Of a stretch of 64,000 bases of DNA, positions 1 to 64,000 are shown one piece after another. Below the pieces are notes generated by a model. That model was not told the origin of the DNA, did no database searches, and worked only from the letters and a program-made list of their open reading frames with translations. The DNA lies in contig NZ_AP029018.1 of the NCBI RefSeq assembly GCF_037076525.1, forward strand, positions 310,001 to 374,000. The letters run 5' to 3'. Source of the DNA: Selenomonas sp. TAMA-11512 (lineage in GTDB: Bacteria; Bacillota; Negativicutes; Selenomonadales; Selenomonadaceae). The translations under genes were made by a program, and so were the position numbers. Each line of letters opens with the position of its first letter. Within the stretch, counting starts at the first letter, position 1.

Positions 1-693
1 CAGTTCATGCGCCCGCTCGTTCGTGAAATCTTTGTAATCGACGACCTTGCGAACCGGCTGCATGACTGTGATATCTTGCTTGACCAAAACTTCTATCGGA
101 AGATGCAGCACCGCTATGACGGGCTTGTGCCAAAAAACTGCAGACTCCTGCTCGGCCCGCGCCATGCGCTTCTGCGTGAGGAGTTCTATACGGCGAGGGA
201 AAAGATCGGTGCACGGGACGGAATCCTGCGCCGTATTCTTGTATTCTACGGTGGAAGTGACGCGACGCGCGAGACGGAGAAGGCGATTCACGCCCTTTTA
301 CAGATTCAGCTGAACTCTGTCCATGTGGATGTCGTTGTCGGCGGGAACAATCCGCGGCGTGTGAAAATCGAAGCACTGTGTGTACAGCATGATTTTCTCC
401 ACTATCATTGTCAAGTTTCCAATATGGCGGAATTGATGGCAAATGCTGACCTCTGCCTCGGCGCCGGCGGGACGACTACATGGGAGAGGTGCTTCCTCGG
501 TCTGCCCGCTATTGTAACGGCTATTGCTGAGAATCAATTTGAGGTTTGTCGAGACTGTGCAGAGGTTAGGCTTATTTATTATATGGGTAGATGGGATAAC
601 GTGACAGAGGAAAATATTGTACAAGCAGTGTCTAAGTTCTTGGATCCCGAAACACTCAAGGAGTTTCAACAGACTTGTAGTATCTCTGTATAA
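1..693 (+). CDS. pseG: PseG-like UDP-sugar hydrolase, 5' end missing
   Basis: The reading frame is open to the first base, so the gene starts upstream and the Met at position 7 is internal; 230 residues are visible. The stretch GAGGTTTWERCFLGLPA (about residue 155 of the visible part) is the nucleotide-binding signature of the GT28-like fold of PseG. Family knowledge: PseG removes UDP from UDP-2,4-diacetamido-2,4,6-trideoxy-L-altrose, freeing the sugar that PseI condenses with phosphoenolpyruvate to make pseudaminic acid. A pseI-type gene lies 3.3 kb downstream on the same strand, which supports the call. The residues after the signature are a little short for the family, but no frameshift is evident. 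The legionaminic pathway uses a related hydrolase (NeuC-type), so the exact sugar is less certain than the fold. Confidence 0.85.
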   Translation, partial: QFMRPLVREIFVIDDLANRLHDCDILLDQNFYRKMQHRYDGLVPKNCRLLLGPRHALLREEFYTAREKIGARDGILRRILVFYGGSDATRETEKAIHALLQIQLNSVHVDVVVGGNNPRRVKIEALCVQHDFLHYHCQVSNMAELMANADLCLGAGGTTTWERCFLGLPAIVTAIAENQFEVCRDCAEVRLIYYMGRWDNVTEENIVQAVSKFLDPETLKEFQQTCSISV

Positions 694-717
694 AAATTCA
701 CAGCAGGAGGACGCGTT

Positions 718-1605
718 ATGTGGGAAAATGTCAGCGGCATTAAAAAGAATGAATATGGTTTTTTTCAACTTGACCCTATCCCTAAAGAGGAAGAATTGGA
801 AAAACATTATAGGGAAAAATATTATCAAGAAACCAGATCCAATACATACGAACAGGAATATGATGCGGAAGAGTTGGAATATATTCGTGGAAATCTGAAA
901 GAAACAGAGTATCTCCTAGAGCGTTTTGTACATGGGGGGGCAAAGACTTTTCTTGATATAGGTTGCGGTGAGGGATGGGCACTCGCCTATTTTCATGAGC
1001 ATGGATGGCTCGTGGAAGGCTGTGACTTTTCCTGTTATGGAATTCAAAAGCATAATAAGAGTATGCAGAAGTTCTTTGAGCAGGGAGACATTGAGTCATC
1101 TTGCGATAACCGTATTGCAGCGGGCAAGACGTATACGGTGGTTCATATGAACAATGTTCTTGAACATGTTATTGACCCGAAAACTGTTTTGCAAAAATGC
1201 GCGCAGCTTTTAGAGGAGGCTGGGATACTCTATATCGATGTGCCGAATGACTTCAATCCGCTGCAGGGATATCTTTATGAAGGTGGACTCATCAAAAAGG
1301 CAAAATGGATTGCTGAGATGGAGCACATTTCGTATTTTAATAAAGACGGTTTGGTGAATTTGGCAAGAACATGCGGTTTAGAGCCTAAGATTATTTTGGG
1401 AACAGAAATCATAGAGTTTTTTGGATTGAACCCGGATACAAATTATTATGACCATCCGGAAGTTGGGCGCAATTGTCACGTAGCAAGAAGACATTGGGAA
1501 AAGCTTCTACGAAACATTTCTTTGGATAAAAAGATTGCGCTTTCCAAAGCCTTGGGTGATATGGGGCTGGGTCGCGATTTAATTGCCGTATTTGGGAAAA
1601 GGTAA
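718..1605 (+). CDS. class I SAM-dependent methyltransferase
   Basis: 295 residues. A glycine-rich SAM-binding motif (FLDIGCGEGWAL) lies near residue 80, followed by an acidic residue two strands on and a post-motif segment NNVLEHVIDP, as in Methyltransf_23-type enzymes that modify sugars or lipids. The first 60 residues (start of ORF to KETEYLLERF) resemble the N-terminal extension of sugar methyltransferases. The start has a good ribosome site (AGGAGG, 8 bases upstream). The gene sits 24 bases after pseG and 5 bases before the SDR gene, so it is probably co-transcribed. Inference: it methylates a nonulosonic acid or a nearby sugar. The substrate cannot be read from the sequence. Confidence 0.8.
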   Translation: MWENVSGIKKNEYGFFQLDPIPKEEELEKHYREKYYQETRSNTYEQEYDAEELEYIRGNLKETEYLLERFVHGGAKTFLDIGCGEGWALAYFHEHGWLVEGCDFSCYGIQKHNKSMQKFFEQGDIESSCDNRIAAGKTYTVVHMNNVLEHVIDPKTVLQKCAQLLEEAGILYIDVPNDFNPLQGYLYEGGLIKKAKWIAEMEHISYFNKDGLVNLARTCGLEPKIILGTEIIEFFGLNPDTNYYDHPEVGRNCHVARRHWEKLLRNISLDKKIALSKALGDMGLGRDLIAVFGKR

Positions 1606-1610
1606 ATGTA

Positions 1611-2288
1611 ATGAAAGATATTATTTTGACAGGAATTTCACGGGGACTGGGAAGACATTTATTCCTATCGCTGAACCGTCAAGAGGACATTCGTTTATTT
1701 TGCGTTGGAAGAAAGTTTTCTGATGAAAAAGAACATGGGGTGCAGTCTCTTATAGCATGGGATTTATCAGCGCCGGATACTATGCCGTCTGTGGATCGCC
1801 TGTTGTCGGCTGAAGCGGAATCGCTGATCTTTATCAATAATGCTGGCACAGTTGAGCCCATTGGAGAAATAGGCATGCTTTCTAATCAGCGGATCCAAGA
1901 GGCTGCGCAAATCAACTTTGTTTCGCCAATGCTCTTCTGCAATCAGCTTGTTGAGATTTGCCGGAGGCATCAGAAGAAGCTCAAGATTATCAATATATCC
2001 AGTGGGGCGGCAAATCATCCGATTGCAGGATGGGGTGCATACTGCTCAACCAAAGCGGCATTTAAGATGTTTCTTGATGTCTTGGCGGAACAAGGAAAAG
2101 TCGGCGGAGACATTGAAGTCATCCATGTGGATCCCGGTGTTATGGATACCGGGATGCAGGAACAGATCCGTTCAGCAGATGCGAAATCCTTTCCTCGTCT
2201 TGCAGAGTTTCAGTCGTATAAGGCGGCTGGAAAACTGCGCGATCCCGATGAAGTCGCGCAGGAGATTATCCGAAAGTATATTTTATGA
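1611..2288 (+). CDS. short-chain dehydrogenase/reductase
   Basis: 225 residues with a full classical SDR layout: an N-terminal cofactor motif TGISRGLGR (residues 7-15), the NNAG motif (about 76-79), a catalytic serine in NISSG (about 129) and the YCSTK active-site pair (Tyr and Lys four apart, about residue 143). The family uses NAD(P)H for carbonyl/alcohol exchange. The stop codon overlaps the next start by four bases (ATGA), which indicates translational coupling with the phosphoesterase. Its place between pseG and pseI suggests that it acts on a sugar precursor or side chain; this is inference. An ordinary metabolic SDR cannot be excluded. Confidence 0.85.
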   Translation: MKDIILTGISRGLGRHLFLSLNRQEDIRLFCVGRKFSDEKEHGVQSLIAWDLSAPDTMPSVDRLLSAEAESLIFINNAGTVEPIGEIGMLSNQRIQEAAQINFVSPMLFCNQLVEICRRHQKKLKIINISSGAANHPIAGWGAYCSTKAAFKMFLDVLAEQGKVGGDIEVIHVDPGVMDTGMQEQIRSADAKSFPRLAEFQSYKAAGKLRDPDEVAQEIIRKYIL

Positions 2289-2986
2289 GTCGAATTGCTG
2301 TTCTTTCCGATATTCATGGCAATAGTGTGGCCTTGCAGGCAGTATTGCAGGATATTCGTCGACAGAGTATAGAAGAATGCTTTATATTGGGGGATCTGAT
2401 CGGCTATTATCATCGACCTATCGATGTGTTGCGTCTTTTAGAAGCGTCCGGTCTGAGATGCTCTATGATCCGTGGGAATCACGAGCGAATGTTGGAGCAG
2501 GCACTGCAAGACAGCATAAGTTGGGAAAATATACGTATAAAATATGGACATGGGCTTGAAATTGCCGCACGACAAATTCCACAAAAGAGATTGATGGAGC
2601 TGTTGTCACTCCCAGATCGGCGATGGGAAGAGCGTGACGGAAAGAGGTTCCTTCTGTGCCACGGTTCTCCCTTCGACGCGGATCACTATATTTATCCGGA
2701 TGCCGGTGCAGAGGAGTTCGATTTCTCGGAGGTTGAAGCGGATTATGTCCTTCTGGGGCATACACATTATCCCATGATTCGGTGCGGTAAAAATTTTTGT
2801 GTCATTAACCCCGGTTCTGTCGGGCAGGCGCGCGAGCGCGGCAGCTATGCGGATTGGTGCATCATCAATACGAAAAACGATGTCATAACGATGCGGCAGA
2901 CACAATATGATATCGTGCAGGTTTTGGACGACTGTCGTCAATACGATCCGGATCTTGCATATTTGCAGGATGTTTTGCGTCGCTGA
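2285..2986 (+). CDS. calcineurin-like metallophosphoesterase (YfcE/MJ0936-type)
   Basis: 233 residues. The metal-binding signatures of the family are all present in order: SDIHGN near the N-terminus, GDLIGYY, GNHE near residue 62, CHGSPF and GHTHYP near residue 157. These coordinate two metal ions and hydrolyse phosphomono- or diesters. Translation is probably coupled to the SDR gene by the ATGA overlap. In a nonulosonate cluster such an enzyme could remove a phosphate from a sugar intermediate, but the sequence does not show which. It is unlike the other metallophosphoesterase in this window (38557), which is of the ApaH/PrpA type. Confidence 0.85.
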   Translation: MSRIAVLSDIHGNSVALQAVLQDIRRQSIEECFILGDLIGYYHRPIDVLRLLEASGLRCSMIRGNHERMLEQALQDSISWENIRIKYGHGLEIAARQIPQKRLMELLSLPDRRWEERDGKRFLLCHGSPFDADHYIYPDAGAEEFDFSEVEADYVLLGHTHYPMIRCGKNFCVINPGSVGQARERGSYADWCIINTKNDVITMRQTQYDIVQVLDDCRQYDPDLAYLQDVLRR

Positions 2987-3004
2987 TGGAAAAGGAGATA
3001 CAAC

Positions 3005-3940
3005 ATGCTGTTTTACAAGGTGCTGGTGACAGGCTGTGGAGGAGATATCGGACTCGCAATCGGACGCATATTGCAGGAATCGAAGGTGGCGGATTCTGTC
3101 ATCGGCTGTGATATCCAGGAGGATCATGCGGGGCATGTGTTCTTTGATCGCTGTTATATTGCCGAAAGAGCAACATCGCCAAATTATATAGACGTATTGC
3201 TTCAACTTGTGGAGGAGGAGCAGATAGACCTCATTATTCCAAGTTCGGAGCCTGAGCTGCGGACGCTGTACGCAAATGACTTCTTCGGACGACGAGAACT
3301 GTTCCTTACAGCAAACAGGAAGGCGATGGAAATTGGCTTCGATAAGTATAGAACGGCAGAGTTCTTGCGGGAACATGGCCTTCCGCATCCGTGGACGCAG
3401 ATTGCTGCGCATGGGATGCCACAGGAATTTCCCTGCATTTTGAAAAGCCGGACAGGGTGCGGTAGCAAGGCTGTTTGTATTCTTACGGAGTCGGATGATT
3501 ACGATCAGGTTTTTGAGAGCGAAGATGACATTTTTCAAGAGTTGATCGAGGGCGACAACGCCGAATACACGTGTGGGCTCTTCCGCAGTTCTTCGGGAGA
3601 GATACGAAGCATTATTTTTCGACGGAAATTGCGGGGCGGGCTCACAGGGAGCGGCATTGTTGAGACGAACCCTGAGATCGAGGAATTGCTTCATGCGATA
3701 GCCGTGTATCTTGATTTGCAGGGGAGTATCAATGTTCAGATGCGTCTGCGTGATGGCGTTCCCTATGTCTTTGAAATCAACCCGCGATTTTCCAGTACGG
3801 TGCGTTTTCGGCATAAGCTTGGGTTTTCAGACGTTCTGTGGTCGATGCAGGATCTTTTACATAGTACTGTTGACAGCTATCAAGTACCTATGGTAGGGAC
3901 ACGATTTTATAAGATATATGAAGATGTTATCAGCAGCTAG
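3005..3940 (+). CDS. ATP-grasp ligase, CarB-like
   Basis: 311 residues. The N-terminus has a Rossmann-like pre-ATP-grasp segment (VLVTGCGGDIGLAIGRIL), and the ATP-grasp core shows the lysine-rich strand CILKSRTGCGSK (about residue 145) and the magnesium-binding FEINPRFS near the C-terminus. Families like this join a carboxylate to an amine or thiol with ATP. A strong ribosome site (AAAGGAG) precedes the start. Position between pseG and pseI suggests a role in building or decorating the nonulosonic acid, for example adding an amino acid to an amino sugar; that is inference only. Stand-alone ATP-grasp proteins of this size occur in many polysaccharide clusters and most have no known substrate. 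Confidence 0.8.
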   Translation: MLFYKVLVTGCGGDIGLAIGRILQESKVADSVIGCDIQEDHAGHVFFDRCYIAERATSPNYIDVLLQLVEEEQIDLIIPSSEPELRTLYANDFFGRRELFLTANRKAMEIGFDKYRTAEFLREHGLPHPWTQIAAHGMPQEFPCILKSRTGCGSKAVCILTESDDYDQVFESEDDIFQELIEGDNAEYTCGLFRSSSGEIRSIIFRRKLRGGLTGSGIVETNPEIEELLHAIAVYLDLQGSINVQMRLRDGVPYVFEINPRFSSTVRFRHKLGFSDVLWSMQDLLHSTVDSYQVPMVGTRFYKIYEDVISS

Positions 3941-3993
3941 TGCGAGATGTCGATTGGCTGTTATTGTATAAATGAGCATACAGGAGTGCAGAT

Positions 3994-5019
3994 ATGTGGA
4001 GGAAAGAAGGATACCCATTTATCATCGCGGAGATGTCGGGCAATCATAATCAGTCTCTTGAGCGTGCGCTTGCAATCGTCGATGCGGCGGCAGCAGCAGG
4101 TGTTGATGCGATCAAGATTCAGACCTATACTGCGGACACAATGACCCTTGATATTGATACAGGGGAGTTTTTCATCGCGGATAAAGACAGCCTTTGGGAG
4201 GGCGAATCGCTTTATCACCTCTATGAAAAGGCGCATACTCCTTGGGAATGGCATAAGTCCATCTTTGATCGCTGCAGAGAACTTGGCATCATGGGATTCA
4301 GTACGCCGTTTGATGATACGTCGGTCGATTTTCTCGAGGAACTGGATGTGCCGTGCTATAAGATTGCCTCGTTTGAGAATGTGGATTTGCCGCTCATTCG
4401 GAAAGTCGCGAGGACAGGAAAGCCCATCATCGTTTCGACGGGTATGACGACCGTATCGGAGCTGGAAGATCTCGTCCGAATGGCAAGGGACAACGGGTGT
4501 ACGGATCTGACCCTGCTCAAATGTACGAGCAATTATCCGTCCTCTCCCGAGGGGACAAACCTTCGCACGATTCCGCATATGCGCGAGCTGTTCGGATGCG
4601 AGGTCGGGCTGTCCGATCATACGCTGGGCATAGGTGTTGCCGTCGCGAGTGTCGCATTCGGCGCGAGTGTGATAGAGAAGCACTTTACGCTCTCGCGTGC
4701 CGACGGGGGCGTCGACTCGGCGTTTTCTCTGGAGCCTGATGAGATGGCCCAACTCGTCCGAGAATGCCGTTCCGCCGTGCTTGCTATAGGCGAGGTGCGC
4801 TACGAGATGGCGGAGCAGGAGAAGAAATCGCTCCAGTTCCGACGTAGCCTATACATCGCGGAGGATATGAAGGCGGGAGATGTTCTTACGGAGAAGAACC
4901 TGCGTCGTATTCGCCCGGGACATGGGCTTTCTCCGAAGTATTATGATGCGATTCTTGGAAAACGTGTCAATCAAGATGTGAAACGTGGAACGGCGCTGTC
5001 TTGGGAATTGCTGATTTAG
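3994..5019 (+). CDS. pseI: pseudaminic acid synthase (NeuB family)
   Basis: 341 residues, the usual length of the family. The N-terminal NeuB barrel begins with FIIAEMSGNHNQ and holds KIQTYTADT, the metal and phosphoenolpyruvate site region GFSTPFD, KIASFE, STGMTT, LLKCTSNYP, GLSDHT and EKHFTL. The last 60 residues form a SAF/antifreeze-like domain (RRSLYIAEDMKAGD..). The family condenses a 2,4-diacetamido sugar with phosphoenolpyruvate. The combination with pseG favours pseudaminic acid over legionaminic or sialic acid. The likely acceptor is flagellin, whose gene lies at 53886, but surface polysaccharide is also possible. Confidence 0.88.
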   Translation: MWRKEGYPFIIAEMSGNHNQSLERALAIVDAAAAAGVDAIKIQTYTADTMTLDIDTGEFFIADKDSLWEGESLYHLYEKAHTPWEWHKSIFDRCRELGIMGFSTPFDDTSVDFLEELDVPCYKIASFENVDLPLIRKVARTGKPIIVSTGMTTVSELEDLVRMARDNGCTDLTLLKCTSNYPSSPEGTNLRTIPHMRELFGCEVGLSDHTLGIGVAVASVAFGASVIEKHFTLSRADGGVDSAFSLEPDEMAQLVRECRSAVLAIGEVRYEMAEQEKKSLQFRRSLYIAEDMKAGDVLTEKNLRRIRPGHGLSPKYYDAILGKRVNQDVKRGTALSWELLI

Positions 5020-5122
5020 GAAGCGATGATAGGCTGGCGCTGCTGAATGTATCAGAACTCTCTTCATAAAGAAGCCACATCGTAAAATAGGGTGATATCC
5101 ATCATGAGAGGCAGGGAATGTG

Positions 5123-6568
5123 ATGCTGTTTAACTCGTATGAGTTTATTTTTTTCTTTTTGCCCATAACGCTTATAATCTATTTCTCCTTGGCAAAGACG
5201 GGGGGGAATAGATGTTCTGTTATTTGGATGACGGCAGCCTCTGTCTTTTTTTATGGTTGGTGGGATTATCGCTATGTGCCTTTGCTTTTCGCATCGATTT
5301 GTTTTAATTATCTTATAGGCGCTCGGGTTCGATGTGGAAATCAGGGGAAATACTGGCTTGTTTTCGGCATTTGTGCTGATCTCGTATTGTTGGGATACTT
5401 CAAGTATATGGGGTTCTTTTTGGCAACAGTCAATGAACTCGTAAACAGTAATTTGTTTATTTCTCCACAAATCATACTCCCCTTGGGGATTTCTTTTTTT
5501 ACCTTTACGCAGATTGGCTATTTGGTGGATGCGTATCGCAAGCAGACAGAAAATGAATCATTTTTTACATATTGTGAGTTTGTAACGATCTTTCCTCATT
5601 TGATAGCAGGTCCGATCATCCATCACCGTGACATGATTCCGCAATTTACGGCGGTGAAAAATTATGTTTTCAATTATAAGAATGCTTCCATCGGATTGGT
5701 GTTTTTTCTCTGCGGTCTTTTCAAAAAGGTCGTCATAGCAGATGAAATATCTCCGTGGGTAGGGAATATTTTTGCTTGTGCCGAATCGTTGACTTTTCTC
5801 GAAGCATGGATTGGCGCAATCGGATACACGCTTCAGTTATACTTCGATTTTTCCGGATACAGTGAAATGGCGATTGGTCTCGGTCTTATGTTTAATATTC
5901 AATTCCCGCAAAATTTCAATTCACCGTATCAAGCACGAAACGTCATTGACTTTTGGCGGAGATGGCATATGACCTTGGGGTTGTGGGTGCGAGATTATCT
6001 TTATATACCGCTTGGCGGCAATCGCCTTGGATATTCGCGTACCATGCTGAATTTATTCATCAGTATGCTTTTAATCGGAGCATGGCATGGTGCCGGATGG
6101 ACATTTATTTTTTGGGGAGCATTGCATGGATTCTTTCTTGTTATAAATCATAGCTGGAGAAAAATGGGCGGGCGATTGCCAACCGGAATAGATTGGACAA
6201 TAACTTTTCTGTGTGTTGTTGTCGGTTGGGTGTTTTTTAGAGCGGGGAGTTTTCATGAGGCGATGGTTATCCTATATGCTATGACAGATATAAAGAATAT
6301 TGTATTGCCGCTGTCCTATGTGCAGCATATCGCCTGGCTGCAAGAATGGGGTGTATCTTTTGCTGCAATGGAAAGCCAAATCCCTTTGAGAAAAGCCGCC
6401 GGAATTATTTTTGTCTTGCTTGTCATCGTCATGAAGGCGCCGAATGTACATCAGTGGGCATGGAATCTGAAGCCGAGTAAAAAATTGATAGCTGCGATTA
6501 TAATCGTCTTTTTCTATATTGTTGTCAACTTGAATCGACAGAGTGAATTCCTTTATTTTCAATTTTGA
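5123..6568 (+). CDS. membrane-bound O-acyltransferase (MBOAT, AlgI-like)
   Basis: 481 residues with about ten hydrophobic segments, typical of the MBOAT family that moves acyl groups across the membrane to surface polysaccharides (AlgI, DltB, PatA). Key family features are DFWRRWHMTLGLWVRDYLYI near residue 275 and the conserved histidine in WHGAGWTFIFWGALHG near residue 317. A GTG codon lies just before the ATG at 5123; the ribosome site (GAGGCAGGGA) suits either. The next gene encodes an SGNH-type protein, the usual partner that completes transfer outside the membrane. Inference: O-acetylates the glycan made by this region. Confidence 0.9.
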   Translation: MLFNSYEFIFFFLPITLIIYFSLAKTGGNRCSVIWMTAASVFFYGWWDYRYVPLLFASICFNYLIGARVRCGNQGKYWLVFGICADLVLLGYFKYMGFFLATVNELVNSNLFISPQIILPLGISFFTFTQIGYLVDAYRKQTENESFFTYCEFVTIFPHLIAGPIIHHRDMIPQFTAVKNYVFNYKNASIGLVFFLCGLFKKVVIADEISPWVGNIFACAESLTFLEAWIGAIGYTLQLYFDFSGYSEMAIGLGLMFNIQFPQNFNSPYQARNVIDFWRRWHMTLGLWVRDYLYIPLGGNRLGYSRTMLNLFISMLLIGAWHGAGWTFIFWGALHGFFLVINHSWRKMGGRLPTGIDWTITFLCVVVGWVFFRAGSFHEAMVILYAMTDIKNIVLPLSYVQHIAWLQEWGVSFAAMESQIPLRKAAGIIFVLLVIVMKAPNVHQWAWNLKPSKKLIAAIIIVFFYIVVNLNRQSEFLYFQF

Positions 6569-6585
6569 AAAGAGGTGTTTTCGGT

Positions 6586-7728
6586 ATGGGGTGGCGTAGT
6601 TTTTTTATTTGTATTGTAGTTTCTATCATGGTTCTTTCTTTCGGGTATGTCGCCGTTGCGGAAATTCTGCTTCATCGTTTGAATGAAGCAGATGTTGGAA
6701 GGACTTCGGCTGTTCATAGACAGCTTCATGATAACGCGCTTTATGGAAGTGCCATAACGGGGGATGTCAGTTTTCTTAAATATGGGGTTGCCGCGGAGAA
6801 AAAGCCGGATATTATTGCCCTGGGAACATCACGAACGATGCAGTTTCGTGATGCGTTTTTTCGCGACTCGATTTTTTTTACGTTTGGAGGGATCGGTGAC
6901 TCGGTAGATGCAATGAAGGATGTTTTTGATCGTACGTCGCTGGACAATGCGCCTAAAATTGTTATTCTGGGTGTTGACTGGGACTGGTTTAATCCGAAAT
7001 ATCCACATGCTGTTCCGGAAAATGCGTTGGACAGCGACAATTTATTAAATCAGAGGATGTATGTGTATAAATCCCTTTTTCGTGCAGTGAGTCAGAATCC
7101 TAAAATCAGAACACAGTTGCTGCACCCGGAGTTTAATACAGCAGATACGATCGGGAAACGGCCGACAATCGGTTTAGCAGATGGCGCCAACGATGATGGA
7201 TTTCGATCAGACGGCAGCTACCAATATGGAGAGTACATTTTACATCCTAAAAGTTTGGAGGAAAGGCTTGCGGATACATATGACCGTATAGAAAAGGGAG
7301 ATAGGCGCTTTGATGCCGCGGACGAAATTGATAAGAGTGAACTTGTAAAGCTGGAAGCGCTCATACATCATATGAGACAGCGCGGCTGTCATGTTATTGT
7401 GTTTTTACCTCCGTTTCCCGATCAAATCTATCAATCTCTACTGGCTTCAGCCGGGCATAGCGCTTTTATGCTCCAATTTGAAGACGCAATCAGGAATCTT
7501 TGTGAGAAACAAAATGTTTCGTTTTTTGACTTCAGTAATATGGCATGGCTGGGAGCAACAGACGAAGAAGCGATTGATGGATTTCATGCAAGTGAGCGCA
7601 CGTATGGAAGGATTGTTCTGCGCTTTCAGGAGGATGAGAAGATTTCCCCATATATCAATGCGGAATACATTGAAGAGTGCCTGTATAAATCGGAGCATAT
7701 CTTTCAGATTGTACCGGAACGGCAATAG
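6586..7728 (+). CDS. AlgX/AlgJ-like SGNH acyltransferase partner
   Basis: 380 residues from the ATG at 6586, chosen because AGAGGTG stands 9 bases upstream; a TTG at 6565 overlapping the previous stop would add seven residues without a ribosome site. There is one N-terminal membrane segment (FFICIVVSIMVLSFGYVAV), so the protein is anchored with its body outside the cytoplasm. ALGTSRTMQF (about residue 80) fits the block I serine of SGNH enzymes and DGFHASERTYG near the C-terminus fits the block V Asp-x-x-His pair. Such proteins pair with MBOAT channels to O-acetylate exported polysaccharide. It follows the MBOAT gene directly. Confidence 0.75.
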   Translation: MGWRSFFICIVVSIMVLSFGYVAVAEILLHRLNEADVGRTSAVHRQLHDNALYGSAITGDVSFLKYGVAAEKKPDIIALGTSRTMQFRDAFFRDSIFFTFGGIGDSVDAMKDVFDRTSLDNAPKIVILGVDWDWFNPKYPHAVPENALDSDNLLNQRMYVYKSLFRAVSQNPKIRTQLLHPEFNTADTIGKRPTIGLADGANDDGFRSDGSYQYGEYILHPKSLEERLADTYDRIEKGDRRFDAADEIDKSELVKLEALIHHMRQRGCHVIVFLPPFPDQIYQSLLASAGHSAFMLQFEDAIRNLCEKQNVSFFDFSNMAWLGATDEEAIDGFHASERTYGRIVLRFQEDEKISPYINAEYIEECLYKSEHIFQIVPERQ

Positions 7729-7758
7729 AAGAATGTGGATAAAAAGAAATGGATTAGA

Positions 7759-7788
7759 TTTACATAATGTATGCTTATATAATATAAT
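7759..7788 (+). promoter_or_regulatory. candidate vegetative promoter
   Basis: TTTACA and TATAAT are separated by 18 bases in an AT-rich gap after the SGNH gene. It would drive the transferase gene at 7990 and possibly the glycan genes beyond. Read from sequence only; no start site is known. Confidence 0.45.
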
Positions 7789-7927
7789 GTATGACAAACC
7801 CGCGGTGCGGCGGATTCCATCTCATCTCCTCCGGACGGAGGGAAATGGTGTGTGCTTGGACATAACGGAAGGCGGGTATGTATTTCGTTACAGGGTTTTT
7901 GATGAAGAGGATCTAAGTGGAATGTGA
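7787..7927 (+). CDS. possible 46-residue small protein
   Basis: An open frame from an ATG that overlaps the candidate -10 box runs 46 codons and ends with the acidic VFDEEDLSGM. The codon composition is plausible, but no ribosome site precedes the ATG and the start is too close to the candidate promoter for both to be right. Not recognised. It may be a leftover 3' piece of a lost gene. It fills most of the gap between 7729 and 7989. Confidence 0.2.
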   Translation: MYDKPAVRRIPSHLLRTEGNGVCLDITEGGYVFRYRVFDEEDLSGM

Positions 7928-7989
7928 AACGCGGGGTAACGGATAAGCTTGCTTTTGAATGAGGCGTATAGGAGAGGGGCGCAGACAGG

Positions 7990-9576
7990 TTGTCAAAAAA
8001 CATTTTATATAAAATAGTAAAAAAAATAGTGAATTTATTTCGGTTATCGGATTATGCGGACGATGAGAAACAATTTATAGAGTTTAATAAGAAGGATTGG
8101 GAGATGCCCTCTGAAGATTGCGAGGGTGTAATATACATATATGCGGGCGGTACGCTGGCCTATCAGGTAATTGGGGCAGCCATCGTAGGAAAAGCAATGG
8201 AGCGAATGTACAAAAAACGGCCGATTGTGCTTTTGGCAGGACCTGAAAAGGACTCTCGAACGAAAGCCGCTATTTATCACTCTTTTGGAATACAGGATTT
8301 TATAAATTTTAGAAAATTTAAACCGAGTACAATATGTAAGGTGCTCCGACAACTTTTGCGCTTTCGGGCTACTTGCAGTACAGGCGAGGATATATTGAAT
8401 TTTGAATTTATGGGACGAAAAATGGGGCACTATTTGTATGATGGTATCCTGCGCTGCTATGAGGGTAAATACACGATTCGAAGAAGGAATGAGCTTCGGC
8501 TGTTTGATTATATGAAGATGGCAGAATGGTTTTTGACAGCTTATCAATTAGATGAGTGCTTTAAAACATACCGGATAAAGGAATTAATCTACGTGGACTG
8601 GGATCACATGCCGCAGTCGGCGGCAGAATTTATCGCCAGAAAGTATGAAGCCATATTATATGTAGTATGCGAAGGATTTGTCATAAAGCAGGATGCGGGT
8701 AAGAGTGAAGGGTATCGTATAATAAAAAGCTTTGAGCCCATTCAGCGTGAATTTTGGGCATGGGTGGATACCCTATCCGATATGGAGGAAATTCAGAATT
8801 ACACGGAACAACGGCAAAAAGGAATCGCTCCGAAACAGATGGATATAGATGCATATAAGGATAAGCCGGTGCTTTCAAAGGAGGAGATATATGCATTATT
8901 CGGCATAAAGAATGATAAAAAGAATGTTGTTATAGCAGCGCATTCTTTCGCCGACTTACCGCATTGGTATAAAGGGGTAATCTATAGAGATTTTTATGAT
9001 TGGCTGGAAAAAACGATAGAGATACTGAATGAAAATGATAAGGTGAATGTCTTCTTGAAGGCGCACCCGTCTCGCTGGTTGTATGGCGAGGAAAATGCTG
9101 TAAACGAGCTGTTGGAACGCGTGGCACATCAGCATATATACGTATTACCGGATTATATAAGCACCGCTTCTGTAGCAGAAACCATGGATTACGTTGTTAC
9201 ATGCAATGGGACGATGGGCCTTGAGATGGCAGGGTTCGGCATCCCCGTATTTACAGCAGCGGAAGGCTATTGGACCGGTTATGGGATAGAAATATCTTCC
9301 GGTACCGCGGAAGAATACAGGGAGCATCTTATGCATATCGACAGCTATGAGCGGTTGGATAAGGAGACGCAGAAAACAGCAAGGCTGCTGCTGTATTATA
9401 TTTGGAATCAAAATCTATACAGGTGGACACTTTGCAATGATATAATTGATTTTGCGGATGGAATTAACTATCCTGCGGAGAATCAATATGCCGTGTTCAA
9501 TGAGGGCTTTAAGCAGGGAAGATCTTTTCGGGAGCCGAAATATGAAAATTGCTTGGAGGATATGCGTGAGAGATGA
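7990..9576 (+). CDS. capsule-polysaccharide-type glycosyltransferase
   Basis: 528 residues starting at TTG, with GGAGAGGGG about 10 bases upstream. The C-terminal half resembles the nucleotide-sugar-binding half of KpsS/KpsC- or CDP-glycerol-transferase-like proteins: VNVFLKAHPSRWLYG (about residue 355) and CNGTMGLEMAGFGIPVFTA (about 405-423) are the usual signatures. No signal peptide or membrane span is visible, so it probably acts at the inner face of the membrane. The base composition is poorer in GC than the core genes to the right, as in the rest of the glycan region. Donor and acceptor are unknown. Confidence 0.65.
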   Translation: MSKNILYKIVKKIVNLFRLSDYADDEKQFIEFNKKDWEMPSEDCEGVIYIYAGGTLAYQVIGAAIVGKAMERMYKKRPIVLLAGPEKDSRTKAAIYHSFGIQDFINFRKFKPSTICKVLRQLLRFRATCSTGEDILNFEFMGRKMGHYLYDGILRCYEGKYTIRRRNELRLFDYMKMAEWFLTAYQLDECFKTYRIKELIYVDWDHMPQSAAEFIARKYEAILYVVCEGFVIKQDAGKSEGYRIIKSFEPIQREFWAWVDTLSDMEEIQNYTEQRQKGIAPKQMDIDAYKDKPVLSKEEIYALFGIKNDKKNVVIAAHSFADLPHWYKGVIYRDFYDWLEKTIEILNENDKVNVFLKAHPSRWLYGEENAVNELLERVAHQHIYVLPDYISTASVAETMDYVVTCNGTMGLEMAGFGIPVFTAAEGYWTGYGIEISSGTAEEYREHLMHIDSYERLDKETQKTARLLLYYIWNQNLYRWTLCNDIIDFADGINYPAENQYAVFNEGFKQGRSFREPKYENCLEDMRER

Positions 9577-9603
9577 AAATAAGCGTAAGGACATACAGAT
9601 GAT

Positions 9604-9842
9604 GCCCGCGGATTACCGCACAGGACGAGGATTTATTGCGAGCAAGGACTGTTTACGCGTAAACAGTGCCCCGATAAGGATTTGCGATAAGGCATGGAGC
9701 GGCTACATGTCATCCTGATAAAAGAAGTTACGGTCGGTGAAGGAGCATCGTCAGGGCAGGTTCCGTTGTCTTATCCGCTGGTTACGGAGACGAGGCAGCT
9801 TTTTGGAACAGGACTATGCAGATATTACGGGGCAGTTACTTA
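9604..9842 (+). pseudogene. relic of acetyltransferase plus methyltransferase cassette
   Basis: Two fossil pieces are joined here. Bases 9604-9770 decode as DYRTGRGFIASKD..VNSAPIRICDKAW, closely matching the C-terminal part of the intact acetyltransferase at 26115 (DYRAGRNIIASKD..VNSEPIKICDKAW), after which the frame is lost. Bases 9785-9842 match the last codons of the methyltransferase pseudogene at 26751 (block ending DYTDITGQLLK; here DYADITGQLLR). This is the third trace of the cassette in the window. The intervening parts have been deleted and no function remains. Confidence 0.8.
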
Positions 9843-9895
9843 GATAAGATGTGATTGTTGCCGTGAACCCGATAAGAAATAAGGAGGTGTATGCT

Positions 9896-10834
9896 TTGCG
9901 AATCGTCCGATTTCAGGGTGGCTTGGGAAATCAGCTTTTTCAGCTGGCGTTTTTTCGTATGTTGGAATGCATGTATCCTGAAAGGAAAATAAAGGCGGAT
10001 TTGTCGGCCTATTGGCATACAACGTTTCATCAGGGATATGAGCTTGAAAGGATTTTCGACATTCGCTTGCCGCAGGCCACTCGCGGAGAAATAGCAAGAT
10101 ACTCCCCCTATCGGACGCTGCCTGAGAGACTTCCCATGGAGGTGCATCGAGCATGGCAGCGCATTTTGAAATATAAAAGCATATCGTATCCCAAAGAGTA
10201 TTTTTCCGAGCCGATGGATTCCATGGAGGAAAGTGACTATTTTATAGAGTCCTTATGGAAGAATGAAGCGTCAGTCATGTACCTGGACGGATTTTGGGTA
10301 TGGATGATGAGAGAAAAGTATAAAGTTCATGATAAAGAGATTGTCAGTTCATGGGAAAACAGGTTAAGGAGAGATTTGATTTTCCCGGAATACGTAGGGG
10401 AAAAACATGCTCAACTGATTGAGCGGATGAAGGCTGTACCATCCATATCTGTGCATATCCGCCGTGGCGATTATATCGGTACTATTTTTGATGCATGTGA
10501 CGAAGGCTATTATATCGGAGCTATGGAATACATTCTTCAGCAGCTGTCAGGGGAGGAGGAGATGTTTGTGTTCTCCGACGATATAGAGGCTGCAAGGAGC
10601 ATATTGCAGAAGGTGCAAATACCGATGCACTTCATAGAGGGAAATTACGGCAATAGAACTTTTGAAGATATGTATCTGATGAGTCAGTGTAAGCATCATA
10701 TAATCGCAAACAGCACGTTCTCCTATTGGGGTGCCCATTTGAGTGCATATGACGGCATCACGGTCGCGCCGAAGGAATATTATCGTAATACCCTCGGATT
10801 TTCGCTGTATGATGACGGTTGGAATTTGATTTGA
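9896..10834 (+). CDS. alpha-1,2-fucosyltransferase (family GT11)
   Basis: 312 residues. The start is the TTG at 9896, because a textbook AAGGAGGTG lies six bases before it and the family begins with this exact segment (RIVRFQGGLGNQLFQ). The donor-binding motif HIRRGDY is near residue 190, and the C-terminal FSDD..ANSTFSYWGAHLS block is also typical. GT11 enzymes move fucose from GDP-fucose to galactose or similar sugars in O-antigen and capsule. GDP-fucose can be made by gmd and fcl, 9 kb downstream. It is preceded by the fossil cassette, so the insertion or deletion there has not broken this gene. Confidence 0.9.
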   Translation: MRIVRFQGGLGNQLFQLAFFRMLECMYPERKIKADLSAYWHTTFHQGYELERIFDIRLPQATRGEIARYSPYRTLPERLPMEVHRAWQRILKYKSISYPKEYFSEPMDSMEESDYFIESLWKNEASVMYLDGFWVWMMREKYKVHDKEIVSSWENRLRRDLIFPEYVGEKHAQLIERMKAVPSISVHIRRGDYIGTIFDACDEGYYIGAMEYILQQLSGEEEMFVFSDDIEAARSILQKVQIPMHFIEGNYGNRTFEDMYLMSQCKHHIIANSTFSYWGAHLSAYDGITVAPKEYYRNTLGFSLYDDGWNLI

Positions 10835-10847
10835 CAGGAGGCTGAAT

Positions 10848-11597
10848 ATGGGGTTGAAGAAGCGGATAAAAGAGCTGCGTGCCCGTATTTTAGGCAGAGA
10901 TTTGAGTGTGCTGGATGAGCTGATATGGGGGCAGGTGTATACGAGTACGATTGCAGACAGCGAGTGGCTCGTGAACAAGTCCGTATCACCGGGCAGATGG
11001 GCAGTGGGATACAATTATCTCTACGTCTTATATCGGGCGCTTGATGAAGTGCGGCCGAAGCATATTTTGGAGTTGGGGCTCGGTCAGAGTACGAAAGTCA
11101 TCGGTCAGTATGCTGCCTACATGAATGCGATTGCCCCGCAAGAGACATCGCATCTCATCATAGAGCAGGATGCTTCGTGGGCGGAATTCTTTCTGGCAAA
11201 GCAGCAAGCTTATGTGAAGTCGTCGGAGCTCTTGATACTGCCTGTGGAGGAGCAGTGTGCAGACGGATGCACGTATGAAACATATCGTGGTTTTGCGGAT
11301 ACGATAAAAGCGAAGCAGATAGTGTTTAATCTTATTTCCGTAGACGCGCCGATCGGGGGGCAGGGAAGATATGGGCGCAGGGATATATTGTCCATTCTGC
11401 CGGATTGTTTATCCGATGATTTTGTTATACTGTTTGATGATTATGGATTTGAAATGGTAGAGCATTCGGTCGTGGAAGCGGAGCAGCTGCTTGCGAAATG
11501 CGGGATTCGCTTTGCCGGTGCGGTCTATAGCGGCGCGGGACATAAAAAAATATATGTGATAGCGTCGGAGAAGTGGAAATTTCTGACCACGCTATAA
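10848..11597 (+). CDS. methyltransferase-like protein in glycan cluster
   Basis: 249 residues. HILELGLGQSTKVIGQY (about residue 70) looks like a SAM-binding motif I, an acidic EQD follows at the expected distance, and LISVDAPIGGQGRYGRRDIL (about 165) resembles the active-site strand of methyltransferases of the Methyltransf_24 group. It begins 13 bases after the fucosyltransferase with an AGGAGG site and ends 19 bases before the amidotransferase. Inference: methylates a sugar of the same repeat unit. The family assignment rests on motif shape only. Confidence 0.6.
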   Translation: MGLKKRIKELRARILGRDLSVLDELIWGQVYTSTIADSEWLVNKSVSPGRWAVGYNYLYVLYRALDEVRPKHILELGLGQSTKVIGQYAAYMNAIAPQETSHLIIEQDASWAEFFLAKQQAYVKSSELLILPVEEQCADGCTYETYRGFADTIKAKQIVFNLISVDAPIGGQGRYGRRDILSILPDCLSDDFVILFDDYGFEMVEHSVVEAEQLLAKCGIRFAGAVYSGAGHKKIYVIASEKWKFLTTL

Positions 11598-11616
11598 GTA
11601 TGAGTGGGGTGTTGAC

Positions 11617-13536
11617 ATGTGCGGTATAGCCGGCATTGTAGACAATCATCTGCAGCAGGGACATAAAGGTCATGTGCAGGCTATGAAGAATGCCATCCGT
11701 TACCGCGGGCCTGACGGTAACGGAATCGATGAGATGGTCGCGTGTACGCTGGGGCATGTGCGTCTCTCTATCGTAGATATTGCGGGTGGACATCAGCCGA
11801 TGCGAAATCACGCCGGACATTTGGGACTGGTGTTCAATGGCGAAATCTACGGCTATAAGGAGATTCGTAAAGAGCTTGCATCGGATGGATATCCTTTTCA
11901 TACACAGGGGGACACGGAGGTCATTCTGGCGCTCTATGAAAAATATGGACGCGAGATGCTGTCCCGTTTGCCGGGGATGTTTGCCTTTGCGATATGGGAC
12001 GAGCGAAGCCGGGAGCTTTTTGCGGCGCGTGATCGCTTTGGTGAGAAGCCCTTTTACTATGCTGTCGGTCGTCACGGGGAGTTTATCTTTGCCTCCGAAA
12101 TCAAGGCCATTCTTGCGAGCGGACTGATCGATCCTGAGATTGATGCGCCGCAGGTGGCGTGGTATCTCAACATGTCGTATGTAAACCCGATGAAGACCGT
12201 CTATAAGAATATCTATACGTTGCCGCCGGCGCATGTTCTCTATTATCATGACGGCGAGCTGTCTGTCAGGCGGTATTGGTCCTTGCCGCAGACGATGACG
12301 GGATTGTCGGATGCGGAGGCTGTTGAGGGATTCAAGGCTCTTTTTGAGCAGTCTGTACGCCGTCAGTTGGTAGCGGATGTGCCGGTTTGTGCGTTTTTGT
12401 CCGGCGGGCTGGACTCCGGTACGGTGGTGGCGGTTGCTTCGGAGTATGCAAGCAATCTCACAACACTTTCTTTTGCGTTCCGTGAGGGAGGGGTGGATGA
12501 ATCGGCGGCGGCCCGCTCCATGGCGGAGAGATACGGTACAAACCATATCGAATTGCGCGATGAGGATTTCGATATAGCAGAGCTCCTGTGGAAGATGCAG
12601 GAGATTTTTGATGAGCCTTTTGCCGATCCGGCGGCAATCCCCGCATATCTGATTGCGAAGCATGCTCGTGAGCATGCGAAGGTCGTCATTACAGGGGATG
12701 CCGGCGATGAGGTGCTGGGCGGTTACAGCGCAGCGTATAGAAGTTTTTTATATAGACATATGTATGAACGGCGATCGAAAGCGTGCAGGACGGCGGAACG
12801 GCTCCTGTATCGCGGTGGTCAATTCGGTTTTCGTGCGGCTAGGAGTGCGATACGTCGTTTGGGGCGCAAAGGAGGCTGGGCGGAGAACGCTCGTGAGCTC
12901 GATATGCGCATACGGCTGGCTGCTATGGATATGGCGGATATCGGGGGAGGAAAGACGGATGTAGAACTTCATCGAGCAAGACGACATATGCTGAGTGACG
13001 CATGGAATATGAGTCTCTTGGGCGGCAGATTCGACGACGTGCCTATGGATATGGACGGATATCTGGGTGGGGGCGCAATCGATGATGTTATACGATTGGA
13101 TCTCCTAGAGTATCTGCCCGGGAATGGCCTTGTCAAGACGGATCGAACAACAATGGCCGTATCTTTAGAGAGTCGGACTCCATTTCTGGATGTGGATTTA
13201 GCGGAATTCTGCATAGCGCAGCCCTTTCATCGCAAGGTGCGGGGATCTACGGAGAAATGGATGCTCCGGGCGGCATTTGAGGAAAAGTGGACAGTGCCTG
13301 TTAAGACGGCGATCAAGAACGGATTTTCACCGCCCTTCGGACTATGGCTTCAGAAGCCCGGGGTGAAGAAACTGCTGGAGGAATATCTGGAGGACTCCTC
13401 AGCGAAGATATATCAGTTGGGCTTGGTTCGGCATGATGCCGTGCAGGGAATCATGCGAGAGCGCAGAAGCATGGCATGGCCGACGTGGAGTCTATTGCAG
13501 CTCGCCATGTGGTGTGACAGGCATCCTTGCAGGTGA
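11617..13536 (+). CDS. asnB: AsnB-type glutamine amidotransferase
   Basis: 639 residues, normal for the family. The glutaminase domain starts with the catalytic Cys2 (MCGIAGIVD) and carries YRGPDG and FNGEIYG; the synthase domain has the ATP pyrophosphatase loop SGGLDSG near residue 262 and GDAGDEVLGGY near 364. The family makes asparagine, but copies inside polysaccharide clusters often amidate sugar uronic acids. The next gene makes UDP-glucuronate-type donors, which favours that role here (inference). The C-terminal PVKTAIKNGFSPPFG segment is also usual. Confidence 0.85.
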   Translation: MCGIAGIVDNHLQQGHKGHVQAMKNAIRYRGPDGNGIDEMVACTLGHVRLSIVDIAGGHQPMRNHAGHLGLVFNGEIYGYKEIRKELASDGYPFHTQGDTEVILALYEKYGREMLSRLPGMFAFAIWDERSRELFAARDRFGEKPFYYAVGRHGEFIFASEIKAILASGLIDPEIDAPQVAWYLNMSYVNPMKTVYKNIYTLPPAHVLYYHDGELSVRRYWSLPQTMTGLSDAEAVEGFKALFEQSVRRQLVADVPVCAFLSGGLDSGTVVAVASEYASNLTTLSFAFREGGVDESAAARSMAERYGTNHIELRDEDFDIAELLWKMQEIFDEPFADPAAIPAYLIAKHAREHAKVVITGDAGDEVLGGYSAAYRSFLYRHMYERRSKACRTAERLLYRGGQFGFRAARSAIRRLGRKGGWAENARELDMRIRLAAMDMADIGGGKTDVELHRARRHMLSDAWNMSLLGGRFDDVPMDMDGYLGGGAIDDVIRLDLLEYLPGNGLVKTDRTTMAVSLESRTPFLDVDLAEFCIAQPFHRKVRGSTEKWMLRAAFEEKWTVPVKTAIKNGFSPPFGLWLQKPGVKKLLEEYLEDSSAKIYQLGLVRHDAVQGIMRERRSMAWPTWSLLQLAMWCDRHPCR

Positions 13537-13540
13537 CAAG

Positions 13541-13569
13541 TACCCTCTGCTATGTTATAGTAGAGGGTA
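13541..13569 (+). promoter_or_regulatory. hairpin between asnB and ugd
   Basis: Perfect 8-base stem (TACCCTCT / AGAGGGTA) around a 13-base AT-rich loop. It is not followed by a T-run, so it is not a standard terminator; it may limit transcription or stabilise the asnB end. Confidence 0.4.
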
Positions 13570-13593
13570 TAGTTGTATAAGGGAGCGGGCGAT

Positions 13594-14808
13594 ATGAACA
13601 TAGCGGTTGCGGGTATGGGATATGTGGGGCTGTCACAGGCTGTTCTTCTGGCTCGGCGCCACGCGGTGACGGTTGTTGACGTGATGCCGGAGAAAGTGGA
13701 GCTGCTCAATCGAGGAAAATCACCGATACAGGATCGGGAAATCGAAGAGTATCTGGCATCACACAAGCTGAATATCAAGGCGACGCTTGACGGAAAAAGC
13801 GCGTATCAAGAGGCGGAGCTTGTCATCGTAGCGACACCGACGAACTACAGCGCGAAAGAGGATTATTTCGATACGAGCGCGGTAGAAGCTGTGCTGCATG
13901 AGGTTGAGAAAATAAATCCGCAAGCGACTGTCGTCATAAAGTCTACCATACCTGTCGGCTATATGGAGAGCATTCGCTTGCGATACGATATAAAGAAGCT
14001 GCTTTTCAGTCCGGAGTTTCTCCGAGAGTCCCGTGCTCTCTATGACAATCTGTACCCGAGCCGTATCATCGTGGGGACGGATTTGAAGGATGCCGTACTG
14101 GTTGAAGAGGCGGAGCGGTTTTTGCGGCTGCTGCAGGAAGGCGCGATTAAGGAAGATGTGGAAACGCTCGTGATGGGCTATACGGAGGCGGAGGCGGTCA
14201 AGCTCTTTGCGAACACATATCTGGCGTTGCGCGTGTCGTACTTTAACGAGCTGGACACATATGCGGAGGCTAAGGGGCTGGATACCGCGAAGATCATACG
14301 CGGGATATGCCTTGACCCTCGTATCGGTGACAGCTACAACAATCCGTCGTTCGGCTATGGAGGGTATTGTCTGCCGAAGGATACGAAGCAGCTCCTCGCA
14401 AACTACAAAAATGTGCCGGAGCGGCTCATTGAGGCTATTGTCGAGAGCAATCGCACGCGGAAGGACTTCATCGCCGACAGGGTGCTGGAGAAGGCGGGCT
14501 TTGATGAAAATGATGCCGCCTCTGCGGCGACGGTGGGCGTATACCGCCTGACGATGAAGGCGAACAGCGATAACTTTCGGCAGAGTGCTGTCCAAGGGAT
14601 TATAAAGCGCGTGCGGGCGAAGGGCGCGACGGTTATCATCTATGAGCCGACGCTGGAAGACGGGAGCAGGTTTTTCGGCAATCAGGTTTGTAATGATTTT
14701 GAGGAGTTCGCGCGATCCTGTGACGTCATCATAGCAAACCGCTATGACAGCGCCCTTGATACTGTGAGAGATAAAGTGTATACGAGAGATCTCTATCATA
14801 GGGATTGA
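13594..14808 (+). CDS. ugd: UDP-glucose/nucleotide-sugar 6-dehydrogenase
   Basis: 404 residues from the ATG at 13594 (site GGGAGCGGG upstream; a TTG at 13573 is less likely). NAD motif AGMGYVGLS at the N-terminus, central domain with [12 protein letters not shown], and the catalytic cysteine in [14 protein letters not shown] near residue 255. The family oxidises UDP-glucose or UDP-ManNAc in two steps to the uronic acid. The length and [19 protein letters not shown] segment fit the short bacterial UDP-glucose dehydrogenase group. The stop overlaps the alternative start of the next gene. Confidence 0.88.
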
Positions 14809-14861
14809 TGCATATATTCGTGATTCCCTGTACTGAGCATTTATGGAATAAGGAGAAGCAG

Positions 14862-15833
14862 ATGTTCGTAAAAGACCTGCCCTGGTATACAGATATAGAA
14901 GAGCATAAGAGATTCATGGAGAATCTGGCGCCTATCGTGCTTTTTACCTACAATCGCCCCGATCACACACGGCAGACCGTTGAGGCGCTGCAGCGAAATG
15001 TCTATGCAAAGGAGAGCGTTTTATACATCTGCTCTGACGCGCCGAAGACGGAGACTGCAGCGGAAGCTGTGCAGGCGGTGCGCGACTATCTCCATACGAT
15101 TGATGGATTCCGTGAAGTCCATATCATTCTCCGTGAGCAGAACCGGGGCTTGGCCGAGAATATCATAGACGGGGTCACGCAGATTGTCAGCCAATACGGA
15201 AAAATCATCGTGCTTGAGGATGACATCGTCACGGGGAAATACTTTTTGAAGTATATGAACGATGCATTGGAGTGCTATAAGGATGAAGACAGGGTGATGA
15301 TGGTCCATGGGCATAATGTTTATATTGCACAGGATGAGCGGTTGGATGAAACATTCTTCATAGAATCAGGTGGCTGTTGGGGATGGGCGACATGGGTGAA
15401 TGCTTGGAAGCGCTTCGACAGAAACCCTGAAGAATTGTTGAAAAAAGTAACGAAGGAGCAGAAATATCGAATCAATTTCGATGACGTGATGCCTAACCAA
15501 TGGGAGCAAGTAGAGCAGAATGCGGATGGACGCTTATATACGTGGGGGGTTTTTTGGCATGCCTGTATTGTTCTGCAGAGAGGATTAGGTCTTTTTCCAA
15601 AAAGAAACCTTGCTTACAACATAGGATTTGACGGCTCCGGAGAGCATGATCATATTTTTGGGTCGCAGATAATAGAGGAAAGACAGGATGAAGAGATACA
15701 ATACTTTCCCGATAAAATTGAGGAAAATGCATTGGCGAGAGAGAAAGTGAAAGAATCTTTCCTAAAAAAGAAACCATCGCAAATAAGACGCATTCTGCAC
15801 AAGATATATGCAGCTCTGAAAAGATGCCGGTAG
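14862..15833 (+). CDS. glycosyltransferase, GT2/GT-A-like
   Basis: 323 residues from the ATG at 14862, which has AAGGAG six bases upstream; an earlier ATG at 14808 overlaps the ugd stop but has no clear site. APIVLFTYNRPDHTRQTVEAL (about residue 25-45) is the start of a nucleotide-sugar-binding domain, VLEDDIVTG (about 105) gives the DxD-like metal motif and GGCWGWATWVNAWKRF (about 165) is shared with hypothetical sugar transferases of this type. No membrane segments. Substrate unknown. Confidence 0.75.
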   Translation: MFVKDLPWYTDIEEHKRFMENLAPIVLFTYNRPDHTRQTVEALQRNVYAKESVLYICSDAPKTETAAEAVQAVRDYLHTIDGFREVHIILREQNRGLAENIIDGVTQIVSQYGKIIVLEDDIVTGKYFLKYMNDALECYKDEDRVMMVHGHNVYIAQDERLDETFFIESGGCWGWATWVNAWKRFDRNPEELLKKVTKEQKYRINFDDVMPNQWEQVEQNADGRLYTWGVFWHACIVLQRGLGLFPKRNLAYNIGFDGSGEHDHIFGSQIIEERQDEEIQYFPDKIEENALAREKVKESFLKKKPSQIRRILHKIYAALKRCR

Positions 15834-15909
15834 TATGCAGCCGTCTCCATCGGATGATGATAGGGTGACGCATTTAAGAATGGATAAGATATTAGGCAAA
15901 GGACTGGAA

Positions 15910-16854
15910 ATGGAAAAGAAGCGTGTTCTGGTGACGGGGGCGGCGGGCTTTATCGGTCGCTATACGGCAAGAGAATATCATGCAAACGGCTATTATGTCG
16001 TGGGGATCGGGCACGGAACGCCGGATTCCACGGAGGCGGAAGCGTGGGGAATCGACGAGTGGCACAGTGCTGCTGTCGATATGGATTCGCTGCAAAGCTA
16101 TGCTTCGGATGTGAGCCTCATAGTCCATTGCGCGGGCAGCGGATCAGTTGGATTCTCTGTGATGAACCCGATGAACGATTTTGAACGCACGGTTTGGACG
16201 ACCCATTATGTGCTCGAATACATTCGCATTCTTTCTCCAAAGACGCGATTGCTGTACCCATCCAGTGCGGCTGTTTATGGAACCCAAGAAACAATTCCAT
16301 TGACAACCGACATGACACCGAATCCGATTTCTCCTTATGGCGTGCATAAAAATATTGTAGAAGAGTTATGTGTCATGTACGCGAAGCAATATGGCGTTCG
16401 TGCAGCCGTGCTTCGCTTGTTTTCGGTATATGGCGCCGGATTGAAAAAACAGTTACTTTGGGATGCCTGCAGCAAGCTGTCACAGGGGGGTAATACCTTT
16501 TGGGGAACCGGCGAGGAGACGAGAGACTGGGTGCACGTTTCCGATGTGGCAAAGGCGTTTCTTGAGGCAGGGGAAAAGGCTTCGCCGGAATGCCCTGTCG
16601 TTAATGTGGGAAGCGGTCAGGCAGTAAAAATCAAAGATATTCTCGGCATGCTTTTTGAAGCATATGGTACGCGGGAACGTCCATCATTCGGAGGAGAAAT
16701 CAATGTAGGAAATCCGAGTCATTATGTAGCCGACATTGGCGTGATTACTGCATGGGGATGGGTGCCTTCCATGGATTTAGCTCAAGGAATAGAGGATTAT
16801 GTAAGGTGGTATAAGGCGCATGACAAGGGTGGTGTTCCTGCTCAATCTCGATAA
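15910..16854 (+). CDS. NAD-dependent sugar epimerase/dehydratase
   Basis: 314 residues from ATG 15910 (an earlier ATG at 15835 gives 25 unlikely residues). RVLVTGAAGFIGRYTA binds the cofactor, SSAAVYGTQE and YGVHKNI carry the Ser and Tyr-x-x-x-Lys active site, and RDWVHVSDVAKAF is the usual substrate-domain strand. Extended SDR enzymes of this type epimerise, reduce or dehydrate nucleotide sugars. The last 35 bases overlap the next gene, which points to tight coupling. Exact sugar unknown. Confidence 0.85.
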   Translation: MEKKRVLVTGAAGFIGRYTAREYHANGYYVVGIGHGTPDSTEAEAWGIDEWHSAAVDMDSLQSYASDVSLIVHCAGSGSVGFSVMNPMNDFERTVWTTHYVLEYIRILSPKTRLLYPSSAAVYGTQETIPLTTDMTPNPISPYGVHKNIVEELCVMYAKQYGVRAAVLRLFSVYGAGLKKQLLWDACSKLSQGGNTFWGTGEETRDWVHVSDVAKAFLEAGEKASPECPVVNVGSGQAVKIKDILGMLFEAYGTRERPSFGGEINVGNPSHYVADIGVITAWGWVPSMDLAQGIEDYVRWYKAHDKGGVPAQSR

Positions 16855-17986
16855 GTCATGGATGGGCGGTGTCAACTACTATAAAAATCTGCTGCAGGCG
16901 ATCGGGGAGTATGCGGGAGAGCGGCTGTCTGTGCTTGTGCTGGTGCCAAAAGGCGCGGATATCTGTCTCTTAGGCGAACTGCCGTCAAGTATAGAGGTCA
17001 GGAAATCCGCAATGGTGACTCGCGGCTCTGTACCGTGGTTCCTGCGCAAGGTGCTGATAAAGCTCCTGAAAAGAGACTACATGCTTTCCCGATACTTGAA
17101 AGGGCAAGGCGTTTCTGTTCTGTCGCACTATGGGGAGGCCGCCTCCTGTCCGGGGCTGAAGATACTTTCATGGATTCCGGACTTTCAGGAAAAGCACTGC
17201 CCTGCTTTTTTCATGGTAGAAGAAATCTCCTCTCGGGATCGGGACCATCTGCGTCAGGCACAGATGTCCGATGCAGTCATTCTGAGCAGTCACAATGCCG
17301 CACAGGATTTTGCGCGCTTTTATGCTGCGTATAAGGATAAAGCCGCCGTGCTGCAGTTCGTGCCGACGATGACCTATACAGGTGCTGTGGATGGAGATGT
17401 GTTGGAGAGATATGGCTTGCCGGAAAAGTTTTTCTTCCTGCCGAATCAGTACTGGGCGCACAAGAATCACAAAATCGTGCTGGAGGCATTAGCCGCTTTG
17501 AAAGAGATCGGAGAAGGCGAGGACATTGTCGTCGTATCTACCGGCGGCACGGAGGACTATCGGAATCCGACGCACATAGAGGAGTTGCGGGCATATATCA
17601 GAAACCGGCAATTGGAGGAAAGCTACAGAATCTTGGGCATGATACCTTACGCGGATGTGCAGTCTTTGGCAAAGCTTTGTCACGCGTACATCAATCCTTC
17701 CTTCTTTGAGGGGTGGAGTACGACGGTGGAAGAAGCGAAATATCAGGGGAAGTGCATTCTGCTGTCGGATATAGGGATTCATCGGGAGCAGAATCCGAAG
17801 CATGGCGTGTTTTTCAACCCGAATGACGCGAGAGAATTGGCCGGAAAGATGCTGGAGGTGTGGACGGCTCCCCGTGTCGAGACGGATATAGCGGAATTGA
17901 AATCATATTACGAAACGATGCGGAAGAAGTTCGCGGAGGATTATGTGAAGATCGTGGAGAGTGTTCGTATATCAAGCTTTTTATGA
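16820..17986 (+). CDS. glycosyltransferase family 4 (GT-B)
   Basis: 388 residues. GGVNYYKNLLQ near the N-terminus is the acceptor-side signature. The donor-side domain shows FFLPNQYWAHKNHKIVLEAL (about residue 195) and NPSFFEGWSTTVEEAKYQGK (about 292), with the EX7E-type glutamates of GT4 enzymes. Overlaps the epimerase gene by 35 bases. It is the last gene of the left-hand glycan block; an AT-rich gap of 213 bases follows. Confidence 0.85.
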   Translation: MTRVVFLLNLDKSWMGGVNYYKNLLQAIGEYAGERLSVLVLVPKGADICLLGELPSSIEVRKSAMVTRGSVPWFLRKVLIKLLKRDYMLSRYLKGQGVSVLSHYGEAASCPGLKILSWIPDFQEKHCPAFFMVEEISSRDRDHLRQAQMSDAVILSSHNAAQDFARFYAAYKDKAAVLQFVPTMTYTGAVDGDVLERYGLPEKFFFLPNQYWAHKNHKIVLEALAALKEIGEGEDIVVVSTGGTEDYRNPTHIEELRAYIRNRQLEESYRILGMIPYADVQSLAKLCHAYINPSFFEGWSTTVEEAKYQGKCILLSDIGIHREQNPKHGVFFNPNDARELAGKMLEVWTAPRVETDIAELKSYYETMRKKFAEDYVKIVESVRISSFL

Positions 17987-18146
17987 ATATGTAGTCGCTC
18001 GCAGAGAATATCGATACGGAGATGAAGTGTTTTTGAAAGCAAAAGGAATTTCAGTAAAATTTTGTTTGATTTTGTAAAATCTCCCATTTTATTTCATAAA
18101 AATAAAAGGATCTTACGAAAAAATTGCTTAAATAAGTGAAATTTTA

Positions 18147-18175
18147 TTGAATTTATTTACTCTTTATGTTATTGT
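18147..18175 (+). promoter_or_regulatory. candidate promoter of the AlbA_2 gene
   Basis: TTGAAT, 17 bases, TATTGT, in a very AT-rich stretch (17990-18195) unlike the flanks. Nothing else is visible in the gap. Confidence 0.35.
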
Positions 18176-18199
18176 TTTGTTTAAATAGGAGAAAATAAA

Positions 18200-19672
18200 A
18201 TGATAACAGAAGATCTTGTCGAATTGACGAAATGGATTTTACAAAAGAAAACGGAAACGCAGACCTTGGAGGTCAAAAGCGCGCGTGACGGCTGTCCCAA
18301 ACGTCTCTATGATACGCTGTCGAGCTTTTCCAACCAGGACGGGGGCGGTGTGCTCTTTTTTGGGATTGATGAATCCCAAGGCTTTGCGCTTGTCGGCGTC
18401 TATGATTTGCATGATCTGCAAAAGAAGGTCGTGGAGCAGTGCCAACAGATGGAGCCGCCTGTCCGCGCAGTTTTTACGGTAGCTGAGGTGGATGGCGCGG
18501 ATGTGTGCGCGGCGGAGATTCCGGGGCTGGATTTGACGGAACGGCCATGCTATTATAAAGGCTCCGGAAAAGGCAAGGGCTCCTATGTCCGCGTCGGGGA
18601 TTCCGATTTTTGCATGTCGGATTATGAGCTCTATAGCTTCGAGGCTTTTCGCAGACATTTGCATGATGATGAGCGTCCTTTGGAGCGTGCGGATGAACAG
18701 GATTTGCAGCTGGATATGGTCGAGGCCTATTTGCGGGAAAAACAGCGGGAACGTCCCCGCTTTGCACAGCTTCCCGAGGCACGGGCGTATGAGCTGCTGA
18801 ATATACTGCATCAGGGAAAGCCTACGTTGGCCGCACTCATGAATTTTGGCGTCTATCCGCAGGGATTTTTTCCGCAGCTGTGCATTACGGCTGTTGCAGT
18901 GCCAGGCACGGAAATCGGCGACACAGACGAGCAAAATGTCCGATTCCTTGACAATAAGCGAATGGAAGGAACGCTTGCGGATATGTTGGCGGAAGCGATT
19001 GCCTTTTGCCGGCGCAATATGAGATCAAGGGTTGCCATAGACAAGCGTACAGGCGAGCGCAGGGATTTTCCGGAGTATCCTGTCGCGGCAATCCGTGAGG
19101 CTGTGCTGAACGCGCTTATTCATCGCGACTACAGTATACATACGGAAGGGACGCCCATCCAGCTCTGTATGTTTTCGAATCGCATGGAGATTCACAGTCC
19201 AGGGAGTTTGTACGGCCGCATGACGGTCGAGCAGCTGGGCAAGGCGAAGATGGATTTGCGGAATCCGGCACTTGCCGTTATGGCGGAGACGATGACGGAG
19301 GCGGAAAACCGCTATTCGGGCATTCCTACGATGTATAGTGAAATGAAGGCGTTCAATCTTCCCGCGCCGCTCTTTGAAAATCGTCGCAATGAATTTGTCG
19401 TCACGTTTTTTAACGGACGTCAGGAGGCGACGTTGCGTTCCGAGGATGAGCTCCACCCCGGTGCAGAAATTTCTTTGACGGAGTTTTGCAGAACTCCGCG
19501 AACGCGGCGGGAAATTGCCGATTTTCTGGGGCTTCAGACGGCAACGTATGCGTGGAAGCGATATATTGCCCCTCTTCTTGAGAGCGGGGAATTGCAGATG
19601 ACCATCCCGGAAAAACCGAAGAGCAGCAAGCAGCGATATTATGCCTGTGACGAGGCGGATGCCGCGAAGTAA
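18200..19672 (+). CDS. Schlafen/AlbA_2-type ATP-binding regulator-like protein
   Basis: 490 residues. The N-terminal AlbA_2 domain is clear: [15 protein letters not shown] followed by [19 protein letters not shown] (residues about 20-57). The central part has the ATPase-like segment [19 protein letters not shown] (about 300) and [13 protein letters not shown], as in the RecG-like/HATPase_c_4 group. The last 80 residues look like a winged helix ([22 protein letters not shown]). Proteins of this layout are called transcriptional regulators or ATP-dependent helicase-like proteins, but few are studied. It stands between two glycan blocks with its own AT-rich upstream region, so it may have arrived separately. 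Confidence 0.8.
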
Positions 19673-19703
19673 AGACTTCATGATTTGGAAATGGGGATCG
19701 GAT

Positions 19704-20735
19704 ATGAAAAAAGCGTTGATTACGGGTATTACGGGGCAGGACGGGTCGTATCTCGCGGAGCTCTTGCTGGAAAAAGGCTATGAGGTGCACGGCGTTGTGC
19801 GGAGGCACAGCACGATCTGCACGGAGCGCATAGAGCATTTGCTTTCCGATGCTTCTTTGAGCGAGCGATTTTTCATGCACTACGGCGATTTGACGGATTC
19901 GTCGGGGCTGCAGATGCTGCTGCAGAAGATCCGGCCGGATGAGGTCTACAATCTCGCGGCGCAGTCGCATGTCGCTGTGTCCTTTGAGGTGCCGGAATAT
20001 ACGGCGGAGGCGACGGGTGTCGGCACGCTGAAGCTGTTGGAAGCGGTGCGGCAGGCAGCGCCGAAGGCTCGAGTTTACCAGGCGTCGACGTCGGAGCTCT
20101 TCGGCGGGCTCCCCGGGACGGCTCCGCAGAGCGAGGCGACGCCGTTCTACCCGAAGTCGCCGTACGGGGCGGCAAAGCTCTATTCGTATTGGATTACGGT
20201 GAATTACCGCGAGTCGTACGATATGTTCGCGGCGAACGGAATCCTGTTCAACCATGAGTCGCCGCGTCGGGGAGAGACATTCGTCACGCGCAAAATCACG
20301 ATTGCCGTCGCGAAGATCATGGCGGGAAAGCAGGAGAAGCTGTCGCTCGGCAATCTCAATGCAAAGCGCGACTGGGGCTTCGCGGGAGACTACGTCGAGG
20401 GAATGTGGCGCATCCTGCAGCAGGATGAAGCAAGCGATTATGTCCTCGCGACGAATGAGACGCATACGGTGCGTGAGTTTGTCGAGCTGGCCTTCGCGGA
20501 GGTCGGCGTTGAGATCGAATGGCGCGGCGAGGGCGCAGACGAGAAGGGATACTGCAGGAAGACGGGCAGGCTTCTCGTTGACGTCGATCCGCGATACTTT
20601 CGTCCGGCGGAGGTGGAGCTTCTTTGGGGCGACTCGACGAAGGCGGAGAAAGAGCTCGGCTGGAAGAGAAAGGTCTCTTTCCGGGAGCTCGTCTCGATGA
20701 TGGTGCGCGAAGACGTGAAGAAGTACGGGAAATGA
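19704..20735 (+). CDS. gmd: GDP-mannose 4,6-dehydratase
   Basis: 343 residues from ATG 19704, the usual size; earlier in-frame ATGs overlap the previous gene. [20 protein letters not shown] is the family start, [16 protein letters not shown] follows, and the active site shows STSELFGG and [10 protein letters not shown]. Makes GDP-4-keto-6-deoxy-mannose from GDP-mannose, the first step to GDP-fucose (and GDP-rhamnose). Followed by fcl and manC on the same strand, giving a complete supply line from mannose-1-phosphate. Codon use is as GC-rich as the core genes, unlike the genes to its left. Confidence 0.95.
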
Positions 20736-20811
20736 CGCCAGCGTCAAACGGTATGTGCCCTGCATTTTACGAGGGAAACGGCGTTGACATACGTGGCAGA
20801 GGGAATGGGCA

Positions 20812-21753
20812 ATGGATAAAGCATCGAAGATTTATGTCGCGGGTCACAGGGGCATGGTGGGATCCGCCATCGTCCGCGAGCTGGAGCGACAGGGATATGC
20901 GAATGTAATCACGCGCACACACGGGGAGCTGGATCTCATGCGGCAGGCGGAGGTCGAGGCATTCTTCGCGGTGGAACGTCCGGAGTACGTCTTCCTCGCT
21001 GCGGCGAAGGTCGGCGGAATCATCGCTAACAGCAAGGCGCCGGCGGACTTCATGTATGAAAACATGGTGATGCAGATGAACGTCATCCATGCCGCTTGGC
21101 AAAACGGATGCAGAAAGCTGGAATTTCTCGGCTCGTCGTGCATCTATCCGCGTCTCGCGCCGCAGCCAATGAGGGAGAGCTGCCTTTTGACGGCAGCCTT
21201 GGAGGAGACGAACGAGGCGTATGCACTGGCGAAGATTTCGGGGCTCAAGTACTGCTCCTATCTGCACCGCCAATACGGGGCAGATTTCATTTCCGTCATG
21301 CCGACGAATCTCTACGGACCGAAGGACAATTACCACCCGGAGCATAGTCATGTGCTTCCCGCGCTCATCCGACGCTTTCACGAGGCGAAGGAGACGGGCG
21401 CGCAGTCTGTCACGTGCTGGGGGGACGGGAGTCCGCTGCGGGAGTTCCTCTACGTAGATGACCTTGCGAATCTTTGCGTGTTCCTCATGGAGCAATACAG
21501 CGGCGAGGAGACGGTCAACGCCGGTACGGGCAGAGAGATTACCATCAAGGCGCTGGCGGAGACAGTCGCCCGCGTAGTCGGCTACGGCGGGGAAATCCGC
21601 TGGGATACGAGCAAGCCGAACGGTACGCCGCGCAAGCTCCTCGACGTATCCAAGGCGGCGGCTCTGGGCTGGCGGTATAAGACGGAGTTGGAAGACGGTA
21701 TCCGTATGGCGTACAGGGATTTTTTGGAAAATCCCATGCGAGCGGAGAGATGA
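20812..21753 (+). CDS. fcl: GDP-L-fucose synthase
   Basis: 313 residues. YVAGHRGMVGSAIVRELE is the cofactor-binding start, FLGSSCIYPRLAPQP and the ALAKISGLKYC segment (Tyr-x-x-x-Lys) form the active site, and PTNLYGPKDNYHPEHSHVLPALIRRF is characteristic of the family. It epimerises at C3 and C5 and reduces C4 of the Gmd product. Ends one base before manC. The fucose can be used by the GT11 enzyme at 9896. Confidence 0.95.
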   Translation: MDKASKIYVAGHRGMVGSAIVRELERQGYANVITRTHGELDLMRQAEVEAFFAVERPEYVFLAAAKVGGIIANSKAPADFMYENMVMQMNVIHAAWQNGCRKLEFLGSSCIYPRLAPQPMRESCLLTAALEETNEAYALAKISGLKYCSYLHRQYGADFISVMPTNLYGPKDNYHPEHSHVLPALIRRFHEAKETGAQSVTCWGDGSPLREFLYVDDLANLCVFLMEQYSGEETVNAGTGREITIKALAETVARVVGYGGEIRWDTSKPNGTPRKLLDVSKAAALGWRYKTELEDGIRMAYRDFLENPMRAER

Positions 21754-21754
21754 T

Positions 21755-23068
21755 ATGCAGATTGTGCTTTTGTCGGGCGGTTCGGGAAAGCGCCTATGGC
21801 CGCTGTCCAATGAGATACGCTCGAAGCAGTTCATTCCGATTTTCAAGCAGGTGGACGGCTCGTACCTTTCCATGGCGCAGCGCGTCTATCGACAGATACG
21901 GACGGCGCTGCCGGAGGCGCGGGTCACGGTCGCGACATCGAAATCCCAAGTGGCGGCACTGCGCCATCAGCTGGGCGATGATGTCCGCATATCGGTGGAG
22001 CCCTGCCGACGCGATACGTTTCCGGCGATCGTGCTCGTGAGCGCATACCTGAAGGATGTCTGCCGCGTTTCGGAAGAGGAGCCCATCGCGGTTTGCCCCG
22101 TCGATCCCTATGTGGAGGCGCACTATTTCCGTCAGGTGGGAGAGCTTGCGCGCATGGCGAAGGACGGCATGGGAAATCTTGCTCTGATGGGCATTGAGCC
22201 GACATATCCGAGCGCGAAATACGGATATATCGTCCCGCGCACAGGGGATCGCGTCGCGCAAGTGGATTCGTTCGTCGAAAAGCCGGATGAAAAACGTGCC
22301 GAGGAGCTTATTCAAAAAGGCGCGCTATGGAACAGCGGCGTCTTTGCCTATCGGCTGGGATATGTGCTGGAGACGGCGCATCGTCTGCTCCGGTTTTCCG
22401 GGTATGACGATCTCTATGCGAACTATGCCGAGCTTTCGAAGATCAGCTTCGACTATGCCGTTGCGGAAAAGGAGTCCGATATCTCCGTACTGCGCTATCG
22501 CGGCACGTGGAAGGACCTCGGGACGTGGAACACGTTCACGGAAATCATGGAAACGCCGAGCATCGGCGATGTGACCATGGATGAGGACTGCCGGAGCGTG
22601 CATGTCGTCAACGAGCTGGACGTGCCGCTCCTGTGCATGGGGCTGCAGGATATTGTCGTGGCGGCAAGTCCCGACGGGATTCTCGTCTCCGATAAGTCGC
22701 ATTCCAGCTATATCAAGCCGTACGTGGACGGGATGGACTCGCAGCTTCGCATCGCGGAGAAGAGCTGGGGAGAGTTTCGCGTCATTGATGTCGGGAATGA
22801 GAGCATGACGATCCGCGTCACGCTGCATCCGGGGCACGCGATGAATTATCACAGCCACACGCGGCGAAGCGAGGTGTGGACGGTCATCGAGGGACATGGG
22901 ACAGCGACGGTGGACGGCGTCGAACGCCGAATCCAAGCGGGAGACACTGTGGAGATACCCGTCGGCGCAAGGCATACGGTCTCCGCGGGAGAATGCACGC
23001 TGAAGCTCATCGAGGTGCAGGTGGGGAAGGATATCTCCGTAGAGGATAAAGTGAAGTGGCGGAGATAA
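21755..23068 (+). CDS. manC: mannose-1-phosphate guanylyltransferase (type II, with cupin domain)
   Basis: 437 residues. The N-terminus carries the nucleotidyltransferase loop LLSGGSGKRLWPLS and the sugar-binding FVEKPDEKRAEEL near residue 174. The C-terminal 110 residues form a cupin domain (NYHSHTRRSEVWTVIEGHG), the mannose-6-phosphate isomerase half in bifunctional members. Slightly shorter than bifunctional ManC/AlgA, so isomerase activity is uncertain; a separate ManA is encoded at 52715. The last 63 bases were copied to 25248, marking the edge of a duplication. Confidence 0.92.
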   Translation: MQIVLLSGGSGKRLWPLSNEIRSKQFIPIFKQVDGSYLSMAQRVYRQIRTALPEARVTVATSKSQVAALRHQLGDDVRISVEPCRRDTFPAIVLVSAYLKDVCRVSEEEPIAVCPVDPYVEAHYFRQVGELARMAKDGMGNLALMGIEPTYPSAKYGYIVPRTGDRVAQVDSFVEKPDEKRAEELIQKGALWNSGVFAYRLGYVLETAHRLLRFSGYDDLYANYAELSKISFDYAVAEKESDISVLRYRGTWKDLGTWNTFTEIMETPSIGDVTMDEDCRSVHVVNELDVPLLCMGLQDIVVAASPDGILVSDKSHSSYIKPYVDGMDSQLRIAEKSWGEFRVIDVGNESMTIRVTLHPGHAMNYHSHTRRSEVWTVIEGHGTATVDGVERRIQAGDTVEIPVGARHTVSAGECTLKLIEVQVGKDISVEDKVKWRR

Positions 23069-23080
23069 GGAAAGAATTTT

Positions 23081-23193
23081 ACCATGAAACCCCAAGAGGT
23101 CAAGCCGAAGGAGCAGACCGATTGGCCAGGTTTCTGTAAAGACGAGGCGCACAATGTCCGCAAAGCGGACGTTTGTGCGTGTAGCTTGCAACC
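23081..23193 (+). repeat. structured repeat, copy a
   Basis: Member of a dispersed family also at 25338, 34891 (reverse) and 42081 (reverse). A hairpin (about 23147-23180) has inner stem GTCCGC/GCGGAC with AAA loop and outer stem GCGCACAA/TTGTGCGT. An open frame of 37 codons from the ATG at 23084 runs through it and is kept in copy b, but there is no sign that it is a real protein. Confidence 0.75.
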
Positions 23194-23211
23194 GTAATGA
23201 GGTGATGATAG

Positions 23212-23320
23212 TGAAACTTTATAGATTTCTGTATGAAGTCTTTAGAAAAATAAACTTCTTTTTGGAAAAAATCTATGGCAGACTGCAAAAAGAGTATTGT
23301 CTTGTAGGAGATGGCAGCAG
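23212..23320 (+). pseudogene. 5' fragment of acetyltransferase A
   Basis: The first 37 codons of the gene at 25468 ([12 protein letters not shown] then [15 protein letters not shown]) end abruptly at 23320, and a different, full acetyltransferase starts at 23336. A truncated remnant left by the duplication or by recombination inside it. Confidence 0.85.
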
Positions 23321-23335
23321 TGCGAAGGGATGAAT

Positions 23336-23932
23336 ATGGAACTTTTATTATATAAATTGCTTAGAAAAATCTATTTTATGCTTGGGCGTGCGCATGATTG
23401 TTATAATAAGCAATTCTGTCTGGCAGGAGAGAAAGCAAAATTTTATCATTCATCCAAGGTTATCAATGTAACGGGTAAGAAAGAGAATATTCGCGTTGGG
23501 CAGAATTGCCATATTTATGGGGAATTGCTAATACAGTCTTATGGAGGTAGAATTGTTATTGGCGACGATTGCTTTGTCGGGCAAGGGACTAGAATTTGGT
23601 CGGAGAAAGAGATAAGAATTGGTAATCATGTGCTGATTTCACATAACGTTGATATTCATGACAGCAATGATCATCCATTAGATTCGACGGAGCGCCATCA
23701 ACAATTCATAAACATTGTGGAAAAGGGGGAACAGTCAGGATTTGATATAAAAAGAGGGGCTGTTTTGATTGAAGATGATGTATGGATTGGATTCGGTTCT
23801 TGCATCATGAAGGGGGTAACCATTGGAAAAGGAGCTGTTATTGCAGCACACAGCATTGTGACAAAAGATGTGCCGGCTTATACCGTGATGGGAAATCCGA
23901 CAGCCGACATACTGAAAAGAGAACTCTCGTAA
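23336..23932 (+). CDS. hexapeptide acyltransferase (copy A1)
   Basis: 198 residues from ATG 23336, with AAGGGA five bases upstream. Left-handed beta-helix repeats run from GQNCHIYGELL through GDDCFVGQGTRIWS and GNHVLISHNVDIHDSNDHPLD to GVTIGKGAVIAAHSIVTKDVPAYTVMGNP, the pattern of sugar O- or N-acetyltransferases. The histidine of HNVDIHD is the expected catalytic base region. AT-rich codons set it apart from manC. A related intact gene (A2, 25468) is about two thirds similar by eye. The acceptor sugar is unknown. Confidence 0.85.
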   Translation: MELLLYKLLRKIYFMLGRAHDCYNKQFCLAGEKAKFYHSSKVINVTGKKENIRVGQNCHIYGELLIQSYGGRIVIGDDCFVGQGTRIWSEKEIRIGNHVLISHNVDIHDSNDHPLDSTERHQQFINIVEKGEQSGFDIKRGAVLIEDDVWIGFGSCIMKGVTIGKGAVIAAHSIVTKDVPAYTVMGNPTADILKRELS

Positions 23933-23964
23933 GTCGACGAGATGCATAGAGAAAGAGGTGTGCC

Positions 23965-24598
23965 GTGCTATCATCGATGATCCGTTTTCTGAAAAAGCAT
24001 ATAGGATATAATATATATAGAGAGAACTCTCCAAGAAGCCTTATTTGATGGAGGCGGGAAAGGGGACGGTGCTTTTAGACGCTGTCCGTATACGTCAGGA
24101 TGATCCGATTGATACATGTAGAATTTTCCTTGGAGAAAACTCGGTGATTGGTGCATAATTTATTTTTGAATCCCGTGAAGGGAGTATCCATGTAGGTAGT
24201 CGAATCTATATAGGAGAATGGGTAAATCTGATTGCAAGGAGCCCGATCACGATAGGAGATGATGCGATCCCTGCTTGGGGAACAACGCTCTATAACCATG
24301 ACTCACACAGCAAGGATTGGAGAGCGCGATCAAAGATATTCAAGAGGCAAGAGAGAATATTCTTGTCGGACGAAAACAAGTGAACGGCAAGGACTGGGCC
24401 ACGGTTCAAAGCGCACCGATACGGATCGGCGATAAAGCGTGGATAGGGATGAATTCCTTGGTTTTAAAAGGCGTTACGATTGGCGAGGGTGCAATCATCG
24501 GCGCAGGATCTGTAGCAGCAAGTGATATTCCGTCTTGGACAGTGGCTGTCGGCAATCCAGCGCACGTTGTAAAAGAAATTCCCCATGAAGGAGAATAG
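23965..24598 (+). pseudogene. acetyltransferase B1, frameshifted
   Basis: Aligns along its whole length with the intact gene at 26115. The start (RFLKK.IGYNIYRE) is in frame, then two extra bases after the Arg-Glu codons shift it into an early stop, a second stop falls where the intact gene reads Cys-Asn-Phe (24151), and further changes break the middle. The last 93 codons ([28 protein letters not shown], from 24317) remain open but lack a start. No function expected. Confidence 0.9.
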
Positions 24599-24700
24599 AT
24601 GATGAAGTGTGCAATATGTCGGACGGAGATGAAGGACTTTGAGCGCAGAAGTCTTTTGGAGCAGGACTACACGGATATCAAGGGACAGCTGATCAAATAG
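24599..24700 (+). pseudogene. methyltransferase C1, internal deletion
   Basis: The first 14 codons (KCAICRTEMKDFER) and the last dozen (RSLLEQDYTDIKGQLIK) of the gene type seen at 26751-27515 are joined in frame, leaving a 33-34 codon open frame with two cysteines. The bulk, about 660 bases, is gone. It starts 1-4 bases after the acetyltransferase stop, as in the other copy. Confidence 0.8.
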
Positions 24701-24724
24701 GATACGATCATGGGAGGTGGGTTA

Positions 24725-25245
24725 AGGAATGTTTTATTTGTCATTATGACATGAAATGCGTCGATACAAAGAATCAAATGGTATCATTGTGGCTCATGTG
24801 GATTATATTCCGCAGGGATGAAGTCCGGGGAATCCGTTGCAGAAGAGGAGCTCATAGACTTCTTGGAGGCGCTGCGGCGAGGGAATTACCGTAAGATTAT
24901 GACGTGCCTGAAACACCACCTTCCGAAAGCCGGTGAAGTGCGAGGGTAGGATATTGGCTGCGCACGCGGATAGTTCGTATGGGGAGAAGATGGACGGAAT
25001 CGAGCCGGAGACGAAATTTTTTGAGCTTACCAAGCCTTGTGGAAATTATGTGGTGAAAGGGCTTTTTTCACAGGATTTCAATCCGCTGGAAGACAACGGC
25101 TCTCCTTAGGAAGTGTGATTTCATCATCTTCAATGATGTGCCGGAGCATATTCCTGATGTTGACAGGACAGTCCAAGCTTGCAGGACACTGTTAAAGCCT
25201 CGCGGACTATTGATTGTCAATTGTCCTGATAATCAGGGACATTAT
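24725..25245 (+). pseudogene. second methyltransferase (D), multiple frameshifts
   Basis: Pieces in different frames spell a class I SAM methyltransferase: a cysteine-rich start (CFICHYDMKCVDTKNQ), a SAM motif (DIGCAHA), GIEPETKFFELTK, a DFIIFNDVPEHIPDVDRT post-motif and LLKPRGLLIVNCPDNQGHYF. Stops and frame changes separate them (for example a stop before DIGCAHA and another after NGSP). The reading is by eye. It is absent from the second half of the duplication, which ends in this gene at 25248. Confidence 0.75.
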
Positions 25246-25247
25246 TT

Positions 25248-25577
25248 CACGCTGAAGCTCATCGAGGTACAGGTGGGGAAGGATATCTCCGTAGAAGACA
25301 AGGTGAAGTGAACGAGCCTGTGAAAGGAAAGAATTTTACCATGAAACCCCAAGAGGTCAAGCCGAAGGAGCAGACCGATTGGCCAGGTTTCTGTAAAGAC
25401 GAGGTGCACAATGTCCGCAAAGCGGACGTTTGTGCGTGTAGCTTACAATCGTAATGAGGTGATGATAGTGAAACTTTATAGATTTCTGTATGAAGTCTTT
25501 AGAAAAATGAACTTCTTTTTGGGAAAAATCTATGGCAGATTGCAAAAAGAGTATTGTCTTGTAGGAGATAGCAGCAG
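25248..25577 (+). repeat. long direct repeat, copy 2
   Basis: Matches 22996-23320. The first 63 bases are the manC tail without the gene in front, followed by an intergenic stretch and the start of acetyltransferase A2. The junction with the methyltransferase relic at about 25248 is the duplication endpoint. Confidence 0.9.
25338..25450 (+). repeat. structured repeat, copy b
   Basis: Same element as copy a with only a few substitutions. Inner stem 25413-25427 (GTCCGC/AAA/GCGGAC). It lies 18 bases before the start of acetyltransferase A2. Confidence 0.75.
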
Positions 25578-26058
25578 GTTTTATTCCTCATCGGTTGTGC
25601 ACAATCTGTCTGGAGAAAAAGAGAATATCTGTCTCGGTCGGAATTGTCATGTGCGCGGTGAATTGCTCGTCTTTCCATATGACGGAAAAATTTCCATCGG
25701 GGATGATTGCTATATTGGTGAAGGGACGCGTATTTGGTCTGAAAAGAGCATTCGGATCGGAAATCATGTGTTGCTGGCACACAATGTGGATATTCACGAT
25801 TGCAACGATCATCCGGTGGATGCAGAGGAGCGTCATCGTCATTTTCAAACCATCGTAACAAAAGGTTTTTCTCAAGATTTTGACCTGAAGGGGAGAGGAG
25901 TAACCATTGAAGACGACGTGTGGGTCGGTTTTGGCGCGTGCATTATGAAAGGCGTCACCATAGGCAGAGGAGCGATTGTCGCAGCGCATGCGGTTGTAAC
26001 AAAGGATGTGCCTCCATATGCGGTCGTTGGCGGAAACCCAGCGCAGAAAATCAAATAG
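25468..26058 (+). CDS. hexapeptide acyltransferase (copy A2)
   Basis: 196 residues. The GTG at 25468 is preferred because GAGGTGA lies just upstream at the right distance; the ATG at 25462 is too close to that site. Beta-helix repeats as in A1: [87 protein letters not shown]. Related to CysE/WbbJ-type sugar acetyltransferases. The second copy of the cassette begins here. The acceptor is unknown. Confidence 0.88.
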
Positions 26059-26114
26059 AAGAAAATGATTGCTGAAAATCTAAAACACGCTGATGAAGAA
26101 GGGGCGGGCACGAT

Positions 26115-26747
26115 ATGTTGTCACAGGTCATTCGATGGCTAAAAAAGAATATGTGTTATAATATATACCGTGAGCTTTCCAAGAAACCGTATCTTATGAC
26201 GGTTGGTGATGGAACGGTGATTCTCGACTCCACTTACGTGAGACAAAATGTACCGGTTGAAAAGTGCAGGATTTTTATTGGTGAAAACTCGATGATCGGC
26301 TGCAATTTTATTTTTGAATCTGATGGGGGAAGTATATCCGTTGGAAGCAAAACTTACATCGGTGCAGGTACGCATTTGATCTCACGAAGCTCGATCAGCA
26401 TTGGGGATGATGTGACGATTGCGTGGGGAGTGTGGATTTATGACCATGACTCACATTCGCTCGACTGGCGGAACCGCGCTGACGACATACAGTCAGTGTT
26501 GGAGGATTACCGCGCGGGGCGAAATATCATTGCGAGCAAGGATTGGTCATGTGTAAACAGCGAGCCGATAAAGATATGCGATAAGGCGTGGATTGGCATG
26601 AATGTCATCCTGTTAAAAGGCATTACGGTCGGAGAGGGGGCTGTCGTCGGGGCGGGCTCCGTTGTCGCAGGGGATATCCCGCCGTGGACGGTAGCTGTTG
26701 GAAACCCGGCACGAGTAGTAAAAGAAATTCCCCATGAAGGAGAATAG
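26115..26747 (+). CDS. hexapeptide acyltransferase (copy B2)
   Basis: 210 residues, the intact version of B1. The beta-helix runs from GENSMIGCNFIFESDGGSISVGSKTYIGAGTHLIS to [46 protein letters not shown]; the catalytic His segment is IYDHDSHSLDW. Family: sugar acetyltransferases with a loop between helix coils. The ATG is 56 bases after A2. Its decayed partner (B1) and a 3' relic at 9604 show that this gene type has been copied and lost repeatedly in this region. Confidence 0.88.
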   Translation: MLSQVIRWLKKNMCYNIYRELSKKPYLMTVGDGTVILDSTYVRQNVPVEKCRIFIGENSMIGCNFIFESDGGSISVGSKTYIGAGTHLISRSSISIGDDVTIAWGVWIYDHDSHSLDWRNRADDIQSVLEDYRAGRNIIASKDWSCVNSEPIKICDKAWIGMNVILLKGITVGEGAVVGAGSVVAGDIPPWTVAVGNPARVVKEIPHEGE

Positions 26748-26750
26748 ACG

Positions 26751-27515
26751 ATGAAATGTGCGATATGCCAAGCGGATATGAAGGATTTTGAGAGGGGCAG
26801 TATTCTGAAGAAATACGATGTTCAGTACTATCGATACCCGTCGTGTGGGTTTGTATGTACGGAGAAGTCATACTGGCTGGAGAAGCGTATTCAAATGCGA
26901 TCTGCGATGCGAATATCGGGATGATGACGCGCAATATGTACCTCCGGTCTGCCGTGGATGCGATTTTGAGACTTTGTATTTCGTAGGCGCAATCGTACCT
27001 TGACTATGGCGGCGGATACGGCGTCTTCACGCGGGTGATGCGGGATCTCGGATATCCGTTTGAGTGGTATGATAAGTTTTGTGCGAATCTATTTGCTAAA
27101 CACCACGAGAAGACACGGTCACATTACGATGTTGTGACTGCTTTTGGGTTGTTTGAGCACCTGTCGCAGCCTGAAACGGAAAACGCTGATATCATGGAGT
27201 TGGGGAATATTATCATCACGACGACGCTGATTGACGACGATTCGCCTCATGTGGATGATTGGTGGTACTATGTGCCTCTTCATGGGCAGCATATTTCACA
27301 TTTTATGCGAGAAAATCCATGCAGGTGTTGGCAAAGACATACAACCGTCATTATGTAGGGACAAGGGATATCCATCTGTTTACAAAGGAGAATGTCCCAG
27401 AATGGAAATTGAAGCTTTGCTGCAGCAGACTGCGTTGTCTTATTCATCGTTTTGGAAGCGCGGCAGTCTTTTGGAGCGGGACTACACAGATATCACGGGT
27501 CAGCTGCTTAAATAG
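26751..27515 (+). pseudogene. methyltransferase C2, frameshifted
   Basis: Begins with a cysteine-rich start (KCAICQADMKDFERGS..) and then shows QSYLDYGGGYGVFTRVMRDLGYPFEWYDKF, VVTAFGLFEHLSQPE and HVDDWWYYVPLHGQHISHF, the outline of a Methyltransf_23-type SAM enzyme. The frame changes around 26830-26900 and again near 27310, with a stop before the SAM motif at about 26984. It ends with the same block (DYTDITGQLLK) as the other cassette relics. Confidence 0.85.
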
Positions 27516-27524
27516 GCCGCGATT

Positions 27525-27929
27525 ATGGGAGTGGAAGTTGCTGAGATAAGCGCTTATGATCGGTGTACATACGCGCTCATGGATTGCTATACAATAAAAG
27601 TGTATCTTCCTGCCTACATTATGCGGCATGAAGAAGAGGCGGTGGACATAGAGCAGGATGAGGATCGACTGGCAGTGTTTTTGTTGGAATACCAGACACT
27701 GGCGACATCGCTCCATGCGTTCCTGCTGAAGGAAGGTATGCAGGAATTATACGGCGATCTGGCGAAGCTCATTGGCCGCATAGCGGATTATGTGCTTTGG
27801 AAGAACGACAAGACACGGAAACGGAAGGTATTCCTTTCTGCAGGTGCGAGAAATCGACTCTGTGTGTGGATACAATCGTCTCTGCATGAGTGCATAAGCC
27901 CTCTTGCCAAACGGATGAAAATTATGTAA
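27525..27929 (+). CDS. uncharacterised 134-residue protein
   Basis: Not recognised. Mostly helical by eye, no signal peptide or membrane span, with one long acidic helix (MRHEEEAVDIEQDEDRLAVFLLEYQTLATSL). No ribosome site precedes the ATG at 27525; a later ATG at 27579 gives a shorter version. It follows the decayed cassette by 9 bases and precedes scfA, so it may be a leftover open frame, although its length and codon composition look real. Confidence 0.4.
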   Translation: MGVEVAEISAYDRCTYALMDCYTIKVYLPAYIMRHEEEAVDIEQDEDRLAVFLLEYQTLATSLHAFLLKEGMQELYGDLAKLIGRIADYVLWKNDKTRKRKVFLSAGARNRLCVWIQSSLHECISPLAKRMKIM

Positions 27930-27965
27930 AATAATAGCAGGAACAGCCTCAAGGAGGGGACATGT

Positions 27966-28106
27966 ATGAAGCACATCAAGACGATCAACAAGCCGAATCT
28001 CCAGCAGACGGCGATGACGGGCGGCTGCGGCGAGTGCCAGGCCTCGTGCCAGTCGGCCTGCAAGACGAGCTGTACGGTCGGCAATCAGGTATGTGAGAAG
28101 AAGTAA
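27966..28106 (+). CDS. scfA: SCIFF ranthipeptide precursor
   Basis: 46 residues with six cysteines at positions 21, 24, 28, 32, 36 and 43, in the CxxCxxxCxxxCxxxC spacing of the 'six cysteines in forty-five residues' family. The start has an excellent ribosome site (AAGGAGGGG). A long radical SAM maturase gene follows at 28283, the invariant partner, which installs thioether cross-links. The ATG at 27962 is in another frame. The family is common in Clostridia; its biological role is not settled. A short repeat and a terminator stand between the two genes. Confidence 0.95.
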   Translation: MKHIKTINKPNLQQTAMTGGCGECQASCQSACKTSCTVGNQVCEKK

Positions 28107-28111
28107 TTCAT

Positions 28112-28155
28112 TTAAGGAAGTACTGACAGATTTCATTTTATCAGAGACTCCTTAA
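28112..28155. repeat. short derivative of the TAAGGAA repeat
   Basis: 44 bases with inverted ends TTAAGGA..TCCTTAA and the internal TTCATTTTATCAG of the right end of the full element (31518, 52325). Looks like a deletion product. It lies just after the scfA stop. Confidence 0.7.
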
Positions 28156-28157
28156 AG

Positions 28158-28187
28158 AAATCTCTCCGAAGGGGGAGATTTTCTTTT
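28158..28187 (+). terminator. terminator after scfA
   Basis: Stem AAATCTCTCC/GGGGAGATTT with one wobble pair, GAAG loop, then TCTTTTTAT. It would leave the maturase at a lower level than the precursor. Confidence 0.85.
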
Positions 28188-28282
28188 TATTTACGGTTTT
28201 AGGTTTCAAAGAATGCATGTGAGAGCCGGACGGGCAGCCGGAGAAAGACGGTTTGCCGCAGACCGGGAATGAGGAGCGGGGC

Positions 28283-29659
28283 GTGACAGGTAAGATTCAT
28301 AAATTTCACCGAGGCGATACATACATCGTTCTCGACATCAACAGCGGGGCGGTGCACATCGTCGACAAGACGGTATACCGCATCATGGATATATTCGACG
28401 GCACGAACGACGCCGAGGTATTGGAAAAGCTGAGCGGCGAGTATGAAGCCGGGGAGATCGGGGAAATCCTCGCCGAGCTGCACGAGCTGATCGAGGCAAA
28501 GGAGCTCTTTGCGCCCGATCTCGATGTTCCTCCGACATTCCGTCAGGAAGGGCTTGTCAAGTCGCTCTGCCTCATGATCGCGCAGGACTGCAACCTTCGA
28601 TGTAAATATTGCTTCGGCGACGGCGGCAGTTACGGCGGAAAGCGCGCCGTCATGTCGCCGGAGGTCGGCAGGCGCGCGGTCGACTTTCTCATCGAGAAGA
28701 GCGGGCCGCGAAAGCACATGGAGATCGATTTCTTCGGCGGCGAGCCGCTCATGAACATGAAGACGGTCAAAGCGGTCACGGAGTACGTGCGTCAACGGGA
28801 AAAAGAGACGGGCAAGAAGTGCAAGCTCACGCTGACGACGAACGGTATGCTCCTGCACGATGACCATATTCAATGGCTCAATGACAATGACTTCTCCCTC
28901 GTGCTGTCGCTGGACGGCCGCAAGGAGGTCAATGACGTGATGCGCCCCGATGCCGGCGGGCACGGGACGTACGACCGCATCGTGAAGAACTTCAGGAAGT
29001 GCATCGACTCGCGCGCGGGCGGCGACTATGACTATCGCGGCATCTACACCTACCTGCGCGGCACCTACACGAAGCACAATCTCGACTTCACGAAGGACGT
29101 CCTCGCCATGCATGACGAGGGATTCAACATCCTGTCCATGGAGCCGGTCGTCCTGAAGGACAGCCCCATCGGAATCGAGGCGGAGGATCTTCCGCAGGTA
29201 TTCGCCGAGTACGACCGACTCGTCGACGCGTATATGGAGCGCCGCCGCGCCGGAAAGGGATTCTTCTTCTTCCACTTCAACATGGATCTCTCCAACGGCC
29301 CCTGCGTGGCAAAGCGGCTCGCGGGCTGCGGTGCGGGGCATGAGTACTTCGCCGTCGCGGAGGACGGCACGCTCTATCCGTGCCATCAGTTTGTCGGCCG
29401 CGAGCAGTATCGTCTCGGCAATATCTACGACGGCGTGACGAATACGGAACTGCCGCCGCATTTTCGTGCGGCGCACGTCATGAATAAGCCGACGTGCCGG
29501 ACGTGCTGGGCGCGGTTTTTCTGCTCGGGCGGCTGCCACGCGAACGCGGATCTCTTCCACGGAGATATCTATCAGCCGTATGAGATTGGCTGCGAGATTC
29601 AGAGAAAGCGGCTGGAGAGCGCCATCCTCGTGCAGTCGCTGATCGCGATGGAAGAATGA
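28283..29659 (+). CDS. scfB: SCIFF maturase, radical SAM/SPASM enzyme
   Basis: 458 residues from the GTG at 28283 (GAGGAG upstream; a TTG at 28253 is also open). The first 80 residues form a peptide-binding RRE-like domain (HRGDTYIVLDINSGAVHIVDK). The radical SAM cysteines are C103, C107 and C110 (CNLRCKYCFGD), and GGEPLMN follows. The SPASM part has CGAGHEYFAVAEDGTLYPC, CRTCWARFFCSGGCH and GCEIQRKR, enough cysteines for two extra iron-sulfur clusters. It cross-links ScfA cysteines to alpha carbons. Next to scfA, separated by a terminator. Confidence 0.95.
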   Translation: MTGKIHKFHRGDTYIVLDINSGAVHIVDKTVYRIMDIFDGTNDAEVLEKLSGEYEAGEIGEILAELHELIEAKELFAPDLDVPPTFRQEGLVKSLCLMIAQDCNLRCKYCFGDGGSYGGKRAVMSPEVGRRAVDFLIEKSGPRKHMEIDFFGGEPLMNMKTVKAVTEYVRQREKETGKKCKLTLTTNGMLLHDDHIQWLNDNDFSLVLSLDGRKEVNDVMRPDAGGHGTYDRIVKNFRKCIDSRAGGDYDYRGIYTYLRGTYTKHNLDFTKDVLAMHDEGFNILSMEPVVLKDSPIGIEAEDLPQVFAEYDRLVDAYMERRRAGKGFFFFHFNMDLSNGPCVAKRLAGCGAGHEYFAVAEDGTLYPCHQFVGREQYRLGNIYDGVTNTELPPHFRAAHVMNKPTCRTCWARFFCSGGCHANADLFHGDIYQPYEIGCEIQRKRLESAILVQSLIAMEE

Positions 29660-29660
29660 A

Positions 29661-29704
29661 AAGAGGCTGTGACAAAGTGAGAAATCATTTTGTCACAGCC
29701 TCTT
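29661..29704. terminator. bidirectional terminator between scfB and alaT-like gene
   Basis: 16-base perfect stem (AAGAGGCTGTGACAAA / TTTGTCACAGCCTCTT) around a 12-base loop. It serves the convergent genes on both sides. The AAGAGGCTGTG core recurs at 37469. Confidence 0.9.
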
Positions 29705-29712
29705 ATTTGGCC

Positions 29713-30900
29713 TTATGCTTTTTTATGCTTGGACAGGAAATTCTCAATCCGGGCGAGCGCCTCGGAAATCTTATCGAGTGAGGTCGCGTAGGAGCAGCGG
29801 ACGTGGCCCGCGCCGCACGCGCCGAACGCGCTCCCCGGCACGAGGGCGACGTGCTCGGAGCGAAGCAGCTCCTCGGCAAATTCCTCGTCGGTGTAGCCGG
29901 ACGGTCTGATGTCCGGGAAGATGTAGAACGCGCCCTTCGGCTCGAAGCACGGGAGCCCCATCTTCGTAAAGCCGTCGTATATGAGGCGGCGGCGGCGGTC
30001 GTACTCGGCGACCATCTTCTTCATGTACTTCTCGCCGCGTCTCAGCGCCTCGATGGCCGCGATCTGCGCCGTGATCGGAGCGCAGAGCATCGTGTACTGA
30101 TGGATTTTCGTCATGGCGGCGATGACGGACTCGTTCGCCATCGCGTAGCCGATGCGCCAGCCCGTCATGGCGTACGCCTTGGAGAAGCCGTTCAGGAGGA
30201 TGGTGCGCTCCTGCATGTTCGGGAGAGAGGAGAACGCGACGTGTTTCTCGCCGCCGTACGTGAGGTCGCCGTAGATTTCGTCCGAGATGACAAGCAGATC
30301 GTGCTTCTCGGCGAACTTCGCTATCGCGAGGAGATCGCTTTCTTCCATGATGGCGCCCGTCGGATTGTTCGGGTAGCCGATGAGGAGGACGCGCGTCTTC
30401 TCGGTCACATATTGTTCAAGCTCAGCCGGCGTGATGCGAAACTCGTTTTCGAGCTTTGTGGGGACGGAGACGGGGACACCGCCGGCGAGAATCGTGCAGG
30501 CCTGATACGAGACGTAGCAGGGTTCCGGAATCAGTACTTCGTCGCCCGGTGAGAGAACGGCACGCATGGCGATGTCAAGCGCTTCGCTGACGCCGACGGT
30601 CACGAGGATATCCGTCGCGGGGTCGTAGGAAATACCGTACTCCACTTCGTAATGGAGGGCGATTTCCTCACGCAGCTCCAGCATGCCGCGGTTTGACGTG
30701 TAGGAGGTATAGCCGCGCTCAAGCCCGTAGACGCAGCTCTCACGAATCGTCCAAGGCGTGACGAAGTCCGGCTCGCCGACGCCGAGCGAGATGACGTCCT
30801 TCATCTGCGCGGCGATGTCGAAAAACTTGCGGATGCCGGACGGCGCAATCGACTGCACGGCAGGAGAGAGACGACTGTTCCAGTCGCGCGTTTCCTTCAT
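29713..30900 (-). CDS. PLP-dependent aminotransferase, AlaT-like
   Basis: 395 residues, fold type I class I/II. VGVSEALDIAMRAVLSPGDEV (about 110), YPNNPTGA (about 176), SDEIYGDLTY (about 207) and the PLP lysine in NGFSKAYAMTGWRIGYAM (about 236) are present. The gene order with an Lrp-type regulator directly upstream (four-base overlap) is the same as yugG-yugH (alaR-alaT) in Bacillus subtilis, where the enzyme makes alanine. Aspartate or aromatic aminotransferase activity is possible, so no symbol is given. Transcribed toward scfB and ends just before the shared terminator. Confidence 0.88.
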   Translation of the reverse strand: MKETRDWNSRLSPAVQSIAPSGIRKFFDIAAQMKDVISLGVGEPDFVTPWTIRESCVYGLERGYTSYTSNRGMLELREEIALHYEVEYGISYDPATDILVTVGVSEALDIAMRAVLSPGDEVLIPEPCYVSYQACTILAGGVPVSVPTKLENEFRITPAELEQYVTEKTRVLLIGYPNNPTGAIMEESDLLAIAKFAEKHDLLVISDEIYGDLTYGGEKHVAFSSLPNMQERTILLNGFSKAYAMTGWRIGYAMANESVIAAMTKIHQYTMLCAPITAQIAAIEALRRGEKYMKKMVAEYDRRRRLIYDGFTKMGLPCFEPKGAFYIFPDIRPSGYTDEEFAEELLRSEHVALVPGSAFGACGAGHVRCSYATSLDKISEALARIENFLSKHKKA

Positions 30901-31376
30901 GGTGTCACCACCAGTCTGTGGTCGTGCTCCTCGTCGTTCATGATGACGCCGTCCTTCTTGTACGGCTTCAGGATGAAGTAGGTGCGCGTCTGCGTGACGC
31001 CCTCAATCGTCGAGAGGCGCGTCGCGACGAAGTTCGCGATCTCCTGCAGCGACTTGCCCTCGATGATTGCCACGAGGTCGAAGCTGCCGCTCATGAGGTA
31101 GACAGTACGCACTTCGTCAAAGCGATAGATGCGCTCGGCAATCGCGTCAAAGCCGACCTCGCGCTGTGGCGTGAGGTTGATCTCGATGATGGCCGTCACC
31201 GAATTGTCACCGGTCTTTTCCCAGTTGATCAGAGTGTTGTAGGAAAGGATGACCTTGTCCTTTTCGAGGCGCTTGATCTCCTGCTCGACTTCGTACTCGC
31301 TGCGGTTCAGCATGGCGGCAATCTCTCCGACGGGGCGACGTGCGTCGTGCTTCAAAAGCTCCAATATCTCTTTCAT
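30897..31376 (-). CDS. Lrp/AsnC-family regulator, AlaR-like
   Basis: 159 residues. N-terminal winged helix (ILELLKHDARRPVGEIAAMLNRSEYEVEQEIKRLEKDKVI) and a C-terminal RAM ligand domain (residues 70-145). It overlaps the aminotransferase start by four bases, so both are made from one message, and it probably controls this operon in response to an amino acid. The ribosome site AAAGGAG lies before the start. Confidence 0.9.
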   Translation of the reverse strand: MKEILELLKHDARRPVGEIAAMLNRSEYEVEQEIKRLEKDKVILSYNTLINWEKTGDNSVTAIIEINLTPQREVGFDAIAERIYRFDEVRTVYLMSGSFDLVAIIEGKSLQEIANFVATRLSTIEGVTQTRTYFILKPYKKDGVIMNDEEHDHRLVVTP

Positions 31377-31472
31377 GTTCGGTCTCCTTTTTCATGGACA
31401 TAATAGCAGAAATCACATATACCATAGGAAAGATTTGACGTCCTGCGGTCTGTTTCCTGCGGCGTTATAAGA

Positions 31473-31506
31473 AAAATGCTTCAGCTCTTCGAAGCTGAAG
31501 CATTTT
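31473..31506 (-). terminator. hairpin upstream of the Lrp gene
   Basis: 14-base perfect stem (AAAATGCTTCAGCT / AGCTGAAGCATTTT), 6-base loop, then a short run of T on the minus strand (TTTTTC). Most likely ends the gene at 31707-32134, with a repeat inserted in between. Confidence 0.75.
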
Positions 31507-31517
31507 CGTACATGTTG

Positions 31518-31683
31518 TAAGGAAACACTGATAAATGCAACACAGCCATCTTGGCGCATCTTTTCCGCTCTCTCTGCGTCGGCAAATCCTCCACAGAGCA
31601 CCACTCTGCGTCCGGCTTGCCTCCTTGATAGAACGAAAAATCTACACCAATCTGACCGACTTCATTTTATCAGCGCTTCCTTA
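31518..31683. mobile_element. MITE-like element, full copy 1
   Basis: 166 bases with inverted ends TAAGGAAACACTGATAAA and (on the other strand) TAAGGAAGCGCTGATAAA. No coding potential. The interior resembles the copy at 52325 (shared CAAATCCTC, AGCACCACT, GCGG/CGGCTTG, CATTTTATCAGCG). Followed by a second partial end at 31681-31710. Passive transposition by an unlinked transposase is likely but no target duplication was made out. Confidence 0.75.
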
Positions 31684-31706
31684 GGAAACACTTTATCAGC
31701 GTTTTC

Positions 31707-32134
31707 TTAAGCGGCTATATCGACGGAAGAGCCCTTGGAAGCGGATGCCGCAGCCATCGCCTTGACACTCTGCTGGTAGGCTGCCTGTGCGTTCTGGACG
31801 AGGGAACTGGTCGCCTTCGTGCCGGCCGCCTCGACGTTCTTGGCCACCTTTTGTACCATGCCGGTGCCCTGGATGGTGCGGGCAAAGGTATCCTCGAGAC
31901 GCTTGTTGGAGCGCTGAATGGCACGCGCCCCGTCATTTTGCACGCGATCGTTATTCTGCTGGAAAGGGCTGGTGCCTGTCTTTGTGCCATTGCCGAAAGA
32001 CGGTTGACCGAGGTGGGTCTTGTTCTCAATGGCATGCGCCGCCGTGACGTTTTGTCCGTTCGTCTGGATGGCGCGGTTCATGGTCTGGAATGAGCTCTGC
32101 CCCACAGTCGAAGCGGAAATGCTGGAAATACTCA
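31707..32134 (-). CDS. unrecognised small Gln/Asn/Ala-rich protein
   Basis: 142 residues from the ATG at 32134, where GGAGGAGAG precedes the codon; a longer frame to 32159 adds residues without a site. Begins SISSISASTVGQSSFQTMN; rich in Gln, Asn, Ala, Thr and Ser, no cysteine or tryptophan in the portion read, and no signal peptide. A regular helical pattern (ARTIQ..VQKVAKNVEAAGTKATSSLVQ) covers the C-terminal half. May be linked to motility, since the FliD-like protein at 37538 has a similar composition; this is only a guess. It has a strong vegetative promoter. Confidence 0.7.
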
Positions 32135-32264
32135 TTTTTTCTCTCCTCCCTGAAAGCAATGCTGCCCTCCATTCCTTGGTGACAGAGCGTGCAGCAGCAT
32201 TGGGCCGGGAGGTAATAAAAGGATAAGCGTCCTATAAAAATAATACTCCCAGTCCTTCATCCCA

Positions 32265-32293
32265 AGTATAGCGGATTTTCGACAAAAATGCAA
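32265..32293 (-). promoter_or_regulatory. promoter of the 31707-32134 gene
   Basis: On the minus strand TTGCAT, 17 bases, TATACT, 131 bases before the start codon. Divergent from the gap promoter. Confidence 0.6.
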
Positions 32294-32351
32294 GTGATGA
32301 AATAAAAAGGAGGGAGGAAATTCTCGACGTGGAACCTGCTCAGAAAGATAG

Positions 32352-32381
32352 TTGACAAAGAGCGCAGGGATGGAGTAAAAT
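32352..32381 (+). promoter_or_regulatory. promoter of gap
   Basis: TTGACA, 18 bases, TAAAAT. About 118 bases of leader follow; it contains short inverted motifs (ACGAG..CTCGT and GTCGAGTCGAC, near 32395-32426) that could be operator sites, but no known glycolytic repressor site is recognised. Confidence 0.75.
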
Positions 32382-32499
32382 GACGATGTATAGACGAGTT
32401 GTTACAGCTCGTTGTCGAGTCGACGGATGGGAGTTCGTTCCTATGTTTCGTCGAGGTGGCCGGCGGATGTCGGCATAGGATTACAGGGGGTAATTTTCT

Positions 32500-33513
32500 A
32501 TGGCAGTTAAGGTAGCAATCAATGGGTTTGGCCGTATCGGTCGTCTCGCTTTCCGTCAGATGTTTGACGCGGAAGGCTATGAAGTGGTCGCCATCAATGA
32601 CCTCACGAGCCCAAAGATGCTCGCACATCTCCTAAAGTACGATTCCACGCAGGGCAAGTATGAGTACGCGGATTCCGTCTCCGCAGGCGAGTCTTCCATC
32701 ACGGTCAACGGCAAGACGATCAATATCTACGCAGAGGCGGACGCGAAGAATATACCTTGGGGCAAGCACGACGTCGATGTCGTCCTCGAGTGCACGGGCT
32801 TCTATGCATCGAAGGAGAAGGCTTCGGCGCACATCACGGCCGGTGCGAAGAAGGTCGTCATTTCCGCTCCTGCCGGCAATGATCTCCCGACGGTCGTCTT
32901 CAACGTCAACCACAAGACGCTCAAGGCTTCGGACACGGTCATCTCCGCCGCTTCCTGCACGACGAACTGCCTCGCTCCTATGGCGAAGGCTCTCAATGAC
33001 CTCGCTCCGATTCAGAGCGGCATCATGGCGACGATCCATGCTTATACGGGCGATCAGATGATTCTCGACGGCCCGCAGCGCAAGGGCGATCTCCGCCGCA
33101 GCCGCGCCGGCGCCATCAACATCGTTCCGAACTCCACGGGCGCCGCAAAGGCGATCGGTCTCGTCATCCCCGAGCTCAACGGCAAGCTCATCGGCGCGGC
33201 ACAGCGCGTTCCGACCCCGACGGGTTCCACGACGCTGCTCTTCGCTGTCGTCAAGGGTGAAGTCACGGTGGATCAGGTCAATGCCGAGATGAAGAAGCAG
33301 TCGACGGAGTCCTTCGGCTACAACGAGGATGAGATCGTCTCCAGCGACGTCGTCGGAATGCGTTACGGTTCCCTCTTCGATGCTACGCAGACGATGGTCA
33401 GCCCGATCGGCGACGGCAACACGCAGGTGCAGGTCGTCTCCTGGTATGACAACGAGAACAGCTACACGAGCCAGATGGTTCGCACAATCAAGTACTTCGC
33501 AGAGCTTAAGTAA
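32500..33513 (+). CDS. gap: glyceraldehyde-3-phosphate dehydrogenase
   Basis: 337 residues. [17 protein letters not shown] binds NAD at the N-terminus, the catalytic cysteine lies in [12 protein letters not shown] (about residue 153), and [12 protein letters not shown] is the family C-terminal signature. Oxidises glyceraldehyde-3-phosphate to 1,3-bisphosphoglycerate. First gene of the glycolytic set gap-pgk-tpiA-gpmI. Has its own promoter, and a strong terminator-like hairpin follows, which would make it the most highly expressed of the four. Confidence 0.97.
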
Positions 33514-33546
33514 TCTTACTTAATGCCGGCGACACCAAGATCTTTG

Positions 33547-33588
33547 AAAGAGGTCCGGTCTGAGTAAGTGGACCGGACCTCTTTTTAT
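33547..33588 (+). terminator. terminator/attenuator between gap and pgk
   Basis: 14-base stem AAAGAGGTCCGGTC / GACCGGACCTCTTT, 10-base loop, then TTATTT. Very stable. Whether some transcripts read on into pgk cannot be told. Confidence 0.9.
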
Positions 33589-33619
33589 TTCCGCTCTATG
33601 CATAAAAGGAGGTCTATTC

Positions 33620-34813
33620 TTGGATAAGAAAACGATTAAAGACATTGAAGTCAATGGTAAAAAGGTATTCATCCGCGTGGACTTCAACGTCCCCTTTGAT
33701 GAGAACCTGAACATTACGAACGACACGCGTATCCGCGCTACGCTCCCGACGCTCAATTACCTCCTCGATCACGGCGCGGCGGTCATCATCGCCTGCCACA
33801 TCGGGCGTCCGACCGAGACGCGTGAGCCGCAGTTCTCGACGAAGCACGTCGTCGGCCGGCTCTCCGAGCTCCTGGGCAAGGATGTCAAGTGGGCGGCGGA
33901 CTGCGTCGGCGAGGTTGCGGAAAAGGCGGCGGCGGATCTCAAGCCGGGTGAAGTCCTCCTTCTGGAGAACCTCCGCTACCACAAGGAAGAGAAGAAGAAC
34001 GACCCGGCTTTCGCAAAGCAGCTTGCATCGCTTGCGGATGTCGCCGTGGACGATGCTTTCGGCGTCTCGCACCGCGCGCACGCGTCGAATGTCGGCATCG
34101 CCTCCGAGCTCGAGACGGTCGCCGGCTTCCTCATGGAGAAGGAGATCAACTATATCGGCAAGACGCTCGAGGCTCCGCAGCGCCCGTTCGTCGGCATCAT
34201 CGGCGGCGCGAAGGTCTCCGATAAGATCGGCGTCATCAGCAACATGATTGACAAAGTCGACACCATCATCATCGGCGGCGGCATGGCGCACACGTTTGAT
34301 GCCGCGAAGGGACTCCCTGTCGGCAAGTCGCTCTGCGAGAAGGACAAGTTCGACCTCGCCCGTGAGCTGCTCAAGAAGGCGGAAGAGAAGGGCGTCAAGG
34401 TTGTTCTTCCGCTCGATCTCACGATAGCCGACGACTTCTCCGCTACGGCAAACACGAAGATCGTCGACGTGGACAAGGTGCCGGAGGATTGGGAAGCGCT
34501 CGACTCCGGTCCGAAGACGTCTGAGGCGTATGTCGAGGCGCTCAAGGGTGCCAAGACGGTCATCTGGAACGGTCCGATGGGCGTTTTTGAGTTTGACGCT
34601 TTCGCGAAGGGCACGCTCGCTGTGGCAAAGGCAGTCGCGGAGGCTACGGAAAACGGTGCGATTTCCATCGTCGGCGGCGGTGACTCCATTGCGGCGCTCA
34701 AGAAGACGGGGCTTGCGGATAAGATTTCGCATATTTCCACGGGCGGCGGTGCAACGCTCGAGTTCCTCGAGGGCAAGGTGCTGCCGGGCATTGCGGCGAT
34801 CGCAGATAAGTAA
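33620..34813 (+). CDS. pgk: phosphoglycerate kinase
   Basis: 397 residues from a TTG start with AGGAGGT ten bases before it. RVDFNVPFDENLNITND is the family start; CHIGRPTE, ENLRYHKEEK, GGAKVSDKIGVI, GPMGVFEFDAFAKGT and the ATP-binding GGGDSIAALKK follow. Transfers phosphate from 1,3-bisphosphoglycerate to ADP. Encoded after gap and the terminator; a leader containing a structured repeat separates it from tpiA. Confidence 0.97.
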   Translation: MDKKTIKDIEVNGKKVFIRVDFNVPFDENLNITNDTRIRATLPTLNYLLDHGAAVIIACHIGRPTETREPQFSTKHVVGRLSELLGKDVKWAADCVGEVAEKAAADLKPGEVLLLENLRYHKEEKKNDPAFAKQLASLADVAVDDAFGVSHRAHASNVGIASELETVAGFLMEKEINYIGKTLEAPQRPFVGIIGGAKVSDKIGVISNMIDKVDTIIIGGGMAHTFDAAKGLPVGKSLCEKDKFDLARELLKKAEEKGVKVVLPLDLTIADDFSATANTKIVDVDKVPEDWEALDSGPKTSEAYVEALKGAKTVIWNGPMGVFEFDAFAKGTLAVAKAVAEATENGAISIVGGGDSIAALKKTGLADKISHISTGGGATLEFLEGKVLPGIAAIADK

Positions 34814-34890
34814 AAAGGCGTGTGGGAGATGTTCTCCGCAGGCGTTTCGACTCGGAACAACCTCCCGCATTCTCAGCTCAGATGCTGATA

Positions 34891-34991
34891 AGAGCTGCGC
34901 GTACGAGCCCCCTTGCAGGGGCTTGTGTGCACGCCTCCACGAAGCTGCCGAGAGGGCTTTGCCTTCCGGCTTGACCTCTTAGCGTTTCATA
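34891..34991 (-). repeat. structured repeat, copy c (reverse)
   Basis: On the minus strand this matches copies a and b: a segment reading TGAAACGCTAAGAGGTCAAG at one end, GAGGCGTGCACACAAG further in, and a hairpin AGCCCC/GGGGCT. The stem sequence differs from copies a and b yet pairs. It abuts the ribosome site of tpiA (GAAAGGAG). The rest of the pgk-tpiA gap (34814-34890) holds a small GGAGA/TCTCC hairpin. Confidence 0.65.
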
Positions 34992-35009
34992 CGAAAGGAG
35001 TTTTGTACT

Positions 35010-35762
35010 ATGTCAAGAACCCCGATCATCGCCGGCAACTGGAAAATGAACAATACGATTGCACAGGGCAAGGCGCTCGTCGAGGCGCTCATCCCGCTCG
35101 TCAAGGATGCTTCCGGTGTCGACGTCGTCGTTTGCCCGACGGCAACGGCTCTTTCCGCTGTTTCCGCCGTCGCTTCCGGCACGAACATCCATGTCGGTGC
35201 GCAGAACGTGCACTGGGAGAAGAGCGGCGCTTTCACGGGTGAAATATCGACGGATATGCTCAAGGAGATCGGTGTCGAATATGTCGTCCTCGGTCACTCC
35301 GAGCGCCGTGACTACTTCGGCGAGACGGACGAGGGCGTCAATAAGCGTGCGAAGGCGGCGTATGCCGCGGGCATCACGCCGATTATCTGCTGCGGCGAAT
35401 CACTCGACGTGCGCGAGTCCGGCAAGTACATCGACCATGTCGTCAACCAGGTCAAGCTTGCGCTGGACGGATTCTCCGCCGATGAAGTCGCGAAGCTCGT
35501 CATCGCTTACGAGCCGATCTGGGCGATCGGCACGGGCAAGACGGCTACGTTTGAGCAGGCGGAAGAAGTCTGCAAGGCAATCCGCGAAGCGGTCGCCGAG
35601 AAGTTCAATCCGGCGGCGGCGGACGCTGTCCGCATCCAGTACGGCGGCAGCGTGAAGCCGGCGACGATCAAGGACCTCATGGCACAGCCGAACGTCGACG
35701 GCGCGCTCGTCGGCGGTGCGGCGCTCAAGGCGGACGATTTCGCCGCGATTGTTAAGTTTTGA
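35010..35762 (+). CDS. tpiA: triosephosphate isomerase
   Basis: 250 residues. PIIAGNWKMNNT (substrate-binding Lys), GHSERRDYFGE (catalytic His) and YEPIWAIGTGKTAT (catalytic Glu) are present, then GGSVKPAT and GALVGGAAL. Interconverts dihydroxyacetone phosphate and glyceraldehyde-3-phosphate. AAGGAG lies eleven bases before the ATG. Confidence 0.97.
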   Translation: MSRTPIIAGNWKMNNTIAQGKALVEALIPLVKDASGVDVVVCPTATALSAVSAVASGTNIHVGAQNVHWEKSGAFTGEISTDMLKEIGVEYVVLGHSERRDYFGETDEGVNKRAKAAYAAGITPIICCGESLDVRESGKYIDHVVNQVKLALDGFSADEVAKLVIAYEPIWAIGTGKTATFEQAEEVCKAIREAVAEKFNPAAADAVRIQYGGSVKPATIKDLMAQPNVDGALVGGAALKADDFAAIVKF

Positions 35763-35777
35763 CATCCCCATACTGCG

Positions 35778-35806
35778 CCTTCCCCTCCGGGGGAAGGTGT
35801 CTTATT
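35778..35806 (+). terminator. hairpin after tpiA
   Basis: CCTTCCCC/GGGGAAGG stem, TCCG loop, followed by TGTCTTATTT. A plausible terminator, close to the start of gpmI. Confidence 0.55.
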
Positions 35807-35823
35807 TAGGGAAGCACTGATAC
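35806..35823. repeat. solitary end of the TAAGGAA element
   Basis: TTAGGGAAGCACTGATAC resembles one end of the 166-base element; the partner end is not seen. Lies in the gap between tpiA and gpmI. Confidence 0.5.
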
Positions 35824-35907
35824 ATTCATCCCTGCCGCTTGCACTCTCTGCTTCCCGGAGGATTCGTCGGGAATTGTAAGCTTATATGTAAAGAAAGAAG
35901 GAAATAT

Positions 35908-37443
35908 ATGGCAACATTGAAAAACGCGCCCGTCGCCCTCATCATCATGGACGGCTGGGGAATCGGCGACCCGAACGACCCGGATAACGCGATTGCGCGG
36001 GCCGATACCCCTGTCATCGACGGGCTCACGGCAAAGTATCCGAACTCCCAGCTGCAGGCATCCGGCGAAGCCGTCGGCCTCCCGGACGGGCAGATGGGCA
36101 ACTCCGAGGTCGGGCACACGAACCTCGGCGCGGGGCGCGTCATCTATCAGGAGCTCACGCGCATCACGAAGGAGATCAAAGAGGGCGGTCTCTTCAAAAA
36201 TGAGGCACTGCTCGCCGCCATGCACGCGGCAAAGGCGTCAGCTTCGGGAGCGCTGCACCTGATGGGGCTCCTCTCCCCGGGCGGCGTGCACAGCCATCAG
36301 AAGCACCTCTACGGACTTCTGCAGATGGCGAAGAACGAGGGAGTCAAGACCGTTTATGTCCACGGATTCCTTGACGGACGCGACGTACCGCCTTCGAGCG
36401 CTGCCGAGTACATCGCCGAGCTGGAGGCAAAGCTGAAAGAGATCGGCATCGGAAAGATCGCGACGATTTCCGGCCGCTACTATGCGATGGACCGTGACAA
36501 GCGCTGGGAGCGCGTCGTCAAGGCATACGATGCGATAGCAAAAGCCGAGGGCGTAAAGGCCGCCACGGCAAAAGAGGCCATTGAGGCTTCGTATGCGGCG
36601 GAGGTCACCGATGAGTTTGTCATCCCTGCGGTCATCGGCGACTACGCCGGTATGCACCCGGGCGAGGGTGCGATTTTCTTCAACTTCCGTCCGGATCGTG
36701 CGCGCGAGCTTACGCATGCCTTTGTGGATACGACGTTTGACGCTTTCCCGCGCGTCGAGGGACTCAAGCTTGCCTTTACGACGATGACGCAGTACGAGGA
36801 GGGCATGAACGCCAAGATCGCCTATCCGCCGGAGTCCATCGAGAACACGCTCGGACAGTACATCGAGAGCAAGGGGCTCACGCAGCTTCGCATTGCGGAG
36901 ACGGAGAAATACGCGCATGTCACGTTCTTCTTCAACGGCGGCGTCGAAGAGCCGTACAAGGGCGAAGACCGCATTCTCGTGCCGTCGCCGAAGGTCGCCA
37001 CGTATGATCTGCAGCCGGAGATGAGCGCCATCGAGGTCACGGACAAGGTTGTCGCCGCGATCACCTCCGAGAAGTACGACTTCATCATCCTGAACTACGC
37101 AAACGGCGACATGGTCGGTCATACGGGCGTCGAGGCCGCTGCCATTAAGGCGGTCGAGACCGTCGATACGTGCGTCGGCCGCTTTGTAGAGGCGCTGCAG
37201 AAGGTCGGCGGCGAGGTCATCATCATCGCCGATCACGGCAACGCGGACATCATGGTCGATCATGCGACAGGCGAGCCGTTTACGGCGCATACGACGAATC
37301 CCGTTCCCTGCATTGTCGTCTCCGAGCGCGTGAAGAGTGTCAGGGACGGTCGCCTCTGTGATATCGCACCTACGCTTCTTACGCTGGCGGGACTTCCGAT
37401 TCCAAAGGAAATGACGGGAGAGGTACTCGTAGAAATGAAGTAG
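35908..37443 (+). CDS. gpmI: 2,3-bisphosphoglycerate-independent phosphoglycerate mutase
   Basis: 511 residues from ATG 35908 (AAGGAA upstream; an earlier ATG at 35839 adds 23 poor residues). Two-domain alkaline-phosphatase-like enzyme: metal site IIMDGWGIGD, catalytic serine in GNSEVGHTNLGAGR (about residue 66), DGRDVPP, SGRYYAMDRDKRWER, NFRPDRAREL and the C-terminal DHGNADIM and FTAHTTNPVP. Needs manganese. Moves phosphate between positions 3 and 2 of glycerate. No enolase gene follows, so the usual pgk-tpi-gpmI-eno order is broken here. Confidence 0.97.
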   Translation: MATLKNAPVALIIMDGWGIGDPNDPDNAIARADTPVIDGLTAKYPNSQLQASGEAVGLPDGQMGNSEVGHTNLGAGRVIYQELTRITKEIKEGGLFKNEALLAAMHAAKASASGALHLMGLLSPGGVHSHQKHLYGLLQMAKNEGVKTVYVHGFLDGRDVPPSSAAEYIAELEAKLKEIGIGKIATISGRYYAMDRDKRWERVVKAYDAIAKAEGVKAATAKEAIEASYAAEVTDEFVIPAVIGDYAGMHPGEGAIFFNFRPDRARELTHAFVDTTFDAFPRVEGLKLAFTTMTQYEEGMNAKIAYPPESIENTLGQYIESKGLTQLRIAETEKYAHVTFFFNGGVEEPYKGEDRILVPSPKVATYDLQPEMSAIEVTDKVVAAITSEKYDFIILNYANGDMVGHTGVEAAAIKAVETVDTCVGRFVEALQKVGGEVIIIADHGNADIMVDHATGEPFTAHTTNPVPCIVVSERVKSVRDGRLCDIAPTLLTLAGLPIPKEMTGEVLVEMK

Positions 37444-37468
37444 ACGTATCGGACAACGTTAATTTAAG

Positions 37469-37511
37469 AAGAGGCTGTGCATAAGCCGTTTCGACTTATG
37501 CACAGCCTCTT
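37469..37511. terminator. bidirectional terminator, gpmI and FliD-like gene
   Basis: 17-base perfect stem AAGAGGCTGTGCATAAG / CTTATGCACAGCCTCTT, 9-base loop. Shares the AAGAGGCTGTG core with 29661. Confidence 0.9.
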
Positions 37512-37537
37512 TATGCTTATATCGCGTGAATCAAAGA

Positions 37538-38296
37538 TCAGAAGAACATATTCAAGAGAGTGCCGACATTTTGATAGCCGCTGATGCGGGTCATAGCGCC
37601 CGTGTTGTTGTAGACAGCATTGTTGAGATAGCTGTTGGAAAGCCCTGTGGAGACGCCGATGGCCGTCGATGCGGACGGATACAGCTTGTCTGTCTGCGTC
37701 GCGGCGAACGACACCTGACTGCTGAGCTTGTCGGCGACGCCCGTGCGCTTGCCGGCGAGCACGTCGGCTACCTTTGCGGCATCCTTGTCAAGCGCGGCGG
37801 AGAATGCCTTTTCATTCAGCTTCAGGGTGCCGTCGGAGGAAGAGGTGATGCCGATGGAGGCGAGGGATTTTTGATTCACAGCCGTGGAGAAGAGATTCAG
37901 GACGCTTTGCGCGCGCGAGGAGCCGCTCTTGACATCGGAGAGAAGATCCACCGTATCGTTGTAGCCCGAGACGAAGGACTTCACCGTGTCCACGACCGCC
38001 TTGGAATCGGCCTGTGCGTAGTCCGTGCTCTTCAGCTTCTCGAGGCTTTTCTTCAGGTCGCCCGTTGCCTTTTCGTAATTTGTGTGGAACTCCTTTTTCG
38101 CTGCCGCGTAGGAATTTCTGAGCGCCTTTGTCGCGGCGGAGGTCGCGAAGTAGCCGCCGTTGTTTCCGTACGACGAGGAAAGCGAGGCAATCGCCTTGTT
38201 CTTTGCCGCCACGGACTTGCCGTTCGAAAAAATTCCGCCGTTCGTCATGTTGTATACGCTGACGGATGTTTTAGCCATAGTGAGCGCTGTTGCCAT
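37538..38296 (-). CDS. FliD C-terminal-domain-like protein
   Basis: 252 residues from the ATG at 38296 (GGGAG upstream; the frame opens earlier). Residues about 95-185 (VKSFVSGYNDTVDLLSDV..IGITSSSDGTLKLNEKAFSAAL..VADVLAG) match the C-terminal domain of flagellar cap/hook-associated protein 2, but the N-terminal FliD domains are missing. The first 35 residues (ATALTMAKTSVSVYN) do not resemble FliD. No signal peptide. A stand-alone FliD_C protein may be a flagellar accessory factor or a regulator; its real role is unknown. The upstream sequence has a sigma-28-like box. Confidence 0.7.
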   Translation of the reverse strand: MATALTMAKTSVSVYNMTNGGIFSNGKSVAAKNKAIASLSSSYGNNGGYFATSAATKALRNSYAAAKKEFHTNYEKATGDLKKSLEKLKSTDYAQADSKAVVDTVKSFVSGYNDTVDLLSDVKSGSSRAQSVLNLFSTAVNQKSLASIGITSSSDGTLKLNEKAFSAALDKDAAKVADVLAGKRTGVADKLSSQVSFAATQTDKLYPSASTAIGVSTGLSNSYLNNAVYNNTGAMTRISGYQNVGTLLNMFF

Positions 38297-38373
38297 GATG
38301 AAAATCTCCCTTCCATGGAACGATGTGCATCTATTTCTGAGAGACGAATCTCTTCTGATTACCTTCATCCATT

Positions 38374-38400
38374 ATATCGTAAAGCGGCAAAAGATGCTAA
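38374..38400 (-). promoter_or_regulatory. candidate sigma-28 promoter of the FliD-like gene
   Basis: On the minus strand TTAG, 15 bases, TACGATAT. The -10 half (TACGATA) is identical to the flagellin box at 53813. The -35 half is weak. Confidence 0.4.
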
Positions 38401-38418
38401 ATAATTTTTGAAAAGTTT

Positions 38419-38447
38419 TTGAAAAAGGCGATGAAATGAAGTAAAAT
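38419..38447 (+). promoter_or_regulatory. promoter of the phosphatase gene
   Basis: TTGAAA, 17 bases, TAAAAT; starts about 110 bases before the start codon at 38557. Confidence 0.6.
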
Positions 38448-38556
38448 GAAGAGGAGAAAACGGTGAAAAGCCCTTCTATCAGTGGTGATGACACGTCATG
38501 GGGAAGGGGCGGACAGGATGCATCGCTTCCGCGAAGCAGGATGGGCTGGTGAGGCA

Positions 38557-39243
38557 ATGAAGAGACTGTTGGCAGTTGGAGACTTGCATGGAAACTTTAC
38601 GAGATTTGCGTCGCTGTGGCGGAAGATCGCCTTTGATCCGGCGGAGGACGTCCTCGTATTTCTCGGAGATTATATCGATCGATGCCATGGCGTTCGGAAG
38701 TGTCTCGAGTTCGTCATGGAGCTGGACGCATCGTATGAGAATGTCATCTGCCTGCGCGGCAATCATGAGCAGCTGATGCTGGATTATCACAGAGGCGTGG
38801 ACGATCATGATATGTGGATGATGAACGGCGGAGATATCACGGACGCGGAGCTTCGCGCTTGGGAAAGAGAGGAGACCGGCGCCTACCGCCGTGTCCTCGA
38901 TTTCGCGGAGCGATGCAGGCTCTTCCATCGCGTGGAGGTCGGGCGGGAGACGTATATCTTCTGCCACGCGGGTCTGGATCCGCGCCTTCCCTTTGCGGAG
39001 CAGACGGACAGGGAGCTGCTCTGGATACGGAACGAATTTTACAGCAATTATACGGGGCGGGAGACCGTCGTCGTTGGGCATACGCCTGTGCCGTATCTCA
39101 TAAAAGGCCGCACGACGCCGATCTTCTTGAAGAACAACATCATTCTCGTCGATACGGGATCATATCTGCGGGAAGGGCGTATCTCCTGCGTCGATGTACT
39201 GACGAAGGAGTACTGGCAGAGCGATGACGCGCCGTCGCGTTAA
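38557..39243 (+). CDS. PrpA/ApaH-type serine/threonine phosphatase or Ap4A hydrolase
   Basis: 228 residues. The metal motifs GDLHGNF, GDYIDRC, LRGNHEQ, HAGLDPRLPF and VVGHTPV are present; YDRG-type GDxxDR and RGNHE motifs are typical of PPP-family phosphatases and diadenosine tetraphosphatases. The ATG at 38557 was chosen because GGTGA lies 4 bases upstream and the family starts right before this GDLHGN; an ATG at 38518 with AAGGGG is also possible. Stand-alone, closed by a bidirectional terminator. Confidence 0.85.
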   Translation: MKRLLAVGDLHGNFTRFASLWRKIAFDPAEDVLVFLGDYIDRCHGVRKCLEFVMELDASYENVICLRGNHEQLMLDYHRGVDDHDMWMMNGGDITDAELRAWEREETGAYRRVLDFAERCRLFHRVEVGRETYIFCHAGLDPRLPFAEQTDRELLWIRNEFYSNYTGRETVVVGHTPVPYLIKGRTTPIFLKNNIILVDTGSYLREGRISCVDVLTKEYWQSDDAPSR

Positions 39244-39325
39244 ATGAAGGCGTTTTCCCGGATGACGTGAATTTGCCTGCAAGCGTTCGTCTGCAGGCAA
39301 ACGGCACGGCTTCCGCGCACAATGG

Positions 39326-39367
39326 AAAAAGCTGTCGCACATCAGCGCTGATGTACGACAGCTTTTT
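39326..39367. terminator. bidirectional terminator
   Basis: Hairpin AAAAAGCTGTCG..CGACAGCTTTTT with the palindromic ACATCAGCGCTGATGT centre. Serves the convergent genes at 38557 and 39367. Confidence 0.85.
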
Positions 39368-39789
39368 TACTTGACAGGATCAGTGCGCCCTGCATGCAGG
39401 TACTCCTCTTTCAGCGGATATCCGCTGTCGTCGAGACACGGTTCGCCGCTCTCGATGATGGCGTCCATCCGCTGTGCGATGTGTATCGTGCGTCGGCGCA
39501 GCTCTTCGGTGATTTTTTGCGCCTCGGCAGTGTCGGCTTCGAGCGCGGACAGGTAGCCGCCGAGTTTGCCGCAGTGACCGGACATGTCGGCGAACTGCGC
39601 GTCCATAGAGGCGATTTGCCGGTCGATGGCAAAGAGCTGCTCGTCGAGCACTTCGAGATCGGAATCCATATGGTCGATGTGTCTGCGATCGGCAGAGAGG
39701 CGTTTTTGCATGCGGGAAAAAGCGTCATCCGTCACGGACAGATCTTCACGTGTCCGAAGAGTTAATGGCTCTTTTCTCACAGCAATCAC
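39367..39789 (-). CDS. coiled-coil hypothetical protein
   Basis: 140 residues, GTG start at 39789. Long helical heptads run from about residue 20 to 110 (MQKRLSADRRHIDHMDSDLEVLDEQLFAIDRQIASM..). No membrane or signal sequence. The tail holds the sequence CLDDSGYPLKEEYLHAG. Family not recognised; perhaps a structural or adaptor protein. Transcribed after DUF896 gene and separated from it by a short repeat. Confidence 0.65.
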   Translation of the reverse strand: MIAVRKEPLTLRTREDLSVTDDAFSRMQKRLSADRRHIDHMDSDLEVLDEQLFAIDRQIASMDAQFADMSGHCGKLGGYLSALEADTAEAQKITEELRRRTIHIAQRMDAIIESGEPCLDDSGYPLKEEYLHAGRTDPVK

Positions 39790-39805
39790 TTCCCGAGTAT
39801 AAAGT

Positions 39806-39850
39806 ATAGGAAACGCTGATAAAATGAAGTCTGTATCAGTGCATCCCTAA
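39806..39850. repeat. short derivative of the TAAGGAA repeat
   Basis: TAGGAAACGCTGATAAAATGAAG facing TATCAGTGCATCCCTA in inverted order: a deletion form of the 166-base element. Between the two minus-strand genes. Confidence 0.7.
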
Positions 39851-39908
39851 GTCCTACTCAGGATAACATAGTCCTTTCGTCTTTGTCAAGGTTTTAGCGG
39901 GGAGAGGA

Positions 39909-40169
39909 TCAGTGAAGGGTGGCTATGCGCGGCTTGCCCTCTTTGTCGGTACGGGACTGCGCCTCGTCCGGGCTCTCGTCGACGACTTCGATGGAGTCGA
40001 GCATATCCGTCATCTGACGGCGAATGCCGGAGAGATAGATCGAGTATAGGTCTTTCTGCTCTCGCTGCTCCTCCGGGGAAAGTCCCGCTTCGCGCTTCTT
40101 GCGGGCGAGCGTGTTGATGCGGCCGATCAACGCCGGATAGTCGTTTTTGTAGTCAATTGCTTTTGCCAT
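39909..40169 (-). CDS. DUF896/UPF0291 (YnzC-like) protein
   Basis: 86 residues from the ATG at 40169, preceded by GGAG. The sequence INTLARKKREAGLSPEEQREQ and the segment YLSGIRRQMTDMLDSIEVVDE match the short helical proteins of the YnzC group, which end in the same KLH/TLH tail (here ATLH). Small cytoplasmic protein of unknown function, in B. subtilis controlled in the SOS regulon. Downstream of ptsI. Confidence 0.85.
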   Translation of the reverse strand: MAKAIDYKNDYPALIGRINTLARKKREAGLSPEEQREQKDLYSIYLSGIRRQMTDMLDSIEVVDESPDEAQSRTDKEGKPRIATLH

Positions 40170-40350
40170 GCTTGCAGCTCCTTCCGTTATGATGGTTTTG
40201 ACAGTATAGCATATCGCGGCTGGCTTGCCAAATGCTTCCGGGAAAGCAAAAAGAGATACGCCGCGCCGATACAGCGCAGCGTATCCCGATCGAGGGGAAG
40301 CGGCGGGAGAAAGAGATGTTGCGGGGAAGATGAGAAGCCGCTCGCAGCTC

Positions 40351-42060
40351 TTAGTCCAATACCTTTTGCAGGTACGTTTTGATTTCATCGCCGTCTTCCA
40401 GCTTCATCACGTCGGCGAGGATTTCCTTTGCCTGCGTGGAGGAGACGGAGCGGAGCTTTTCCTTGACGCGCGGAATGGACGGAGCGCTCATGGAGAGCTC
40501 GCTGAGGCCCATTGCCATCAGGATGACGGCTGCGTACGGGTCGGATGCCATCTCGCCGCACATGCCGCACCAGATGCCGTGCTCCTTCGCCGCCGTCGCC
40601 GTGCGCTGGATGAGCGTCAGGACAGCGGGATTGAAGTGGTTGTAGAGGTGCGCGATGGAGCTGTTGCCGCGGTCAACGGCAAGCGTGTACTGGACGAGAT
40701 CGTTCGTGCCGATGGAGAAGAAGTCGACATACTTCGCGAGTACCGGCGTCATGACGGCAGCGGCCGGCGTCTCGACCATGATGCCGAGCTGGACGCTGTC
40801 GGAATAAGCTTTTCCCTCGTGCGAGAGTTCCAGCTTTGCCTCCTCGACGATTTGCCGGACAGCCTTGAACTCGGAGACGTTGATGATCATGGGAATCATG
40901 ATCGCCGCCTTGCCGAAGACGCCTGCGCGGAGGATCGCTTTGATCTGCGGGAGGAAGAGATCTTTGCGCTCCAGGCTGATACGGACAGCGCGATAGCCGA
41001 GGAACGGATTCTCTTCGGGCGGGATATTAAGGTACGGCAGCGGCTTGTCACCGCCGATATCCATCGTGCGGATGACGCAGAGCTTGCCTTGACACTTTTC
41101 GATGGCTTCCTTGTAGGCTTTAAACTGGTCGTCTTCGTTGGGGATGCTCGAGCTGCCCATGAAGACGAACTCGGAGCGGAAGAGGCCGACGCCCTCGGCA
41201 CCGTATGTCAGCGCGGCATCGACGTCGTTGTGGCTGCCGATGTTTGCCATGAGCTCCGTTTTGACACCGTCCGTCGTGATGGCGGGGAGAGGAGCGAGCT
41301 GTGCATAGTATGCCTTGAGCTCGTCCTGTTTCTTGATCTTCTCACGGTAATCCGCAAGCTGCGTCTCGTCCGGGCGAATCACGATATCGCCGCGCTCGCC
41401 GTCGACGATGACCTGTCCTCCATCCGGGATCTCCTTGATCTTATCGCCAAGACCGACAACGGTCGGAATGGCGCGCGCCTTTGCAATGATGACGGCATGG
41501 CTCGTCGTGGAGCCGAGGCCGAGGATGACGCCCGCGATTTTCTCGGTGGGGAGGCTGGCGATGACGGACGGCTCGATCTCTTCACCGCAGAGGATGACGG
41601 GCGCGTCGCCGATCTCCGGCTCCTTGACGCCGAGGATATACTTGGCGATGCGCTTGCCGACGTCGCGAATATCCGTCGCGCGCTCGCGGAAGTACGGATC
41701 ATCCATGCCCTCAAAGATAGCGGCGGATTCCTTCGCGGCTTCCAGGATCGCGTGAGGCGCGGAGCCTGTCGTTTCAAGCTTTGCCGCCATGTTTTCCGCC
41801 ATGGCGGGATCCTGCGCGAGCATGCGGTGCGCCTCAAGGATGGCTGCCTGCTCAGCCATATCCTTTTCCTGCAGCGTCTTGATGTTCGTCTGCAGGACGC
41901 TGACGACTGCCTGCACGGCATCCTTGATCTTTTGGTTTTCAATATCCTTATTACCGGGCTGATAGCCGGCGAGATAACCGTCGATGTTCTGTCCCGCCAT
42001 CATGATGTTCCCGATCGCAATGCCGGCAATGACACCTTTACCGCGGATTTGCTCTGCCAT
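40351..42060 (-). CDS. ptsI: PTS enzyme I (phosphoenolpyruvate-protein phosphotransferase)
   Basis: 569 residues. The active-site histidine lies at about position 188 (GLGSTTSHAVIIAKA). The C-terminal PEP-binding barrel has GAEGVGLFRSEFVFM, RTMDIGGDKPLPY, MVETPAAAVM, FSIGTNDLVQYTLAVDRGN and CGMCGEMASDP. Passes phosphate from PEP to HPr. The gene for HPr lies just upstream on the same strand, separated by a terminator and a structured repeat. The long ORF on the opposite strand is an artefact of codon bias. Confidence 0.97.
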   Translation of the reverse strand: MAEQIRGKGVIAGIAIGNIMMAGQNIDGYLAGYQPGNKDIENQKIKDAVQAVVSVLQTNIKTLQEKDMAEQAAILEAHRMLAQDPAMAENMAAKLETTGSAPHAILEAAKESAAIFEGMDDPYFRERATDIRDVGKRIAKYILGVKEPEIGDAPVILCGEEIEPSVIASLPTEKIAGVILGLGSTTSHAVIIAKARAIPTVVGLGDKIKEIPDGGQVIVDGERGDIVIRPDETQLADYREKIKKQDELKAYYAQLAPLPAITTDGVKTELMANIGSHNDVDAALTYGAEGVGLFRSEFVFMGSSSIPNEDDQFKAYKEAIEKCQGKLCVIRTMDIGGDKPLPYLNIPPEENPFLGYRAVRISLERKDLFLPQIKAILRAGVFGKAAIMIPMIINVSEFKAVRQIVEEAKLELSHEGKAYSDSVQLGIMVETPAAAVMTPVLAKYVDFFSIGTNDLVQYTLAVDRGNSSIAHLYNHFNPAVLTLIQRTATAAKEHGIWCGMCGEMASDPYAAVILMAMGLSELSMSAPSIPRVKEKLRSVSSTQAKEILADVMKLEDGDEIKTYLQKVLD

Positions 42061-42080
42061 AGTAATCCCCCTTAAAATAT

Positions 42081-42160
42081 GACAACTGCACGCACAAGCG
42101 TCCGTCCCGCGGGCACTGTGCGCCGAAATTTACAAAACCGCCGATACGTCTGCTGCGTCC
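42081..42160 (-). repeat. structured repeat, copy d (reverse)
   Basis: On the minus strand this matches copies a and b (GCAGACG..TTTTGTAAA..GCGCACAG..TTGTGCGTGCAG) and forms a hairpin 30 bases before the ptsI start codon, in the same relation to its gene as copy b has to acetyltransferase A2. The stem bases differ from a/b but pair, with one mismatch. Confidence 0.7.
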
Positions 42161-42249
42161 GATGGACGGATCGGGCCTTTGTAAGAAATACGTTGGACAA
42201 CCATACTACCGCTATAATTATAATATATTTTCCGTGTTTTGCCCACAAA

Positions 42250-42292
42250 AAAATAACCGTACAGCACAAAATCTATGATGTACGGTTATTTT
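42250..42292 (-). terminator. terminator after ptsH
   Basis: Stem AAAATAACCGTACA/TGTACGGTTATTTT, 15-base loop, followed on the minus strand by a T-run. It splits ptsH from ptsI. Confidence 0.9.
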
Positions 42293-42322
42293 AAAATCGT
42301 GAAGCTGTATTCGATAAAAGGC

Positions 42323-42592
42323 TTACTCTTCGCCGAACTTGGTCTCAACAAGCTCCTTGAGAGCTGCGATTGCTTCCGCCTCGTCTTCGCCTTCGGCTTT
42401 GATGACGATCTCCGTGCCCTGCGAAAGACCCATGCTCATGAGCATAAGGATGCTCTTTGCATCGGCGGACTTGCCTTTTGCGTCAATGGTGACCTTGGAC
42501 TTGAACTTCGATGCCGTCTGGACAAAAACGGATGCCGGACGAGCATGAATACCGGTCTTGTTTTCAATCGTGAGCTTTGCTTCTGCTGCCAT
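42323..42592 (-). CDS. ptsH: phosphocarrier protein HPr
   Basis: 89 residues from the ATG at 42592 (AAAGGAG upstream). The phosphorylated histidine is in TGIHARPAS (residue 16) and the HPr-kinase site is the serine in KSILMLMSMG (residue 47). Presence of the serine site points to carbon control through HPr(Ser-P), as in Firmicutes. Works with EI at 40351. Confidence 0.97.
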   Translation of the reverse strand: MAAEAKLTIENKTGIHARPASVFVQTASKFKSKVTIDAKGKSADAKSILMLMSMGLSQGTEIVIKAEGEDEAEAIAALKELVETKFGEE

Positions 42593-42789
42593 TAAAATCT
42601 CTCCTTTAAGAGGGTTACCCATCGCCGGCGCGTTCCTGCGGGTGATGAAGATGCGCCGAAAACAAGGGCAAAATAAAATTCTGTCGTTCCTATTCGCCAA
42701 GAAAAGTAATAAATCCTTTTCCCTTTTTAATTTTTTTGCAAAAATATGAAAATAATTTGCGGGGAAGGGGGAAGAGCAAATAAAAGCTC

Positions 42790-42818
42790 TTTTCAAGTAT
42801 GAGAAAATAGAGTATAAT
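42790..42818 (+). promoter_or_regulatory. promoter of the 42871 gene
   Basis: TTTTCA, 17 bases, TATAAT, about 50 bases ahead of the start codon; divergent from ptsH. Confidence 0.6.
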
Positions 42819-42870
42819 GCATTTTATATGTGACTATTTCGTAGCATATTGCCAGGAGGCGTGAGAGACG

Positions 42871-43983
42871 ATGACATTCTTCCTGCTTGTCGTCGTTTCC
42901 GTGACGGCAGGCATTCTTGTCCTATATCGGGGACTGCGGTGCATTGGCTGTCGCGTCACGTATACCGCGCTTATCGTATCTGTCCTGCTGTCCGCCCTCG
43001 TGACGATTCTGGGGCTGCGGTTCATCCCTTTCCCGACGGATGCCTTTTACTGGTGTATGGCGCTGATGGTCCTGACGGCGGCATTTCTGACGGCGGGACT
43101 CGACGCGTATCTGCTTCGGTCGGAGACGCAGGCTCCCACGCGGGAAGATAGTGAACGCAAGGCGGCAGCGCCGCTCCGCGCCGCGGATGCCGCAGCCGGT
43201 GCGCCCGTGCGGGCACTGCCGGTGACGGCGGAGCTGCCGGTGCCGAGCGAAGAGCCGGAGGAGCGCGCATTCGCGGCCGACTTGGCAGCGGCGCCGGTAA
43301 TGACGGCAGAAGAGCCGCTGGCAGTGGAGCAGATCCATGCGCCTCCGGCAGAGGCTCCGCCGAAGGCAGCCGAGGCGTTGGACGATGCTTCTGCGGCTTC
43401 GGCGGAAATCATTGTGGATTTGGGAGATGCTTCTGCTGCTCCGCCGAAAACCGTTGAGCGTCGGGAAGACGCCTATGCGGTTCCGCCGGTGTCTTCCGAC
43501 GAACGTGCCGCGCCTGCGCAGCCCGCGATTTCCGAAGTGCTTGCCGAGCCTGCAAAGCCGGCGATTCCGGCTGAGATCGAGAGAGAGCTCGCGTCCTTGC
43601 AGACGCTGGACAACTATCTGGATCTTGCCTTCCGCGAAGAGCGCGGCGGCCGCATGCAGAACGCGGTCCTCGTCTACAGGAGAGCGATGGAGCTCTACGC
43701 GGGCGATGATTACGCGCCGTTTATCGCCATCGAGCTTGCCAATGTCTGTAAGGAGATCGGTGACTTCCCGGCTGCGGCGGAGGCACTGGAGCGGGGGCTT
43801 CACTTTCCCGCCGTGCAGGCAAACCTCGCCATGGTGCAGGAATTTCGGAAAAATATCCGCTTCCTGCAGACGCTCCATCACATGCTCGAACGAGAGAGCC
43901 TTTCCGGGATTCCGATTCGGCAGGTTCCGAAGCAATGGCAGGAGATAGCCGAGGAAATGGCGAAAGAAACAACAGATGCGTGA
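42871..43983 (+). CDS. membrane-anchored protein with TPR-like C-terminus
   Basis: 370 residues with AGGAGG 13 bases before the ATG. Three hydrophobic segments occupy residues 1-90 (TFFLLVVVSVTAGILVLY, YTALIVSVLLSALVTIL, FYWCMALMVLTAAFLTAG). A long Pro/Ala/Glu-rich linker (about 95-235) follows, then one or two TPR-like helices (NAVLVYRRAMELY..FIAIELANVCKEIGDFPAAAEALERGL). Not recognised as a known family. It precedes the PRC-barrel gene by 123 bases on the same strand. Confidence 0.7.
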   Translation: MTFFLLVVVSVTAGILVLYRGLRCIGCRVTYTALIVSVLLSALVTILGLRFIPFPTDAFYWCMALMVLTAAFLTAGLDAYLLRSETQAPTREDSERKAAAPLRAADAAAGAPVRALPVTAELPVPSEEPEERAFAADLAAAPVMTAEEPLAVEQIHAPPAEAPPKAAEALDDASAASAEIIVDLGDASAAPPKTVERREDAYAVPPVSSDERAAPAQPAISEVLAEPAKPAIPAEIERELASLQTLDNYLDLAFREERGGRMQNAVLVYRRAMELYAGDDYAPFIAIELANVCKEIGDFPAAAEALERGLHFPAVQANLAMVQEFRKNIRFLQTLHHMLERESLSGIPIRQVPKQWQEIAEEMAKETTDA

Positions 43984-44046
43984 TGCGCTTCGGAGCACGC
44001 GCTTGCCGCGCGGCGATAGAGCCGCGCATCGACAAAAAGGATAAAG

Positions 44047-44063
44047 CAACATGCTGCATGTTG
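44047..44063. promoter_or_regulatory. palindrome before the PRC-barrel gene
   Basis: CAACATGC/T/GCATGTTG, a perfect 8-base inverted repeat; could be an operator or chance. Lies 44 bases ahead of the start. Confidence 0.3.
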
Positions 44064-44106
44064 TCTATCATAAATCCAGCCACCAAACCATACAGGGGGA
44101 ATAAAG

Positions 44107-44973
44107 ATGAAAAAGAGTACGCAGATTTTGGGACTGCCCATCATCAGCATCACGGAAGGCCGCGAGCTTGGGATGAGCAAATCGCTTCTTATTGACGCGA
44201 AGAACGGTGCCGTTGCCGCGATCACAATCGATGATGAAGATTGGTATCGCGGTGTAAAGCTCCTTCCCTTCGACAGCGTCATCGCTGTCGGTGAGGACGC
44301 CGTCACGATTACGAACAGCGAGAACATCCTGCAGCTGGAGGATGCGATCGATTTCGAGAATCTGCTCGATGAGAATATCCGCATCATCGGGACGAAGGCG
44401 ATCACAAAATCCGGTACGATTCAGGGCGAAGTCACGGAAATCTATGTCGGTGAGGACGGCAAGGTGATGCAGGTATCCGTTACGGCGCCGGACGGAACGG
44501 TGACGGAGGTCAGCACGGATCAGATTTCCATCTTCGGCAAGCAGGTCACGGTCATCGATGATCCGAACGCGGCACGCGTCGCTCCGCCGGCAGCGGTGTC
44601 GGATCCGGCTGTCGAAATGCCGATGGAGCCGGCTGTCGAGGCGGCGCCTGCTGCGGAAATCCCTGTCGAAGAGCCGGCTGTCGAGATGCCGGTTGAGGAG
44701 GCCCCTGTAGAGGAGGCTCCGGTCGCGGAGCCGACGATTGAGCCGGAAACCCCCGCGGAGGAAGCGCCGGTCGAAGAGGCGCCTGCAGTGGAAGAGGCCT
44801 CGCCGGCGGAGGATCGGCATCGCCGATTCCTGCTCGGCAAGAAGGCTTCGAGAAAGATCTCGACGGATACGGGTGTTGTCATCGTCGAAGAGGGCGGCAG
44901 CATTACGGAAGAAGTCCTGCAGAAGGCAAAGCTGGCGAATAAGATCATCGAGCTCTCGATGAACGTACAGTAA
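44107..44973 (+). CDS. PRC-barrel protein with acidic proline-rich tail
   Basis: 288 residues. Residues 1-160 hold two PRC-barrel-like units (ILGLPIISITEGRELGMSKSLLIDAKNG and IIGTKAITKSGTIQGEVTEIYVGEDG). Residues about 160-240 form a low-complexity tail of EAPVEE/PAVEMPVEE repeats, and a short basic segment (RRFLLGKKASRKIS) ends the protein. PRC barrels occur in YlmC-type proteins and 16S rRNA processing protein RimM. Function unknown; the acidic tail may bind partners. Ends at a strong terminator. Confidence 0.8.
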   Translation: MKKSTQILGLPIISITEGRELGMSKSLLIDAKNGAVAAITIDDEDWYRGVKLLPFDSVIAVGEDAVTITNSENILQLEDAIDFENLLDENIRIIGTKAITKSGTIQGEVTEIYVGEDGKVMQVSVTAPDGTVTEVSTDQISIFGKQVTVIDDPNAARVAPPAAVSDPAVEMPMEPAVEAAPAAEIPVEEPAVEMPVEEAPVEEAPVAEPTIEPETPAEEAPVEEAPAVEEASPAEDRHRRFLLGKKASRKISTDTGVVIVEEGGSITEEVLQKAKLANKIIELSMNVQ

Positions 44974-44984
44974 CAGGCGAAAAG

Positions 44985-45022
44985 AAAAGGGAAGGGGCGG
45001 CGCGGGCCGTCCCTTCCCTTTT
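44985..45022. terminator. bidirectional terminator
   Basis: Stem AAAAGGGAAGGGGCGG / CCGTCCCTTCCCTTTT with a six-base loop; serves the PRC-barrel gene and the convergent family 9 glycosyltransferase gene. Confidence 0.85.
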
Positions 45023-45034
45023 GCTGTCTTATGT

Positions 45035-46099
45035 CTATACGCTCAGAAGGTCCATCAATGTTTTTTTCACCGTGTCCGGCGTGATTGCCGTCATACACGG
45101 GGGAGGATTCGTGCTTTGACAGACGCGGCAGCGCGTCTTTCCGCAGCCCTTGCAGCTGTGGGGGGAGACGAGCGCGTGGTCGCGTGCCCCCAAAGGCGCG
45201 TGAACATCCGGCCGCGTCGCTCCCCAGAGAGAGAGCGTCGGCGTGCCGACGGCGGAGGCGATGTGCAGAGGGCCCGTGTCGGGACCGAAATAGAGGACGG
45301 CGCTCTGCAGTACGGCGGCGAGCTCGAGGAGCGTCGTGCATCCGGCGAGAGAGGTGAGAGGCGGAGGAGAAACCGCCTCTTTTCTTATGTGCTCGCAAAT
45401 GCTGCTGATTTTCACCTCGTCCTGTAAGGAGCCGATGAATACGATGGGGAGTGCGGCGGGAAGAGCGGACAGGGCTTCGCCGAAATACGCGGCGGGCCAT
45501 TCCTTCGTCGTCCAAGAGCTCTGCACGCTGACCGCAAGATAGGGGCAGCCGGGGAGAATGCCGCGGCTTTTGAGGAGGGAACGCGCCATCTCCCGCGGAG
45601 AGGCGGGGAGATGGAGACGGGGCCGCGCCCGCCGCGCATCTTCTATATCGATGGCGGTGAGCACATCCAGGTAGTGATGGAGCTTTTGCGTCGAGCTGCT
45701 CGGGATGCGCTCGGGGATGAAGAGCCATGATCCCTCGTGACGATCGACGATACCTATGCGCCTTTCTGTTTCGGCAAAGCGGGAGAGGAGTCCCGTCAGG
45801 AAGAGATCCTGAATGTCCAGCACGGCATCGTAGAATCGACCCGAAAGAAGCGTCCGTGCCTCTAAGAGCAGGCGCAGAGCACGCAAAAAATGTCCTCTTC
45901 GAACGGCATCGTCAAAGGGGCGGCGATCCCAGAGGAGGACTTCATCAATATCGGGATGATCGGTGAGCAGCTCGGCGGCGGGCGGACTGACAAGCCAGTC
46001 GACGCGGACGCCGGGGACGGAGCGCTTCAATGCGGCAGCGACCGCTGTCGCCTCGACTACATCGCCGATGGAGGATAATCGGATGATTAAAATGCGCAT
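45035..46099 (-). CDS. family 9 glycosyltransferase (heptosyltransferase-type)
   Basis: 354 residues. RILIIRLSSIGDVVEATAVAAALK at the N-terminus and GPDTGPLHIASAVGTPTLSLWGAT in the C-terminal domain are the family signatures, with the KGCGKTRCRVCQ..CMTAITPDTV cysteine segment near the end. Family 9 enzymes add heptose or related sugars in LPS inner core synthesis, which needs an outer membrane. Divergent from the SNF2 gene across a short gap (46100-46206). Confidence 0.85.
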   Translation of the reverse strand: MRILIIRLSSIGDVVEATAVAAALKRSVPGVRVDWLVSPPAAELLTDHPDIDEVLLWDRRPFDDAVRRGHFLRALRLLLEARTLLSGRFYDAVLDIQDLFLTGLLSRFAETERRIGIVDRHEGSWLFIPERIPSSSTQKLHHYLDVLTAIDIEDARRARPRLHLPASPREMARSLLKSRGILPGCPYLAVSVQSSWTTKEWPAAYFGEALSALPAALPIVFIGSLQDEVKISSICEHIRKEAVSPPPLTSLAGCTTLLELAAVLQSAVLYFGPDTGPLHIASAVGTPTLSLWGATRPDVHAPLGARDHALVSPHSCKGCGKTRCRVCQSTNPPPCMTAITPDTVKKTLMDLLSV

Positions 46100-46206
46100 A
46101 GTAATCCAATCAAATTTTTGTTACAATAAAGGATAATGTAATTTTTTCGCGGATTATGGTGTGATTTTATCATAGATTAGAAAATTTCGCAAAGGAGATA
46201 TGTATT

Positions 46207-49200
46207 TTGCTGAAAGATATAACGATTCGCGCGCTGACACGAAATGACGGATCATGGCAGCGCGGCTGCCGTTATTACCGCACAGGGGCGGTGACATCTC
46301 TGCGCGAGGAGGCTCTTTCGCACAGTTGGCGGGCGAAGGTGCACGGAACGGAGGTCTATGACGTACAGGTCGAGCTCAATGACCGTGATACGGGAGTCCG
46401 GGAGTATGCCTGTGACTGCCCGGCGGCATCCCTGTATCCGGGCGCGTGCAAGCACGTGGTGGCAGTCTTGAAGGCCGTGCAGGCGGAGCTCGAAAAGCGG
46501 GAGGGAGCGGAAGAGGACAAAGAGGAAGATGATCCGTACGCGCTCGTCCGAAAGATAGAGAAGATGCACAGCCGCATCAGCGGAGGGTCGGACATCGCAC
46601 GCTTTTTGACTTGCCTGTCCAATACGCGCGTCGAGGATGCGCGGCAGGCGCCGATCGTCCTGACACCCACGCTGTACTATGCAAAAAACTACGGCAGGAC
46701 CGACGTCTGGGTGGAGTTTCTCATCGGACGGGGCAAGAACTACGTCCTGCGCAATGTGCGCGATTTTCTGCAGAGCATGCAGGGACAGCAGGAGATTGTC
46801 TTCGGCAAGCAGCTGACGATCGACCCCAGGACGGCGCGCTTTCGAGCCGGGGTGTCCGCGGAGCTGTGGCGGCTGCTCTGCGACACGTACGCCGATGAAC
46901 GGTGGGGCATGTCGTACAGCCACTACGCGCAGCGCTGCTTTAACGATCGCCGCCTCGAGCTGAATGACAGAGGCGTCATGGAGAAGTTCTTCCGCATTTT
47001 TCTGGAGGCGGGCGAACCGCTCACCTATATGGATGTGCGCGGGGACGGGGATACGCGGGCAATCGAGGTGCGCGAGGGCGTTCCGGAGATGGTGATGCGC
47101 CTGGGGAAATCACGCGGGGGAGCGACGCTCCGCATCGACCCGGAGGATCTGCATCCGCTCGGCCGGGGCGCGCAGTTCATCTTCGCGAATGATGTCATCC
47201 ACATCGTGCCGAAGGAGGCCCTGCCGCAGTATGAGACGATGCTGGAAGCGTTCCGGGGGAAGGGGAAGATCTCCGTTCAGGAGGAGGAGCTGCCCGTCTT
47301 CTTCGAGCGCGTTTTGCCGTATCTGAAGAAATTCGCGCCTGTCGAGATTCCGGACTTCTTTCTCGAGCGGTTCGCCACGCCGGCGCTCACGGCGCAGGCG
47401 TATTTTGACTACTATCGGGAGGGCATTGAAGCGCGCCTCGTATTTCTCTACGGCGATATCCGCTTTGATCCGCTGCGCGAGGAGCCGCCGGAGAGAAACG
47501 ATCGCGGCAGACAGCTCATCCGCGACAAAGCGGCGGAGGATCGCGTCCTCGCCATCTTCCATGCCTACGGCTTCGCGCTGGAAGGTGATCGTCTGCGCCA
47601 GCCGGGAGAAGAGGCGGCGTACGATTTTCTCTCGGAGGGGATGACGGCGCTGGAGGAGGTCGCCGAGATCTACTACGGGGAGGCGTTCCGTGAGAAGCCG
47701 ATCCGATCGATGCCGCCCCTGACGTTCGGCGTCTCGGTTGGTGAGGGCAATCTCCTCGAGGTGAAGCTGAAGACGGAGGAGATCGACTTTGCGGCGATGG
47801 CGGAGATTCTGACCTCGTACCGTCAGCAGAAGAAGTATTATCGTCTGCCCGACGGCGGATTCCTCTCTCTCAAGGATGCGGCGCTGGAGGGCATCTCGGA
47901 CTTTATTGAAAGCGTCAAGCCGAAAAAAGGGCAGGAGGGAGATACGCTGCGGCTGTCGCCTGCGCTCGCTCCCTATCTGGACAGCGTCGCGAAGGAGGAA
48001 GGCGGACTTCGCCTCGAGAAGGATCGGGCGGTCAAGGCGCTCATACGCGACCTGCGAAGCCCGTCGGACGCGGACATCGAAGTGCCGAAGCCGCTTCGTC
48101 CGATCCTGCGCGACTATCAGGCGACGGGGTTCGCGTGGCTATCGATCCTCGCGAGGCACGGTCTGGGCGGCATTCTTGCCGACGATATGGGCCTGGGCAA
48201 GACGATACAGGTACTGGCATTCCTGCTTGCCGTGCGGGATGGAGCCGCGCCTCCGTCCCTTGTCGTCGCGCCGACCTCACTCCTGTACAACTGGCCGGCG
48301 GAGGCGGAGCGCTTTACGCCCGATCTTGCCGTGCGCATCGTGCACGGCACGAAGCGCGAGCGGGAGGCGGCGCTCACCGATACGGCGGGCGTGGATCTCA
48401 TCATCACGACGTATCACACGCTGCGCCGGGATGTCGAGCTGTATGAGAAGCAGCGGTTCCGCTATGTGTTCCTCGATGAGGCGCAGCAGATAAAAAATCC
48501 GGGCACGCAGGCCGCGCGTGCTGTGAAGCGCCTCGCTGCCGAGGGCGGTTTCGCGCTGACGGGCACGCCGATCGAGAACCACCTCGCCGAGCTCTGGTCG
48601 ATTTTTGACTTTTTGCTGCCGGGGTATCTCGGCAGCCCAACACAGTTCAAGGGACGGTTTGAGATGCCCATCGTGCGCGGCGAAGACGAGCGCGCGGCGA
48701 GGAATCTGCGCCGGGCAATCCGCCCTTTCATCCTGCGCCGCATGAAGAGGGATGTCCTGACCGAGCTTCCCGACAAGGTCGAGCGCGAGATGACAAATGA
48801 GATGACAGAGGCGCAGAAGAAAGTCTATCAGGCGTTTATGATACAGGCGAAGAAGGAGTATCGAAGTATCCTCAAAGAGCACGGACTCGGGGAGCAGCGC
48901 ATAAAGATTCTCGCGCTCCTGACAAGAATGCGTCAGATTGCCTGCGATCCCGCGCTCTTCATGGACGAGTATCAGGGCGGATCGGGGAAGCTCGACCAGC
49001 TCGTCGAGATCGTCACCGATGCCGTGGAGGCGGGACACCGCATACTGATCTTCTCACAGTTCACGAAGATGCTCGGGCGCATTGCGGGGCGTCTCGAGGC
49101 GCTCTCGGTGGACTGCTCGTACCTCGACGGACAGACGAAGCCCGAGACGCGGCTGCAGCTCGTCAAGGACTTCAACGCGGGAGGCGATCCCGTCTTCCTC

Positions 49201-49491
49201 ATCTCGCTGAAGGCGGGCGGCACGGGGCTCAACCTCACGGGCGCGGACATGGTCATCCACTGCGATCCGTGGTGGAATCCCGCCGTCGAGGAGCAGGCGA
49301 CGGACCGCGCCTATCGGCTCGGGCAGAAGAACAATGTGCAGGTCATCAAGCTTGTCACGAAGGATACCGTGGAGGAGAAGATCTTCGAGCTGCAGAAGCG
49401 CAAAAAGGCGCTCATCGACCGCATGATTCAGCCCGGCGAGAGCTTTCTCGGCAAGATCACGGACGACGAACTCGAAGGGCTGTTTATGTAG
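46207..49491 (+). CDS. SWIM-zinc-finger SNF2-family helicase
   Basis: 1094 residues from TTG 46207 with AAAGGAG before it. A SWIM zinc finger (YACDCPAAS..CKHVVAVL) lies near residue 75-95. The helicase core has DDMGLGKTIQVLAFL (Walker A, about 660), DEAQQIKNP (about 756), LTGTPIENHLAELWSIFDFLLPG and the motifs VI region DRAYRLGQKNNVQV. ATP-driven DNA translocase of the bacterial SNF2 group, often linked to transcription or repair. Followed 84 bases later by dinB. Confidence 0.9.
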   Translation: MLKDITIRALTRNDGSWQRGCRYYRTGAVTSLREEALSHSWRAKVHGTEVYDVQVELNDRDTGVREYACDCPAASLYPGACKHVVAVLKAVQAELEKREGAEEDKEEDDPYALVRKIEKMHSRISGGSDIARFLTCLSNTRVEDARQAPIVLTPTLYYAKNYGRTDVWVEFLIGRGKNYVLRNVRDFLQSMQGQQEIVFGKQLTIDPRTARFRAGVSAELWRLLCDTYADERWGMSYSHYAQRCFNDRRLELNDRGVMEKFFRIFLEAGEPLTYMDVRGDGDTRAIEVREGVPEMVMRLGKSRGGATLRIDPEDLHPLGRGAQFIFANDVIHIVPKEALPQYETMLEAFRGKGKISVQEEELPVFFERVLPYLKKFAPVEIPDFFLERFATPALTAQAYFDYYREGIEARLVFLYGDIRFDPLREEPPERNDRGRQLIRDKAAEDRVLAIFHAYGFALEGDRLRQPGEEAAYDFLSEGMTALEEVAEIYYGEAFREKPIRSMPPLTFGVSVGEGNLLEVKLKTEEIDFAAMAEILTSYRQQKKYYRLPDGGFLSLKDAALEGISDFIESVKPKKGQEGDTLRLSPALAPYLDSVAKEEGGLRLEKDRAVKALIRDLRSPSDADIEVPKPLRPILRDYQATGFAWLSILARHGLGGILADDMGLGKTIQVLAFLLAVRDGAAPPSLVVAPTSLLYNWPAEAERFTPDLAVRIVHGTKREREAALTDTAGVDLIITTYHTLRRDVELYEKQRFRYVFLDEAQQIKNPGTQAARAVKRLAAEGGFALTGTPIENHLAELWSIFDFLLPGYLGSPTQFKGRFEMPIVRGEDERAARNLRRAIRPFILRRMKRDVLTELPDKVEREMTNEMTEAQKKVYQAFMIQAKKEYRSILKEHGLGEQRIKILALLTRMRQIACDPALFMDEYQGGSGKLDQLVEIVTDAVEAGHRILIFSQFTKMLGRIAGRLEALSVDCSYLDGQTKPETRLQLVKDFNAGGDPVFLISLKAGGTGLNLTGADMVIHCDPWWNPAVEEQATDRAYRLGQKNNVQVIKLVTKDTVEEKIFELQKRKKALIDRMIQPGESFLGKITDDELEGLFM

Positions 49492-49575
49492 GAGGGAGAC
49501 ATCTATGCTGTGGATGGATTTTCCGTCCCGGGTGATCGTATTCCTATTTGTTGTTTATGAGAGAGGTGGACGTCG

Positions 49576-50715
49576 ATGGCGGAGCGCATCATTTTTCACG
49601 TGGATATGGACGCCTTCTTCGCCTCTGTCGAGCAGCGGGATCATCCGGCGTATCGAGGGAAGCCCGTCATCGTGGGAGGCCTGTCGGGGAGAGGCGTCGT
49701 CTCGACCTGCTCCTACGAGGCGCGCGCCTACGGGGTGCGCTCCGCGATGCCGATGGCGGAGGCGAGGAAGCGATGCCCGGAGGCGATTTTCGTCGAGGGG
49801 CGGTATCACGCCTATCGGGAGGCGTCCGACCGGATCTTCGCGATCTTTGAGGAGTTTTCTCCGACGATCGAGCCGCTCTCCATCGATGAGGCGTTTCTCG
49901 ATATGACCGGCATGGGGCTTCTGATGGACTCGCCCCGCCGGCGCGCCGAGGAGCTGAAGGCGGCCATCCGCGCGAAGACGGGACTGCGCGCCTCCGTCGG
50001 CATAGCGCCGAATAAATTCCTGGCAAAGCTTGCCTCCGATCTGGAGAAGCCCGATGGGCTCGTCGAGATTCGGCAGGAGGATGTCGAGCGTGTGCTCTCT
50101 CCACTGCCGATACGCCGCCTGTGGGGCGTCGGGAAAAAGACGGAGGCGCGTCTCGCAGCGCTCGGATGCAAAACCGTCGGAGATGTCGCCGCGGCGGATG
50201 CAAAGAAGCTGCGCGCCGTCGTCGGAGATAAGGCGGCGCAGCTCTTGCCGCGTCTCGCACGGGGAATCGACGACCGTCCCGTCGTCACGCTGCGGGAGGC
50301 GAAGTCAATCGGCAAGGAGATGACGTTCGATGAGGACCTGACCTCCGCCGAGGATGCGCATCGGATGCTGCTCCTGCTCTCCGAAAAGGTCGGCTGGCGG
50401 CTGCGACGTGCCGGGCGAAAGGCGCGTACCGTCAGCGTCAAAGTCCGCAAGGGCGACTTTACGACATATACGAGGAGCCGTACACTGCCGGAGGCGACGA
50501 ACTACGATGACGCCATCTTCAAGACGGCGAGACTGCTCTTTGACAGTCTCGGCATCTGCGGGGACATCCGGCTTCTGGGCGTCACGGGCGAGCATCTCGA
50601 GACGGCGGGGCAGACATCGCTCTTTGAAGATCCCCGGCAGGAAAAGCTCTACGCCGCCATCGACCGAATCAAGGGGAAGTTCGGCGAAGGCATCATCGGG
50701 AAGGCGGGACACTGA
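49576..50715 (+). CDS. dinB: DNA polymerase IV
   Basis: 379 residues. Metal-binding FHVDMDAFFASVEQRDHP at the start, SYEARAYGVRSAMPMAEA, the catalytic pair in SIDEAFLDMTG (about residue 103) and IAPNKFLAKLASDLEKPDG follow; helix-hairpin-helix and little finger domains make up the C-terminus. A Y-family translesion polymerase. GAGAGGTG lies ahead of the ATG. No LexA-like box was recognised upstream. Confidence 0.95.
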   Translation: MAERIIFHVDMDAFFASVEQRDHPAYRGKPVIVGGLSGRGVVSTCSYEARAYGVRSAMPMAEARKRCPEAIFVEGRYHAYREASDRIFAIFEEFSPTIEPLSIDEAFLDMTGMGLLMDSPRRRAEELKAAIRAKTGLRASVGIAPNKFLAKLASDLEKPDGLVEIRQEDVERVLSPLPIRRLWGVGKKTEARLAALGCKTVGDVAAADAKKLRAVVGDKAAQLLPRLARGIDDRPVVTLREAKSIGKEMTFDEDLTSAEDAHRMLLLLSEKVGWRLRRAGRKARTVSVKVRKGDFTTYTRSRTLPEATNYDDAIFKTARLLFDSLGICGDIRLLGVTGEHLETAGQTSLFEDPRQEKLYAAIDRIKGKFGEGIIGKAGH

Positions 50716-50775
50716 ACGGCACGCGGCAGGCACTTCGCGCATGAAAATGTATACAGTATTTAAGCCGTTCACATC

Positions 50776-50802
50776 TATACAACTCGCTTGTAAAGTTGTA
50801 TA
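50776..50802. promoter_or_regulatory. inverted repeat upstream of gdhA
   Basis: TATACAAC/GTTGTATA with 11 bases between, in the 248-base gap before gdhA. Possible operator; the gap otherwise shows no clear promoter. Confidence 0.35.
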
Positions 50803-50912
50803 CTCATCCATGCGGAAAAAAGATCCGCCGTCAGCGTGTATTCTGTCAGCCATATCGCGCGGTATCGGCGTGTATGCGCTGCATATGTAAGCGGGAATCA
50901 TGGATAAAATAA

Positions 50913-52313
<1,401 letters not shown>

Positions 52314-52324
52314 AAAAAGCAATA

Positions 52325-52490
52325 TAAGGAATCACTGATAAACTCAGCCACCCATCTTCACACATCTGCGCTGTCCTCTCGTCGTCGACAAATCCTCGAC
52401 GTAGCACCACTACGCCTGCGGCTTGTCTCCTAGATAGATACAGTGCATCTGTGCAAATCCGGGCGACTTCATTTTATCAGCGATTCCTTA
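52325..52490. mobile_element. MITE-like element, full copy 2
   Basis: 166 bases, same length as the copy at 31518. Ends TAAGGAATCACTGATAAA and, inverted, TAAGGAATCGCTGATAAA. Inserted between the gdhA stop and its terminator. Confidence 0.8.
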
Positions 52491-52528
52491 AAAATCGGAG
52501 ACACCTCATCGGGTGCCTCCGATTTTTT
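52490..52528 (+). terminator. terminator after gdhA
   Basis: AAAAATCGGAG..CTCCGATTTTTT with an inner CACC/GGTG stem. Displaced from the gene by the inserted element. Confidence 0.85.
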
Positions 52529-52714
52529 ATGGAAAAGAGTAGATGTCCGGCGGAGGTTACGCAATTGCGCAGCCGTTTGACGCTTCGCACGGCTTTGACG
52601 AATCGGGCGGAATTTGCTACTATAGTGGCATGGTAAAGTGAGGCGGAGAAGCATTGTGCCGCTGTCGTCCTATGCGTACGGGCGGCCGGCGCGATATACG
52701 AGGAGGAGCGAGAA

Positions 52715-53692
52715 TTGTCACAAGCACAGTACCCCATGAAGCTGACGCCTGTCCTCAAGGACTACCTGTGGGGCGGGACGAAGCTCAGGGACAGCTACGG
52801 GAAGAAGACGGAGCAGGCAATCGTCGCGGAAAGCTGGGAGCTTTCGTGCCACCCGGACGGGCCGAGCCGGATCGCGAACGGCGCATACGCCGGGAGGACA
52901 CTGCAGGACTACGTCGCGGAGCATCCGGAGGCGATCGGCGAGGCGGGAAAAGCCTTTGAAGGATTTCCCCTGCTCATCAAGCTCATCGACGCGAAGGAGA
53001 GCCTGTCCGTGCAGGTGCATCCCGACGACGCGTACGCGAGAGAGCACGAGGGCGAACGCGGAAAGACGGAGATGTGGTACGTCATCGAGGCGGAGCCGGG
53101 CGCAAAGCTGATTTACGGCTTTCGGACGGAGCTGACAAAAGAGGAGTTCCGCGCGCACATCGAGGGAGATACGCTCCTGGACGTCGTACATGAAGTGCCC
53201 GTGAAGAAGGGCGACGTGTTCTTTATCGAGGCGGGGACGCTGCACTCCATCGGGGGAGGCATCCTCCTCGCCGAAGTGCAGCAGAGCTCGAACTCCACGT
53301 ACCGCGTCTACGATTTCGGGCGTGTCGGCGCGGACGGCAAGCCGCGGGAGCTGCACATCGAGAAGGCGCTCGACGTCACGAGGCGCGAGCGTCCGAAGCA
53401 CGGGACGAAGCCGTTGGCGCGCATTCCCATTGCCGACATGGAGCTCGTGCTGCTCGTATCCTGCAATTCGTTCGCGGTATATCACGCGAGTGTGCGGGAG
53501 AAGGCGGTCTTTCGGGTGGATGCAGAGAGCTTCCAGTCGCTGACGCTCATGGACGGACGGCTGACGCTGGAGACGCATACGGGTGGAGAGCGTTTGGAGC
53601 TGCGGAAGGGCGACACCGTTTTCCTGCCGGCGAATATGGGCACATATTCCCTCACGGGCAGCGGCGAGGTGCTGTTGGGCATGCTGCCCTGA
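52715..53692 (+). CDS. manA: class I mannose-6-phosphate isomerase
   Basis: 325 residues from TTG 52715 with AGGAGG just before. Zinc-binding VQVHPDDAYA (about 103), TEMWYVIEAEP and EVQQSSNSTYRVYDFGR are the family motifs of the short Firmicute-type enzyme. Converts fructose-6-phosphate to mannose-6-phosphate, which feeds GDP-mannose and GDP-fucose made by manC, gmd and fcl. Lies directly upstream of flagellin but on an independent transcript. Confidence 0.93.
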   Translation: MSQAQYPMKLTPVLKDYLWGGTKLRDSYGKKTEQAIVAESWELSCHPDGPSRIANGAYAGRTLQDYVAEHPEAIGEAGKAFEGFPLLIKLIDAKESLSVQVHPDDAYAREHEGERGKTEMWYVIEAEPGAKLIYGFRTELTKEEFRAHIEGDTLLDVVHEVPVKKGDVFFIEAGTLHSIGGGILLAEVQQSSNSTYRVYDFGRVGADGKPRELHIEKALDVTRRERPKHGTKPLARIPIADMELVLLVSCNSFAVYHASVREKAVFRVDAESFQSLTLMDGRLTLETHTGGERLELRKGDTVFLPANMGTYSLTGSGEVLLGMLP

Positions 53693-53793
53693 CGATGCAC
53701 TGCGGGATGTACAAAGAAATGTCGATGCGGGTGGTGCACGGCTCGCACTGATTTCCTGTGCGTGCAGATGGAAAATTTTTTCATCGACAGGGT

Positions 53794-53820
53794 TAAGTTT
53801 TCGGACGGAAGTTACGATAC
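53794..53820 (+). promoter_or_regulatory. sigma-28-type flagellin promoter
   Basis: TAAG, 15 bases, TACGATAC. Close to the Bacillus SigD pattern TAAA-N15-GCCGATAT. It lies 66 bases before the flagellin start. Confidence 0.65.
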
Positions 53821-53885
53821 ACGTTCAGTACAAGACGACAGAAATTCAATAGATGAATGAAGATAGATTCGAGGAGGAAGCACCC

Positions 53886-55271
53886 ATGCCGATGGTAGTC
53901 AAGAACAATATGATGGCGCAGAATACGCTCAATACGCTGAATAAAAACTCGAAGAGTCAGCAGAAGAATATGGAAAAGGCGTCCTCCGGCATGAAGATCA
54001 ACGGTGCGGTTGACGACGCCTCCGGCTATGCCATCTCTGAGCGCATGCGCGTGCAGATCCGCTCCCTCGATCAGGACTTCCAGAACACGCAGAACGGCAA
54101 TTCCATGCTCAAGGTCGCGGAAGGCGCGATCGCCAGCACGGTCGACATCCTCAAGTCCATGAAGGAGAAGGCGATCAACGCCGCGAACGATACGAACACA
54201 GACGTGGACCGTGCGATCATTCAGAAGGAATGGGACCAGATGATCGACCAGATCGACGACAATGCCAATATCACATTTAACGGCATGACGCTTGTTGACG
54301 GATCGAAGAACAATTCCGTGGTCAATTTGGACACGACGGGTCAATATAAACCAGGAGGCAATTACTCTGCATTTGTGAATACGCAGCTTGGCGATGAGAC
54401 AACCGGGCTTACGCGCCTGACTGATCTTACAAGCAAAACGGGGGGAAGTCTTGGAATTGTTCCCTCTGACCGACTTGTTGTTTCATATTCTGTAAATGGA
54501 TCCACATTCAGTTCTACGAGGACGGTAGCAAATTTGAGAGTGCGTAACTTGCTCGAGTTGCCAAATCCTAATGCATTTGCTTCGTTCGTCAATGATAAGG
54601 ATCCGGATTATTCATATATAGGAAAAGATCGGAGAGGGGAAGATGTCTACACGCCCGATGGGCAGAATGCACTTACGTTTGCATCCGTCCGCCCCGGTGT
54701 GCAGGGACAGATACAGGGACTGACAATTGCCATTGAGGATCGAAACGGCAACCCGAAAAAGTCCGTTAACAACGTTCTCAATGCTTTTGAAGAGATGATC
54801 CGAGGCGAGGATGCCAGCGATGATAATGCGATGAACTTCCAGATCGGCACGAAGGCGAATCAGGCGATCAAGGTCGGGTTCCAGGACATGACGGCATTCG
54901 GTTTGGGTCTCCGCGGCAAAGACGATGTAAGCGGCGCCGGGTCAACATATGAGTTGCCTCCGGGTGCAGGCATCAAGATCACGACACGCGAGCTTGCCAA
55001 TGCGGCGATCAATGTCGTTGACGCGGCGCTCAAGCGTGCACTCGATATGCAGACGACACTCGGTGCGGCGCAGATGCGCATGAACTTCACTGCGACGAAT
55101 ATTACAACGTCGTCGGAGAATGTCCAAGCCGCGGAATCGACGATTCGCGACGCGGATATGGCGGCCGTCATGACGGCATATACGAAGGACAACGTCCTCA
55201 CACAGGCGGCGCAGTCCATGCTCTCGCAGGCAAATCAGACGAGCAGCGGCGTATTGAGTCTGCTGCAATAA
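53886..55271 (+). CDS. flagellin
   Basis: 461 residues from ATG 53886, with GAGGAGG upstream; an ATG at 53853 would add 11 residues. The conserved ends are clear: VVKNNMMAQNTLNTLNKN and SSGMKINGAVDDASGYAIS at the start (D0/D1), and STIRDADMAAVMTAYTKDNVLTQAAQSMLSQANQTSSGVLSLLQ at the end. The central 200 residues (about 150-340) vary from known flagellins and have a lower GC content, as expected for the exposed, often glycosylated domain. Likely glycosylated with the pseudaminic acid made by the left-hand cluster; this is inference. No symbol is given because hag and fliC naming differs. Confidence 0.95.
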   Translation: MPMVVKNNMMAQNTLNTLNKNSKSQQKNMEKASSGMKINGAVDDASGYAISERMRVQIRSLDQDFQNTQNGNSMLKVAEGAIASTVDILKSMKEKAINAANDTNTDVDRAIIQKEWDQMIDQIDDNANITFNGMTLVDGSKNNSVVNLDTTGQYKPGGNYSAFVNTQLGDETTGLTRLTDLTSKTGGSLGIVPSDRLVVSYSVNGSTFSSTRTVANLRVRNLLELPNPNAFASFVNDKDPDYSYIGKDRRGEDVYTPDGQNALTFASVRPGVQGQIQGLTIAIEDRNGNPKKSVNNVLNAFEEMIRGEDASDDNAMNFQIGTKANQAIKVGFQDMTAFGLGLRGKDDVSGAGSTYELPPGAGIKITTRELANAAINVVDAALKRALDMQTTLGAAQMRMNFTATNITTSSENVQAAESTIRDADMAAVMTAYTKDNVLTQAAQSMLSQANQTSSGVLSLLQ

Positions 55272-55378
55272 AGCCCTCGCCGTATATATGGAATTTCTCT
55301 CCGGAGGAATCTCATATCATGATACGGAGATATGAAAATCAGATAAGACATGATATCCCTACCGGTTGTATATTGCAT

Positions 55379-55412
55379 AAAAAGTCCTACCGCATATTGT
55401 GGTGGGATTTTT
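55379..55412 (+). terminator. terminator after flagellin
   Basis: Stem TCCTACC/GGTGGGA (one wobble) followed by TTTTTTATT. Confidence 0.7.
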
Positions 55413-55467
55413 TATTCCCTAAATGCACTAGTGCTGATAATACCTTGAATATACTACATTTAGTGGC

Positions 55468-55497
55468 TTGTATACAGGATGGATTTTGGTCTATAAT
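55468..55497 (+). promoter_or_regulatory. promoter of the giant adhesin gene
   Basis: TTGTAT, 18 bases, TATAAT, ending 72 bases before the start codon. No sigma-28-type box is seen here. Confidence 0.65.
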
Positions 55498-55568
55498 AGT
55501 GCATATATACATAATCAGGGGTAGGACTATATATTTATAAATACATCTGCACGAAAGAAGGAATCGAC

Positions 55569-58500
55569 ATGATGCTCGCGCGGCGTGAAAAACTCACATA
55601 CCAGATCGGCTTTTCCCTGTTCAGCGGCATGGTGTCTTTTTTGCCGTCCGCGGGAGCACTGCCGGTTATTGATGAGAATTTTTCTCATGTAGGTGTCGAT
55701 CCGAATAATCCGGCACAGATGAATAAAGATGCCGCGGGTACTACAATGAACATCAACGGTACGAAGCAGAACAACGTTATCGGATGGAGGGACTTCTCCG
55801 TCGGCAAGGGAGAGACTGTCCAATTCGACGGCGGCAGCCATACGAAAAACTATCTGAACATGGTGACAGGGAATGTGTCGTCCGCCATCTACGGTACGAT
55901 CCAGGGCGGAAAGGATGTCTATATCATCAATCCGCATGGTGTTCTCTTCGGCAACGGTGCGTCTGTCAATGTAGGCAATCTCTATGCCTCCACGCAGAAT
56001 GTCAATCCGGCGACAGTGATCAATGCCGCAAACGCGGCGAACACGGCAGGAACGGACGTCGCGGCATCCGCTGTTCTCGGCACATACACGAATCCCACAA
56101 AGTCCGGCGTGTCAACACTTACAGCGGATGACGGCAAATCCTATACGAATACTTCCGTCTCTCATCTCGCCGATGTCGTCTCCCTTATCGATGACAGCGG
56201 CTCTGTTGTGGCGGATAAGGTTGTCGTCGTCGGCGGGCACGTCCGATTTATGAACAGCGGAAAAGTAACGGCGACGAGCGGCGTGGAGGCGTACTACGAC
56301 CAGCAGGATACCGCCATCGACGGCTACGTCCATGTGGGGAACGCGACAGGAGCGAATGCCGCATGGGCGACGAACAGCGGCAAGAGCGTGGACTACTATA
56401 AGCTCGTCGGTACGGCGGCGGAGCTGCAGGCGATGAACGCCAATAAATCGGGCAACTATATGCTTCGCAAGAACGTCGACATGACGGGCGAGACGTGGAC
56501 GCCTGTCGGTACAGGGACAGGCGCGAACGCCTTTACGGGTAAATTCGACGGCATGATGCACGAGGTGCAGAACCTGACGATCAACAATGCGTCTGCTGTC
56601 AATCAGGGACTCTTCGGCACGACGAGCGGCGCGCGCATTGACAATGTAGGAGTAGTGAACCCGAACTTCCGTATGTCGAACGGCGGAGCCGTTGTCGGCA
56701 ATGCAACGAACAATACAACACTCCGTGGTGTATACGCGGAAGGCGGGACAATCCGAGGCGGAGACTTTACCGGCGGATTGGCAGGTATTCTAAGTAACTC
56801 CAAGATTGATACGGCATATGTGACATCTACGATCCATGGTGATACCGATATTGTTGGTGGATTGGTAGGATCTATCCGAAGAGCAAGTATCAAGAATATC
56901 TACTTTGCCGGGACATTGGCAGGGCAGGCGCAATATGCCGTGTATGGGGATGCGACACCTCGAACAAACAGCAGTCTCGAATACGTGTATCACAAGATCT
57001 ATACACAATTGGGCTCTCCGACATTGACTCCTGCCCCTAATACTGTACTTGGCGGATCGCAGATAACGGATCACATCTCTACCTATTCCGGATGGGACAT
57101 CTCCAATACCGGCGGCACAAATTCTATCTGGCGCATTTACGAGGGACGGACGGCGCCTCTCCTGACGGCGTTTATGAAGGGGACGATCGAGGCGGATGTC
57201 TCGACGAAGGAGTATGAACGCGCGAAAGACGCACATGGAAACTATATCGGCGCGCATGCGTCGACAGACCCCACGTTTGCCGACTACACGCATGAGGCAA
57301 AAGGGCCTACGGCGCTGAAAGGCAAGGACATCGACCAGATCTACGACGCGAATGTCATCAAGTACGTCAAAAATGACGGGTCTGCCATTACGTCCGCATC
57401 CGATGTCGACTTCCTCCACAAGCTGGAGTCGTCGGATTATGACAATATCACCGTCGACAACAGCGGCATCCGCAACGCAGCGGCGATGAAGTCCTATATC
57501 TACTCCAATCAGAAGGGCTACGACATCGTCGGAGGCAATGTCACGATCAAAAAGCGCGACATCTCGTCGTCGTCCAATCCGATCAAGGTTGCGTCAAAGG
57601 TCTATGACGGAGAGACGACGGTCTCTAAAGAAGCTCTGCAGGCGGCGCTCGATCACAGCACGACATCTTTCTCGGGAATCCTTGCCGATGATCAGGCAAT
57701 CGGTCTCAAGCTCGCAGCTACAGACACGCTTGCCACGTATACGAACGTGGGCAACAATGCGGACGGCACAACCTATACGGGAACAAATGCCCGTGATGCC
57801 GGATATAATAAGAAGATCAATACGACGGGCGCCATTACTGTTCAAGGTGCGACATCGACCGAGGCAAATAACTATAATCTCAATGCCGCCGATATCGTCG
57901 TCACGGGTGATATCACGCAGCGCGAGATCTATGTCGGCCTGCATAAGACGGCGGGCATCGACAAGACGTATGATGCGACCTCCGACGTGCGCGAGCTGAC
58001 GAGCAAGACGGCGGGCGGTACGAACTGGACCGGCGGTACGGAGGGCGTCGCGACGGATGAGAACATCTACGTCGATGACTCGGATGAAGCGCACAAGATT
58101 CTTGCCGTCGACAGCGATACGTCGGTCGACTACGCAAACTCAACGGCAAAGTACTACGACGGTGCGGCAGTGACGGCGCACGAAGTCGTCAACGCCACCG
58201 ACGGGTCGGACGACTACACGGTCAAATACGACAACATCACACTGAAGGGCTCCGGCAAGGCGAACTATAAGCTTGTCGACAAAAACGATCACTCCAAGGT
58301 CATCTATGCCGCCGCTATGCAGGGGGCTGCTTCGAGTGCGGCGGACGCCGTCGATCGCTCGGGCACGCTCAACGGCACGGGTACGATCCATCGCCGTGAA
58401 CTCGACAAAGAGACGTTCCAGGTGCTCACCGGCTCGGGAACCGTTTCGGAGGCGACGAAAGTCTATGACGGCACGTCGGTCTACGACTCAGGGAGCGGTG

Positions 58501-61500
58501 CATTCAAGATGATGACGAGCGTCATCGTCGACGACCAAGGCACAGATAAAGATGCCAACCTCGCCGCGAACGATAAGGGTATACTCAAGAGTGAGATTGA
58601 TAAGATCGCCTTTACGGTGACTACGGGCAAGGGCACCTTCAAGCAGGGAGACCGCGCGACGGATGCCGTCGATGCGGCCGGATCTGCCCGTGCGAAGTAC
58701 GTTGCTTACAATCTCACGGCAACGAACGAGGACACGACGAAGAACTGGCTCGGCAACTATAAGCTCGTCGACAAGACGACGTCGCCAGAGACGGTGACAA
58801 ACCTCGCGCACAATACGACGACGGATATCATCGCCAAGGGCACAATCACAAAGCGAGCGCTCTACGTCGACCTCGGAAAGAAGACGGGCATCGACAAGGT
58901 CTACGACGCCGGGACAGGCGTTGCCAATACATATACCGTTTGGAATGACACGAATACGACGGCTGCCGCTAATGGCGGAGCGGTCTATGCAGGCGACTCG
59001 CTGAACAATGCGGGAAATCGCCTTGTTTCTGACGGCACGAGCATCAAGGTCATCGCCTCCTACGACAACAAGGACGTCATCCGAGGCATCAACGGCGATA
59101 ATAACTACACGAACGCCGCCGGCTACGAGACGGTGAAAGACAATACGCACAGCGTCAACTACACAGTCGCCGTCGACGGTGCGAAGAGCTACAACTACGT
59201 CCTCGTTGATCAGAACAGCATACCTGCCGATCTCACGGACAAGCTCAAGAGCACGGATGCAGTGACGCCGGCGACGACCGCGCTCGCGGGCAAAGGCAAG
59301 ATCACACCGGCGGAGCTGAGCGTCTCCTTCGGACATGTGACGAAGGAGTATGACAAGACGGTGGATCTCAAGGCAAGCGATCGGAACCGTCAGCCGATAC
59401 TCTCCGGATTGGTGGGAGGCGAGACGATTACCGTAGCCACAGTCGGTCAGACGGACGGCTACAGCGCCGCTTATTCGGATGCGAATGTTGCGGACAACAA
59501 GACGGTCAACTATACGAATCTCAATCTCGGCGATACGGCGAAGAACTATAAAATCAAGGCGGTCACCGGGGAGACTGTCGCCTACTCAAGTGACCGGACA
59601 CTCGGCACGTTTACGCCGGCCACGTATGACGTGACGGGCAAGGGCGATATCAAGAAGGCGACTATCACCTACATCTCTGCGGTTACCGGTGCCGCGTCAA
59701 AGATCTACGACGGCGGCAAGCAGGTCGAATACAACGGCAGCGCGGCGCTTGCCGATGTGAAGAACTACATCACGAGCGTTACCGTGAGAAACGGCGACGG
59801 CGTACAGTTCAACGCGGCAGACGATGTCGAGCTTTCCAAGGCCGAGTATTCGGACAAGAACGCCGGCACGGGCAAGAACATCGACTATACCTTTACCGTC
59901 AAGAATACGACATCCTTCAATAATTCTGCGACAGCGACGTACAGGGCAAACAACGGCACAATTGAAAAGCGCGAGGTCGAGCTGGACAGCATTGTCAACA
60001 GTGATTTGACGCGCGCCTATATGGGCTCGAATGAAGTTGGCGCATGGGATACTTCGGGAACGACGCCGACTGCGCTGACCGGGAATTCGCTCGTGACCTT
60101 CAAGAATGCGGCGCACGTCACGGGAGGCGTGGCTGATCAGGGAGACGATACGGGGCTCATCGCCGGCGATGCCGTGACGAATGCCACGACGGCGAAATAC
60201 GACACGGGCAATGTCAAGCGCGATTCGAGCCGAAATGTCAGGACAGGCGCGCACGATGTCACGTACAATCTTGCCTTGAGCGGCGCGGACGCGGGCAACT
60301 ACCGCATCGTCAACAATTATTCGACGACGTCGACGCCTGCGACGGATCGCACGACGGCGGCAGGACATGGGACGATCACGCCCATCACGGTCAATGCGAC
60401 CGTCGGCAATATCACGAAAGTCTACAATGCCAAGGTGGCTGCGGAGAACATCAGCTCCGCGGTCTCTGTCGGTGTGCTCTTCGGCGACGCGGCGACGATC
60501 ACGGGCGAGTATCAGGGGAGTGCGACGGAACGCGCAAAGGATGTCGGCACGAATAAGGATGTCAATTATACGGTCAAGCTCGGGACATCGACAGTCGGCT
60601 CGGATACGTACAATATCAATGACAATTACGATATTCAACAGAACGGCACGACGGTCAGCTATGACTCAAACGGCAACGCACTGCTGAAGGGCAAGGGCGA
60701 TATCACGAAGGCGACGTTGGCTGTTCAAACGTCAGAGGATGTCAAGAAGACGTATAACGGCAATGACAGCGTCACGCCCGGACAGGGAACGGTATCCGCC
60801 GTCGCCGCGGGCGGGACAAACGGTCTGCAGACAGATGATAACGGCGTAGTGGACACGGTCACATTCACGGTTGCGAATGGTGATAAGAAATACAAAGGCT
60901 TTACGAAGTCCGACGGGACCGTAAGGTCTGCTTCGGATGCCAACGCGAACGCTTCGGATCCGGATTCCACGGCGATGCTCTGGCGTGTCGCTTATGAGAA
61001 TGTGCAGGCGGCCGGTGCCGATCTCAAGAACTATACGCTTGTCGGCGCGGCGACGGAGAACAATCTGACGTCGAGCGGAACAGATACGTATAAGATTACG
61101 GGCAAAGGCCGCATCGACCGCGTGGCGCTGGCGGACAGCGCGCTCACCATGACGGTGGGGAACGCGACGAAGGTCTATGACGGCACGACGGCTGTCAAGT
61201 ACAACGAGGTCGCGGCGGATGCCCATAAGTATCTCACAAATGTCACCGTCGATCTCGGCGGCGGACATACGGAGACATTTGACAGCAGCAAATTTGCCAA
61301 TGTCGCGGCAGAATACACAACGGATAAGAACGTCGCCTCGAATACAACGGCGACGAATAACATCAGATATACCATCACGCTGGGCAATAATATCGGAAAT
61401 GACAACTATACGATCGGCACGACCGGCGTCGTCACCCGTACGGGTACGGGTAAGATCACGGCACGTGACGTCAAGGCGACTCTGAAGAACAACACCTATA

Positions 61501-64000
61501 CGAAGGTGTATGACGGCACGACTGACGTCAAGGCAGGGACTGCCGTCGTCTCGGGTGATAATCTCATCGCGCTGGAGGCGCAGAGCGGCACGCGGGGCTG
61601 GATCGACGGCACGCTTACGCGCACGGCGGCGTATGACACAAAGAATGTCAGCCGCGATGCGGGCGGCACTGTGCAGTCGGATAAGCGAATCACCTACACG
61701 AACACGTTTGACAGCGCGGATACCGCCGCGAACTATAACATCACCTATGTTGCCGCCGACGGAACGACGCCTGTCGCCTTTACGACGTCGGGACTCACTT
61801 CGACATATACGACGGGCACGGTTAACACGATCACACCGAAGACGGTTTCCGTCACGGCGAAGTCATACGCGGATTTGACGAAGACATGGGATAATACGAC
61901 CGTCGTTCGTCCGTCGAACGGCTCGGACGGCCTCCTTGCGCTGGACGGTATCGAGACCGTTGATACAGGGACGGCGGTGCTCAATCATCCGTCTGCAATC
62001 GGTGCGGATGAGAGTGCCTCGGGCAAGTATAAGGCCGCCTACGACGGTACAGACGCAGGCGATCACAATGTCACCTACAGCGGTGTAGCGCTTACGGGCG
62101 CGGATGCGGGCAACTATACGCTTGGATCCTTTGCGCAGGCCGGCGCCGGAGGAGCATCGGGCACACTGACAGCGGATGCGGCGGGACTCTACAGCTTCTC
62201 TGTCAAGGGGCACATCAAGTCATTGCCGCTCGATACGAATCGTCTCAAGATCAATCTCAAGGATATTACGAAGACGTATGACGGCACGAATACACTGAAG
62301 GACGGCGCTCTGACAGGAGCGGACGCGTGGAAGAGCTACATTCAGGACATTTATCTTGAGGTCTCGCCGACGGGCTTGCCGAGCTCGAGGGTCTACCTGA
62401 GCACGGATGACATTACACTGAACTCTGTTTCCTACACGGATGTCAATGCCGGCACGGGCAAGTCGATTGCCTATAATTTCACACTCAAGAATAATTCGAA
62501 CTACTCGGTTACGAGTTCTTCGGGTACAGGTACGAACAGCTTCTCGGGCACGATTGCGGCGAACCATAACGGAATGGCTGCCGGTGCCGCGAGCGGCATC
62601 ACGACGAAGAACATCGATATCACAAAGCGCAATGTCGATGTGACGATCGGCGATGCCGTCAAGACGTATGACGGAACGACGGCCGTCACAGGCAACAGCG
62701 GCGCATCGCCTGCGATTACGACAGCAGCAGGTCTTGTCCGCTTTGAGACGCAAAACAATACGACGAATACAGGCTGGGTCAGAACCGATACGACACCCGG
62801 CTCTATTAGTGGTGCCTATGTAGATAAGAATGCGGGCACGGGCAAGAACGCGACCTATACAATCACCTATGGCGCAAACGATCTCACGAACTACAATATC
62901 ACGTATAAGGATGCGGCAAATAATGTGCTCACCGCGACGACTGCCGGGACAACGGACAGCCTGACGACGATGAACAATACGATCAACAAGCGTGAAGTCG
63001 GTCTCAATACGAAGCGGGGCATTACGAAGGTCTACGACAGAAATACGAGTGTCACCGACGCGAACGCCGTACTCGAACTGGAGGATGCCGCGGGTACGAC
63101 GGGTGTTATAGCCGCGGATAAGAGCAATCTGACGGTCAACATCGGCAGCAAGGCGTACGACTCGAAGGATGTCAAGGGTATCGAGGGCAGCACGATTCAT
63201 TACACGAATGTCTCGCTGACCGGATCGGAAACCGGCAACTACAGGCTTATCAACGGCACGGCGGCAGGCAATTCCAACTTCAGGGATCATGGCTCCGGCA
63301 CGTACTCCATCGACGGCACGGGTACGATTACACCGAAAGACCTGACGATTACGACGGGTACAGGTGCAACGAAGGTCTACGACGGAACGACTGCCGTCGA
63401 CGGCACGACGGCAGCCGCCAATGCCGTGCTTGGCCTGTCGGGCGTCATCGCCGGCGATACGGTCCATATCAAGAATGGCTACAATCGCGTCTATGCGTCG
63501 AAGAACGTCATGGGCACCGAGGGCAGCACGATCAACTACTCGAATATCCACTTGGATACGGCCGGAGATGCGGCGAACTATCGCCTCACGGCGACGACAG
63601 CGACAGGCACGGGCACGATTACGAAGCGCAAGGTCGATGTAACGATCGGTTCTGTCACGAAGGAATATGACGGTCAGATCACGATGAACAATCCGTCATC
63701 CTATGTCTCATTTGCACGGCGTGATGATAATGCCGGCACGGGATGGATAGAGACGTCTGACGCGACCGTTACAGGTGCATACCGGTCGAAGGATGTCAGC
63801 GTGGACGGAAGCGGCAATGTACAGTCGGATAAGGCGGTCGATTGGACGTTTGCTCACACTGAACTTGCCAACTACGACGTCACCTATAAGGAGTCGTCCG
63901 GCACATCTGTCGGGACAAGCAATACGACGGCGACGACGAATAACAATACAATCACGCAGAAGGTCCTCGATGTCACCTTCGGTCGTGCGGATAAGACGTA
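55569..64000 (+). CDS. giant filamentous-haemagglutinin-type adhesin, 3' end missing
   Basis: At least 2810 residues, open to the window end; start ATG with GAAGGAA ahead. A signal-like segment (IGFSLFSGMVSFLPSAGALP) begins at about residue 13. The next 200 residues form the two-partner-secretion haemagglutination domain (NNVIGWRDFSVGKGETVQFDG..YIINPHGVLFGNGASVNVGNLYAS). A GLUG-type region (FTGKFDGMMHEVQNLTI..GGLVGSI) spans about residues 310-445. From about residue 676 come at least 18 YDG/MBG-type repeats (KVYDGTT and variants). The family is exported through a TpsB porin and gives adhesion. No cysteine-rich or transpeptidase motif was noticed. The TpsB gene is not in the window. Confidence 0.92.
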   Translation, partial: MMLARREKLTYQIGFSLFSGMVSFLPSAGALPVIDENFSHVGVDPNNPAQMNKDAAGTTMNINGTKQNNVIGWRDFSVGKGETVQFDGGSHTKNYLNMVTGNVSSAIYGTIQGGKDVYIINPHGVLFGNGASVNVGNLYASTQNVNPATVINAANAANTAGTDVAASAVLGTYTNPTKSGVSTLTADDGKSYTNTSVSHLADVVSLIDDSGSVVADKVVVVGGHVRFMNSGKVTATSGVEAYYDQQDTAIDGYVHVGNATGANAAWATNSGKSVDYYKLVGTAAELQAMNANKSGNYMLRKNVDMTGETWTPVGTGTGANAFTGKFDGMMHEVQNLTINNASAVNQGLFGTTSGARIDNVGVVNPNFRMSNGGAVVGNATNNTTLRGVYAEGGTIRGGDFTGGLAGILSNSKIDTAYVTSTIHGDTDIVGGLVGSIRRASIKNIYFAGTLAGQAQYAVYGDATPRTNSSLEYVYHKIYTQLGSPTLTPAPNTVLGGSQITDHISTYSGWDISNTGGTNSIWRIYEGRTAPLLTAFMKGTIEADVSTKEYERAKDAHGNYIGAHASTDPTFADYTHEAKGPTALKGKDIDQIYDANVIKYVKNDGSAITSASDVDFLHKLESSDYDNITVDNSGIRNAAAMKSYIYSNQKGYDIVGGNVTIKKRDISSSSNPIKVASKVYDGETTVSKEALQAALDHSTTSFSGILADDQAIGLKLAATDTLATYTNVGNNADGTTYTGTNARDAGYNKKINTTGAITVQGATSTEANNYNLNAADIVVTGDITQREIYVGLHKTAGIDKTYDATSDVRELTSKTAGGTNWTGGTEGVATDENIYVDDSDEAHKILAVDSDTSVDYANSTAKYYDGAAVTAHEVVNATDGSDDYTVKYDNITLKGSGKANYKLVDKNDHSKVIYAAAMQGAASSAADAVDRSGTLNGTGTIHRRELDKETFQVLTGSGTVSEATKVYDGTSVYDSGSGAFKMMTSVIVDDQGTDKDANLAANDKGILKSEIDKIAFTVTTGKGTFKQGDRATDAVDAAGSARAKYVAYNLTATNEDTTKNWLGNYKLVDKTTSPETVTNLAHNTTTDIIAKGTITKRALYVDLGKKTGIDKVYDAGTGVANTYTVWNDTNTTAAANGGAVYAGDSLNNAGNRLVSDGTSIKVIASYDNKDVIRGINGDNNYTNAAGYETVKDNTHSVNYTVAVDGAKSYNYVLVDQNSIPADLTDKLKSTDAVTPATTALAGKGKITPAELSVSFGHVTKEYDKTVDLKASDRNRQPILSGLVGGETITVATVGQTDGYSAAYSDANVADNKTVNYTNLNLGDTAKNYKIKAVTGETVAYSSDRTLGTFTPATYDVTGKGDIKKATITYISAVTGAASKIYDGGKQVEYNGSAALADVKNYITSVTVRNGDGVQFNAADDVELSKAEYSDKNAGTGKNIDYTFTVKNTTSFNNSATATYRANNGTIEKREVELDSIVNSDLTRAYMGSNEVGAWDTSGTTPTALTGNSLVTFKNAAHVTGGVADQGDDTGLIAGDAVTNATTAKYDTGNVKRDSSRNVRTGAHDVTYNLALSGADAGNYRIVNNYSTTSTPATDRTTAAGHGTITPITVNATVGNITKVYNAKVAAENISSAVSVGVLFGDAATITGEYQGSATERAKDVGTNKDVNYTVKLGTSTVGSDTYNINDNYDIQQNGTTVSYDSNGNALLKGKGDITKATLAVQTSEDVKKTYNGNDSVTPGQGTVSAVAAGGTNGLQTDDNGVVDTVTFTVANGDKKYKGFTKSDGTVRSASDANANASDPDSTAMLWRVAYENVQAAGADLKNYTLVGAATENNLTSSGTDTYKITGKGRIDRVALADSALTMTVGNATKVYDGTTAVKYNEVAADAHKYLTNVTVDLGGGHTETFDSSKFANVAAEYTTDKNVASNTTATNNIRYTITLGNNIGNDNYTIGTTGVVTRTGTGKITARDVKATLKNNTYTKVYDGTTDVKAGTAVVSGDNLIALEAQSGTRGWIDGTLTRTAAYDTKNVSRDAGGTVQSDKRITYTNTFDSADTAANYNITYVAADGTTPVAFTTSGLTSTYTTGTVNTITPKTVSVTAKSYADLTKTWDNTTVVRPSNGSDGLLALDGIETVDTGTAVLNHPSAIGADESASGKYKAAYDGTDAGDHNVTYSGVALTGADAGNYTLGSFAQAGAGGASGTLTADAAGLYSFSVKGHIKSLPLDTNRLKINLKDITKTYDGTNTLKDGALTGADAWKSYIQDIYLEVSPTGLPSSRVYLSTDDITLNSVSYTDVNAGTGKSIAYNFTLKNNSNYSVTSSSGTGTNSFSGTIAANHNGMAAGAASGITTKNIDITKRNVDVTIGDAVKTYDGTTAVTGNSGASPAITTAAGLVRFETQNNTTNTGWVRTDTTPGSISGAYVDKNAGTGKNATYTITYGANDLTNYNITYKDAANNVLTATTAGTTDSLTTMNNTINKREVGLNTKRGITKVYDRNTSVTDANAVLELEDAAGTTGVIAADKSNLTVNIGSKAYDSKDVKGIEGSTIHYTNVSLTGSETGNYRLINGTAAGNSNFRDHGSGTYSIDGTGTITPKDLTITTGTGATKVYDGTTAVDGTTAAANAVLGLSGVIAGDTVHIKNGYNRVYASKNVMGTEGSTINYSNIHLDTAGDAANYRLTATTATGTGTITKRKVDVTIGSVTKEYDGQITMNNPSSYVSFARRDDNAGTGWIETSDATVTGAYRSKDVSVDGSGNVQSDKAVDWTFAHTELANYDVTYKESSGTSVGTSNTTATTNNNTITQKVLDVTFGRADKT
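57590..64000 (+). repeat. YDG-type repeats of the adhesin
   Basis: About 18-19 units, each roughly 100-150 codons, marked by KVYDGTT-like motifs at (for example) 57595, 57963, 58459, 58899, 59344, 59699, 60418, 60749, 61169, 61503, 61884, 62271, 62662, 63027, 63372 and 63660. Each unit tends to end in a conserved NYxxT/GKGxI or GTGTI segment. The units differ enough that they are old. Confidence 0.9.

Follow-up and report, generated by a model that had tools for sequence, protein, structure and literature searches.

The two 166-bp repeats present in the window (the whole stretch of 64,000 nucleotides analysed here, belonging to the single 2,593,422-bp contig of a 2.59-Mb Selenomonas genome) are very probably MITEs mobilised by the IS5 family, in which a hairpin is kept on one strand for spreading and the core of the hairpin is a shared module. 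The family to which the two copies belong numbers at least 65 full-length members, inserted at unrelated sites, plus shorter and 272-bp forms. The body of the element is a long imperfect hairpin (~165 nt), tipped by a conserved core of 57 nt, and not an IS leftover; pairing in the hairpin is maintained on one strand only. Bacterial MITEs are usually viewed as passive IS leftovers held by their ends; in the Selenomonas element family, the interior is kept across lineages while the ends change.

Two full-length copies and short derivatives in the window

Copy 1 is located at positions 31518-31683 and copy 2 at 52325-52490, both read on the minus strand, which is the best-folding strand; the element proper (GGAA...TTCC) spans 31521-31680 and 52328-52487, respectively. 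The first-pass annotation, made from the sequence of the window, had described two elements of the same length with unrelated flanks, a shared interior, 18-base inverted ends with one or two mismatches and no coding potential, and our analysis agrees with it on all of these points. Both copies are 166 bp long and 75.4% identical over 167 aligned columns (E ~1e-26), their flanks share no relation, the 18-bp inverted ends carry two mismatches in copy 1 and one in copy 2, and the 166-bp element holds no long reading frame. The surroundings are also as described there. Copy 1, flanked by the 4-mers GTAA and TTAG, lies downstream of a minus-strand gene, 23 bp beyond the stop of the ORF at 31707-32159, and 141 bp ahead of the start of an Lrp/AsnC-type gene (30897-31376). 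Copy 2, for which the plus strand gives an RNA fold z of -5.9, lies between gdhA and its terminator: it begins 11 bp beyond the stop codon of this gene (50964-52313, assigned by Pfam to the glutamate dehydrogenase family) and ends just ahead of a terminator-like inverted repeat followed by T's.

While the two full-length copies had been recognised earlier, several reduced forms in the window had been overlooked. Two derivatives have lost the body and kept both ends, namely one of 42 bp at 28113-28154 on the minus strand (18.0 bits, E 0.026) and one of 44 bp at 39806-39849 on the plus strand (20.3 bits, E 0.0079). A single left end with its partner absent is seen as an end match at 35807-35831 (plus strand), and an extra right end of the element, without body, is present at 31692-31709 (minus strand), 8 bp beyond copy 1. 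The 42-bp derivative sits between the end of a short Cys-rich peptide (~28050-28104) and a radical-SAM-like protein (28253-29659), a pair (28050-29659) which we take to resemble a SCIFF-type peptide and its maturase. Elsewhere in the window, an open frame of ~2810 codons (55569-63998) reaches the window edge.

Copy number and forms across the genome

A DNA search of the genome with copy 2 gave at least 47 matches (40 of the 131 candidates scored), and a covariance model of the whole element (R1) gave at least 90 matches at E <= 0.01 (150 of the 1317 candidates scored). The end pattern, with up to two mismatches allowed, is found 101 times in forward and 111 times in reverse orientation, 212 in total, and the reversed pattern is not found at all. 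Since there are 212 end matches against 0 for the reversed pattern, together with 90 model matches, the occurrence of the repeat is far above chance. From 200 of the 212 ends, 67 end pairs were formed, of which 54 are 164-168 bp and eight are 44-76 bp long; the remaining pairs measure 229 bp (one) and 272-273 bp (four). Omitting opposite-strand duplicates and partial or short matches left the 65 full-length model matches that were used further, and the whole-genome search by which the earlier reading was to be checked thus shows at least these 65 full-length copies.

The four copies of 272-273 bp (L039-L042, at 133138-133410, 622892-623163, 1912798-1913069 and 2328365-2328636 of G000:C1) come from both subfamilies and contain a common insert of ~105 bp close to the tip of the hairpin. 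L040-L042 also have an altered opposite arm, and the fold of L040 pairs this new arm with the insert. Parts of the insert also match the flanks of L053, L052 and L025, and therefore the insert is a repeat in its own right.

Target duplications and an IS5-type partner

For measuring target duplications the element was taken as GGAA...TTCC, and four of the 65 copies in which an end was unrecognisable were dropped. Target-site duplications, proposed earlier as a check, are seen: a perfect 4-bp duplication flanks 25 of the 61 remaining copies, where 5000 shuffles averaged 6.3 and never exceeded 16, and lengths of 3, 5 and 6 bp account for 5, 1 and 0 copies. The duplication, initially put at 2 bp (TA), was set to 4 bp once lengths from 1 to 6 had been tested. 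TTAA (10), CTAG (3) and TTTA (3) are the commonest duplicated 4-mers, and YTAR accounts for 17 of the 25 perfect duplications (10 TTAA, 3 CTAG, 2 TTAG and 2 CTAA). The flanking 4-mers fit YTAR on the left in 29 and on the right in 35 of the 61 copies. These counts are to be read with the limits that only 25 of 61 duplications are perfect and that the 4-mers are AT-rich, so that some are expected by chance. IS5 has been described as leaving a YTAR duplication, in the part of PMC10359306 that deals with it.

The parent transposase had been reported as absent from the window, and we find no parent there either. The matching transposase is found in relatives. In other genera of the family (g9 and g3), IS of 1235-1263 bp with the same ends contain frames of up to 350 codons, and their transposase matches NF033581, 'IS5 family transposase', scoring 305 and 318 bits where the cut-off is 140. 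Two of five such IS have TTAA on both flanks. The Selenomonas genome itself contains remnants only: two decayed IS with the same end are located at 1829730 and 1833776, one of which holds a copy of the MITE, and a transposase query led to four sites, each of them truncated or broken, and to no intact copy. Sequence common to the IS and the MITE is limited to ~18-20 bp at the ends, and the two diverge immediately after.

Judged from these sequence features, the element is an IS5-type MITE, because its 4-bp duplications are mostly YTAR and the same ends are present on intact IS5-family IS in relatives. An IS5-family transposase appears to move the copies in trans; it would recognise the shared end GGAANCACTGATAAA of both window copies, and insertion at YTAR-like sites would give rise to the 4-bp duplication. 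Many copies adjoin the 3' end of a gene. An overlap of 1-22 bp between the element and the called gene end was seen in 21 of 58 cases, apparently because TAA or TAG from the target plus the end provides the stop codon.

A long hairpin maintained on one strand

We aligned 48 of 56 oriented sequences, comprising 22 of 28 from the Selenomonas genome itself and 26 of 28 from relatives. The alignment supports one hairpin of 64 pairs which spans the whole element, with 94.6% of 3061 cells paired and double changes at 37 of the 64 pairs (352 cells). None of 500 shuffles attained any of the five measures used, and sliding the partner by 1-3 columns lowers pairing to 38-47%. G.U wobble cells outnumber A.C cells, the mirror mismatch, by 370 to 48 in these 48 sequences and by 78 to 6 in 11 sequences from different groups, and the folding strand is more stable than its complement in all 56 sequences. 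The whole-element model scores copy 1 with 169.5 bits on the minus strand against 43.2 on the plus strand, and copy 2 with 174.2 against 48.9.

Two internal loops interrupt the hairpin as tandem G-A (AGAT opposite AGAT, or near variants). The core occupies 31571-31628 in copy 1, where it comprises internal loops and the terminal stem-loop (73.3 bits), and 52377-52434 in copy 2 (78.1 bits), in both cases on the minus strand; these scores are from the core model R2, which was built from 27 sequences of the 57-nt core. The core loop reads GA/GA or GC/AA in all 27 cores of the core alignment and in 42 of the 48 sequences of the whole-element alignment, in which four further sequences have GT/GC and are capable of pairing.

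A conserved RNA gene in the interiors had been named earlier as what would refute the transposable reading. The interior is indeed a conserved structure, but it lies within a transposable element, and it therefore supplements the MITE reading and does not refute it.

Relatives and the change of ends

The element is present in 32 of 101 genomes and 12 of 30 genera of the family. A genome of the same class (L122) has a sequence identical to that of a Megasphaera record (L324), from which the class can be deduced as Negativicutes and the family as probably Selenomonadaceae. Genus g3 has this interior too, but one group of copies there has the ends AGGGCGTGTTGATTAA, which means that the interior outlasts a change of ends. 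One locus of this genus (L109) shows a fragment of a DDE transposase between two AGGGCGTGTT(G/T)A ends. Another g3 element, ~804 bp in length (L110, G052:C8 520346-521149), has AGGGCGTGTTGATTAA at both of its ends and no frame longer than 122 codons.

In the ~257 bp behind gdhA, 11 of 12 relatives are without the element, with flanks too diverged for an exact junction. One relative (G048) has one element behind gdhA, in opposite orientation and at a different position, that is, an independent insertion.

The 57-nt core beyond the family

When a hairpin is palindromic, its covariance model gives a score to the reverse complement too (43-75 bits), and the weaker full-length hits of the whole-element model (34-71 bits) are therefore partly generic. 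The core model matches the window copies on the folding strand only and is for this reason the better witness. Among 398 genomes of the phylum, the whole-element model is found in 15 and the core model in 32, the latter in 25 of 267 genera and 17 families. The outer arms and the ends of the core-bearing elements differ between lineages.

The exact core pattern was found in 89 stretches of named species genomes, 80 of which were taken as loci; the chance expectation of 0.002, calculated for independent bases, is too low for hairpins, yet it is far from 89. According to the record titles, 24 of the 80 loci lie outside Bacillota (one carries no name beyond 'bacterium'); examples are Geobacter sp. 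AOG1, Bowmanella dokdonensis, Shewanella morhuae, Marinobacterium lutimaris and Wenzhouxiangella sp. 15190. Proteobacteria, Nitrospirae and Acidobacteria are among the phyla whose records contain the core, and the outer arms there are unrelated. The loop letters GA/GA or GC/AA are present in 69 of 85 regular-expression matches, in which the first possible right-hand part was taken, and 32 of 36 loci show higher stability for the folding strand than for its complement. One Clostridiales bin contains four copies of the core with common ends unlike those of the Selenomonas element; these also look like MITEs because their ends are shared and their flanks are unrelated, and their transposases were not found. 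The core pattern occurs at one locus in viral contigs, and one Marinobacterium core searched in plasmid and phage records gave no match.

The recurrence of the same core in elements with unrelated outer arms and in other lineages suggests a modular behaviour, in which the core has been joined to different transposon ends, and these may have been exchanged between elements. Rfam scans at the gathering threshold and at a relaxed E-value returned no family for the element, its relatives or the cores, and no description of the element or the core, including six short core sequences, was found in the open-licence literature. We regard as evenly balanced the more general proposal that the core is a previously unnamed structured nucleic-acid motif of several phyla, carried in MITEs with unrelated ends and transposases, which promotes their spread or survival as one-strand RNA or single-stranded DNA. 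If the core is a shared module, it offers a concrete target, one motif on one strand, for the question why many bacterial MITEs form long hairpins.

Some of the core loci have particular settings. In Marinobacterium (L277 and L292), three cores are arranged in tandem within ~250 bp. Among the 16 hairpin loci scanned in other genomes of the phylum, five (L117, L121, L126, L129 and L130) have an rRNA or tRNA gene no more than 250 bp away, and in L117 three cores are arranged around a tRNA-Ala/tRNA-Ile/23S spacer. A hairpin for rRNA or tRNA processing was considered and rejected, as it misfits the MITE copies of the family, where a tRNA was found within the 1.5-kb flanks of 1 of 56 scanned loci. 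In L121 a sub-threshold T-box match (1371-1692, minus strand; 55 bits against a cut-off of 93) spans the hairpin at 1501-1662, so that the element appears as if within a T-box leader.

Probable selection on the spreading element and alternative explanations

A fold that served the host at every site would be expected to persist in single copies. Changes private to single copies and variants common to several copies of the Selenomonas genome were counted separately at the paired positions. Private changes, taken from the 61 of 65 copies that fall in clusters, gave 14 G.U, 11 A.C, 25 other mismatches and 4 kept pairs, which are small counts. The consensuses of the two clusters contain, over 64 pairs, 10 and 9 G.U against 0 and 1 A.C. 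Variants common to several copies, with 72 G.U, 47 A.C, 75 others and 81 kept pairs, are intermediate, and are less one-sided than the comparison between genera. On these modest numbers, structure is kept in the copies that spread, while single inserted copies lose pairing without bias. Orientation to the adjoining genes is random: of the gene ends within 300 bp, 29 meet the element in sense to its folding strand and 21 in antisense (p 0.32, with gene calls from a simple codon-usage script), and tandem sites are divided into 14 and 18. An effect of the hairpin in stabilising or regulating neighbouring mRNAs was dropped on account of this random orientation.

Because private mutations are unbiased and orientation is random, the target of selection seems to be the spreading element, in the form of RNA or single-stranded DNA, and not a host function site by site. 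Such selection can be told apart in our data from a function at the individual insertion sites. Most likely, a single-stranded hairpin, either RNA or single-stranded DNA, is needed or favoured during the spread of the element, and its role most likely lies in this spread rather than in a service to the neighbouring host gene.

The nearest alternative is a variant of this explanation, in which single-stranded DNA, for example on the lagging strand, would be the acting form instead of RNA. DNA, too, accommodates stable G.T and tandem G.A pairs, and the choice of strand is independent of genes, both of which would suit this possibility; against it, 28 of the 65 copies are on the presumed leading strand (assuming that the contig start is the origin), which shows no replication-strand bias. 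We give this variant somewhat less than an even probability.

A functionless hairpin, in which the paired changes arise from template switching or repair between the arms at replication, appears improbable. Template switching can both create and restore hairpin pairing, according to the relevant passage of PMC8794818, but it restores Watson-Crick pairs and gives no reason for 370 G.U against 48 A.C cells. Neither the conserved tandem G-A internal loops nor the core loop, which in 27 of 27 cores takes one of the two alternatives GA/GA and GC/AA, is explained by it.

We consider it very unlikely that the interior represents an RNA gene of the host, or an RNA acting in cis for neighbouring genes, with the repeats as its functional copies. 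Such an RNA could account for a strong one-strand structure conserved across genera and for the proximity to rRNA or tRNA genes of 5 of 16 loci in other families, but not for target duplications and IS ends, for random orientation to adjoining genes, for private mutations which disrupt pairs without bias, or for the absence of the element behind gdhA in 11 of 12 relatives. Equally unlikely is an ordinary internal-deletion derivative of an IS5-type parent with a hairpin formed by chance, as the ends are common to IS and MITE but the two diverge right past the 18-20 bp end, the interior is conserved with other ends in genus g3 and the core occurs in other phyla.

Comparison with known mobile repeats

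The closest systems are the IS5-family IS (NF033581) and the MITEs derived from IS5, with which the Selenomonas element has in common the same end sequence, a YTAR-type 4-bp duplication and an IS5-family transposase in relatives. In contrast to IS5-family IS, it is without a transposase, its body is unrelated to the IS interior and it forms a long structured hairpin.

The element also resembles, by description, bcr1 of the Bacillus cereus group, a mobile repeat of ~155 bp with a structured RNA maintained by paired changes. The skipping-rope motif and others in Rfam are further long bacterial hairpins which are possibly tied to mobile elements.

ERIC or IRU of enterobacteria and Correia or NEMIS of Neisseria are likewise dispersed repeats of ~100-200 bp with TA at their ends, and their transcripts fold into a long stem-loop, according to the account of these repeats in PMC2229807; the section of PMC10969869 on Correia transcripts adds that these are cut by RNase III. 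Hosts and ends differ from ours, and the likeness is one of description. Finally, RUP of Streptococcus pneumoniae is a MITE whose proposed mover is an IS with the same ends, and it occurs inside IS genes, as outlined in the part of PMC2229807 devoted to it. Like RUP, one Selenomonas copy is present inside an IS5-type remnant; RUP, however, pairs with IS630-Spn1 and TA targets, whereas the Selenomonas element is of the IS5 type and is associated with YTAR.

Follow-up and report, generated by a model that had tools for sequence, protein, structure and literature searches.

Within a 64,000-nucleotide stretch of the Selenomonas sp. TAMA-11512 genome (the window), four similar segments occur, one in the leader of ptsI and one in the gap between pgk and tpiA, which raises the question of whether they belong to the control of these genes or are copies of something that moves. 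An earlier note, based on the letters of the window, had described an 80-110 base element with a long hairpin and had suggested either a REP-like mobile repeat or a regulatory RNA. The segments were analyzed with a covariance model (R2, 30 pairs, replacing an earlier model R1 of 14 pairs), which was built from 11 copies of the same genome, including copies a and b and excluding copies c and d. All four copies were found by R2, c and d without having contributed to the model, and the window thus holds four copies of one repeat family, two intact (a and b) and two decayed (c and d) (Table 1). The unit is about 107 nt long (range 93-109 bp) and contains two hairpins in a fixed order and not one; the extent formerly assigned to copy d (42081-42160) omits hairpin 1. 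The inner stems, GTCCGC/GCGGAC in a and b and AGCCCC/GGGGCT in c, are as had been described. Copies a and b sit in a duplicated stretch (window positions 22900-25600), together with hexapeptide-transferase genes and decayed pieces of other genes.

Table 1. Positions in the window of the repeat copies, their parts and the neighbouring features.
Feature	Position	Strand	Remarks
Copy a, complete 107-bp element	23081..23187	+	preceded by TTTT; R2 131.8 bits; fold z -5.2
Copy a, hairpin 1	23085..23135	+	core CCAAGA GGTC AAG CC..GG GCAGACC GATTGG; R3 55.2 bits
Copy a, linker between hairpins, putative guide	23136..23146	+	TGTAAAGACGA; guide role proposed from single-strand folds
Copy a, hairpin 2	23147..23180	+	GCGCACAATGTCCGC AAA GCGGACGTTTGTGCGT
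Copy b, complete element	25338..25444	+	R2 128.9 bits; 98% identical to a; fold z -4.2
Copy b, hairpin 1	25342..25392	+	R3 55.2 bits
Copy b, hairpin 2	25404..25437	+	offset as in copy a
Copy c, diverged, pgk-tpiA gap	34892..34993	-	R2 25.7 bits; R3 14.3 bits, E 0.078
tpiA	35010..35762	+	PF00121
ptsI (PTS enzyme I)	40351..42060	-	PF02896, PF05524, PF00391
Copy d, diverged, ptsI leader	42083..42185	-	R2 41.7 bits; no R3 match
Promoter-like site TGGGCA-17-TATAAT, upstream of copy d and ptsI	42217..42245	-	10/12 matches

Because the E-values in the R2 search of the whole 2.59-Mb genome were 2.9e-6 for copy d and 0.016 for copy c, d is a secure and c a probable member of the family. Counted from the R2 alignment, about 24 of the 30 model pairs are kept in d and about 21 in c. 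Copy d folds barely better than its shuffled versions (z = -0.77), is without the conserved tandem G.A core and gave no match to the hairpin-1 model (R3). Both c and d are relics of old insertions now in decay.

The complete unit begins with the left end A/G-C-Y-ATG, which is followed by hairpin 1, a linker (family consensus TGTAAGGGCG), hairpin 2 and the right end AG-Y-TT. Hairpin 1 is laid out as CCAA-GA-NNNC, AA, an apical GCC/GGC stem, GCA and GNNN-GA-TTGG; its core reads CCAAGA...CAAG...CGCAG...GATTGG and contains two internal loops, one with GA opposite GA and the other AA/GCA. In an alignment of 17 selected sequences the unpaired letters of hairpin 1 are invariant and the stems covary, a covariation count that is partly circular because some rows were chosen for pairing. 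An independent test, for which sequences were picked by the core pattern only, revealed that the outer stem forms 5.79 of 7 pairs, compared with 4.13 +/- 0.18 when the arms were exchanged between sequences (0 of 2000 permutations). The sequence of hairpin 2 differs completely among genera, yet it stays paired (38 double-change cells, while shuffling gave 13.9 +/- 4.3; 0 of 500 shuffles), and its pairing dropped from 96.6% to 24-34% when the partner was slid by one column; the rows for this hairpin were drawn from R2, which scores pairing, and thus lean towards structure. Both hairpins are kept by compensatory change, and the core of hairpin 1 is invariant and non-Watson-Crick. The earlier view that the bases change while the pairing stays therefore holds for the family and for both hairpins, beyond chance in the shuffle and permutation tests, whereas in c and d themselves the pairing has partly decayed, and true compensatory change is a feature of the family and not of these four copies. 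The element has no match above the gathering score in Rfam.

The search of this and related genomes that the earlier note had proposed revealed about 20-30 copies in the own genome (approximately 23 matches at E < 0.02 with R2 across 2.59 Mb) and R2 matches in 37 of 150 related genomes; among the matches listed, all came from the same family, whose carriers include Mitsuokella and Selenomonas MAGs. Related Selenomonadaceae carry up to 47 copies, many of them identical. Genome G043 has 47 matches, and about 20 of these are 98-100% identical; in G017, which belongs to the same genus, there are two fragments. Exact head-to-tail tandem units were detected in G029, G048, G051 and G043. In the own genome, the site CCGGTTT/GCCTCC is present both with and without the 107 bp, and further empty sites were identified by comparing G043 with G060 and G051 with G029. 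The element spreads to new sites and is mobile. No copy in G043 encloses a gene between its halves, and no match to the element was obtained from plasmid, phage and viral collections.

Other repeats were met beside the copies. At own-genome loci L029, L031-L033, L035, L050, L055 and L057, a second repeat was detected whose inverted ends are GGAAGCRCTGATAAA...TTTATCAGCGCTTCC; several of its copies enclose the two-hairpin element, L050 is without it, and shorter versions exist. At locus L139 (G029:C1 near 1181400), an IS200 element is inserted at the right end of a repeat copy.

After removal of near-identical flanks, 125 independent insertions were available, and TTT stood directly 5' of the element in 100 of them (the background in the same flanks is 3.6%). 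The unit is inserted in a single orientation immediately 3' of a T-run (consensus YTTT), and its ends are fixed. Among 26 elements with a terminal CTT, just one has CTT as its flank; the T's at the end therefore do not reflect duplication of a TTT target, and the empty sites likewise show clean insertion without such a duplication. A DDE-type MITE was rejected as a model, since the element's ends, ACYATG and AGYTT, do not form inverted repeats and TTT is not duplicated. A preference for terminators beyond their T-runs was also considered, but the numbers of hairpins before the T-run (38/125 in left flanks and 28/125 in right flanks) are not convincing. The T-run preference leads to placement downstream of terminators, whose T-tracts lie in the sense orientation, and to the reverse placement of copy c at the tpiA ribosome site, where it adjoins CTCCTTT, the complement of the tpiA Shine-Dalgarno sequence. 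Copies came to lie beside ptsI and tpiA as a side effect of this insertion preference.

A different account would make the element a cis-regulatory leader RNA that controls ptsI, tpiA and other downstream genes, in line with its conserved pairing and with the position of copy d, which lies in the sense direction between the promoter-like site and ptsI, 22 bases from the start codon. Several old copies in the own genome also precede pfkA, pflA, rimO, ribD and folE in the sense direction (gene names assigned by eye). As the promoter-like site stands upstream (two such sites in the region, compared with 0.6 in shuffles), copy d is probably transcribed into the ptsI leader, and an accidental effect on ptsI is possible. 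However, among 30 orthologous ptsI loci the element is present only in the own genome, and among 30 tpiA loci one other genome (G029) has a separate, weak copy in the opposite orientation, so that a cis-regulatory RNA conserved at these orthologues was not found. An upstream bias was not confirmed, as copies in related genomes lie between genes in all arrangements (11 >/>, 11 </<, 10 </> and 4 >/<, by heuristic gene calls), and copy d is without the conserved core. Control of downstream genes by the element is thus very unlikely, and any effect of copies c and d on ptsI or tpiA is incidental. Of the two alternatives of the earlier note, the mobile repeat is borne out by dispersal, recent amplification, empty sites, tandems and target preference, while a conserved function at ptsI and tpiA is not. 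At locus L056:1686-1810, an FMN riboswitch (113 bits) precedes a weak copy of the element, and a ribD-like gene comes next.

The element is best described as a mobile repeat, small and non-autonomous, whose structure and target rule are well supported. Probably, this structured unit with its fixed ends and T-run insertion is moved in trans by a putative enzyme that recognises hairpin 1. Such an enzyme would read hairpin 1 as a folded single strand, more likely of DNA than of RNA, and, in the manner of IS200/IS605 transposases, would cut at two places, the T-run and the right end, and join the unit to another T-run.

By mode of insertion, the closest known systems are the IS200/IS605 ends and their non-autonomous derivatives (palindrome-associated elements), which have subterminal hairpins, strand-specific insertion 3' of a T-rich site and no duplication. 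The repeat could be a miniature derivative of this family, with most carriers having lost the autonomous parent and its transposase, a possible but doubtful origin. Its outline anatomy, including the fixed polarity, speaks for such a descent; on the other hand, no parent with these ends was found, the IS200 elements that are present end differently, and G043 has about 20 near-identical copies without any Y1 gene. PF01797 (Y1) was not found in the closed genome G051, nor in G043, G048, G060, G025, G026 and G049, a set of carriers that, G051 aside, partly consists of drafts, which could miss a gene. As the carriers gave no Y1 gene with these ends, the element was not assigned to IS200/IS605. Besides the lack of a Y1 transposase in several copy-rich carriers, the element differs from IS200/IS605 in the invariant tandem G.A and AA/GCA core of its hairpin 1, and from IS608 in that its proposed guide lies between the hairpins, while the guides of IS608 lie 5' of each hairpin.

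A repeat of the REP/BIME type, moved by a RAYT (REP-associated tyrosine transposase), would likewise be dispersed, intergenic, palindromic and high in copy number. RAYTs act on ssDNA hairpins, and the right foot of the element is GTAG in several genomes. This foot is not conserved, though (GGAG, GAAG and TGAG occur elsewhere), and several copy-rich genomes are without a Y1 gene, which contradicts the model in the closed G051. RAYT was rejected as the helper, as the search for PF01797 in the own and 14 related genomes gave only IS200/IS605-type genes, with ends different from those of the element; in the own genome PF01797 occurs only in such IS200-type elements. REPs are single palindromes of 20-40 bp (PMC3733652), often in pairs of opposite orientation and with a GTAG (or CGTC) foot, whereas the element, at roughly 107 nt, has two hairpins in fixed order, is unidirectional, forms head-to-tail tandems and varies in its foot tetranucleotide. 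What remains of the name REP-like is the mobile repeat and not a strict REP, for which the unit is too long, its two hairpins are read one way and a RAYT-type gene is missing from copy-rich genomes; a RAYT as the mover is a very remote prospect.

The conserved RNA-like fold, the T-run targets and the pairing of linker and flank, which resembles exon recognition, would also suit a retro-mobile RNA, which might be SINE-like or might be mobilised in trans, by a group II intron or a different reverse transcriptase. PF00078 was not found in nine element-bearing genomes (G000, G003, G025, G043, G048, G051, G060, G087 and G088), by which a reverse transcriptase was rejected as helper, and this route is quite improbable. 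An Rpn-type nuclease (PF12784) is present in 6 of 6 element-rich genomes (G000, G029, G043, G048, G051 and G060) and in 0 of 3 element-poor ones (G008, G010 and G017). It was rejected as helper, being beside the element at only one place among the loci examined, and its co-occurrence is probably coincidence. No gene family recurring beside the copies was found; the matches were mainly to the element's own translation.

With movement by a hairpin-1-recognising enzyme as the preferred reading, the linker may have a part in the choice of site. In single-strand folds, GTAAG of the linker pairs with the target flank together with the first two bases of the element (TTTAC), and GGGC pairs with the right end GYTT. 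With T in the guide, the pre-insertion +1 base is A in 24 of 52 insertions; with C in the guide, it is A in 1 of 29 (P-value = 3e-5, Fisher test, uncorrected for lineage). The guide letter is confounded with lineage, most C-guide copies coming from G043, and the +1 effect could be a lineage bias. For the right-end pairing, covariation was not significant (P-value = 0.25). These results are suggestive, and less firmly than the recognition of hairpin 1, of a linker GTAAGGGC that helps to choose the site by pairing with YYTTT/AC.

The core sequence occurred in none of the papers searched, among which related repeat families were found. The bcr1-bcr18 repeats of Bacillus cereus are intergenic, mobile, 100-400 bp long and associated with a TTTAT motif, with an unknown helper and a range restricted to the B. 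cereus group (PMC6542083); compared by description and not by sequence, they resemble the element in scale, intergenic position and mobility and differ in range. RUP of Streptococcus pneumoniae (107 bp; PMC2229807) is alike in size, intergenic position and non-autonomy but differs from the element in its terminal inverted repeats and in its TA target sites, which match IS630-Spn1.

The core pattern of hairpin 1 also occurs outside the family, in Clostridia, Ruminococcus, Lachnospiraceae and Clostridiaceae MAGs and in one Chloroflexi MAG, where it is combined with unrelated outer stems and different second parts. Of 398 genomes sampled from the phylum, 12 were matched by the hairpin-1 model, with as many as 11 matches in a single genus outside the family. 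This distribution suggests that the lineages share a recognition factor or that transfer has taken place between them. A bolder reading would unite these occurrences as a mobile class of Bacillota and Chloroflexota, in which an invariant folded hairpin core is read by an enzyme that has not been described and belongs to neither the Y1 nor the reverse transcriptase class, an internal guide pairs across the target junction and the outer stems are freely exchanged; we regard it as unlikely. In the Clostridia, hairpin-1 cores stand in tandem arrays or composite repeats with different accompanying hairpins (L429, L437, L438 and L444 of G496 and G532, L315 and L363). The core of the Chloroflexi MAG (JACRBL01) is contained in a 260-nt region with a long closing stem (L299:5110-5370; -164 kcal/mol, z = -11), and ParB-like and ParA-like reading frames were seen nearby by eye.

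The members of the family are small structured mobile elements in which a conserved structure, clean empty sites and a target rule can all be seen, while the usual helpers (RAYT, IS200 transposase and reverse transcriptase) are missing from several carriers. Identifying the mover would be a test of whether single strands with hairpins are handled by a further class of enzyme. Moreover, a covarying structured motif before a gene need not be a riboregulator: T-run targeting by itself brings such elements to positions after terminators and beside Shine-Dalgarno sites.
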